Shown here piece after piece: positions 1-34,347 of a DNA stretch of 34,347 bases (positions within the stretch are counted from its first letter, which is position 1; each line of letters starts with the position of its first letter). The stretch is taken from assembly GCA_944385575.1 (NCBI GenBank), contig CALWXT010000016.1, positions 1 through 34,347 of the forward strand, given 5' to 3'. Under the pieces are notes generated by a model. The model saw only the letters and a list, made by a program, of their open reading frames with translations. It was not told the DNA's origin and did no database searches. A program made the translations under genes and the position numbers. This DNA is from an uncultured Flavonifractor sp. Lineage in GTDB: Bacteria; Bacillota; Clostridia; Oscillospirales; Oscillospiraceae.

Positions 1-597
1 TCCAACAACGGCCTGACCGGCGGCGCCCTGGTGCCCCTGCTGAGCCTGGGCATCCCCGGCGACTCCACCACCGCCGTCCTGATCGGCGCCTTCATGCTCC
101 AGGGCATCCAGGTGGGCCCCCTGTTCATCACCAACAACCCCGACATCTGGAACACCGTCCTGGTGGCCCTGCTGGTGTGCAATATCCTGATGTATCTGGT
201 TATGTTCTTCCCCATCAAGCTGTTGGCCAAGATCATTCTGATCCCCCAGGAGCGGCTGTACCCCGTGGTGCTCATGATGTGCACCGTAGGCGCCTACGCC
301 ACTCTGAACGGCCGTATGTTTGACGTGTGGTGCCTGCTGTTCTTCGGTATCGTGGGACTGCTCATCAAGAAGTTCCACTTCCCCGTGTCCTGCTTCCTTA
401 TCGGCTTCATCCTGGGCGGTGATCTGGAGGACTACTTCATCCAGGTGCTCACTGCCTACGACGGCTATCTGACCGGCCTGTTTGTGCGTCCCATGGCCTG
501 GGTCATCTGGGCCCTGATCATCATTTCTGTCGTTTACGCCGTTCTGGATAACCGCAAGGCCAAGCGTCAGGAGAAGGAACTCTCCGAAAAGAAGTAA
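1..597 (+). CDS. Tripartite tricarboxylate transporter TctA permease (3' part)
   Basis: Large membrane subunit of a tripartite tricarboxylate transporter, which imports carboxylates together with a periplasmic-type binding protein (TctC) and a small membrane subunit (TctB). The frame is open from the first base, so the gene starts outside the window; the last 198 residues are present out of about 500 usual for the family. The visible start contains the family signature GALVPLLSLGIPGDSTTAV, followed by several hydrophobic segments (for example LVALLVCNILMYLVMF and WVIWALIIISVVYAVL) and a Lys/Glu-rich cytoplasmic tail. It ends 18 bases before garD, so the likely cargo is galactarate or another sugar diacid; this cargo is inferred from context only. 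TctB and TctC, if present, would lie upstream. Confidence 0.9.
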   Translation, partial: SNNGLTGGALVPLLSLGIPGDSTTAVLIGAFMLQGIQVGPLFITNNPDIWNTVLVALLVCNILMYLVMFFPIKLLAKIILIPQERLYPVVLMMCTVGAYATLNGRMFDVWCLLFFGIVGLLIKKFHFPVSCFLIGFILGGDLEDYFIQVLTAYDGYLTGLFVRPMAWVIWALIIISVVYAVLDNRKAKRQEKELSEKK

Positions 598-615
598 TCT
601 AAAGGGAGTATGGAT

Positions 616-2136
616 ATGAGCGCACCGCTGTACATCAAAGTAAAGGACATTGACAATGTGGCCATCGCGGTGGAAAATATCTCCAAGGGAACCCAGGTCA
701 TGCCTGGTGTGGTTACCCGGGAGGAGATCCCCCAGGCCCATAAGATCGCCCTGACCGACATCCCCAAGGGGGGCGAGGTGATCCGCTACGGCGTGGTGCT
801 GGGCTACGCCAAGGATGACATCCCTGTGGGTGCCTGGATCAACGAGCATATGCTCGACCTGCCCGAAAGCCCCTCCGTGGACAACATGCCCTTTGGCACC
901 AATCTGGTGGCCAAGGAGGATCTGCCCAGCCCCACCCGCACCACTTGGATGGGCTACCGAAACAAGACCGGCCCCGCCGGTACCCGGAACCTGCTGGGCA
1001 TCGTCACCACGGTGCAGTGTGCTGCCGGCGTGGTTAACGTGGCGGTGGAGCGCATCAAAAAGGAGCTGCTTCCCAAATACCCCAACGTGGACGATGTAGT
1101 GGCCATCAACCACCCCTATGGCTGCGGTGTAGCCATTAAGGCCCGGGAAGCCCACATCCCCATCCGGGCGGTGACCAATCTCATCCGCCACCCCAACTTT
1201 GGCGGGGAGCTGATGGTGGTGGGCCTGGGCTGTGAAAAGCTTACCTACGACATGGTGCTGCCTCCTGAGGATATCACCCCGGAGAACACCCTTACCCTCC
1301 AGGATTACAAGGGGCACGACGCCATGATGCAGGCCCTGCTGGATATGGCGGAAAAGAAGCTGGAGAAGCTCAATCAGCGCCGCCGGGAGGAGCTGCCCCT
1401 CAGCGAGCTGCTCATCGGTATGCAGTGCGGCGGGTCTGACGCCTTCTCCGGCCTCACCGCCAATCCCAGCGCCGGCTATGCCGCCGACATGCTGGTAAAG
1501 GGCGGGGCCACGGTTATGTTCAGCGAGGTCACCGAGGTGCGCGACGGCGTGCACCTGCTGGCCGCCCGCTGCCGGGACGCGGCCACCCGCGATAAGCTGG
1601 CCGCCGAGATGAAATGGTACGACGACTACCTGGAAGCCGGCGGCGTGGACCGTGACGCCAACCCCACCCCCGGCAACAAGAAGGGCGGTCTGGCCAACAT
1701 CGTGGAGAAGGCCATGGGTTCCATTGCCAAGTCGGGCACCGCTCCCATTGAGGAGGTCCTCTCTCCGGCGGAGAAGCCCAGCAAGCACGGCCTGATCTAC
1801 GCTGCCACCCCCGCCAGCGACATCGTCTGCGGACCCTGCCAGCTGGCCAGCGGCATCGGCCTCCAGGTCTTTATGACCGGCCGGGGCACTCCCTACGGCC
1901 TGGCCGCCGCCCCTGTCATCAAGGTCTGCTCCCGCAATGAGATGAAGGAACACTGGTTCGACCTGATCGACGTCAACGCCGGCCCCATTGCCACCGGTGA
2001 AAAGACCATTGCTGATGTGGGTACCGAGCTGTTCGAGCTCATCCTGGATGTGGCCAGTGGCGTGAAGAAGCCCTACTCCGACCAGTACGGCTTCCACAAC
2101 GACGTGTGCATCTTCAACCCCGCACCTATTACCTGA
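616..2136 (+). CDS. garD: Galactarate dehydratase (GarD)
   Basis: Dehydrates D-galactarate to 5-keto-4-deoxy-D-glucarate, the first catabolic step. It has the two-part UxaA/GarD build: an N-terminal SAF-like domain (about residues 1-90, including [11 protein letters not shown] and [12 protein letters not shown]) and a C-terminal catalytic domain with [62 protein letters not shown] and [16 protein letters not shown]. The ATPASD motif, the SEVTEVRD motif and the C-terminal FNPAPIT fit GarD of enterobacteria better than altronate dehydratase UxaA. The family uses Fe(II). The start at 616 is preferred because AAAGGGAG (601-608) lies at proper spacing; the in-frame ATG at 610 would sit almost on that site. 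Length (506 residues) is close to E. coli GarD (523). Confidence 0.93.
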
Positions 2137-2151
2137 CATAGATCCGCACCA

Positions 2152-2180
2152 GGCTCCCGCCGGAATCCACGGCGGGAGCC
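2152..2180 (+). other. Stable hairpin between garD and the LarA-like gene
   Basis: A perfect 11-bp inverted repeat, GGCTCCCGCCG (2152-2162) against CGGCGGGAGCC (2170-2180), with a 7-base loop. No T-run follows, so it does not look like a rho-independent terminator. It could protect the 3' end of the transporter-garD message or lower expression of the downstream genes; this role is inferred. Confidence 0.6.
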
Positions 2181-2215
2181 ATAGGCGCACTTGACGCTTA
2201 AGGAGGCGGAAGCCA

Positions 2216-3526
2216 ATGGAAATCAAACAGGGAGGCGTAGTCTCCCAGCTTCTGGCCGGCGTGCCCATTCCCCGGATGTTTCGGGCGCGGCAGATTTTTC
2301 CCCAGGAGCACATCGAGCCGGCGGATATCCCCGCGGCTGTGATGGAACAGCTGGACCGGGAGCCCTTCCGTTCCAAAGTGAAGCCCGGTATGGAGATCGC
2401 CATTACCGCCGGCAGCCGGGGCATCGCCAACGTGGATATCATCACCAAGGCGGTGGTGGATTTTGTAAAGTCCCGGGGGGCCACGCCCTTTATCGTGCCC
2501 GCCATGGGCAGCCACGGCGGCGCCACGGCGGAGGGTCAGCTGGAGATCCTGGCCGGCTACGGTATCACCCCGGAGACCATGGGCTGTGAGATCCGCAGCA
2601 GCATGGAAGTGGTGGAGCTGGGCGTGTCCGACACCGGCATGCCGGTTTACATGGACAAGAACGCCTACCACGCCGACGGCATCATCATCTCCTGCCGCCT
2701 GAAGCCCCACAACGCCTTCCGGGGTCCCTACGAGAGCGGCCCCTGCAAGATGATGACGGTGGGCCTGGGCAAGCAGAAGGGAGCCGAGCGGGTCCATGCC
2801 GAGGGTATGGGTAAGATCGGCAAGAACATCCCCTCCATGGCCAAGGTAGCCCTGGAGAAGGCCCCCATCCTCTTTGCCATTCCCTGTCTGGAGAATGCCT
2901 ACGACCAGACCTGGAAGCTGGAGGCCATTGACAAGGACGACATCCTGGCCCGTGAGCCGGAGCTGCTGAAAGAGGCGTTTGCCCACATGCCCTCCCTGCT
3001 GGTGGGGGAGTGCGATGTGCTGGTTGTGGATGAGACCGGCAAGAACTACTCCGGCACCGGCGTGGACCCCAATATCACCGGAACCTTTTCCACCGAATAC
3101 GCTCACGGCGGTGTAAAAGTCCAGCGCACCTGCTTCCTGGATCTGAGCGAAGCCAGCCACGGCAATTCCCTGGGCGTGGGCCTGGCCGACGTGATCACCA
3201 AGCGGTTCTTTGACAAGATTGACCTGGAGATGATGTATCCCAACTGCATCACCTCCACCGTGCTGACCTCTGCCCGCATTCCCTGCATCGTGGCTACCGA
3301 CAAGGAGGCCATCCAGATGTGTATCCGCACCTGCAACGGCATTGACCAGAACCATCCCCGGGTCATCCGCATCCCCAACAGCCTGCACATCGGCAGCATC
3401 ATGCTGAGCGAGGCCTATTACGAGGATGTAAAGGCGGGGAAGTGGCCGGGCCTGGAGGCTGTTTCGGAGCCGGAAGAACTGAAATTCGACGGGCAGGGGG
3501 CCCTGCTTACCCCCATCGAGGGCTGA
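2216..3526 (+). CDS. LarA-like (DUF2088) nickel-pincer racemase/epimerase homologue
   Basis: Member of the lactate racemase superfamily, whose members racemise or epimerise alpha-hydroxy acids using the nickel-pincer nucleotide cofactor made by LarB, LarC and LarE (none of which is in the window). Residues matching the cofactor and catalytic set of Lactiplantibacillus LarA (His108, His174, Lys184, His200) can be seen: His100 in MGSHGG, His165 in LKPHNAF, Lys178 in SGPCKMM and His194 in ERVHAEG. Length is 436 residues. An AGGAGG site (2201-2206) fixes the start at 2216. Its place right after garD and one base before an AEC permease suggests it supplies the right stereoisomer of a sugar acid or short hydroxy acid; the substrate cannot be read from sequence. 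Lactate racemase itself is possible but the context argues against it. Confidence 0.8.
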   Translation: MEIKQGGVVSQLLAGVPIPRMFRARQIFPQEHIEPADIPAAVMEQLDREPFRSKVKPGMEIAITAGSRGIANVDIITKAVVDFVKSRGATPFIVPAMGSHGGATAEGQLEILAGYGITPETMGCEIRSSMEVVELGVSDTGMPVYMDKNAYHADGIIISCRLKPHNAFRGPYESGPCKMMTVGLGKQKGAERVHAEGMGKIGKNIPSMAKVALEKAPILFAIPCLENAYDQTWKLEAIDKDDILAREPELLKEAFAHMPSLLVGECDVLVVDETGKNYSGTGVDPNITGTFSTEYAHGGVKVQRTCFLDLSEASHGNSLGVGLADVITKRFFDKIDLEMMYPNCITSTVLTSARIPCIVATDKEAIQMCIRTCNGIDQNHPRVIRIPNSLHIGSIMLSEAYYEDVKAGKWPGLEAVSEPEELKFDGQGALLTPIEG

Positions 3527-3527
3527 G

Positions 3528-4436
3528 ATGGAGAGCTTTTCTAAAATGGTGGACGTCCAGACCGTCCTGTTTATCTACATGGCGGTGGGCTTCTACTGCA
3601 GAAAAAAGGGCATTTTCAACGATGTGGCCCGGGATAAACTCACCGACTTCGTGGTGTTCATCACCCTGCCCTGCATGATCTTCGAGTCCTTCAACATGGA
3701 ATTCAGCCTGGATGCCCTCAAACAGGGAGCGGTGGCGCTAATTATCGCGGTAGGAATGGCCTGCGTGGCCCTGCTGCTGGGCAAGGTGCTCTACAACCGC
3801 TTCCCCTATGAGGAAAAGAGCATCCTCCAGTACGGTACCCTGGTGAGCAATTCCGGCTTCGCCGGGCTTCCGGTGGTCAGCGGCGCTTACGGGGACGAGG
3901 GCCTGTTCCTGGGCTCCCTGTTTATCATCCCCACTCGCATCCTGATGTGGAGTGCCGGCATCTCCCTGTTTACCAAGGCCGACGCCAAGCAGGCCGTCAA
4001 AAAGGTGATGCTCAACCCCGGCATTATCGCTGTAGAGGTGGGCCTGATCCGGATGATCCTTCAGATCCCGCTGCCCCACTTTGTGGACAGCGCGGTGGAC
4101 AATCTGGGCGCCTGCACCTCTCCGCTGGCCATGGCCCTGGTGGGCGCCATTCTGGCCGACGTGCCTCTGAAGACCGTGTTCGATCCCAAGAGCTTTTATC
4201 TGGTGGCGGTGCGGCAGTTCCTGCTGCCCGGTATCTGCCTGGTGGCCCTCCGGCTGCTGGGGATGGACCCCCTCACCATCGGAGTGAGCGTGGTTATCAC
4301 CGGTATGCCCATCGGTTCCACCACCGCCATTCTGGCGCAGAAATACGGGGCGGACGCCAAATTTGCCTCCAAGTGTGTGTTTATTTCCACTCTGACCAGT
4401 CTGGTCACCGTTCCGATCCTGACCCTTTTCCTTTAA
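3528..4436 (+). CDS. AEC-family permease (auxin efflux carrier/malate permease type)
   Basis: Integral membrane transporter of the AEC family, whose bacterial members move malate, malonate and similar organic acids. The 302-residue protein is hydrophobic throughout, with roughly eight to ten membrane segments, and shows the family pattern of an early conserved segment (LTDFVVFITLPCMIFESF), a mid-protein NSGFAGLPVV and a late GMPIGSTTAILAQKYG. It begins one base after the stop of the LarA-like gene, so translational coupling is likely; there is no strong separate ribosome site. As the second transporter in the operon after TctA, it may move a different acid or export an end product. Direction and cargo are unknown. 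Confidence 0.88.
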   Translation: MESFSKMVDVQTVLFIYMAVGFYCRKKGIFNDVARDKLTDFVVFITLPCMIFESFNMEFSLDALKQGAVALIIAVGMACVALLLGKVLYNRFPYEEKSILQYGTLVSNSGFAGLPVVSGAYGDEGLFLGSLFIIPTRILMWSAGISLFTKADAKQAVKKVMLNPGIIAVEVGLIRMILQIPLPHFVDSAVDNLGACTSPLAMALVGAILADVPLKTVFDPKSFYLVAVRQFLLPGICLVALRLLGMDPLTIGVSVVITGMPIGSTTAILAQKYGADAKFASKCVFISTLTSLVTVPILTLFL

Positions 4437-4453
4437 AAGAAAGGAAGATTCTT

Positions 4454-5923
4454 ATGCAGCAGATCTATGACGTCGTCATCATCGGCGGCGGTGTGGTGGG
4501 CAGCGCCATCGCCCGGGAGCTCTCCCGGTATAAGCTGCGCATCGCCGTGCTGGAGAAGGAGAGCGACGTTTGTACCCAGACCAGCGGACGGAATACCGGC
4601 ATGCTCCACGCCGGGTTCCTCTACAAGACCGGCACCCTCAAGGCCATCTGCGCCGTAGAGGGCAACCAGGAATTTGACAAAGTGGCCGCCGAGCTGGATG
4701 TGCCCTTCAAGCGCACCGGCAAGCTCATCGTGGGCTTTACCGATGAGGACCGGCAGCGGCTGGAGAACTTCATGGCCCGCGGCGAGGCCAACGGCGTCAA
4801 GGGCCTGGAGATCATCGACCGGGCCCGGATGGATGAGCTGGACCCCAGCGCCGGCGGCAACTTCGCCATGTGGTGCCCGGCCAGCGGCATCCTGGACCCC
4901 TTCCTCTACACCATCGCCCTGGCGGAAAACGCCGTCCACAACGGCGTGGAATACCACCTGAACTGTGCCTTTACCGGCGAGACCAAACAGGCCGACGGCA
5001 CCCACCTGCTCCACACCACCGAGGGTGACTTCCTCACCCGCTGGGTGGTGAACAGCGCGGGTCTCAACTCCGCCGTGGTCAGTGAACAGCTGGGTATTCC
5101 CGGCTACGTCATCAAGCCGGTGAAGGGCGAGTACTTCGTCCTTGACAAGCTGGCGGGACAGTTCGCAAAAATCCCTGTCTATCCCGCCCCCAACCCGGAC
5201 AACACCTTCGACACCCACGCCACTCCCACGGTGGACGGCAACGTGCTGGTGGGTCCCGACAGCCAGCTGGCCCGGGACTTCCAGGACTACGAGTCCACCC
5301 AGGCCGCCATGGACGGCCTGATCGAGAGCGGCTCCCGCATGTTCAAGCACATGGACCGCAGCTACTTCATCCGCAACTTCGCCGGCATCCGGCCCAAGCG
5401 CATCGACCCCGAGACCGGGGTGGTGCAGGACTTCGTGCTGGAGTGCCGGGACGAGGTGCCGGGCGTGGTCAATCTGGTGGGCATCGAGTCTCCCGGCCTG
5501 ACCTCCGCCCTCCCGCTGGCCCGCAGGGCTGTGGCCCTCATCGCCCAGCGGGAGAAGCTGGAGCCCAACCCCGATTTCGACCCCGTCCGCCACGGTATCC
5601 GCCGCTTTGCCGACATGAACGACGCCGAGCGGGCTGCCGCCATCGAGGAGAATCCGGACTACGGTGAGATCTTCTGCCGCTGTGAGAAGGTCACCAAGGC
5701 CGAGATCCTCCAGGCCATCCACAACCCCCTGGGGGTCCACACCGTCAACGGCGTCAAGGTGCGCACCCGCGCCACCATGGGCCGCTGCCAGGGCGGGTAC
5801 TGCGAGACCCGTATCACTGAGACCCTCCACAAGGAGCTGGGTGAGGACTTTAAGGACATCCACCTGGGGCCGGAGGGCTCCTGGATGTTCACCGGCGCGG
5901 TGAAAGGAGGGGACCGGGCATGA
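4454..5923 (+). CDS. FAD-dependent hydroxy-acid dehydrogenase, GlpA/LhgO-like, with C-terminal [2Fe-2S] domain
   Basis: First part of a three-gene dehydrogenase. Residues 1-380 form a DAO-type FAD domain with GGGVVG at 11-16. Its SGRNTGMLHAGFLYKTGTLK stretch resembles both GlpA and L-2-hydroxyglutarate oxidase LhgO. The C-terminus is a BFD-like [2Fe-2S] domain with Cys408-x-Cys410 and Cys445-x4-Cys450 (FCRCEKV and GRCQGGYC), as in GlpA of anaerobic glycerol-3-phosphate dehydrogenase. The start at 4454 follows AAAGAAAGGAAG; the frame is open much further upstream but that stretch overlaps the permease gene. The stop overlaps the next start by four bases (ATGA). Similar trios are often annotated glycerol-3-phosphate dehydrogenase, but no glycerol gene is nearby; oxidation of a hydroxy acid from the sugar-acid pathway is an equally good guess. 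Confidence 0.85.
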   Translation: MQQIYDVVIIGGGVVGSAIARELSRYKLRIAVLEKESDVCTQTSGRNTGMLHAGFLYKTGTLKAICAVEGNQEFDKVAAELDVPFKRTGKLIVGFTDEDRQRLENFMARGEANGVKGLEIIDRARMDELDPSAGGNFAMWCPASGILDPFLYTIALAENAVHNGVEYHLNCAFTGETKQADGTHLLHTTEGDFLTRWVVNSAGLNSAVVSEQLGIPGYVIKPVKGEYFVLDKLAGQFAKIPVYPAPNPDNTFDTHATPTVDGNVLVGPDSQLARDFQDYESTQAAMDGLIESGSRMFKHMDRSYFIRNFAGIRPKRIDPETGVVQDFVLECRDEVPGVVNLVGIESPGLTSALPLARRAVALIAQREKLEPNPDFDPVRHGIRRFADMNDAERAAAIEENPDYGEIFCRCEKVTKAEILQAIHNPLGVHTVNGVKVRTRATMGRCQGGYCETRITETLHKELGEDFKDIHLGPEGSWMFTGAVKGGDRA

Positions 5924-7158
5924 ACGTGGAACGCCATCAGGCAGTGGTCATCGGCGGCGGACCCGCCGGCCTGGCCGCCGCTATCCAGCTTAAGCAGAAG
6001 GGCATTGACGACGTGGTGGTGCTGGAGCGGGAACACCGCACCGGCGGCATCCTGCGCCAGTGTATCCATGACGGCTTCGGCCTGACCCGGTTCGGGGAGA
6101 CCCTCTCCGGTCCGGAGTACGCCCAGCGGTTTGTGGAGCAGGCGGAGGAGCTGGGCATCACCTGCCTCACCGATACCACCGTTCTCTCCCTGGAGGCCGA
6201 CCGCACCGTCACCGCCTCCGGTCCCGCCGGGCTGAGGAAGCTGCGGGGTGACGCGGTGATTCTCACCATGGGCTGCCGGGAGCGTACCCGGGGCGCCCTG
6301 GCCATTCCGGGCAGTCGGCCCGCCGGCATCTACACCGCCGGCGTGGCTCAGGAGTACATCAACCTGCGCAACCTGATGGTGGGCAGGGAAGTGGTGATCC
6401 TGGGCAGCGGCGACATCGGCCTCATCATGGCCCGGCGCATGACCCTGGAAGGGGCCCATGTGAAGGGCGTCTATGAAGTCCAGCCCTATCCCAGCGGCCT
6501 GCCCCGTAACATCGAGCAGTGCCTCAACGACTACAACATCCCCCTCCATCTCAGCCATACCGTCACCGATATCCACGGCCGGGAGCGGCTGGAGGGCGTG
6601 ACCATCTCCCAAGTGGACGAACAGTTCCGCCCCATCCCCGGCACCGAGGAGCGGGTGGACTGCGATACCCTCATCCTCTCGGTGGGCCTCATCCCCGCAG
6701 GGGACATCGCCAACGGCTCCGGCCTGGCGGTGGACGGCCGCACCAAGGGTGCCTTTGTGGATGAGCACTATCAGACTAGCATCCCCGGTGTGTTCTCCGC
6801 CGGCAACGTGCTCCACGTCCACGACCTGGTGGACTTCGTCTCCCTGGAGGCGGAGGCCCTGGCGTCCGCGGCGGCGGAGTACTTGAAGGAAGGCTCCCTG
6901 CCGGCCTGCCCCCTGGAGGTAAAGGCCGGCGCCAATGTAGGCCATGTGATTCCCCAGCATGTCAGCGGTACCCGGAGCTTCACCCTGTCCCTGCGGGTGC
7001 GCAAGCCCCTGAAGGGAGTTACCCTCACTGTCACCCAGAACGGCCGGGAGGTCCTGCGGCGGAAATTCCCCAAGGCCCTGCCCGCTGAGATGATCCAGCT
7101 CAACGTACCCGCGGAGAAGCTGGAGACCGAGGGAGATCTGGAGGTGAGCGTACAGTGA
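5920..7158 (+). CDS. NAD(P)/FAD-dependent oxidoreductase, GlpB-like partner subunit
   Basis: Second subunit of the trio; expected to pass electrons between the flavoprotein upstream and a pyridine nucleotide or quinone pool. A dinucleotide fold starts at the N-terminus (GGGPAG, 12-17), followed by the family signature TGGILRQCIHDGFGL with Cys48, then TMGCRERTRGALAIPG. A second nucleotide-binding motif, VVILGSGDIGLIMARR, lies mid-protein and FSAGNVLHVHDLVDFV lies toward the end. There is no CxxC redox pair of the thioredoxin-reductase type, so it is not a disulfide reductase. The last 90 residues form a small beta-rich domain. It starts four bases inside the preceding gene and its own stop overlaps the GTG of the next one, so the three are translationally coupled and very likely one enzyme complex. 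Confidence 0.85.
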   Translation: MNVERHQAVVIGGGPAGLAAAIQLKQKGIDDVVVLEREHRTGGILRQCIHDGFGLTRFGETLSGPEYAQRFVEQAEELGITCLTDTTVLSLEADRTVTASGPAGLRKLRGDAVILTMGCRERTRGALAIPGSRPAGIYTAGVAQEYINLRNLMVGREVVILGSGDIGLIMARRMTLEGAHVKGVYEVQPYPSGLPRNIEQCLNDYNIPLHLSHTVTDIHGRERLEGVTISQVDEQFRPIPGTEERVDCDTLILSVGLIPAGDIANGSGLAVDGRTKGAFVDEHYQTSIPGVFSAGNVLHVHDLVDFVSLEAEALASAAAEYLKEGSLPACPLEVKAGANVGHVIPQHVSGTRSFTLSLRVRKPLKGVTLTVTQNGREVLRRKFPKALPAEMIQLNVPAEKLETEGDLEVSVQ

Positions 7159-7517
7159 AGCGGACCTTTACCTGCATCATCTGCCCCAACGGCTGTGAGA
7201 TTACTGCCGAGTATGAGGGCACCGACGTGCGCTCCATAGAGGGCGCCACCTGCCCCAAGGGGAAGGATTACGTCCGGCAGGAGCTGACCGATCCCCGGCG
7301 GAACATCGCCACCAGTATTCCCGTGGAGGGCGGCGAGCTGCCTCTGGTCAGTGTCCGCCTAGACCGCCCCATCCCCAAGAAGGACATTTTCGCCGTCATG
7401 GACGCCATCAACAAGCTCCATGTCAAAGCGCCCACCACCATCGGACAGGTGGTCCTGTCCGACGTGTGCGGCCTGGGTGCCAACGTTATCATTACCAAGC
7501 CGGTAGCGGCTGTTTAA
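7155..7517 (+). CDS. DUF1667 small cysteine-rich protein, third subunit of the dehydrogenase
   Basis: A 120-residue DUF1667 protein. Cys7, Cys10 and Cys14 (TCIICPNGCEI) and Cys33 (ATCPKGKDY) are arranged like ligands of an iron-sulfur cluster or a metal. The family is nearly always encoded beside GlpA-like and GlpB-like flavoproteins, as here, and is assumed to be an electron-transfer or assembly subunit. The start is GTG at 7155 and overlaps the TGA of the previous gene. No biochemical role is established to my knowledge. Confidence 0.82.
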   Translation: MKRTFTCIICPNGCEITAEYEGTDVRSIEGATCPKGKDYVRQELTDPRRNIATSIPVEGGELPLVSVRLDRPIPKKDIFAVMDAINKLHVKAPTTIGQVVLSDVCGLGANVIITKPVAAV

Positions 7518-7559
7518 GCCCCTCCGGCTGCCGGAAAAACCCGGGAGGTTTTCAGTAAC

Positions 7560-8438
7560 TTGAAGATTGGACTGATCGGACTGGGCATCATGGGCAAGCC
7601 CATGGCGCGGAACCTGCTGAAGGCAGGCTATGACCTCACTGTCAGCACCCGCAACCAGGCCACGGTGGCCGAACTGGTGGCCGAAGGTGCCACCGGTGCC
7701 ACTTACGCCCAGGTGGGCGAGACCTGCGATGTGGTGCTCACCATGCTGCCCAGCCATCCCCAGGTAGAGTCCGTCATGCTGGGTGAGGACGGCGTAGCCG
7801 CCCATATGAAGCCCGGCAGCATTTTCATCGACATGAGCTCCGTCAACCCCGTGGCATCCAAACGGATCGCCGGGGAGCTGGCCAAGAAGGGTATCGAGAT
7901 GCTGGACGCCCCTGTGTCCGGCGGCGAGCCTAAGGCCATTGACGGCACGCTGTCCTTTATGGTAGGCGGCAAGCAGGAGATCTTTGACCGCTGCCGGGAC
8001 ATTCTCCTGGCCATGGGCACCTCCGTGGTGCGCTGCGGCGAGGTGGGTGCCGGCAATACGGCCAAGCTGGCCAATCAGATTATCGTGGCCTGCAACATCC
8101 AGGCTCTGTCCGAGGCCCTGACCCTGGCCAAGATGGCCGGTGTGGAGCCCCAGCTGGTATTTGAGGCCATTCGGGGCGGCCTGGCCGGGTCCACCGTCAT
8201 GGAAGCCAAGGCTCCCATGATGATCGCCGGAGACTTTACCCCCGGTTTCAAGATCGACCTGCATATCAAGGACCTGAACAACGCCCTGGACTGTGCCCAC
8301 GCGCTGGGCGCGCCCCTGTCTATGACAGCCCAGGTCCAGGAGGTGCTCCAGTGGCTGCACAACAACGGCTGCGGCCAGGAGGACCACAGCGCCATCCTCA
8401 AGCACTATCAGAAACTCACCGGTCTCTCCGCTCTGTAG
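7560..8438 (+). CDS. garR: 2-hydroxy-3-oxopropionate (tartronate semialdehyde) reductase, copy 1
   Basis: Reduces tartronate semialdehyde to D-glycerate. It belongs to the 3-hydroxyisobutyrate dehydrogenase superfamily and is very close in motif content to E. coli GarR: GLGIMG (7-12), MLDAPVSGGEPKAIDGTLSF in the middle, KLANQ with catalytic Lys169, and PGFKIDLHIKDLNNALD near the end. The start is TTG at 7560 behind a good GGGAGG (7543-7548). Compared with copy 2 directly downstream, about 82% of residues match by my hand alignment, but the loop after the second beta strand reads STRN instead of SDLN. Asp30, which normally holds the adenine ribose of NADH, is replaced by Thr followed by Arg, so this copy may prefer NADPH (inference). 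Confidence 0.92.
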   Translation: MKIGLIGLGIMGKPMARNLLKAGYDLTVSTRNQATVAELVAEGATGATYAQVGETCDVVLTMLPSHPQVESVMLGEDGVAAHMKPGSIFIDMSSVNPVASKRIAGELAKKGIEMLDAPVSGGEPKAIDGTLSFMVGGKQEIFDRCRDILLAMGTSVVRCGEVGAGNTAKLANQIIVACNIQALSEALTLAKMAGVEPQLVFEAIRGGLAGSTVMEAKAPMMIAGDFTPGFKIDLHIKDLNNALDCAHALGAPLSMTAQVQEVLQWLHNNGCGQEDHSAILKHYQKLTGLSAL

Positions 8439-8524
8439 AGACCAACCCCATGCCCAAACCCGCGGCTGCTGTGTCGGCCCGTTTGGATAAATTCTATTTT
8501 TCAATATTTTAGGAGGAAATTACT

Positions 8525-9403
8525 ATGAAAGTCGGACTGATTGGTCTTGGTATTATGGGTAAGCCCATGGCGAAGAATCTGCTGAAGGCGGGCTATGACC
8601 TGACTGTCAGCGACCTGAACAAGGCCGCCGTGGACGAAGTGGTGGCCGCCGGCGCCAAGTCCGCCACCAACGCCGAGATCGGCGAGACCTGCGACGTGGT
8701 CCTGACCATGGTGCCCAACAGCCCCCAGGTCAAGGCCGTGATGCTGGGTGAGGACGGCGTGGCCGCCCACATGAAGCCCGGCAGCGTGTTCATCGACATG
8801 AGCTCCATCAACCCCGTGGCCTCCAAGGAGATCGCCGCTGAGCTGGCCAAGAAGAACATCGAGATGCTGGACGCCCCCGTGTCCGGCGGCGAGCCCAAGG
8901 CCATCGACGGCACCCTGTCCTTCATGGTGGGCGGCAAGCAGGAGGTCTTTGACAAGTACAAGGATCTGCTGGGCGCCATGGGTGCTTCCGTGGTCCGCTG
9001 CGGCGACGTGGGCGCCGGCAACACCACCAAGCTGGCCAACCAGATCATCGTGGCCTGCAACATCCAGGCTCTGTCTGAGGCCCTGACCCTGGCCAAGATG
9101 GCCGGCGTGGAGCCCCAGCTGGTGTTTGAGGCCATCAAGGGCGGCCTGGCCGGTTCCACCGTTATGAACGCCAAGGCTCCCATGATGATCGAGGGCAACG
9201 ACAAGCCCGGCTTCAAGATCGACCTGCACATCAAGGACCTGAACAACGCTCTGGACTGCGCCCACACCGTGGGTTCCCCCCTGCCCATGACCGCCGCTGT
9301 GCAGGAGGTCTTCCAGTGGCTGCACAACAACGGCTGCGGCCAGGACGACCACAGCTCCATCATCAAGTACTACAAGAAGCTGACCGGCATCGAGTCCCTG
9401 TAA
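8525..9403 (+). CDS. garR: 2-hydroxy-3-oxopropionate (tartronate semialdehyde) reductase, copy 2
   Basis: Same reaction and family as copy 1: nucleotide motif GLGIMG (7-12), Ser120-Gly-Gly122 in VSGGEPKAIDG, catalytic Lys169 and Asn172 in TTKLANQ, 292 residues. It keeps Asp30 (VSDLNK), the residue typical of NADH-dependent members and present in E. coli GarR (ADRN). It has an ideal AGGAGG site (8511-8516) after a short AT-rich stretch, and its codons are more uniformly C/G-ending than those of copy 1, suggesting this is the more highly expressed reductase. The two copies look like an in-place duplication followed by divergence. Confidence 0.93.
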   Translation: MKVGLIGLGIMGKPMAKNLLKAGYDLTVSDLNKAAVDEVVAAGAKSATNAEIGETCDVVLTMVPNSPQVKAVMLGEDGVAAHMKPGSVFIDMSSINPVASKEIAAELAKKNIEMLDAPVSGGEPKAIDGTLSFMVGGKQEVFDKYKDLLGAMGASVVRCGDVGAGNTTKLANQIIVACNIQALSEALTLAKMAGVEPQLVFEAIKGGLAGSTVMNAKAPMMIEGNDKPGFKIDLHIKDLNNALDCAHTVGSPLPMTAAVQEVFQWLHNNGCGQDDHSSIIKYYKKLTGIESL

Positions 9404-9439
9404 GGGGACCCGAGCCGACAGAAGGGGAGGGAACCTGTC

Positions 9440-10339
9440 ATGAATACCGATTTTATCAAGGGCGTGGTAGTGCCCATTCTGACTCCCATCGACGAAAACG
9501 AGCTGATCGACGAAGCCAAGCTGCGTGACCAGGTGGACTATGTCATCAACGGCGGCGTGTCCGGCATTCTGGCCTTCGGCAGCAACGGTGAGTTCTATGT
9601 GGTGGAAGAGGACGAGATGGAGCGGGGCCTGAAGATCATGGTGGATCAGGCCGCCGGCCGTGTCCCCGTGTACTTCGGCATCGGCGCCATCAGCACCAAG
9701 AAGTGCTGCCGCCTGGCCAAGATGGCGGTGGCCAACGGCGCCGCCGGCATCAGCGTGCTCCAGCCCATGTTCCTCAAGCCCACCCACGATGAGCTGTTCC
9801 AGCACTTCAAGACCATTGCCGAGAGCGTGCCCGGCACCCCCATGCTGCTCTACAACAACCCCGGCCGTGTGGGCTACACCCTGACCGCTCAGCTTGTGGA
9901 TGAGCTGGCTCACCAGGTGGACAACATTGTGGGCATGAAGGACACCAGCGGCGATATCACCCTCACCAGCGAGTTCATCCGCCGCACCCGGGATGTAAAC
10001 TTCAAGGTGTTTGGCGGCAAGGATACCCTGCTGTACGCCAGCCTGTGCCACGGCGCCGTGGGCGGCGTGTGCACCGCCGCAAATTTTATGCCCGAACTGA
10101 TCACAGACGTGTATAATAAGTTTGTGGCCGGCGATCTGAAGGGCAGCCTGGAGGCTCAGTTCAAGCTGAACCCCGTCCGGCTGGCCATGGACCCCGCCAG
10201 CTTCCCCGTGGCCGCCAAGGATATGGCCACCCTCCGGGGCCGGGACGTGGGCGTGCCCTACCTGCCCAACCTGCCCACCCCCGAAGGCCCCGCCAAAGAG
10301 GGCTTCCGCCGCACCATGCATGAGGCGGGCCTGATCTGA
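9440..10339 (+). CDS. DapA/NAL-superfamily aldolase, probably the keto-deoxyglucarate aldolase of the pathway
   Basis: Class I lyase with a (beta/alpha)8 barrel. The Schiff-base lysine is Lys167 in GMKDTSGD and the catalytic tyrosine is Tyr138 in LLYNNPGR; the substrate loop reads AFGSNGEF instead of the DapA GTTGE. Length is 299 residues. It is flanked by tartronate semialdehyde reductase and glycerate kinase, exactly where an aldolase splitting 5-keto-4-deoxyglucarate to pyruvate and tartronate semialdehyde is needed, and no GarL/HpaI-type aldolase is seen. It lacks the YQRDN and KDGVGN motifs of 5-keto-4-deoxyglucarate dehydratase, the DapA relative in the alternative route. True dihydrodipicolinate synthase is unlikely in this context. 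The function is inferred from family and neighbours. Confidence 0.82.
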   Translation: MNTDFIKGVVVPILTPIDENELIDEAKLRDQVDYVINGGVSGILAFGSNGEFYVVEEDEMERGLKIMVDQAAGRVPVYFGIGAISTKKCCRLAKMAVANGAAGISVLQPMFLKPTHDELFQHFKTIAESVPGTPMLLYNNPGRVGYTLTAQLVDELAHQVDNIVGMKDTSGDITLTSEFIRRTRDVNFKVFGGKDTLLYASLCHGAVGGVCTAANFMPELITDVYNKFVAGDLKGSLEAQFKLNPVRLAMDPASFPVAAKDMATLRGRDVGVPYLPNLPTPEGPAKEGFRRTMHEAGLI

Positions 10340-10368
10340 GCCTGTACAGGCTTCCAGGAGGAAACCGT

Positions 10369-11601
10369 ATGAAACTGAGAAACGACTGCGACCAGATCAT
10401 TGCCCAGGCGATCACCGCCGTACAGCCCGACGCGGCGGTGCGCCGTGCCCTGAAGGAGATCACCCTCCCCGGTGGCCGGGTGGTTCTGGTGGCGGCGGGC
10501 AAAGCGGCCTGGTCCATGGCCCGCGCGGCCTATGACTGCATCGGGGACCAGCTGAGCGGCGGCATCGTCATCACCAAGCACGGCCACGCCCAGGGGCCCA
10601 TCGGCAGCCTGCTCATCCGGGAGGCGGGCCATCCCGTCCCCGATGACGACACCTTCTCCGCTACGGAGGAGGCCCTGGCCCTGACCCAGGATCTGACGGC
10701 GGAGGACATGGTGCTGTTCCTGCTCTCCGGCGGCGGCTCCGCCCTGTTTGAGGCCCCCCTGGTCCCCCAGGAGGAGCTGCAAAAGATCACCCAGAGCCTG
10801 CTGGCCTGCGGGGCGGACATCGTGGAGATGAACACCATCCGCAAGCGGCTGTCCGCCGTGAAGGGTGGGCGCTTTGCCCAGCATTGCGCCCCTGCACGGG
10901 TCTGTTCCATCGTGCTCTCCGATATCATTGGGGACCCCCTGGACATGATCGCCTCCGGCCCGGCCTATCCCGACTCCTCTACCTGCGCCGACGCGCAGGC
11001 CATCGCCAAGAAGTACGACCTGCCCCTTTCCCCGGCTGCGGCAGGCTGTCTGGAGCGGGAGACTCCCAAGACCCTGGACAACATCCATACCATCATCACC
11101 GGCAGCGTGCGGGAGCTGTGCTCCGCCGCCGCGGCTGCCTGCCGTGAGCTGGGTTACGAGCCGGTGGTACTTACCGACAGCCTCACCTGTGAGGCCCGGG
11201 AGGCGGGCGCCTTCCTGGCAGCCATCGCCCGGTCCCATCAGGACACCGGCCGGTCCCTGGCCTTCCTGGCGGGAGGCGAGACGGTGGTGCACCTGACAGG
11301 CAAAGGCAAGGGCGGCCGGAACCAGGAGCTGGCTCTGGCTGCCGCCGAGGGGATCGCGGGCCTGACCGATACCGCGGTGTTCTCCGTGGGCAGCGACGGC
11401 ACCGACGGCCCCACCGACGCCGCCGGCGGCTTTGTGGACGGCGGAACGCGGGACGCCCTGGCCGGCCAGGGAATCCGCATTTTCGACGTGCTTCGGCAGA
11501 ATGACGCCTATACCGCGCTCAACGCCTGCGGCGGGCTCATCGTTACCGGAGCCACCGGTACCAACGTCAACGACGTGGCAGTGCTCCTGATCCGCCGCTG
11601 A
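10369..11601 (+). CDS. Glycerate 2-kinase (MOFRL family)
   Basis: Phosphorylates D-glycerate to 2-phosphoglycerate and so feeds lower glycolysis. It is a 410-residue type-II glycerate kinase (GckA/TtuD family), with the glycine-rich LLSGGGSALFEAP (about 120-135), the conserved VEMNTIRKRLSAVKGGR region, and the C-terminal MOFRL domain with GKGKGGRNQELALAAA and SVGSDGTDGPTDAAGG. This is not the GlxK/GarK family of E. coli. The start ATG at 10369 follows AGGAGG. It is the last enzyme of the pathway; an intrinsic terminator begins 17 bases after its stop. Old annotations call relatives hydroxypyruvate reductase, which is considered wrong for this family. Confidence 0.92.
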   Translation: MKLRNDCDQIIAQAITAVQPDAAVRRALKEITLPGGRVVLVAAGKAAWSMARAAYDCIGDQLSGGIVITKHGHAQGPIGSLLIREAGHPVPDDDTFSATEEALALTQDLTAEDMVLFLLSGGGSALFEAPLVPQEELQKITQSLLACGADIVEMNTIRKRLSAVKGGRFAQHCAPARVCSIVLSDIIGDPLDMIASGPAYPDSSTCADAQAIAKKYDLPLSPAAAGCLERETPKTLDNIHTIITGSVRELCSAAAAACRELGYEPVVLTDSLTCEAREAGAFLAAIARSHQDTGRSLAFLAGGETVVHLTGKGKGGRNQELALAAAEGIAGLTDTAVFSVGSDGTDGPTDAAGGFVDGGTRDALAGQGIRIFDVLRQNDAYTALNACGGLIVTGATGTNVNDVAVLLIRR

Positions 11602-11617
11602 GCGGCAGGAGCCATCC

Positions 11618-11653
11618 GCCCCCGATCTCCCTGCGGGACCGGGGGCTTTTTTT
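11618..11653 (+). terminator. Rho-independent terminator of the galactarate operon
   Basis: GCCCCCG (11618-11624) pairs with CGGGGGC (11640-11646), with a smaller TCCC/GGGA pairing inside the loop, followed directly by seven T (11647-11653). It lies between the glycerate kinase and the LysR gene, so the regulator either has its own promoter or depends on read-through. Confidence 0.88.
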
Positions 11654-11676
11654 CAGTGAGACAGGAGGCGCGGGAC

Positions 11677-12597
11677 ATGGACATTAAGCAGATGACCTAT
11701 ATTCTGACCATTGCCCAGGAGGGCGGGATCAGCAAGGCTGCGGCCAAGCTGTTCATCACCCAATCGGCCCTGGATCAGCAGCTGCTCAAGCTGGAGAAGG
11801 AGCTGGGCACGCAGCTGTTTTACCGCTCCCGGGGCAGCTTTGCCCTGACTGCGGCGGGGAAGGTGTACGTGGACTACGCTAAGCAGATGGTGGATCTGAA
11901 GAACGAGGCATACCGCATCATCCACGACATGGCCGACCGGCAGCGGGGTACCCTCTCCCTGGCCTTTGCGCCTGAGCGGGGCATGGAGATGTTCATGGCG
12001 GTCTACCCGATGTTCTACCAGTACTATCCCAAGATCAATGTGATCCCCCGGGAGATCAGTGTCCGCCGCCAGCTGGAGATGCTGCAGAACGACGAGCTGG
12101 ACCTGGGCTTTGTCTCCGCCCGGGCTCAGGAGCGGCCCGGCCTGACCTGCACCACCCTGCTGAAGGAGGAGTTTGTCCTCATCACCCCCAAGGATCACCC
12201 GCTGGCCGCCCTGGCTGCGCCGCCGGGAGAGCCCCTCACGGTGCTGGAAGCGGAGCAGCTGCGGGACCTCACCTTCTGTCTCATTTACCGGCAGTCCACC
12301 CAGCGGGAGATCATTGATCCCATCTTCGAACGGGCGGGCTTCAAGCCGGATATCTTCCTGGAGACCGCCAGCAACCGGGCCAATGTCTCCATGGTGGAGA
12401 AGGGCCTGAGCTGTTCCATCATGCCCTACTACTACGCCAGGGAACAGAAAAACGTAGCTTGCTTCCGGCTGGCTGACCGGCCCAGCTGGAACGTGTCGGT
12501 GTGCTGCCGGCGCAACCGCTACCTCTCCAAGGCGGCACGCCACTTCATTGATCTGGCGGCGGACTATTTCAGCCGGGAGGAGAGCCATCCCATCTGA
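11677..12597 (+). CDS. LysR-type transcriptional regulator
   Basis: A 306-residue LysR regulator: N-terminal winged helix (about residues 1-60, with ISKAAAKLFITQSALDQQLL as the helix-turn-helix and LGTQLFYRSRGSFALTAAG as the wing) and a periplasmic-binding-protein-like effector domain. It is the only regulator in the sugar-acid region, so it probably responds to galactarate or a pathway intermediate and controls the upstream operon; this is inferred. The ATG at 11677 has AGGAGG at 11663-11668; an earlier in-frame GTG lies just past the T-run of the terminator and lacks a ribosome site. It sits downstream of the operon in the same direction rather than divergently, so its target promoter should be upstream of this window. 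I see no clear promoter in the 75 bases before it. Confidence 0.9.
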   Translation: MDIKQMTYILTIAQEGGISKAAAKLFITQSALDQQLLKLEKELGTQLFYRSRGSFALTAAGKVYVDYAKQMVDLKNEAYRIIHDMADRQRGTLSLAFAPERGMEMFMAVYPMFYQYYPKINVIPREISVRRQLEMLQNDELDLGFVSARAQERPGLTCTTLLKEEFVLITPKDHPLAALAAPPGEPLTVLEAEQLRDLTFCLIYRQSTQREIIDPIFERAGFKPDIFLETASNRANVSMVEKGLSCSIMPYYYAREQKNVACFRLADRPSWNVSVCCRRNRYLSKAARHFIDLAADYFSREESHPI

Positions 12598-12619
12598 ACC
12601 ATTGCAAAGGAGCATACTT

Positions 12620-13681
12620 ATGCCTTCCATTTATGAAATTTTCGGTACCGACGCCCATGAGATGACAAAAGCCCTGATGGAGGGTGCCCAGATCATCAAG
12701 CAGATTCCTGCCGGGGCTTCGGTGGCCCTCAAGCCCAACCTGGTGGTGGCCGCCTCCCCTGAGAGCGGAGCCACCACCCACGCCGGTGTGCTGTCCGGCG
12801 CCATCGAGTACCTGCGGGACCACGGGGTGACCGATATCAGCATCATCGAGGGCTCCTGGGTGGGCGACAACACCGGGCGGGCCTTCCGGGCCGCAGGCTA
12901 CGACGAGGTGAGCAAGCACTACAATGTGCCCCTCTACGACCTGAAGCACGACCAGACCCGCCGGGTGAAATCCCCCCTCCGGCCCATGGACATCTGCTGC
13001 CGCGCCCTGGATGCGGGCTACCTCATCAACCTGCCGGTGCTCAAGGGCCACTGCCAGACGGTGATGACCTGCGCCCTGAAGAACTGTAAGGGCTGCATCC
13101 CCGATAAGGAGAAGCGGCGCTTCCATGCTGAGGGGCTGATGGAGCCCATTGCCGCCCTGGCCGCCACCCTCAAGCCCGATCTGACCATTGTGGACAGCAT
13201 CTGCGGCGACCTGAACTTTGAGGAGGGCGGCAACCCCGTCCCTACTGGGCGGATGCTGCTGGGGAACGACCCGGTGCAGATCGACGCCTACGGCTGCCGC
13301 CTGATGGGCCTGGACCTGGACCAGGTGCCCTACATCGGCCTGGCCGAGGGCTGGGGAGCCGGCACCACCCGGATCGAGGCGGGGGATATCATCCAGCTTA
13401 ACCAGCCCACCGCCGCGGCCAGCTATCCCGCTCCCTCCGGTAAGGTGGCCTCCCTCACCCGGAACGTGCAGGCCAAAAGCGCCTGTTCCGCCTGCTATGC
13501 CAGCCTGGTGCGGGCTCTGTACAACAGCCGCCCCTCCCGGGAGCCCATCGCCATCGGCCAGGGCTGGAAGGGTGTGACCTTCGACGGGCTGGGTGTGGGT
13601 GCCTGCTGCAACTGCGCCTCCCGCCAGGTGCCCGGCTGCCCGCCCACTGCAGAGACCATTCTGGAGTACTTGAACAGATAA
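12620..13681 (+). CDS. DUF362 protein with C-terminal cysteine cluster
   Basis: A 353-residue DUF362 protein of unknown function. The family core is visible as VALKPNLV (35-42), TTHAGVLSGA, SIIEGSW (75-80) and the central YLINLPVLKGHCQTVMTCAL then KNCKGC (134-159). The C-terminal 70 residues add Cys289-x2-Cys292 and Cys329-Cys330-x-Cys332 with Cys340 in QVPGCPPTAETI, which could hold an iron-sulfur cluster. The start at 12620 follows AAAGGAG (12606-12612), 22 bases after the LysR stop, so the two are probably co-transcribed. Linkage to the galactarate operon suggests a redox or accessory role, but no reaction can be named. A strong terminator follows four bases later. Confidence 0.82.
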   Translation: MPSIYEIFGTDAHEMTKALMEGAQIIKQIPAGASVALKPNLVVAASPESGATTHAGVLSGAIEYLRDHGVTDISIIEGSWVGDNTGRAFRAAGYDEVSKHYNVPLYDLKHDQTRRVKSPLRPMDICCRALDAGYLINLPVLKGHCQTVMTCALKNCKGCIPDKEKRRFHAEGLMEPIAALAATLKPDLTIVDSICGDLNFEEGGNPVPTGRMLLGNDPVQIDAYGCRLMGLDLDQVPYIGLAEGWGAGTTRIEAGDIIQLNQPTAAASYPAPSGKVASLTRNVQAKSACSACYASLVRALYNSRPSREPIAIGQGWKGVTFDGLGVGACCNCASRQVPGCPPTAETILEYLNR

Positions 13682-13684
13682 AAA

Positions 13685-13719
13685 GGACGCGCTGCATGCA
13701 CAGCAGCGCGTCCTTTTTT
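13685..13719. terminator. Bidirectional intrinsic terminator between convergent operons
   Basis: GGACGCGCTGC (13685-13695) and GCAGCGCGTCC (13703-13713) form a perfect 11-bp stem with a 7-base loop. T6 follows on the + strand (13714-13719) and A5 precedes it (13680-13684), giving a U-run on the - strand. It serves the DUF362 gene on + and the M42 peptidase gene on -. Confidence 0.93.
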
Positions 13720-13725
13720 ATGTGC

Positions 13726-14802
13726 TCAGAAGCGGTCCAGAGTGGCCTGGTCCATCCGCTCCAGAATGGCGGCAGCCAGCTTGGCGGCGTTCTCCACGTC
13801 GCTGTGGGCGGCCAGACCATAGTGGGTGTGGATGTAGCGTACCGGGATGCCGATGACGATGACCGGCACGCCCTGGTTGGACAGGTGGATGGGGGCTCCG
13901 TTGGTGGAGCCGCCGGTTCGCACGCTCTCCTGCACCGGGATGCCCAGCTCCTCCGCCAGGTCCAGGGCGTAGCGCTGGAACCGGGGATGGGTGATCATGC
14001 GGGCGTCGATGTGGCGCAGCATGGGGCCCTTGTGGATGGCGGTCTGGATCATGTAGGGCTCCACCACCGTGTCATCGGCGGGGCAGCCCTCGAAGACGAT
14101 GGCCAGGTCGGGCTTGACGGTGTTGGCGGTGACGGTGGCGCCCCGGGTGCCCATCTCCTCCTGTACGGCGAAGGCGCCGGTGACGTCCACATTCAGCTCC
14201 TTGTCCTTCACGTTGTCCAGGGTGCGGAGGATGGAGGCGCAGCCCAGACGGCAGTCAAAGGCCTTGCCGATCATCAGGTCGTGCTTCTCCTGGTACTCGA
14301 AGGTCACGTCGGGTACCACGGGAGCGGCCATGCGCACATGGAAGTCCCGGATAACCTCCTCCCGGGAGGAGGCGCCGATGTCGATGCTCATATCCTCCAC
14401 GTTGGGCTGGGCCTTCCGCTCAGCCTCGCTCATGAAGTGAGGGGGCTTGCTGGCGATGACGCCGGGGATGTAATCGCCGTCGGTGGTCTGTACCCACACC
14501 CGGTGGGCGGGAATGTTGGAGTTCACCCACCCGCCCAGGGTGGTAAAGCGCAGGGTGCCGTTAGGCTTGATAGCCTGCACCATAAAGCCCACCTCGTCGG
14601 TGTGGGCGTCCAGCTGGACCATGGGACGGTTGCCCTTGTTCCCGCTGCGGGAGAGATAGAGGTTGCGCATCTTGTCCTCTCGGAAGGTGCCCAGGTCCTG
14701 GCCGTAGCGGCGCACGACGGTGAGCACCTCGTCCTCAAAGCCGGGGGCGCCTTTGGCGTTGGACAGGTCGGCGCACAGCTCTACAGATCGTTTCTTATCC
14801 AT
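13726..14802 (-). CDS. M42-family metallo-aminopeptidase
   Basis: Dinuclear metal aminopeptidase (glutamyl aminopeptidase/FrvX/YsdC family), which trims N-terminal residues from small peptides in the cytoplasm. Metal ligands and catalytic residues are visible: His67 and Asp69 in DAHTDEVGF, Asp183 in KAFDCRLG, Glu215-Glu216 in VQEEMGTRG, Glu238 in VFEGCPADD and His325 in RYIHTHYG. Length is 358 residues. The ATG at 14802 is chosen because TAGGAAC lies seven bases before it; an ATG 18 bases earlier has no ribosome site. It is the last gene of the peptide-transport operon, after the creatininase-family gene (27-base gap), and would digest what the ABC transporter imports. Some M42 relatives act as cellulases or deblocking peptidases, so the substrate is open. 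Confidence 0.9.
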   Translation of the reverse strand: MDKKRSVELCADLSNAKGAPGFEDEVLTVVRRYGQDLGTFREDKMRNLYLSRSGNKGNRPMVQLDAHTDEVGFMVQAIKPNGTLRFTTLGGWVNSNIPAHRVWVQTTDGDYIPGVIASKPPHFMSEAERKAQPNVEDMSIDIGASSREEVIRDFHVRMAAPVVPDVTFEYQEKHDLMIGKAFDCRLGCASILRTLDNVKDKELNVDVTGAFAVQEEMGTRGATVTANTVKPDLAIVFEGCPADDTVVEPYMIQTAIHKGPMLRHIDARMITHPRFQRYALDLAEELGIPVQESVRTGGSTNGAPIHLSNQGVPVIVIGIPVRYIHTHYGLAAHSDVENAAKLAAAILERMDQATLDRF

Positions 14803-14829
14803 TCTTGTTCCTACCACCATTCTGACAAG

Positions 14830-15612
14830 TTAAAACTCAGTGCCGCAGGCCTTGGCGATGTCCACCTTCTTGAACTCCTCGATGAAGTCGGCGATGTAGT
14901 CGGCAGTGGTCTGGAGCATCTTCTTGCCCCACTCCTCGGTGGCGGTCTCGGGGTGATCGGGGCCGATCCAGCCGTTGTGGGTGACAGTGGGGGTCAGACG
15001 GGGGATGTTGACGGTGACGCCCTTGTACTCAATGGAGGTGAAGCCGGTGGCCTTCAGGGTGTCGGACACGTCGTGGAGCTTCATGGGGCCGGGAACCTCG
15101 CTCTGGTCCACCAGGGAGGGGTCGATGCCCAGGATGGCCGCGGTCTCCTCGCCGCCGCCGTGGCCGCCCTTCCAGGCCGGGTCCATATCCCAGGCCATGA
15201 GCCACCAGTTCAGCTCGGCCAGGATGCCGCCCTTGCGCTGAATGTCATAGCCCACCCGGTCAATGGCCTTGATGTTGCCGCCGTGGCCGTTGAGGATGAC
15301 GAAGCGGCGGGCGCCGTGCTGGAACAGGCTGTCACACACCCGGCTGAGGACCTGGTAGAGCAGCTCAGTGCCCAGGTTGATGGTGCCGGGGTAGTCGCAC
15401 AGGCTCTCAGTGGCGCCGTAGGGGATGGTGGGGCAGATGAGAGCGTCGCTCTTGGCTTCGATCTTGTCGATGAGGAAGTCGGGGATCAGGGTGTCGGTGC
15501 CCAGAGGCATGTGGCGGCCGTGGCACTCGATAGAGCCGATGCCGATGAGAACGGTGTCGTGGTCGCGGAAATACTCCTCCGCATGGGGCCAGGTCAGATT
15601 GGACAGACGCAT
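14830..15612 (-). CDS. Creatininase-family metal-dependent amidohydrolase
   Basis: A 260-residue member of the creatininase superfamily, which hydrolyses amide or cyclic amide bonds with two metal ions. Ligand motifs are Glu29 and His31 in GSIECHGRH, Asp40 in PLGTD, His110 in NGHGGN and Glu155 in HGGGEETA. Known relatives include creatinine amidohydrolase, the FAPy deformylase ArfB, the mycofactocin peptidase MftE and an inosose hydrolase, so motif content alone does not name the substrate. The ATG at 15612 has a perfect AGGAGG. Placed between the Opp-type ATPase gene and the M42 peptidase gene, it probably opens an unusual amide in an imported compound. Confidence 0.87.
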   Translation of the reverse strand: MRLSNLTWPHAEEYFRDHDTVLIGIGSIECHGRHMPLGTDTLIPDFLIDKIEAKSDALICPTIPYGATESLCDYPGTINLGTELLYQVLSRVCDSLFQHGARRFVILNGHGGNIKAIDRVGYDIQRKGGILAELNWWLMAWDMDPAWKGGHGGGEETAAILGIDPSLVDQSEVPGPMKLHDVSDTLKATGFTSIEYKGVTVNIPRLTPTVTHNGWIGPDHPETATEEWGKKMLQTTADYIADFIEEFKKVDIAKACGTEF

Positions 15613-15661
15613 GGTATTACCTCCTTGTAATTTAGGAGCGCAGTCCGTTGGGGGGCTGGCT

Positions 15662-16643
15662 TCAGAGTGGATAGTGACAGGCACACAGGTGACCGGGTGC
15701 GATCTCCTTCAGCTCGGGGACCTCAGTACGGCACTTGTCGGTGCAGTAGGGGCAGCGGGGGTGGAACTTGCAGCCCGAGGGGGTGTTGATGGGGCTGGGG
15801 GGCTCGCCCTCGATGGCGTAGTCCCGCTGGCGGTTCAGGGGGTCCAGCTTGGGGGCCGCCTTGGTTAGCACCTGGGTGTAGGGGTGGGCGGGGTGCTTGA
15901 AGATCTCCTCGGTGGGGCCCACCTCCACATTGCTGCCCAGGTACATGACCATGACCCGGTGGGTGATGTGGCGCACCACCCGCAGGTCGTGGGAGATGAA
16001 GAGCACCGTCAGGTCCAGTTCCTGCTGGAGCTTGGACAGCAGATTGATGATCTGGGCCTGGATGGACACGTCCAGGGCGGACACCGGCTCGTCAGCCACG
16101 ATGAAGGCGGGCTTCAGGGACAGGGCCCGGGCGATGCCGATGCGCTGGCGCTGGCCGCCGGAGAACTCACCGGGGAAGCGCTGGGCGATGTCCATGGACA
16201 GGCCGCTCATGGTGAGCAGCTCCTCCACCCGGGCGGGGATCTCCGACGCCGGGACCATGTTGTGGACTTTCAGCATTTCAGCGATGGTGTCATACACCGA
16301 CATGCGGGGATTGAGGGAGGAATAGGGGTCCTGGAAGATCATCTGCATCTGGGGGCGCAGCTTGCGCAGCTGGGAGCCCTTCATGTGAGAGATATCCTGG
16401 CCGTTCAGCTTTACGGTGCCGCTGGTGGGCTCGTACAGGCGGAGGATGGTGCGGGCCAGGGTGGACTTGCCGCAGCCCGACTCGCCCACCAGACCCAGGT
16501 TCTCGCCCTTATAGAGCTGGAAGGACACGTCGTTGACGGCCTTCAGATAAGCCTTCTCCTTTTTCTGGACCACGTCGCCGATGGTCCGCTTCAGCGGGAA
16601 CCACTTGCACAGGTGGTCCACCTCCAGCAGCAGGGGACGGGAT

Positions 16644-16651
<8 letters not shown>
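15662..16651 (-). CDS. oppF: Oligopeptide/dipeptide ABC transporter ATPase, OppF/DppF type
   Basis: Second ATPase of the peptide importer. Walker A is GESGCGKST (56-64), the Q-loop is [13 protein letters not shown], the signature is [15 protein letters not shown], Walker B is [12 protein letters not shown] and the H-loop is ISHDLRVV. The C-terminal oligopeptide-transporter extension is present with a cysteine group ([14 protein letters not shown]). The start at 16651 uses AGGAGG and overlaps the end of the OppD-like gene by eight bases. 329 residues, normal for the family. Confidence 0.93.
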
Positions 16652-17675
<1,024 letters not shown>

Positions 17676-17682
17676 GCCGTGA

Positions 17683-18543
17683 TCACCGTCCTTTCGTCCG
17701 CAGGAAATCAGTCAGACCGTCGCCCAGCAGGGAGAAGCCCACGCCGCTGACGGCCAGGAACAGGCCGGGGAAGAAAGTCTCCCACCAGGCAAAGGTAATA
17801 AAGGTACGTCCCTCATTGAGGATGGAACCCCACTCAGGCGTGGGGGGCTGAACGCCCAGGCCCAGGAAGCTCATGGACGCGCCGGTGAGCATGCACATCA
17901 CCACGTCGGAGGCAGCGAACACCACTGCCGAGCTGATGACGTTGGGCAGCAGGTGACGGAACAGGATCCGGGCGTCGGAGAAGCCGGCTACCCGGGCGGC
18001 CTGAATGAACTCAGAGTCCTTCAGTACCAGCACCTCGCTGCGCACCAGCTTGGCGTAGCTCATCCATCCCACCAGCCACAGGGCGATGAACAGATTGATG
18101 AGGCCCTGGCCCAGGATAGCCATAATGGTGATGACCAGGATGGTGAAGGGGAAGGCCATCATGATGTCGGTGATCCGCATCAGCAGGCTGTCCAGCACAC
18201 CGCCATAGTAGCCCGCCAGCAGGCCGATGAGTCCGCCGATGATGAAGGGAATCACCACGCCCAGTACGCCGATGAGCAGGTCGATGCGGGTGCCCCAGAT
18301 GACCCGGGAGAAGATGTTCCGGCCGTAGAAGTCGGTGCCGAACCAATGCTCGGCGCTGGGGGGCTGGTTGGAGGCCAGGGTGTTGGTGGCGATGGGGTCA
18401 TAGGTGGCAATGAGCTGGGGGAACAGAGCCAGGATAATGACCGCCACAACGATGACCACGCCGACGACGAGAGAGGGCTTTGTCAGCCAGGCCGGCATAG
18501 AGCGCTTGCGCTCCAGCGGGCTGGCGCCGTGATAACGCTTCAT
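17683..18543 (-). CDS. dppC: Peptide ABC transporter permease, DppC/OppC type
   Basis: Inner-membrane permease of 286 residues. An N-terminal helix (VVGVVIVVAVIILALFPQLI) precedes the family's extracellular segment with HWFGTDFYGRNIFSRVIWG, and the membrane domain carries the EAA-type loop around EFIQAARVAGFSDARILFRH, which contacts the ATPases. The ATG at 18543 has GAGAGGGG at good spacing; a GTG two codons earlier is too close to that site. It starts 15 bases after the DppB-like gene ends. Confidence 0.93.
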   Translation of the reverse strand: MKRYHGASPLERKRSMPAWLTKPSLVVGVVIVVAVIILALFPQLIATYDPIATNTLASNQPPSAEHWFGTDFYGRNIFSRVIWGTRIDLLIGVLGVVIPFIIGGLIGLLAGYYGGVLDSLLMRITDIMMAFPFTILVITIMAILGQGLINLFIALWLVGWMSYAKLVRSEVLVLKDSEFIQAARVAGFSDARILFRHLLPNVISSAVVFAASDVVMCMLTGASMSFLGLGVQPPTPEWGSILNEGRTFITFAWWETFFPGLFLAVSGVGFSLLGDGLTDFLRTKGR

Positions 18544-18558
18544 AAACACACCCCTCTC

Positions 18559-19497
18559 TTACAGATTGACCCGGGGGTCCAGGAAGGAATACAGGATATC
18601 GGTGATCAGATTGATGACCAGCACCAGCACCGCGAACAGCAGCACCACGAACTGCACCACCGCATAGTCGCGGCCGAAGATGGCCTCGCTGGCCAGCTTG
18701 CCGATGCCGGGGATGGAGAACACCGTCTCGATAATGACCGAGCCGCCCAGCATAGCCGCCATGCGCATACTCAGCAGGGTGACGGTGGAGATCATGGCGT
18801 TGCGCATCACGTGGCGGGAGCGCACCTCACCGGCGGAGATGCCCTTGCTGCGGGCGAAGTCCACATAGTCCATACGGGTGATGTCCACCACCGAGTTGCG
18901 GGTGTTGCGCAGCAGCAGGGCGGAGGTCATCAGGGACTGGGTGATGGCCGGCAGGATCAGGCAGCGGAACTGCTCAGGCAGGGTGTCCGCCCAGCCGCCG
19001 GCGGGCAGCCATTTCAGCTTCAGGGCAAAGACGATCATCAGCAGCAGGCCCACCCAGAAGGAAGGCATGGAGATGGCCACCAGGGAGGTGGTGCGTACCA
19101 CCTGGTCCCCCAGCTTGTCCTTATGCACGCCGGCAAAGTAGCCCAGGGGCAGGCTGATGACCAGGGAGATGACCGTACTCATCAGGGTCAGGGCCAGCGT
19201 CACCGGGAAGCGGGACGCCAGCAGCTCGGACACCGGCATCTGATAAGTAAAGGAGTTGCCGAAGTCCAGGGTAAAGATCTGCTTGAGGAACAGGAAATAC
19301 TGGGTGAGCAGAGGCTCATTCAGGCCCAGCTTTTCCGTCAGGGCCGCCACCGCCTGCTCGGTAGCCTTTTCGCCCAGGATCAGCCGGGCGGGCTCACCGG
19401 GAATGAAGCGGATGATGGAGAACACCAGAATGGTGACCACGAACAGAACGGGGATCATTTGTAGGATCCGTTTCAGAATGTAGTTGAGTCGATTCAA
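18559..19497 (-). CDS. dppB: Peptide ABC transporter permease, DppB/OppB type
   Basis: Inner-membrane permease of 312 residues with the usual first helix (LQMIPVLFVVTILVFSIIRF), the conserved FIPGEPARL segment after it, about six helices in all and an EAA-type loop near DYVDFARSKGISAGEVRSRH. The start is TTG at 19497, supported by AGGTG seven bases upstream and by the typical NYILKRILQ N-terminus of DppB proteins. It follows the binding-protein gene across a 193-base gap that contains a strong hairpin, so it is probably made in smaller amounts than the binding protein. Confidence 0.92.
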   Translation of the reverse strand: MNRLNYILKRILQMIPVLFVVTILVFSIIRFIPGEPARLILGEKATEQAVAALTEKLGLNEPLLTQYFLFLKQIFTLDFGNSFTYQMPVSELLASRFPVTLALTLMSTVISLVISLPLGYFAGVHKDKLGDQVVRTTSLVAISMPSFWVGLLLMIVFALKLKWLPAGGWADTLPEQFRCLILPAITQSLMTSALLLRNTRNSVVDITRMDYVDFARSKGISAGEVRSRHVMRNAMISTVTLLSMRMAAMLGGSVIIETVFSIPGIGKLASEAIFGRDYAVVQFVVLLFAVLVLVINLITDILYSFLDPRVNL

Positions 19498-19616
19498 AAG
19501 GATACACCTGCCTCTGTCAGTTCATAGGGCCGCAGCTGTGTTTTGGGACAAGAACGGAACGCCTTGGCCACAAGGGACCGGCACGCCCCCCATGGCCAGA
19601 ACGTCCCGCAAAAAGA

Positions 19617-19649
19617 ACGGGGGGATGGAGCGTGTGCTCCACCCCCCGT
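19617..19649 (-). terminator. Hairpin/partial terminator between the binding protein and permease genes
   Basis: ACGGGGGG plus TGGAGC (19617-19631) pairs with GCTCCACCCCCCGT (19636-19649) with one bulged A and a four-base loop. On the - strand it is followed by TTCTTTTTGC, an imperfect U-tract. Such leaky hairpins after solute-binding-protein genes usually give more binding protein than permease. The remaining gap (19498-19690) shows no gene. Confidence 0.75.
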
Positions 19650-19690
19650 GTCTGCTGCCTCACAGTCCGGGAGGATGGCGAGACGGCTGG

Positions 19691-21286
19691 TTAGTTGGCC
19701 TTGGTCCAGTTCATGGCCTGGTACACGTAGAAGGGGTTGACCTCCAGACCCTCCACCTTGGCGGAACGGGCAAAGGCGAAGTCGTTGCGGTACAGGGGGA
19801 TCACGTTGGCGTTGTCATAGACCCGCTGCTGGATCTCCTGGTACATCTCCACCCGCTTGTCGTGGTCCATCTCGGCCTGGGCCTGCATGTAGAGGGCGTC
19901 CAGCTCCTCGTCGTTCAGACCGGTGTAGAAGCACTGAGCCTGGTCATAGTCCACGGTCCAGCCCACCACGCCGGAGGGATCCTGATAGTCGTCAACCCAC
20001 TGCAGAACGGTGGCCTGATGATTCAGAGAGCTGTACTTGTCGCTGAGGGTGGCGGACTCCAGCAGCTCGATCTCGCAGCTGAAGCCGGCCTGGTCCACCT
20101 GAGACTTGATCAGAGTGGCGATCTGCTCATAGAAGGTGGAGCCGGTGCGGATGGACAGCTTGAACTCCACGGGCTCGGTGTAGCCGGCGTCGGCCAGCAT
20201 CTGCTTGGCGGTGTCGGGATCATAGTCGGTGACCTGCAGATCGCCGTTGAACCACTCGCCCTGAGTCTCGGAGACGATGGCGGCCACGGGAGCGCCGTAC
20301 TCGCCGGCGATGGCGTTGGCCAGCTCAGCCTTGTTCAGCGCATAGTACAGAGCCTGGCGGACCTTCACATCGTCAAAGGGAGCCTGGGTGGTGTTGACGG
20401 TCAGGTAGTAGATCTGAGTGGAGGGGAAGATGTCCAGCGCCAGGCTGTCATCGGCCTCAACGCCCTGAGCCAGGGAGAAGGGGAAGGTGGGGGCCACGTC
20501 GATCTGGCCGGACTGGAGCTGCATCATACGGGTGTTGTCGTCAGACACCAGCACGTACTTGATCTCCTTGGTCTTGGGCAGACCCTCGGTGCGGTAGTAG
20601 GGGTTGGCCCCCAGGGTCAGGCTGCTGCCCTGAGTCCAGTCCTTCAGCATGTAGGGGCCGGTGCCGATGGGCTTCTTCAGGTACTCCTCGTCGCTCATGC
20701 TCTCAGCATAGGACTGGTCGCCCAGCACCATGTTGAAGCAGCCCAGCTCAGCCAGGAAAGCGGCGTTGGGTTCTTTCAGGGTGATGACCACCTGCTCCGC
20801 GGTAGCCTCCACAGTGTCGATGGAGTCGGCAATGTAGCGGTAGTTGGAGGTCTCATAGTCGCGGGCGCGGTACAGGGACCAGACCCAGTCGCTGGGCTCC
20901 ACGTCCTCACCGTTGGAGAACTTCACGCCCTGCACCAGATTGAAGGTGTAGGTCAGGCCGTCCTCGCTGATGGTCCAGTCGGTAGCCAGCTGAGGCTCGA
21001 TGGTGCCGTCGTCACCGGTGCGGACCAGACCCTCAAAGATCTGCTGGGACACCTGGACCTCAGAGGGGCCCATGCCGGGGGCGTTGGGCTCAATGTACTT
21101 GGGCTCCTGAGTGACACCGACCACGATCTGATCGGCATAAGTGGTCTCTCCGGCGGGAGCGGAGCCGGTGGCGTCGGGGGTGCTGGTGTTGCCGGCGTCA
21201 TCGTTGCCGCCGCCGCAGGCCGCCAGGCCCAGACCCATCACGGCAGCAAGAGACAGCGCAGTCAGTTTCCGTGCGATAGGGTTCAT
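19691..21286 (-). CDS. Peptide-type ABC transporter substrate-binding lipoprotein (SBP family 5)
   Basis: Extracellular receptor of the importer, 531 residues. It has a lipoprotein signal peptide with lipobox LAAC and the lipidated Cys24, followed by a flexible GGGNDDAGN stretch. The rest is a family 5 binding protein (DppA/OppA type) with ATDWTISEDGLTYTFNL, GTGPYMLKDW and VRQALYYALNK as recognisable segments. AAGGAGGAG lies just before the ATG. It is the first gene after a promoter and palindromic operator (21309-21364) and would be the most abundant protein of the locus. Family 5 members bind peptides, opines, nickel chelates and some sugars, so the peptide assignment is probable rather than proven. 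Confidence 0.93.
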   Translation of the reverse strand: MNPIARKLTALSLAAVMGLGLAACGGGNDDAGNTSTPDATGSAPAGETTYADQIVVGVTQEPKYIEPNAPGMGPSEVQVSQQIFEGLVRTGDDGTIEPQLATDWTISEDGLTYTFNLVQGVKFSNGEDVEPSDWVWSLYRARDYETSNYRYIADSIDTVEATAEQVVITLKEPNAAFLAELGCFNMVLGDQSYAESMSDEEYLKKPIGTGPYMLKDWTQGSSLTLGANPYYRTEGLPKTKEIKYVLVSDDNTRMMQLQSGQIDVAPTFPFSLAQGVEADDSLALDIFPSTQIYYLTVNTTQAPFDDVKVRQALYYALNKAELANAIAGEYGAPVAAIVSETQGEWFNGDLQVTDYDPDTAKQMLADAGYTEPVEFKLSIRTGSTFYEQIATLIKSQVDQAGFSCEIELLESATLSDKYSSLNHQATVLQWVDDYQDPSGVVGWTVDYDQAQCFYTGLNDEELDALYMQAQAEMDHDKRVEMYQEIQQRVYDNANVIPLYRNDFAFARSAKVEGLEVNPFYVYQAMNWTKAN

Positions 21287-21308
21287 GCAAACTCCTCCTT
21301 GTGACTAC

Positions 21309-21350
21309 AGCGTTTACTGTAGTTTGATGAACTAAATTATAGCAAACGCT
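21309..21350. promoter_or_regulatory. Imperfect inverted repeat, probable operator for the RpiR-type regulator
   Basis: AGCGTTTACTGTAGTTT (21309-21325) and AAATTATAGCAAACGCT (21334-21350) are inverted copies matching at 14 of 17 positions, separated by eight bases. The left arm also takes part in a smaller palindrome, CTACAG-6-CTGTAG (21305-21322). The repeat covers the -10 box and the predicted start of the binding-protein transcript, so bound regulator should repress. RpiR genes often lie next to their targets; the pairing with this regulator is inferred. Confidence 0.7.
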
Positions 21351-21364
21351 TTTGTCAATTGCAA
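21336..21364 (-). promoter_or_regulatory. Sigma-70-type promoter of the peptide-transport operon
   Basis: Read on the - strand: -35 TTGCAA (21359-21364), 17-base spacer, -10 TATAAT (21336-21341). Transcription should start near 21329, leaving a leader of about 43 bases with the AAGGAGGAG ribosome site. The -10 box lies inside the right arm of the inverted repeat. Confidence 0.8.
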
Positions 21365-21398
21365 CACTTTTTCACGACAGAGTGCCAAGCAAATTAAG

Positions 21399-21437
21399 AA
21401 AAAAGTCCCGCTCTTTTTGAAAAGAACGGAACTTTTT
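21399..21437 (-). terminator. Intrinsic terminator of the NUDIX-RpiR transcript
   Basis: On the - strand AAAAAGTTCCGTTCTTTT pairs with AAAAGAGCGGGACTTTTT over 18 positions with two G-U wobbles, and the 3' arm ends in a U-tract. On the + strand the wobbles become A-C mismatches, so it is built for the - strand. It begins 13 bases after the regulator's stop and insulates the regulator from the operon promoter. Confidence 0.82.
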
Positions 21438-21449
21438 GCAGGAATAAAT

Positions 21450-22322
21450 TCATATGGATGTGTTTCGCTCTGCGAAGCAACTGTCAAACTTCTGATGCAA
21501 AGCGGCACGATGCGACTTTTCCACCTGGGAGGGAGCATCGTTGGTAAAGGTGTAGAGCATGGCCAGGGTGTCCACCAGGCCGATCATGGAGGTGAAGGAG
21601 TTGGTCATCCCCATCAGCTCCACATGGCAGAGCAGGGTGGTCTGGGCGTGAGCTGCCACGGGGGAGGAGGGACGGTCGGTGAGGGCGGCGATGGGCATAC
21701 CGATGGACGCGCAGTAGCGGGTGACGGCAATGGTGTCGTTGCTGTAAGGTGGGATGGTGATAGGGATGAGCAGGCCGTCCTCAGGCGGCAGGGAGGAGAG
21801 CCGCCGGAATATGTCCTGCCTGGCCTGCAGATCCAGCATCCGGCAATCCAGCTCCAGGGAGAGAAGGCGGTGCTCCAGATAGCTGGCGGGGAAGCGGCTG
21901 AAGTCATGGGCGGCAATGAAAATACGTCTGGCCCGGCGCAGGGCCTGGGTAAAGGCCAGCAGCAGCTCCACGGAATTGCCGTCCAGGGTGTTCTGAAGCG
22001 CCTCCCGCTCGGCCCGGCTGACCCGCTGGCACAGGTTCTGGGCGGTGCCGCTGCCCGCCACCGCCAGCTTGAGCCGTTCCTCCGTGTTGACGCGCACGAT
22101 CAGGTAGTCCTGCAGGGCTTTTTTCAGGTCGGTGTAGCTGTTCAGCCCCAGTCCCCGGCAGAAGTTCAGCACGGTGACCTCAGTGGTGCCCACCTGTCGG
22201 GCAAAGCTCCGCAGAGACAGAAAGCAGCACTGCTCCGGGTGCTGCAGGATGTAGTCGGAGATACGCTGTCTGGGCTGGCTAAAAGAGCTGTAGCCGGCTC
22301 TGATCTGCTCCAAAATATCCAT
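21450..22322 (-). CDS. MurR/RpiR-family transcriptional regulator
   Basis: A 290-residue regulator: N-terminal RpiR helix-turn-helix domain (about 1-75, with LSLRSFARQVGTTEVTVLNF then CRGLGLNSYTDLKKAL) and a SIS domain (about 128-255) normally used to sense phosphosugars. The first SIS loop reads IFIAAHDFSRFPAS where typical members have a GxGxS phosphate-binding turn, so the effector may not be a sugar phosphate. The start has GAAAGGA before it, 15 bases after the NUDIX gene. It probably represses the binding-protein promoter through the palindrome at 21309-21350. That the controlled genes handle peptide-like compounds rather than sugars fits the altered pocket. Confidence 0.88.
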   Translation of the reverse strand: MDILEQIRAGYSSFSQPRQRISDYILQHPEQCCFLSLRSFARQVGTTEVTVLNFCRGLGLNSYTDLKKALQDYLIVRVNTEERLKLAVAGSGTAQNLCQRVSRAEREALQNTLDGNSVELLLAFTQALRRARRIFIAAHDFSRFPASYLEHRLLSLELDCRMLDLQARQDIFRRLSSLPPEDGLLIPITIPPYSNDTIAVTRYCASIGMPIAALTDRPSSPVAAHAQTTLLCHVELMGMTNSFTSMIGLVDTLAMLYTFTNDAPSQVEKSHRAALHQKFDSCFAERNTSI

Positions 22323-22337
22323 AGGTGATCCTTTCTG

Positions 22338-23120
22338 TCAGACAATAGATGATGGTTCCTGCTCCACCAGCAGGCAGAGCAGGACGGCGGACTGGGTCAG
22401 ACCGTCGGTGATCTCACCCGAGCGCAGGCGGCGCAGCAGCTCCTCCCGGCTGAGCCATTCCAGAGCGGTGATCCCCTCGTAGCCCAGGCTGGGTACAGGG
22501 GCGGCGGTGACCTGGGCCAGGTAGATGGACACCAATGAGCCGCTCAGCCCGGTGTCCGGCCTGGTACTGCCCAGAAAGGTCAGCCGGGCCACCTGCTCCG
22601 GCGGGATGCCCAGCTCCTCCCACAGCTCCTTTTTGGCGTTCTCCTCCGGAGAGATCCCCTGACACTGGTAGCCCCGGGGAAACTCGCCGCCGGAGAGGCC
22701 CCGTATGCTGTGCCGGTAGACCTGGAGCAGACCGTACCGCGGCCCCTCCTCCGTCTCCAGCAGGGGGATCATGACTGTGCCGCCCACCGACGGGTCGGGG
22801 TAGATCACCCGCCCATACAGATAAGGTGTCTCGTCCAGGATCAGGTCGGCTACCGTTTGGTAATAGGGCAGGTTGTCAAACACCAGACCGGCCGGCCGGC
22901 CAGTCTCCTCCTCGAATTCCAACAGCTGTCGCCGGTCGGTGCAGATGGGGTAAAGCTCCGAAGGGGAAAAGGCGTCCGGCCGGGCCTCCATCAGGGCAAA
23001 GTAACCCTCGATCTGCCGTTCCAGCCGCGGATCGAGATAAACCGGATGCTCACGGGGACCGTCCGGCCCCTGCTCCCGCACCCACAGCCACCGCTTATGC
23101 CTGGCCAGGATCTCAGCCAT
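22338..23120 (-). CDS. NUDIX hydrolase
   Basis: A 260-residue protein with a C-terminal NUDIX domain (about 115-250). The NUDIX helix is visible as ISPEENAKKELWEELGI, with Lys in place of the usual Arg in the REUxEE core; the catalytic glutamates are kept. Upstream of it GGEFPRGYQ carries the conserved glycines. The N-terminal 110 residues form a separate region (RHKRWLWVREQG, then ELYPICTDRRQLLEFEE) that I do not recognise. The ATG at 23120 follows AAAGGAGG; the same frame is open far upstream but crosses the divergent promoter. NUDIX enzymes split nucleoside diphosphates linked to another group; the substrate here is unknown. Co-transcribed with the RpiR regulator. Confidence 0.87.
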   Translation of the reverse strand: MAEILARHKRWLWVREQGPDGPREHPVYLDPRLERQIEGYFALMEARPDAFSPSELYPICTDRRQLLEFEEETGRPAGLVFDNLPYYQTVADLILDETPYLYGRVIYPDPSVGGTVMIPLLETEEGPRYGLLQVYRHSIRGLSGGEFPRGYQCQGISPEENAKKELWEELGIPPEQVARLTFLGSTRPDTGLSGSLVSIYLAQVTAAPVPSLGYEGITALEWLSREELLRRLRSGEITDGLTQSAVLLCLLVEQEPSSIV

Positions 23121-23156
23121 GCCGCCGCCTCCTTTTTCAAAGCTGATTTGTTCTCT

Positions 23157-23185
23157 ATTATGGCGGTTTTTCCGGAAAAGGTCAA
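23157..23185 (-). promoter_or_regulatory. Promoter of the NUDIX-RpiR transcript
   Basis: On the - strand: -35 TTGACC (23180-23185), 17-base spacer, -10 CATAAT (23157-23162), each 5 of 6 matches to consensus. Its -35 box overlaps that of the divergent + strand promoter, so the two promoters may compete for polymerase. Confidence 0.75.
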
Positions 23186-23212
23186 GACACAAGGGAAAAG
23201 CCGTGCTACAAT
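23184..23212 (+). promoter_or_regulatory. Promoter of the unknown membrane-protein gene
   Basis: -35 AAGACA (23184-23189), 17-base spacer, -10 TACAAT (23207-23212), about 28 bases before the ATG at 23241. The -35 is a weaker match (4 of 6). Confidence 0.6.
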
Positions 23213-23240
23213 AGAAAAAACTGGCTGTGGGGGCGAAGAA

Positions 23241-24686
23241 ATGGACGAGCTGGTGTATCTGTTTGAGCTGGACTCGGCCCGGAGTTCGCCGGAGGAGATC
23301 CTGCGGGGACAGCGGGCTCTGTTCCGGGAGGTGGCGCTGAAGGGAAACCGGGTGGTACTCACCTTCAATCAGCTGACCGATTCCAGGGTATTTCTCTCCG
23401 CGCTGGACGGGGAGAACTATGAGTGGATTGCCGAACTGTTCCGGCTGGGGGCGCTGAAATACTCCCGCTATGCGCCGCCGGGCTACTATGACAGCCTGCC
23501 CGAGACAGAGCGGCAGAAGATCCGCAGCCGGCTGGCCGACTGCCGGCGGACCCATGGGGAACTGTTCCGGCACGGGGCGCTGCGGGCTTACGAGCCCCTG
23601 CCGGACCGAGCGCCTCAGCGGGTGATCCGCACCGCGTCCCATTACGTACAGGACGCGGTGGAGCGCTGCCTCAATGATACTGGGGAGACCTTCCTGTTTT
23701 CCGCCCTGCCCTTTCGCTCCACGGACCGGGAGGTGCTGCGGGCCATCTCCTATGCGCTGCGGTACAGCGATCCCGCCGTGCTGGATACCTGCCCGGCCAG
23801 GACGGAGGAGGACCGGGAGCGGCTGGCTTTTACCAAGGCATATGTGCAGCTCCTGCTCCGCCTCAGCCGGGAGCCCCTGGCGGTCAATCCGGAGCGGCCG
23901 GACCGCTCCCGGCCCATGACTGCCGTGCTCAGACAGGTGCTGGACGCCTGTGGTGAGGCCCCGCCGGAGCCTGGCTGGCCCCTGTGGGACGGACTGTGCC
24001 GGGGATGCGGAGTGCTGGAACGGCTGTGGCCGGAGGTGGCGAGCCAGGGTTCGCCCAACCGGCGCAGCGACTGGTATGCCGCCCTGCGGCGGGATGAGGG
24101 CCTACAAGAGGACCGCTGCATGGCAGAGGCTGTGGTGGACCTGTGCTACAACTATACCATGGCCGGGAGCATTTCGGGCCTGGAGGAAAGCGTGGGAGCG
24201 GACAGCGGCTTCCCGCCTCGCTTTCTGGAGCGGCTGGTGGACTACTGGGCGGACAGACAGAGCGGCGTGCACCGCTTTCTCCAGCCCGACAGCACCGATA
24301 CCGGGCGCAGGCCCGCCGGGAAGCTGCCGGACTGGGACACGGCGGTGCGCCTGCTGCGGTGCGTACCGGCCGGGGGAGGCACCTGGCGGCGGCGGGTGCT
24401 GCTGGGCCGCCTGCGGCAGGCGGGCAGCGTCCTGCTGTACCTGCTGCTGTTCCTGGCCACCTCTCTGCTCCTGGACAGTATGGAGGGCGGCGTGACTGCC
24501 CTGGGGGAGCGGGGACGGGTCAATGGGCTGGCCATGACGCTGGGAAATATTGTGCTGTTCGGTATCGCCGGCTCCCTGTTGTCCTGGCGGCTCAGACTGC
24601 CCGATATCCTGGACAGCGTGAAGCAGTTGGGGCACATGGTCCGGGACAGCTTCCGGCTGCTTCGGGCGGGCAGGGAAAACAGGTAA
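23241..24686 (+). CDS. Unrecognised protein with two C-terminal membrane helices
   Basis: A 481-residue protein I cannot assign to a family. The first 390 residues are soluble, charged and Arg-rich, beginning MDELVYLFELDSARSSPEEI and followed by NRVVLTFNQLTDSRVFLSAL; no nucleotide-binding or catalytic motif is obvious. Two hydrophobic segments follow, at about 395-414 (SVLLYLLLFLATSLLLDSM) and 431-451 (LAMTLGNIVLFGIAGSLLSW), then a short basic tail, so it is probably an inner-membrane protein with a large cytoplasmic head. The ATG at 23241 is chosen because the divergent promoter lies just before it; the ribosome site is weak (GGGGGCGAAG). The frame is open for 530 bases upstream, but that part runs antisense to the NUDIX gene and its promoter. 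It stands alone with its own promoter. Confidence 0.75.
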   Translation: MDELVYLFELDSARSSPEEILRGQRALFREVALKGNRVVLTFNQLTDSRVFLSALDGENYEWIAELFRLGALKYSRYAPPGYYDSLPETERQKIRSRLADCRRTHGELFRHGALRAYEPLPDRAPQRVIRTASHYVQDAVERCLNDTGETFLFSALPFRSTDREVLRAISYALRYSDPAVLDTCPARTEEDRERLAFTKAYVQLLLRLSREPLAVNPERPDRSRPMTAVLRQVLDACGEAPPEPGWPLWDGLCRGCGVLERLWPEVASQGSPNRRSDWYAALRRDEGLQEDRCMAEAVVDLCYNYTMAGSISGLEESVGADSGFPPRFLERLVDYWADRQSGVHRFLQPDSTDTGRRPAGKLPDWDTAVRLLRCVPAGGGTWRRRVLLGRLRQAGSVLLYLLLFLATSLLLDSMEGGVTALGERGRVNGLAMTLGNIVLFGIAGSLLSWRLRLPDILDSVKQLGHMVRDSFRLLRAGRENR

Positions 24687-24689
24687 AAC

Positions 24690-24725
24690 AAGGCGCCTTG
24701 GGGAAAGACGGCGGCCCCCCTTTTT
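24690..24725 (+). terminator. Possible weak terminator after the unknown membrane-protein gene
   Basis: AAGG and GGGG (24690-24703) can pair with CCCC and CCTT (24715-24722) across an internal loop, followed by TTTTT (24721-24725). The stem is interrupted, so the call is tentative. Confidence 0.35.
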
Positions 24726-24729
24726 GCTG

Positions 24730-24758
24730 TTGCTTTTTCCCTGGGGAGCCGTTATAAT
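24730..24758 (+). promoter_or_regulatory. Promoter of the SLH surface-protein gene
   Basis: -10 TATAAT (24753-24758) with TTGCTT (24730-24735) at a 17-base spacing. Transcription would start near 24765, which rules out the in-frame ATG at 24770 as a practical start and supports the one at 24803. Confidence 0.65.
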
Positions 24759-24802
24759 TTAAGGTAGTTATGGAAACCAACGTACACAATGGAGGGACGA
24801 GT

Positions 24803-27112
24803 ATGAAAGGGAAGCGATTTGCGGCCTGGGTGCTGATGGCCGTTCTCACCATCTCCCTGCTGACGGTATCTGCCGGGGCGGTCACATTTTCCGATATGAC
24901 CAACCACTGGGCAAAGACCGATGTGGAGTACCTGGCCACCCAGGGCGTGGTCAACGGCACCAGTGACACGACCTTTACTCCCGACCGGGCCATGACCGCC
25001 TGCGAGGCGGTGATCTTCTGCTCCCGGGCCACCGGTGTGTCCGCGACGGACAAGGAGAAGATCGCCGGAAAGTGGGCGCCTGTCCTGAAGGATATCATGC
25101 TGGAATCCCTGTACTCCTGGGCGGGAGAGGAAATGGCGGTCTGTCTGGAGACCGGCATCATTTCTGAGACCGAGCTGCGCTCCCTCAGCCAGTCCGGCGG
25201 CCTGGTAAAGGCCATCAGCCGTGAGACACTGGCCATGTATCTGGTTCGTGCCATGCAGCTGGAGCCGCTGGCCAGGAGTCTGACCAGCTATCCCATGAGC
25301 TTTGCCGATGCTTCCTCCATTTCCGCCGCCCTGCAGCCCTATGTCTATGTGCTCAACAGCTATGGCATTGTGGAGGGCGACCAGTATAACAAGTTCCTGC
25401 CCGACCGTTCCCTCACCCGGGCGGAGATGGCGGTCATGCTCCGCCGTGCCATGGACTTTATGAAGGAGCGGGGCCTGTATGCCGAACTGCCTGCCTATAC
25501 CGATTATAAGTGGTCGGGCGGCACCATTGCGGCGGTGACTGCCGGCGGCAGCGGAAGCACCCTGCTTACCCTGAACAACCCGCTGACCGGTACCAGCACC
25601 GTTTCCCTGCCTTCCGACGTGAAGATCTATGAGAATAACATGCTCTCCGATTCCTCTGCCCTGCGGGTGGGCCAGTATGCCCGGGTCAACCTGAGCAAGA
25701 CCGGCGCGGTTCAGTCTGTGCGCCTGGGCGGTACGCTGACCACCATCAGCGGCACGGTGAGCAGTATCACCCAGGACCGGGTGAACCTGACGGCGGACGG
25801 TGCCAACCGCAGTCTGGCCATTGACCGCTTTACCTCCGTACAGGTGGGCGGCGTCAACGGCGGGGCGGAGCTCATTGACCTCCAGGCCGGCTACACCACC
25901 GCTGTGTGCTATGTGGACACCATGGGCCACCTGGCGGCGGTGAAGCTCTCCGGCGGCAGCCGCAGCGCGGAGGGCATCCTGGTCTCCGTGGAAGAGACCA
26001 GCAATGGCCAGAACATCCAGGTCTCCGCCTTCAACGGGGAGACCCAGCGCTATACCCTGCCCCTGGGCGCCGGAGTCACCGTGAACGGCGTGGCGGGCAG
26101 CCTGACCACCGCCCATGAGGGCGATTATGTGAGCATGCGGGTGAACAACGACAGCGCCAATCAGCTGGTGAGCATTGCGGTGGATACCGTCACCCAGTAT
26201 GTCCAGGGCGTGGTGAAGAACTACACCTACGCCAAGGACGTGAACACCATCACCATGGGCAAGGCTGGTTCTGTCTCCTCTGATACCTATAATATTGCCG
26301 CCGACGCTGTGGTGCGCTACAACGGCGAGACCATTACCCTGAGAGCTCTGGAAAAGAACAGCTATGCCACTCTGCGCTTCTCCGGCGGACGGGTGGCGGA
26401 GATCGACGCCTGGCCCGGCTCTGCCACGACTGAGGGCGTCATTGAGTCTATTTCCTACGGCACTCCCACCGTCCTGTCCGTGCGTACCGCCGCCGGCAGT
26501 GTGGTGACCTTTGAGCTGGACCTCACCGACCTGCCCACCGTCTACCGGGATGGCAAGAGCAGCTCCATCGACAAGATCCGCAGCGGCGACTCCATCGTGG
26601 TCACTGTGCGCTATAATGAGGTGGTCACCCTGGAGACCACCAGCCAGAGCGCCAACGTCACCGGTACCATCACCCGGGTGGTGCAGGATGCCTCCGGCGT
26701 CACCATCGACGTGCAGCTGACCAGCGGCTCCACCGCCTCTTACACTGTGGCTGAGGGCGTATCGGTGACCCAGGACGGCTCCGCCGTTTCCCTGTATTCC
26801 CTCAAACCCAACGATAAGGTGGCTATGGTGGTCAGCGGAGACCAGGTTATCTCCATTGAGGTGGACAAGAGCTCCGGCTCCAACACCCAGCTCAACGGCA
26901 CGGTGCTGCTGCCCAATACCACGGACAAGACCCTGATGATCCAGCTGGACAACGGTACGGTGCTGACCGTGGATGTGTCGGATGCCAACTTTACCAGCAC
27001 CTCCGGCAGCAGCGTCTATCTGAGCAAGCTGGCCGCAGGTGACGTGGTGCAGGTATACGGCAGCTACTCGGGTGCCAAGTTTGTGGCCACCCTGGTGCTG
27101 AAGATCGGTTAA
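24803..27112 (+). CDS. Secreted SLH-domain protein with tandem beta-rich repeats
   Basis: A 769-residue exported cell-surface protein. A signal peptide (about 1-26, ending VSAGA) is followed by three S-layer homology units: 27-75 (FSDMTNHWAKTDVEYLATQG), a degenerate one at about 83-155, and 163-220 (SLTRAEMAVMLRRAMDF), which anchor the protein to cell-wall polymers. Residues 235-769 are about seven tandem units of roughly 70 residues. Each opens with a GxVxxI-type strand (SGTVSSITQ, EGILVSVEE, QGVVKNYTY, EGVIESISY, TGTITRVVQ, NGTVLLPNT), contains a VxxxG stretch and closes with xxGDxVxV-like strands; DUF5666-like beta domains look like this. GGAGGG (24791-24796) supports the start. No enzymatic motif is seen; a structural or adhesive role is inferred. 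Confidence 0.88.
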   Translation: MKGKRFAAWVLMAVLTISLLTVSAGAVTFSDMTNHWAKTDVEYLATQGVVNGTSDTTFTPDRAMTACEAVIFCSRATGVSATDKEKIAGKWAPVLKDIMLESLYSWAGEEMAVCLETGIISETELRSLSQSGGLVKAISRETLAMYLVRAMQLEPLARSLTSYPMSFADASSISAALQPYVYVLNSYGIVEGDQYNKFLPDRSLTRAEMAVMLRRAMDFMKERGLYAELPAYTDYKWSGGTIAAVTAGGSGSTLLTLNNPLTGTSTVSLPSDVKIYENNMLSDSSALRVGQYARVNLSKTGAVQSVRLGGTLTTISGTVSSITQDRVNLTADGANRSLAIDRFTSVQVGGVNGGAELIDLQAGYTTAVCYVDTMGHLAAVKLSGGSRSAEGILVSVEETSNGQNIQVSAFNGETQRYTLPLGAGVTVNGVAGSLTTAHEGDYVSMRVNNDSANQLVSIAVDTVTQYVQGVVKNYTYAKDVNTITMGKAGSVSSDTYNIAADAVVRYNGETITLRALEKNSYATLRFSGGRVAEIDAWPGSATTEGVIESISYGTPTVLSVRTAAGSVVTFELDLTDLPTVYRDGKSSSIDKIRSGDSIVVTVRYNEVVTLETTSQSANVTGTITRVVQDASGVTIDVQLTSGSTASYTVAEGVSVTQDGSAVSLYSLKPNDKVAMVVSGDQVISIEVDKSSGSNTQLNGTVLLPNTTDKTLMIQLDNGTVLTVDVSDANFTSTSGSSVYLSKLAAGDVVQVYGSYSGAKFVATLVLKIG

Positions 27113-27123
27113 AGAAGCAAAAC

Positions 27124-27159
27124 GGGGCCCGGATCTCCCATCCGGGCCCCTTGACTTTT
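27124..27159 (+). terminator. Terminator after the SLH gene
   Basis: GGGGCCCGGAT (27124-27134) and ATCCGGGCCCC (27140-27150) form a perfect 11-bp stem with loop CTCCC, followed by TTGACTTTT. Confidence 0.88.
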
Positions 27160-27201
27160 GGGCGGCGAATGAATAAAATAGGAAGAACCCATGTTGTATT
27201 T

Positions 27202-27207
27202 TATAAT
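27202..27207 (+). promoter_or_regulatory. Probable -10 box for the proS gene
   Basis: TATAAT at 27202-27207 in an AT-rich stretch, 20 bases before the proS ATG. No good -35 is found at 16-18 bases, and transcription starting near 27214 would leave a very short leader. Confidence 0.4.
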
Positions 27208-27226
27208 AAAGGATTGAGATAGAGTT

Positions 27227-28666
27227 ATGGCACAGGACAAGAAACAGGTGGAACAGATCACCGATATGGAGGTGGACTTCGCCAAGTGGTTCACCGATGT
27301 GTGCAAGAAGGCGGAGCTCATTGACTACTCCTCCATCAAGGGCGTGTTCATTTACCGCCCCTACGGCTACGCCATCTGGGAGAACTTTCAGAAGATTCTG
27401 GACGAGAAGTTCAAGGAGACCGGGCATGAGAACGTGTACCTGCCCATGCTGATCCCCGAGAGCCTGCTCCAGAAGGAGAAGGACCACGTGGAGGGCTTTG
27501 CGCCCGAGTGCGCCTGGGTGACCATGGGCGGCTCCGAGAAGCTGGAGGAGCGCTACTGCATCCGTCCCACTTCCGAGACCCTGTTCTGTGAGCACTATAA
27601 GGATATCATCCACTCCCATCGCGACCTGCCCAAGCTGTACAACCAGTGGTGCTCCGTGCTGCGCTGGGAGAAGACCTCCCGCCCCTTCCTGCGCCATCGG
27701 GAGTTCCTGTGGCAGGAGGGCCACACCATGCACGCCACCGCCGAGGAGGCTATCGCTGAGACCGAGCGCATGTTCAACATCTACGCCGACTTCTGCGAGA
27801 ACTACCTGGCCATGCCCGTGGTGAAGGGCCGCAAGACCGACAAGGAGAAGTTCTCCGGTGCTGAGGCCACCTACACCGTGGAGTGCATGATGCACGACAA
27901 GAAGGCCCTTCAGGCCGGTACCTCCCACTACTTCGGCGATGGCTTCGCCCGCGCCTTCGACATCACCTTCGCCGGCAAGGACAACCAGCCCCACCACCCC
28001 TTCCAGACCTCCTGGGGCGTGTCCACCCGTCTGATCGGCGGCGTCATCATGACCCACGGCGACAACAACGGCCTGGTGCTGCCTCCCCGCATCGCTCCTA
28101 CCCAGGTTATCATCATTCCCGTTGCCCAGCACAAGGAGGGCGTGCTGGCAGCCAATGAGGCTGTCATGGCCCGCCTGAAGGCCGCCGGCATCCGGGTGAA
28201 GATGGATGCCTCCGAGCAGTCCGCCGGTTGGAAGTTCGCCGAGTACGAGATGAAGGGCGTGCCTCTGCGTCTGGAGATGGGCCCCAAGGATATGGAGAAG
28301 AACCAGTGTGTGCTGGTCCGCCGGGACAACGGCGAAAAGAGCTTTGTCTCTCTGGACAACATCGAGGAGACCGTCAAGACCATGCTGGACGCGGTGCAGC
28401 AGGGCCTGTACGACAAGGCCAAGCGCAACCTGGACGAGAATACCTACGCCTGCTCCACCGTGGAGGAGGTCAAGGAGAAGATGTCCACCCAGGGCGGCTT
28501 TGCCAAGACCATGTGGTGCGGCGACGAGGCCTGCGAGCTCAAGATGAAGGAGATCGCCGGCGTGTCCTCCCGCTGCATCCCCCTGGAGCAGGAGCACCTG
28601 GGCGACGTGTGCCCCGTCTGCGGCAAGCCCGCCAAGCATATGGTGTACTGGGGCGTGGCTTATTAA
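27227..28666 (+). CDS. proS: Prolyl-tRNA synthetase, archaeal/eukaryotic type
   Basis: Charges tRNA-Pro with proline. The 479-residue length, the absence of the large INS editing domain, and the C-terminal zinc-type extension (Cys431, Cys436, Cys462, Cys465, ending in Tyr479) define the archaeal/eukaryotic-like ProRS rather than the common bacterial type of about 570 residues. Class II motif 2 is visible as [18 protein letters not shown], and [16 protein letters not shown] and [20 protein letters not shown] are also typical. This type occurs in part of the Clostridia. The ribosome site is weak (GAGATAGAG). The gene stands alone between two terminators. Confidence 0.96.
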
Positions 28667-28672
28667 AAAGGG

Positions 28673-28711
28673 AAACAGGACTGCCGGATCGTTTCCGGCA
28701 GTCCTGTTTTT
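28673..28711 (+). terminator. Terminator after proS
   Basis: AAACAGGACTGCCGGA (28673-28688) pairs with TCCGGCAGTCCTGTTT (28694-28709) around a TCGTT loop; a T5 run (28707-28711) follows. The stem is perfect. Confidence 0.93.
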
Positions 28712-28725
28712 GTGAAAAATTCCGG

Positions 28726-28754
28726 TTGCAATTGAAAAACGATGGGTTTATAAT
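28726..28754 (+). promoter_or_regulatory. Promoter of the aromatic amino acid operon
   Basis: -35 TTGCAA (28726-28731), 17-base spacer, -10 TATAAT (28749-28754); predicted start near 28761. This leaves about 235 bases of leader before aroF. The same hexamers and spacing occur in the peptide-transport promoter. Confidence 0.8.
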
Positions 28755-28769
28755 GACAACAACCTGTTA

Positions 28770-28808
28770 TTGTGAGGCGTTATATGATGAATCAACGTAA
28801 CCTCACAA
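28770..28808 (+). promoter_or_regulatory. Leader hairpin enclosing the start of the leader peptide
   Basis: TTGTGAGG (28770-28777) pairs with CCTCACAA (28801-28808), with TTA/TAA (28780-28782 with 28798-28800) continuing the helix after a two-base bulge. The GAGG ribosome site of the leader ORF is inside the stem and both candidate ATGs lie at its end or in the loop. It could limit initiation on the leader peptide. Confidence 0.55.
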
Positions 28809-28888
28809 CTGCATCCTACCTGTTCTCCTTTGGCTGGGCTCGATTTATGGGCACCGGCTTTTTTGGCATGGGGAAAATAGGCGGATGA
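28784..28888 (+). CDS. Aromatic-rich leader peptide of the aro operon
   Basis: A 34-codon ORF with ribosome site GAGG (28774-28777). It begins MMNQRNL and its middle reads SYLFSFGWARFMGTGFFG: five Phe, one Tyr and one Trp lie within residues 12-27. The ORF ends 50 bases before a perfect intrinsic terminator that precedes the DAHP synthase gene. Leader peptides rich in codons for the operon's end product are the mark of ribosome-mediated attenuation (trp, phe and his leaders of enterobacteria). Here Phe codons dominate and pheA is in the operon. The second ATG (28787) has nine-base spacing and could equally be the start. No function beyond regulation is expected. Confidence 0.72.
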   Translation: MMNQRNLTTASYLFSFGWARFMGTGFFGMGKIGG

Positions 28889-28890
28889 AG

Positions 28891-28955
28891 GAAATGGGCT
28901 GAGCCTTTTTGCAGGCTCTGTGGAACCAATCTATTTGGGGACGCTCATTGATTTC
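28891..28955 (+). promoter_or_regulatory. Possible antiterminator and competing hairpin
   Basis: GAAATGGGCTGAGC (28891-28904) can pair with GCTCATTGATTTC (28943-28955): TGAGC with GCTCA and GAAAT with ATTTC, joined by a small internal loop. This would use the 5' arm of the terminator and prevent it from forming. A second hairpin, GAGCCT (28901-28906) with AGGCTC (28913-28918), competes for the same upstream strand. The upstream strand starts two bases after the leader ORF's stop, where a finishing ribosome would cover it. Structures were found by eye, without energy calculation. Confidence 0.5.
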
Positions 28956-28974
28956 ATCAATGAGCGTCCTTTTT
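28939..28974 (+). terminator. Attenuator terminator upstream of aroF
   Basis: GGACGCTCATTGA (28939-28951) and TCAATGAGCGTCC (28957-28969) form a perfect 13-bp stem with a five-base loop, followed by T5 (28970-28974). It lies between the operon promoter and the first enzyme gene, so it must be bypassed or regulated. Confidence 0.93.
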
Positions 28975-28995
28975 ATTGCAAGGAGGAGGAAACTT

Positions 28996-30015
28996 ATGGT
29001 AGTCGTAATGAAGCCGGGCACCAGCAAGCAGGATATTGACGCCCTGGTCAGCAAACTGAAAGAGCAGAACCTGGAAGTAGGCATCACCAACGGTATTGGA
29101 TGCACCATCCTGGGCCTGGTGGGCGATACCACCGCCGTGGATATGGACAAAATCTCCATCAACCCCCACGTGGAGCGGGTCATGCGGGTGCAGGAGCCCT
29201 ACAAGAAGGCCAACCGCAAGTTCCACCCGGAGGACACGGTGGTGAGCGTAGGCAACGCCAAGATCGGCGGCAGGAATTTCTCCGTCATCGCCGGACCCTG
29301 CTCGGTGGAGAGCGAGGAACAGATTTGTGCCGTGGCCGCCGACGTGAAGGCCTCCGGTGCGGCTCTGCTCCGGGGCGGCGCCTTTAAGCCCCGCACCTCC
29401 CCCTACTCCTTCCAGGGCATGGGCACCGAGGGCCTGGACCTGCTGATGGAGGCACGGGAGAAGACCGGCCTGCCCATCGTCACCGAGATCATGGACCCCC
29501 GTATGGCCGACCTGTTCGAGCGGGAGGTGGACGTGGTCCAGGTGGGTGCCCGGAACATGCAGAACTTCGAGCTGCTCAAAGAGGTGGGCAAGATGAGCAA
29601 GCCCATCCTGCTCAAGCGGGGCCTGTCCAACACCTATGAGGAATGGATCATGTCCGCTGAGTATATCATGGCCTCCGGCAACGAGAACGTGATCCTCTGC
29701 GAGCGGGGCGTGCGTACCTTTGAGACTTACACCCGCAACACCTTGGACGTGTCCGCCATCCCTGCCGTCCGGCAGATGAGCCACCTGCCCATTATCGTGG
29801 ACCCCTCTCATGCCGCCGGTATGTACTGGATGGTGGAGCCCCTGGCCCTGGCCGCCGTGGCCGCCGGGGCAGACGGCCTCATCATCGAGGTCCACAACGA
29901 TCCTGCCCACGCCAAGTGTGACGGCCAGCAGTCCCTCACCCCTCAGAAGTTTGACGGCCTGATGCATAAGGTGAGCGCCCTGGTTGACCTGGTGGGCAAG
30001 ACTTTGATAAAATAA
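28996..30015 (+). CDS. aroF: 3-deoxy-7-phosphoheptulonate (DAHP) synthase, type I-beta
   Basis: Condenses phosphoenolpyruvate and erythrose-4-phosphate, the first step to chorismate. Residues 1-70 form the ferredoxin-like regulatory domain found in Thermotoga-type enzymes (beginning MVVVMKPGTSKQDIDALVSK), which gives feedback control by aromatic amino acids in relatives. The barrel follows, with AGPCSVES (metal-binding Cys), LRGGAFKPRTSPYSFQG, VGARNMQNFELLKEVG, DPSHAAG (metal-binding His) and IIEVHNDP. Length is 339 residues. The ATG at 28996 follows an AAGGAGGAGG site directly after the attenuator, so expression may be controlled both by attenuation and by feedback. It is first in the aroF-aroB-aroA-aroC-pheA order. 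Confidence 0.95.
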   Translation: MVVVMKPGTSKQDIDALVSKLKEQNLEVGITNGIGCTILGLVGDTTAVDMDKISINPHVERVMRVQEPYKKANRKFHPEDTVVSVGNAKIGGRNFSVIAGPCSVESEEQICAVAADVKASGAALLRGGAFKPRTSPYSFQGMGTEGLDLLMEAREKTGLPIVTEIMDPRMADLFEREVDVVQVGARNMQNFELLKEVGKMSKPILLKRGLSNTYEEWIMSAEYIMASGNENVILCERGVRTFETYTRNTLDVSAIPAVRQMSHLPIIVDPSHAAGMYWMVEPLALAAVAAGADGLIIEVHNDPAHAKCDGQQSLTPQKFDGLMHKVSALVDLVGKTLIK

Positions 30016-30054
30016 AGCGGAAAACAATCGGTATTGCGAAAGGATGGGGCGGCT

Positions 30055-31119
30055 ATGAAAACCCTCACCGTGGCCCTGCCGGGGCGGAGCTATGATATTC
30101 TGATAGAACGCGGTCTGCTGGATCGGGCCGGGGAACACTGTCGGGCGGTGCTGCCCCGCGCGTCCAGGCTGTTTGTGGTGACTGACTCCACCGTGGGCCC
30201 ATTGTACCTGAAGCGGACTATCCCCTCACTGGAGGCCGCTGGATTTGAGACAGCCATCTGTGAAATCCCTGCCGGCGAGGCGTCCAAATGCGCCGGAGAG
30301 CTCAGCCGTCTGTGGGAATGTATGATGGACTTCGGTCTCACCCGCACCGACGCCGTGATCGCCCTGGGCGGCGGCGTGGTGGGGGACCTGGCGGGCTTCG
30401 CCGCCGCCACCATCCTCCGGGGCGTGGACTTTGTCCAGATCCCCACCACCCTCCTTTCTCAGGTGGACTCCTCCGTGGGAGGGAAGGTGGCCATCGACCT
30501 GGACCACGGCAAGAACCTGGCCGGGGCCTTCTGGCAGCCCAAGCTGGTGCTGATGGACCCGGACACCCTGGACACCCTGCCGGACGCCACCTTTGCCGAC
30601 GGTATGGCGGAGGTCATCAAATACGGCTGCATTTTTGACAGGACCTTTTTCGATTTCCTGGCCCAGCGGCCCTCCCGGGCTCAGCTGATGGAAGAAATTG
30701 AACATATTTTGTATAAATGCTGTGATTTAAAACGAATCGTTGTGGAGGAGGATGAGCGGGACACGGGAAAACGGATGCTTTTGAACTTCGGACACACCCT
30801 GGGCCACGCCTACGAGCTGGCGGGGCACTATGAGACCTGGACCCACGGCCAGGCGGTGGCCGCCGGTATGGTGCGTGCCGCCGGACTGGGTGAGAAGCTG
30901 GGCGTTACCCCTGCCGGGACGGCAGAGACCATTGCCAGGGTGCTGGCTCCCCTGGGCCTGCCCGCGGAGATCCCCTGCACCATGGAGGAATATGCTGCCG
31001 CCGTAGGCCTGGACAAGAAGGGGGCGGGGGCGGATATCTCCCTCATCCTGCTGGAGGAGCTGGGCCGGGCGGTCCCCCACAAAATGCCCAAGCAAGCGCT
31101 GCTGGAGGAACTGAAATGA
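30055..31119 (+). CDS. aroB: 3-dehydroquinate synthase
   Basis: Converts DAHP to 3-dehydroquinate with NAD and a divalent metal. Signature segments are ALGGGVVGDLAGFAAATILR, PTTLLSQVDSSVGGKVAIDL, ADGMAEVIKYG with the metal-binding Glu, and NFGHTLGHAYE with the metal-binding His. Length is 354 residues. The ATG at 30055 follows AAAGGATGGGG; a TTG seven codons earlier is in frame but has no ribosome site. A short AT-rich stretch (about 30690-30740) stands out against the GC-rich gene, without breaking the frame. The stop overlaps the aroA start (ATGA). Confidence 0.95.
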   Translation: MKTLTVALPGRSYDILIERGLLDRAGEHCRAVLPRASRLFVVTDSTVGPLYLKRTIPSLEAAGFETAICEIPAGEASKCAGELSRLWECMMDFGLTRTDAVIALGGGVVGDLAGFAAATILRGVDFVQIPTTLLSQVDSSVGGKVAIDLDHGKNLAGAFWQPKLVLMDPDTLDTLPDATFADGMAEVIKYGCIFDRTFFDFLAQRPSRAQLMEEIEHILYKCCDLKRIVVEEDERDTGKRMLLNFGHTLGHAYELAGHYETWTHGQAVAAGMVRAAGLGEKLGVTPAGTAETIARVLAPLGLPAEIPCTMEEYAAAVGLDKKGAGADISLILLEELGRAVPHKMPKQALLEELK

Positions 31120-32324
31120 ATGTGACGGCCGGCATCATGCCCGCTCAATTTGACCTTACTGTTACGCCTGCCCCGCTGCGGGGGACGGTGACGCCGCCGC
31201 CCTCCAAGTCCCAGTCCCACCGGGTGCTGATCGCTGCGGCCCTTGGGACAGAGAAAAGCCGTGTCGGGAACCTGGGCAGCTCGGAGGATATTGACGCCAC
31301 CCGGCGGTGCATGGCGGCCCTGAAAACGCCGGGGGAAGATCTGCCCGAACTGGACTGCGGGGAGAGCGGCTCCACGCTGCGTTTTCTCATTCCGGTGGCT
31401 CTGGCCCTCCGGGGCGGCGGACGGTTCACCGGCCGCGGACGGCTGATGGAGCGGCCCCAGGAGCCCTATTTCGCCATCTTTCGGGAGAAGGGTATTGCCT
31501 GGGAGCAGAAGGATGGCGCGCTGACGGTGCAGGGACATCTCACCCCGGGAGACTACACCCTGCCGGGGGACGTGTCCTCCCAGTTTGTCACCGGTCTGCT
31601 GTATGCCCTGCCTCTGCTGGACGGGGACAGCCGCATCCTGCTGACCACCCCCCTGGAATCCAGGGGGTATATCGACATGACCCTGGACGCCCTGGAGCAG
31701 TTCGGGGTGAAAGCGGAGTACGACGGGGACTGTGTCTTCCGGGTACCTGGCAATCAGAAGTACCAGGCCCGGGGTGTGATCATTGAGGCCGACTGGTCCA
31801 ATGCCGCCTTCTGGTATGCCGCCTGTTTTATGGGCTGTGAGCTGGATATCCAGGGCCTCAACGCCTTTTCCGCCCAGGGCGATATGCGCATCGTACCTTA
31901 TTATATGAAGCTGCAGGGGACGGGACCGGTGGATCTGGACGTGAGCCAGTGCCCCGACCTGGTGCCTCCGCTGGCTGCCATGGCGGCCCTGCGGGCAGGG
32001 GAAACCACCCGCATTGTCAATGCTGCCCGGCTGCGCATCAAGGAGAGCGACCGGCTGGCTGCGGTGACGGAAGTGCTCAATGCGATGGGGGCCCAGGTGG
32101 AGGAGTTTGAGGACCACCTGGTGATTCATGGAAAGGAACGACTGGCGGGTGGCGTCACCGTTTCCGGACACAACGACCACCGCATCGCCATGATGGCCGC
32201 CATTGCTGCCATCCGGTGCAACGGCCCGGTGACCATTACCGGCGCCGAGTGCGTGAAGAAGTCCTACCCGGGCTTCTGGGAAGATTACCGCAGTTTGGGA
32301 GGAAAACTGACATGCGGCACATGA
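31116..32324 (+). CDS. aroA: 5-enolpyruvylshikimate-3-phosphate synthase
   Basis: Transfers the enolpyruvyl group of phosphoenolpyruvate to shikimate-3-phosphate. Motifs are PPSKSQSHR with the substrate-binding Lys, CGESGSTLRFL in place of the common GNAGT loop, RLRIKESDRLAAV, GHNDHRIAM and KKSYPGFWEDY. At 402 residues it is about 25 shorter than the E. coli enzyme, mostly in loops. The altered phosphoenolpyruvate-site loop may change glyphosate sensitivity, but this cannot be judged from sequence alone. It starts inside the aroB stop and its end overlaps the aroC start by 13 bases. Confidence 0.94.
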   Translation: MNVTAGIMPAQFDLTVTPAPLRGTVTPPPSKSQSHRVLIAAALGTEKSRVGNLGSSEDIDATRRCMAALKTPGEDLPELDCGESGSTLRFLIPVALALRGGGRFTGRGRLMERPQEPYFAIFREKGIAWEQKDGALTVQGHLTPGDYTLPGDVSSQFVTGLLYALPLLDGDSRILLTTPLESRGYIDMTLDALEQFGVKAEYDGDCVFRVPGNQKYQARGVIIEADWSNAAFWYAACFMGCELDIQGLNAFSAQGDMRIVPYYMKLQGTGPVDLDVSQCPDLVPPLAAMAALRAGETTRIVNAARLRIKESDRLAAVTEVLNAMGAQVEEFEDHLVIHGKERLAGGVTVSGHNDHRIAMMAAIAAIRCNGPVTITGAECVKKSYPGFWEDYRSLGGKLTCGT

Positions 32325-33355
32325 TTTTTGGTGAGTCCCACGGCCCTGCCATCGGCGTGGTGCTGGAGGGCGTGCCTGCCGGCCTGGAACTGGATCTGGA
32401 ACGGGTCCAGTGGGAACTGGACCGGCGGCGTCCGGGGAAGGACCCAACCGCCACCGCCCGGAAAGAGGCGGACAGGGTGGAGGTGCTCTCCGGCCTCTTT
32501 GAGGGCAAGACCACCGGTGCCCCTCTGGCCATGGTGATCTATAATACCGACCAGCATTCCAAGGACTACGAGTCCATCCGCTACACCCCCCGGCCCAGCC
32601 ACGGGGACTATGCCGGGTTTATCAAGAGCCGGGGTACCCAGGACTACCGGGGCGGCGGCCACTTCTCCGGACGGCTCACCGCGCCGCTGACGGCGGCGGG
32701 GGCGGTAGCCAAGCAGGTGCTGGAGCGCAAGGGCGTGTGGGTGGGTGCCCATATCAGCTCCATCTACGGCATCTGCGATTCGCCTCTGGGTGAGCTGGAC
32801 GAGATGAAGGACGTGGCCAACAAGCCCTTCCCGGTACTGAATGACGCCAAGGGGGAGGAGATGCGCCGGGCCATCCTGGAGGCCAAGGAGCAGCAGGACA
32901 GTGTAGGCGGTGCCATCGAGTGCGGAGTGTGGGGCCTGCCCGCCGGGCTGGGTGCCCCTGACTTCGGCTGCAACGTGGAGGGCATTTTTGCCCAGCACCT
33001 GTTTGCTGTGCCTGCCGTCAAGGGCGTAGACTTCGGCGCTGGTGCGGCCTTCTCCCTAATGCGGGGCAGCGAGGCCAACGACCCCTTCGCGGTGGAGAAC
33101 GGCAAGGTGGTCACCACCACCAACCACGCCGGTGGCGTCAACGGCGGCATTACCAACGGCATGCCGGTGGTGTTTGAGGCCACCATCCGGCCCACGCCCT
33201 CCATCTCCCTGCCCCAGCAGAGCGTGGATCTGCGCACCGGGGAGGAGACAGAAATCGAGATCCACGGCCGCCACGATCCCTGCATCGTCCCCCGGGCGGT
33301 GCCGGTGATCGAGGCCGCCGCCGCCCTGGCCGCCTGCGCGGTGCTGGGTATTTAA
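32312..33355 (+). CDS. aroC: Chorismate synthase
   Basis: Makes chorismate from 5-enolpyruvylshikimate-3-phosphate using reduced FMN. Visible signatures are GESHGPAIGVVLEGVPAGL, RRRPGKDPTATARKEADRV, RPSHGDYAGFIKSRGTQDYR with GGGHFSGRLTAPLTAAGA, NHAGGVNGGITNGMPVVFEA and GRHDPCIVPRAVPVIEAAA. Length is 347 residues. GGGAGG (32297-32302) selects the ATG at 32312; a second in-frame ATG lies three codons on. Overlap with aroA suggests translational coupling. Confidence 0.95.
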   Translation: MRHMIFGESHGPAIGVVLEGVPAGLELDLERVQWELDRRRPGKDPTATARKEADRVEVLSGLFEGKTTGAPLAMVIYNTDQHSKDYESIRYTPRPSHGDYAGFIKSRGTQDYRGGGHFSGRLTAPLTAAGAVAKQVLERKGVWVGAHISSIYGICDSPLGELDEMKDVANKPFPVLNDAKGEEMRRAILEAKEQQDSVGGAIECGVWGLPAGLGAPDFGCNVEGIFAQHLFAVPAVKGVDFGAGAAFSLMRGSEANDPFAVENGKVVTTTNHAGGVNGGITNGMPVVFEATIRPTPSISLPQQSVDLRTGEETEIEIHGRHDPCIVPRAVPVIEAAAALAACAVLGI

Positions 33356-33369
33356 AGGAGCGAATGAAC

Positions 33370-34347
33370 ATGACCGAACTGGAAGGATACCGGCAGGAGA
33401 TCGACCGCATCGATGGGGAACTGGTGAAGCTGTTCCTGGAGCGTATGGCGGTCACCGGCAAGGTGGGGGAATACAAGCAGCGAGCGGGCATCCCGGTGCT
33501 GGACGCCGGCCGAGAGAAGCAGGTCATTGCCGCCAAGACCGCCCTTACCGATGATCCTGCCCGGAAAGCGGATATCGCCGCTCTGTACGAGTCTATCATG
33601 GCCATTTCCCGCCGGCAGCAGCGCCATCTGGTGCGGGAGGGGACGGAGGACGCGGGTTACGCCGCCTGGCTGGCCGACCTGGCCCGTGCCAGAGAGCCAG
33701 TGGCCCGCCCCCGGGTGGTGTACCAGGGGGAGCCAGGCTGTTACAGCGAGGAGGCCGCCGCTGGTTTCTTCGGGGATGATGTGGACAGCCGGGGCCTGGC
33801 CTGGTTTACCGACGTCTTTGCAGCCCTGGAACGGGGAGAGGCCGACTACGCCGTGGTACCGGTGGAGAATTCCTCCACCGGGTCCATCCGGCAGGTGTAC
33901 GACCTGATGGCCCAGTGCCGTTATTCCATCGTGGGAGAGTGGCAGGTGAAGGTGGAGCACTGCCTGATGGCGCTGCCGGGTGTGGAACTCTCTGATATCC
34001 AGAGCGTCTATTCCCATGAGCAGGGTCTGATGCAGTGTGAAAAGTACCTGGACGCCCACCGGGACTGGAAGCGGGTCCCTACCTTGGACACCGCTGGTTC
34101 TGCCAAGCTGGTGGCCGAGACCGGTGATCGCACCGCGGCTGCCATCTGCTCCCGCCGGGCGGCCAGGCTCTACGGCCTGAATATCCTGGCGGAGGGTGTC
34201 AACTACAACAGCATGAACCACACCCGGTTTGCCGTGGTGTCCCCCGTGCCTGAGCTGCGCACCGGCCGGGACAAGATCAGCGCCATGTTCCGCCTGCCCC
34301 ACCAGAGCGGCTCCCTCCACGAGATCCTCACCATCTTCGCCGTCCAG
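33370..34347 (+). CDS. pheA: Bifunctional chorismate mutase/prephenate dehydratase (3' end outside window)
   Basis: Turns chorismate into prephenate and then phenylpyruvate, the phenylalanine branch. The N-terminal AroQ chorismate mutase domain (about 1-85) includes EIDRIDGELVKLFLERMAVT and KVGEYKQRAGIPVLD. The prephenate dehydratase domain (about 115-295) includes VYQGEPGCYSEEAAAGFFG, VENSSTGSIRQVYDLM and the catalytic NHTRFAVV. The ACT domain for Phe feedback begins near ISAMFRLPHQSGSLHEIL and is cut by the window edge. AAAGGAG (33354-33360) favours the ATG at 33370 over the one at 33364. As the last visible gene, it ties the operon to Phe, which agrees with the Phe-rich leader peptide. Confidence 0.94.
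   Translation, partial: MTELEGYRQEIDRIDGELVKLFLERMAVTGKVGEYKQRAGIPVLDAGREKQVIAAKTALTDDPARKADIAALYESIMAISRRQQRHLVREGTEDAGYAAWLADLARAREPVARPRVVYQGEPGCYSEEAAAGFFGDDVDSRGLAWFTDVFAALERGEADYAVVPVENSSTGSIRQVYDLMAQCRYSIVGEWQVKVEHCLMALPGVELSDIQSVYSHEQGLMQCEKYLDAHRDWKRVPTLDTAGSAKLVAETGDRTAAAICSRRAARLYGLNILAEGVNYNSMNHTRFAVVSPVPELRTGRDKISAMFRLPHQSGSLHEILTIFAVQ

What the first reader, a model, noticed from the sequence alone, without database searches (positions are those of the whole stretch)
28761..28996. Aromatic-codon leader peptide and terminator upstream of the aro operon: candidate ribosome-mediated attenuator in a Firmicute
A promoter, a 34-codon ORF with seven aromatic codons within residues 12-27 (five Phe, one Tyr, one Trp), a possible antiterminator and a perfect 13-bp intrinsic terminator lie in order before aroF. 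The geometry fits the classical model: a ribosome stalled at the Phe codons (to 28864) leaves 28891-28904 free to pair with 28943-28955 and block termination, whereas a ribosome at the stop codon (28886-28888) covers that strand. Firmicutes usually control aromatic genes with T-boxes or TRAP, so a leader-peptide system on a complete aroF-B-A-C-pheA operon would be new or little described.
Basis: partly seen in the sequence, partly recalled or inferred. Interest (0 to 1): 0.88.

Follow-up and report, generated by a model that had tools for sequence, protein, structure and literature searches.

The report
Phe-sensing leader-peptide attenuator before aroF
In gut Clostridia related to Flavonifractor, a tiny phenylalanine-rich peptide gene sits in front of the phenylalanine pathway genes and appears to switch them on when ribosomes stall for lack of phenylalanine, while a sister operon for tyrosine carries a tyrosine-rich version.

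Summary
Window 28726-28996 carries a promoter, a 33/34-codon leader ORF conserved as coding, mutually exclusive hairpins and a terminator before aroF-aroB-aroA-aroC-pheA, in a Flavonifractor-like genome. The first ATG after the Shine-Dalgarno is in the conserved frame in 82 of 82 scorable leaders (93 examined). The anatomy is the classical four-strand one: 28812-28816 with 28883-28887 (1:2), 28884-28899 with 28943-28958 (antiterminator), terminator 28937-28971. Codons 11-15 (Tyr-Leu-Phe-Ser-Phe) are the likely control codons; later Phe codons lie in an embedded hairpin with an RNA-polymerase-pause signature (predicted pause U28869). The strongest support is a natural swap: the paralogous aroF2-tyrA operon has a Tyr-rich leader (Tyr>Phe in 21 of 22 scored; Phe>Tyr in 87 of 93 aroF1 leaders). 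Similar leaders precede aroF across the order and class: a strict ORF-plus-terminator test called 126 of 196 upstream regions, 0 of 196 reverse strands, 0 of 980 shuffles. The mechanism is known; a class-wide aromatic Clostridia version with an in-ORF pause hairpin was not listed by my literature searches. All evidence is comparative; nothing was measured.

The parts
28726..28754 (+). sigma-70-type promoter TTGCAA-17 nt-TATAAT
   Evidence: 10 of 12 matches; 1 found, 0.6 expected in the 501-base region; similar hexamers seen by eye in relatives printed
28772..28777 (+). Shine-Dalgarno GUGAGG of the leader ORF; can pair with CCUCAC 28801-28806 (P1)
   Evidence: P1 cells 78% paired but no pair with changes on both sides, so P1 is weakly supported
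28787..28888 (+). leader-peptide ORF (alternative start 28784)
   Evidence: first ATG after GAGG in frame with CGA-TTT in 82 of 82 scorable (93 examined); ATG-to-P2 length 81, 84 or 87 nt in 43 of 43
28812..28816 (+). strand 1 (CAUCC) of outer stem P0, pairs with 28883-28887
   Evidence: 93% of cells paired, one of five pairs with changes on both sides; L025 CATCT:AGATG and L068 CATCCGT:ACGGATG read by eye
28817..28831 (+). putative control codons Tyr11-Leu12-Phe13-Ser14-Phe15
   Evidence: at least 2 aromatic codons in 55 of 58 leaders with a readable segment; 56% aromatic in frame against 13% and 31% in the other frames
28832..28859 (+). P2 hairpin inside the ORF (predicted RNA-polymerase pause hairpin)
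   Evidence: MFE; found unprompted by RNAalifold on 43 leaders, not on a mixed set of 36; 97% of cells paired, 2 of 10 pairs changed on both sides; stem of 6 or more pairs in 21 of 22 Tyr-type leaders
28859..28870 (+). T-tract TTTTTT and predicted pause (RNA 3' end U28869, next base G28870)
   Evidence: position profile; spacing equals the NusG pause rule quoted in PMC12288461
28883..28887 (+). strand 2 of P0 (GGAUG); overlaps the stop codon 28886-28888
28884..28899 (+). strand 2 of the antiterminator, pairs with 28943-28958
28901..28918 (+). P3 hairpin nested inside the antiterminator
   Evidence: 4 of 5 pairs with changes on both sides, 60% of cells paired
28943..28958 (+). strand 3: antiterminator partner, within the terminator 5' arm, loop and start of the 3' arm
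28937..28971 (+). intrinsic terminator
   Evidence: terminator reported in 92 of 93 leaders, at least two of them (L036, L107) visibly mis-picked; core helix 97.7% of cells paired with 8 of 12 pairs changed on both sides, base 68.6% with 4 of 4
28996..30015 (+). aroF, DAHP synthase with ferredoxin-like domain
   Evidence: Pfam PF00793 and PF18152
30055..31119 (+). aroB, 3-dehydroquinate synthase (start read from the ORF, which begins at 30034)
   Evidence: Pfam PF01761 and PF24621
31116..32324 (+). aroA, EPSP synthase
   Evidence: Pfam PF00275
32312..33355 (+). aroC, chorismate synthase
   Evidence: Pfam PF01264
33364..34347 (+). pheA, chorismate mutase-prephenate dehydratase, runs off the window
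   Evidence: Pfam PF01817 and PF00800

Best explanation
A ribosome-mediated transcription attenuator of the trp/phe-leader type controls the aroF-aroB-aroA-aroC-pheA operon by sensing charged tRNA-Phe, probably with a Tyr contribution. RNA polymerase makes the leader and pauses at U28869 behind hairpin P2, giving a ribosome time to start the leader ORF (inferred). With enough Phe, the ribosome reaches the stop codon (28886-28888) and covers about 28884-28898; the antiterminator cannot form and the terminator 28937-28971 ends transcription. With little Phe, the ribosome stalls at codons 11-15 and masks strand 1 (28812-28816); strand 2 is free to pair with strand 3, and transcription runs into aroF. 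Without translation, the earlier-made stem 1:2 can hold strand 2, favouring termination (inferred; the equilibrium fold at 28962 instead prefers the antiterminator). Shown by comparison: coding frame, control codons, P2, the terminator, antiterminator complementarity, and specificity matched to the downstream gene. Inferred: pausing, stalling and read-through.
For: Frame: 82 of 82 scorable of 93; ATG-to-P2 length a multiple of 3 in 43 of 43 while stop-to-terminator lengths fall 14/15/14 in the three classes. Aromatic codons 22.7% in frame against 8.2% and 16.4% in the other frames and 12.3% in shuffles; control window 55 of 58. Covariation of P0/P1/P2/P3/T: 19 pairs with changes on both sides against 8.9 shuffled, 0 of 500 as high. 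Core antiterminator 94.4% paired against 32-55% when slid. Constrained folds: antiterminator 14 of 16 pairs at transcript end 28962 in the six states tested other than ribosome-on-stop, where it is 0 and 7 terminator pairs have formed. Specificity: aroF1 leaders Phe>Tyr in 87 of 93, equal in 6; aroF2-tyrA leaders Tyr>Phe in 21 of 22 scored; aroF1 operon order confirmed through pheA in 19 of 20 fetched loci, the 20th cut by its contig end. T-boxes occur elsewhere in the same genomes (12 in G000 at E<=0.001, 6 of them over the family cut-off) but not here.
Against: No excess of synonymous change: third codon positions vary no more than first or second, so selection on the peptide is not shown apart from RNA-level constraint. 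Equilibrium folding of the full leader favours the terminator in all seven states tested, so regulation must be kinetic. Antiterminator covariation beyond sequence conservation is modest (16-pair version 83.7% against 82.7% shuffled, 10 of 500 as high; swap test 15.95 against 15.33 +/- 0.22, the highest of 200 swaps being 15.99). The no-ribosome fold at 28962 prefers the antiterminator over P0, which would give read-through without translation. RNAalifold on a wider mixed set found no pairs. Leaderless aroF copies exist (for example L064, L072, L073, L112, L114). A caution from elsewhere: in Streptomyces coelicolor ilvB, changing candidate control codons of a leader peptide had no effect (stated in PMC1262725, passages).
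Confidence: 0.87

Rival explanations
1. A structured RNA (riboswitch or protein-bound leader) acts without translation; the ORF is incidental or only keeps the RNA open.
For: Nucleotide conservation in P2 and its loop (CGAUUUA) is extreme, third codon positions included; hairpins covary. Candidate riboswitches are reported before an aroFBC-tyrA operon in Enterococcus faecium (PMC4448216, passages).
Against: In-frame start in 82 of 82 scorable and in-frame length changes in 43 of 43; aromatic codons kept in frame in the most variable part of the ORF; Phe/Tyr content follows pheA/tyrA; no Rfam match.
Confidence: 0.06
2. Nascent-peptide arrest: the peptide itself senses free Phe or Tyr in the ribosome tunnel, as in TnaC-type systems (recalled), instead of tRNA charging.
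For: Recurrent R-F-x-G-x-G-F residues in Phe-type leaders.
Against: In P2 codons third positions are the least variable (0.044 against 0.080 and 0.052), pointing to RNA constraint; Tyr-type and many order/class leaders lack most of these residues (by eye); the geometry needs induction on starvation, the reverse of ligand-induced arrest.
Confidence: 0.04
3. P2 plus the T-tract is a first intrinsic terminator in the ORF, opened by translating ribosomes, and 28937-28971 is a second one: two-step control by translation level, not by Phe.
For: P2 is G+C-rich and is followed by six T's in the window.
Against: The T-tract is interrupted in many relatives (exact TTNTTT in only 37 of 86 Phe-type and 2 of 22 Tyr-type) while a pause-like T-G step 11/12 nt after the stem is kept in 72 of 86 and 19 of 22; does not explain matched control codons.
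Confidence: 0.03

Closest known systems
Classical amino-acid leader-peptide attenuators of Proteobacteria (trpL, pheL, hisL; details recalled, principle described in PMC9413887 passages)
   Same: Leader ORF with control codons, stems 1:2, 2:3 and 3:4, stop codon in strand 2, pause hairpin, terminator before the structural genes.
   Different: No sequence relation tested; the pause hairpin here lies wholly inside the ORF and is nested within a separate switching stem; found in Clostridia.
uORFC-13-1 motif, upstream of aroF in Acholeplasma (Brewer et al. 2021, PMC8632094; passages seen)
   Same: Same gene, a uORF with at least one Phe codon, terminator immediately downstream, attenuation proposed.
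   Different: 24 sequences, Acholeplasma and environmental only; I could not compare sequences.
His leader-peptide attenuators in Firmicutes (PMC2965389 and PMC9413887; passages seen)
   Same: Leader peptide with repeated His codons plus terminator/antiterminator in Firmicutes, found by comparison.
   Different: Histidine genes; bacilli, B. cereus group, Peptostreptococcaceae and Lutispora, Erysipelotrichales; the passages seen name no aromatic genes.
S. aureus ilv-leu leucine-rich attenuator peptide (Kaiser et al. 2018, PMC5794164; passages seen)
   Same: Ribosome-mediated attenuation in a Firmicute with experimental support.
   Different: Branched-chain operon, Bacilli.
vmlR and tlrB uORF attenuators of B. 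subtilis with NusG-dependent pausing (PMC9226507, PMC12288461; passages seen)
   Same: uORF, TTNTTT pause motif, pause hairpin, antiterminator and terminator.
   Different: Sense antibiotics, not amino acids.
T-box leaders (Rfam RF00230)
   Same: Alternative control of the same genes: found before aroF-aroB in L233 and L243.
   Different: Not present in this leader.
Candidate aromatic riboswitches of Lactobacillales, e.g. before aroFBC-tyrA in Enterococcus faecium (PMC4448216; passages seen)
   Same: Premature-termination leader before the same pathway genes.
   Different: Proposed as riboswitches; no leader peptide mentioned; no sequence comparison made here.

Membership tests
Ribosome-mediated (leader-peptide) transcription attenuator | Short ORF with Shine-Dalgarno, conserved as coding | tested here: met
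   82 of 82 scorable first ATGs in frame, 11 of 93 not scorable; in-frame lengths 43 of 43; expression itself not measured
Ribosome-mediated (leader-peptide) transcription attenuator | Control codons for the amino acid made by the operon | tested here: met
   Phe>Tyr in 87 of 93 aroF1 leaders, Tyr>Phe in 21 of 22 scored aroF2-tyrA leaders
Ribosome-mediated (leader-peptide) transcription attenuator | Intrinsic terminator between leader ORF and structural genes | tested here: met
   relatives
Ribosome-mediated (leader-peptide) transcription attenuator | Antiterminator that excludes the terminator and overlaps the stop-codon region | tested here: met
   covariation modest
Ribosome-mediated (leader-peptide) transcription attenuator | Upstream stem (1:2) that excludes the antiterminator | tested here: met
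   P0 3' strand 28883-28887 shares 28884-28887 with the antiterminator; 93% of P0 cells paired
Ribosome-mediated (leader-peptide) transcription attenuator | Read-through rises when the amino acid is limiting | not testable with these tools
   needs an experiment
NusG-dependent pause (B. subtilis type) | Hairpin 11-12 nt and TTNTTT at -11 to -6 from the paused 3' end | tested here: inconclusive
   Exact in the window; exact TTNTTT in 37 of 86 Phe-type and 2 of 22 Tyr-type; TTT at -8 to -6 in 78 of 86 and 14 of 22
NusG-dependent pause (B. subtilis type) | Pro-pausing NusG residues (N81, T82; named in PMC12288461) | tested here: inconclusive
   In the three NusG proteins read (L227-L229) the motif is RNVRG: Asn kept, Thr replaced by Val (B. 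subtilis sequence recalled); L230 not read; NusG not found in G000
T-box leader RF00230 | T-box covariance-model match | tested here: not met
   no match in the leader
TRAP-regulated leader | Series of (G/U)AG repeats | not tested
   not scanned for
uORFC-13-1 (Brewer 2021) | Sequence and structure consensus of that motif | not tested
   consensus is in a figure, not held

The most novel reading that the evidence does not exclude
Clostridia carry an ancient, class-wide family of aromatic leader-peptide attenuators before DAHP synthase operons, whose control codons have been retuned (Phe, Tyr or both) to fit the downstream branch genes, and which depend on a pause hairpin built into the leader ORF. 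If so, ribosomes must follow RNA polymerase closely at these loci, in a phylum where B. subtilis is reported to run transcription and translation uncoupled.
Probability: 0.6. Interest if true: 0.85.

Novelty: new variant of a known kind. Interest (0 to 1): 0.72.

Why it matters
It gives a large natural set in which the same enzyme is apparently controlled by Phe, Tyr or both simply by changing leader codons, a built-in test of the attenuation logic. It indicates that leader-peptide attenuation is widespread in a Firmicutes class, beside T-boxes in the same genomes, and so bears on how general uncoupled transcription and translation are in Firmicutes (reported for B. subtilis; PMC7858274 passages). 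The predicted pause inside the ORF offers a concrete way to synchronise the two machines. It also suggests ready-made Phe and Tyr starvation reporters for gut anaerobes.

Tried and rejected
Rejected as explanations: T-box and other Rfam families (nothing relevant even at E up to 5; the hits listed there are animal, plant or unrelated sRNA families far below their gathering scores); riboswitch without translation; nascent-peptide arrest; P2 as a first terminator (see rivals). Trp as sensed amino acid: the Trp codon is not kept in all leaders (YARF, QARF, CGRF variants) and no Trp falls in the control window of 58 leaders. P1 (Shine-Dalgarno hairpin) is weak: no pair with changes on both sides.

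Led nowhere or went wrong: (alignment A1) used wrong-strand references for some loci and was discarded, redone. In one search the row for L103 is a wrong ORF pick and was dropped (94 to 93 leaders). In one search the terminators of L036 and L107 are mis-picked. trpE (PF04715) was found in 1 of 7 genomes, so a Trp leader was not compared. RNAalifold gave no pair on the mixed alignment A4, so model R1 is sequence only; it hit 51 of 300 genomes, once each. One of these, G274 (L273), looked like a chance match before an RNase-J-like gene (name recalled, not searched); the G115 and G046 stretches fetched with it (L274, L275) were not analysed. Tyr-type alignment A3 misaligned the loop, so its stems were counted per sequence. 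The Tyr-type antiterminator and outer stem were only looked at roughly (one search finds an outer stem in some, not all) and are not established.

Rows left out of counts: 117 unique upstream regions remained of 150 loci at that stage after removing duplicates and short upstream stretches; the 93 leaders were selected by the presence of CGATTT, so its conservation among them is built in; A2 holds 43 of the 44 group-A leaders listed (L121 left out); one search uses 85 of 92 terminators (7 skipped); one search uses 86 of 93; A4 uses 36 of 87. Of 25 distinct aroF2 loci, 22 were scored: L147 has a Tyr-rich leader without an ATG start, L170 shows no such leader, L187 has no tyrA match in the stretch. 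The strict test uses 196 regions, with misses by group: F1 family 36 of 110, F2-tyrA 13 of 25, other family 2 of 22, order 8 of 20, class 11 of 19.
Full report
WHERE IT LIES. Close named relatives by AroF are Flavonifractor sp. An306 (95%), Candidatus Flavonifractor merdavium (94%) and F. plautii ATCC 29863 (93%). Upstream is a gene that reads as a prolyl-tRNA synthetase (name recalled; ORF 27227-28666), then a hairpin at 28673-28709, then the promoter and leader. Downstream are aroF, aroB, aroA, aroC and pheA (Pfam). The same order through pheA, with no same-strand tyrA match in the stretch, was found in 19 of 20 further loci; the 20th was cut by its contig end.

THE ORF IS CONSERVED AS CODING. 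Of 117 unique upstream regions, 93 carry a leader picked by its CGATTT (one wrong row removed). In 82 of them a GAGG with an ATG 3-14 nt later can be scored, and the first such ATG is in frame in all 82; 11 could not be scored. In 43 aligned leaders the distance from ATG to P2 is 81, 84 or 87 nt, never out of frame, while the lengths from stop codon to terminator fall 14/15/14 into the three classes. Aromatic codons make up 22.7% of the frame, against 8.2% and 16.4% in the other frames and 12.3% in shuffles; all 93 exceed their own shuffle mean. Against this, third codon positions are not freer than the others (0.140 against 0.168 and 0.148): the RNA sequence itself is constrained.

CONTROL CODONS. 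Between strand 1 and P2 lies the most variable part of the ORF (variability 0.24-0.26). Yet in 58 leaders where it could be read, 55 have at least two aromatic codons there: in all 125 Phe, 40 Tyr, no Trp; 56% aromatic in frame against 13% and 31% in the other frames. A ribosome stalled there masks strand 1. In constrained folds of the finished leader, P0 is absent when the A site is at Y11, F13 or F15 and present at F20 or F25. So the later Phe codons are unlikely to be control codons.

HAIRPINS. On 43 leaders, the drawn stems P1, P0, P2, P3 and T have 86.8% of cells paired, 19 pairs with changes on both sides (8.9 in shuffles, 0 of 500 as high), and 33-49% paired when slid. Sixteen of the 19 are in T and P3; P0 and P2 are supported mainly by near-complete pairing, P1 hardly at all. 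RNAalifold, given no hint, returns P2 and T and nothing else, but on a wider mixed alignment of 36 it returns nothing; by eye the stem shifts register by one base between the two leader groups. P2 is more stable than random synonymous recodings of the same peptide segment (mean z -1.34 over 92 Phe-type, but only -0.73 in the 14 closest and -0.56 in the 15 most distant; -1.81 over 22 Tyr-type). In Tyr-type leaders a stem of six or more pairs is kept in 21 of 22, with changed pairs at positions 4, 6 and 7.

ANTITERMINATOR. Strand 2 (28884-28899) pairs with strand 3 (28943-28958): 14 of 16 positions in the window, 9-15 in the other 42. Its core is 94.4% paired against 32-55% slid; the full helix 83.7% against 32-64% slid, only slightly above shuffles (82.7%, 10 of 500 as high). 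Because strand 3 must pair both with strand 2 and with the terminator 3' arm, little covariation is expected (inference). In a per-sequence search the best partner includes the CUCAU-type core in 65 of 85, and 80% of best partners start within about 13 nt of the end of the stop codon; swapping partners between species lowers the score (15.95 against 15.33 +/- 0.22), though one of 200 swaps reached 15.99. The minimum-energy fold of the transcript ending at 28962 contains this helix in six of seven states tested; with a ribosome on the stop codon it is absent and terminator pairing has begun. At 28976 the terminator wins in all seven. This is what a kinetic attenuator requires, but equilibrium folding does not prove it.

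PAUSE. A review states that B. subtilis NusG-dependent pauses have TTNTTT at -11 to -6 and a hairpin 11-12 nt from the RNA 3' end (PMC12288461, passages). Counting from C28858 in the last P2 pairs, the window's TTTTTT (28859-28864) falls at -11 to -6 of U28869, with G28870 next. Across leaders the T-G step at positions 11/12 is kept in 72 of 86 Phe-type and 19 of 22 Tyr-type, although it mostly encodes Met or Val in one and Cys in the other; TTT at -8 to -6 in 78 of 86 and 14 of 22; the exact TTNTTT only in 37 of 86 and 2 of 22. Phe codons just after P2 are TTT 118 to TTC 6, against 125 to 68 upstream (Fisher p 3.5e-11). A pause is likely; its dependence on NusG is open, since the NusG motif is intermediate.

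THE TYROSINE TWIN. The same genome holds a second DAHP synthase gene followed by tyrA (L151:6354-7370 and 7374-8234; Pfam PDH_N and PDH_C; start). Its leader reads MKHVAGYVYSYYRCYYASGDFACP. In 22 scored aroF2 leaders, all with a tyrA match and 21 within 250 nt, Tyr exceeds Phe in 21 and ties in one. Elsewhere in the family and order, aroF-tyrA-aroB operons mostly have mixed Phe/Tyr leaders, an aroF-pheA pair (L251) has an almost pure Phe leader, and an aroF-tyrA locus (L241) a Tyr-rich one. This is the best evidence that the codons set the specificity.

DISTRIBUTION. With a strict rule (Shine-Dalgarno, at least 6 aromatic residues in 16, terminator), leaders were called in 74 of 110 aroF1-family regions, 12 of 25 aroF2-tyrA, 20 of 22 other family, 12 of 20 from the order and 8 of 19 from the class; none in 196 reverse strands or 980 shuffles. 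The rule misses real cases: several leaders plain by eye fail it. The order sample covers 19 families, one or two loci each; two of its loci have T-boxes instead (L233, L243). In G275 the leader stands before a protein that reads as a shikimate kinase-shikimate dehydrogenase fusion (L272; domains recalled, not searched), so the element is not tied to aroF alone.

WHAT IS KNOWN. Leader-peptide attenuators are reported for Firmicutes his genes (PMC2965389, PMC9413887), S. aureus ilv (PMC5794164), antibiotic genes (PMC9226507), and as a candidate before aroF in Acholeplasma (PMC8632094); passages of each were seen. Riboswitch candidates are proposed before an Enterococcus aroFBC-tyrA operon (PMC4448216, passages). 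My ten literature searches listed no paper that, from its title, the start of its abstract or the passages I opened, describes an aromatic version in Clostridia; one search showed 15 of 50 papers, most listed papers were not opened, and most subscription journals are not held. I therefore call it a new variant of a known kind: same logic, a class-wide lineage, matched Phe/Tyr twins, and a pause hairpin placed inside the ORF, apart from the switching stem.

LIMITS. All evidence is comparative. Many genomes are assembled from metagenomes and are unnamed. Relatedness inflates counts. Pausing, stalling and read-through are inferred.

Noticed in passing
L272:377-2064 (G275:C6): The same leader type (reads MKLSVRFSYYRGFGWARFTGAGALS) stands before a protein that reads as a shikimate kinase-shikimate dehydrogenase fusion, followed by an aminotransferase-like gene: the attenuator is also used away from aroF.
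   Followed up: partly
L233:304-568 and L243:359-599: In two other families of the order, T-box leaders (Rfam RF00230, over the gathering score) stand before aroF-aroB instead of a leader peptide: a natural exchange of sensing systems on one gene.
   Followed up: partly
L072, L073 and L064, L067, L088, L116: Some relatives have aroF with no leader seen: 32 and 38 nt behind a proS-like gene (L072, L073), or behind another gene with its own promoter-like sequence; losses or relocations.
   Followed up: no
window 28841-28846 and relatives: The P2 loop codons CGA-TTT (Arg-Phe) recur in 93 leaders of 117 upstream regions (leaders were picked by this string) although largely unpaired; CGA is rare in the window's genes (5 of 158 Arg codons). 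Why the loop is conserved is unexplained.
   Followed up: partly
window 7560-8438 and 8525-9403: Two adjacent, very similar 292-aa ORFs (read as 3-hydroxyisobutyrate dehydrogenase-type, not searched) in what looks like a catabolic cluster: probably a tandem duplication.
   Followed up: no
window 28673-28709: A 16-pair hairpin between the upstream gene and the promoter, reported as terminator-like on the minus strand and followed by T's on the plus strand too: possibly a two-way terminator that isolates the aro operon.
   Followed up: no
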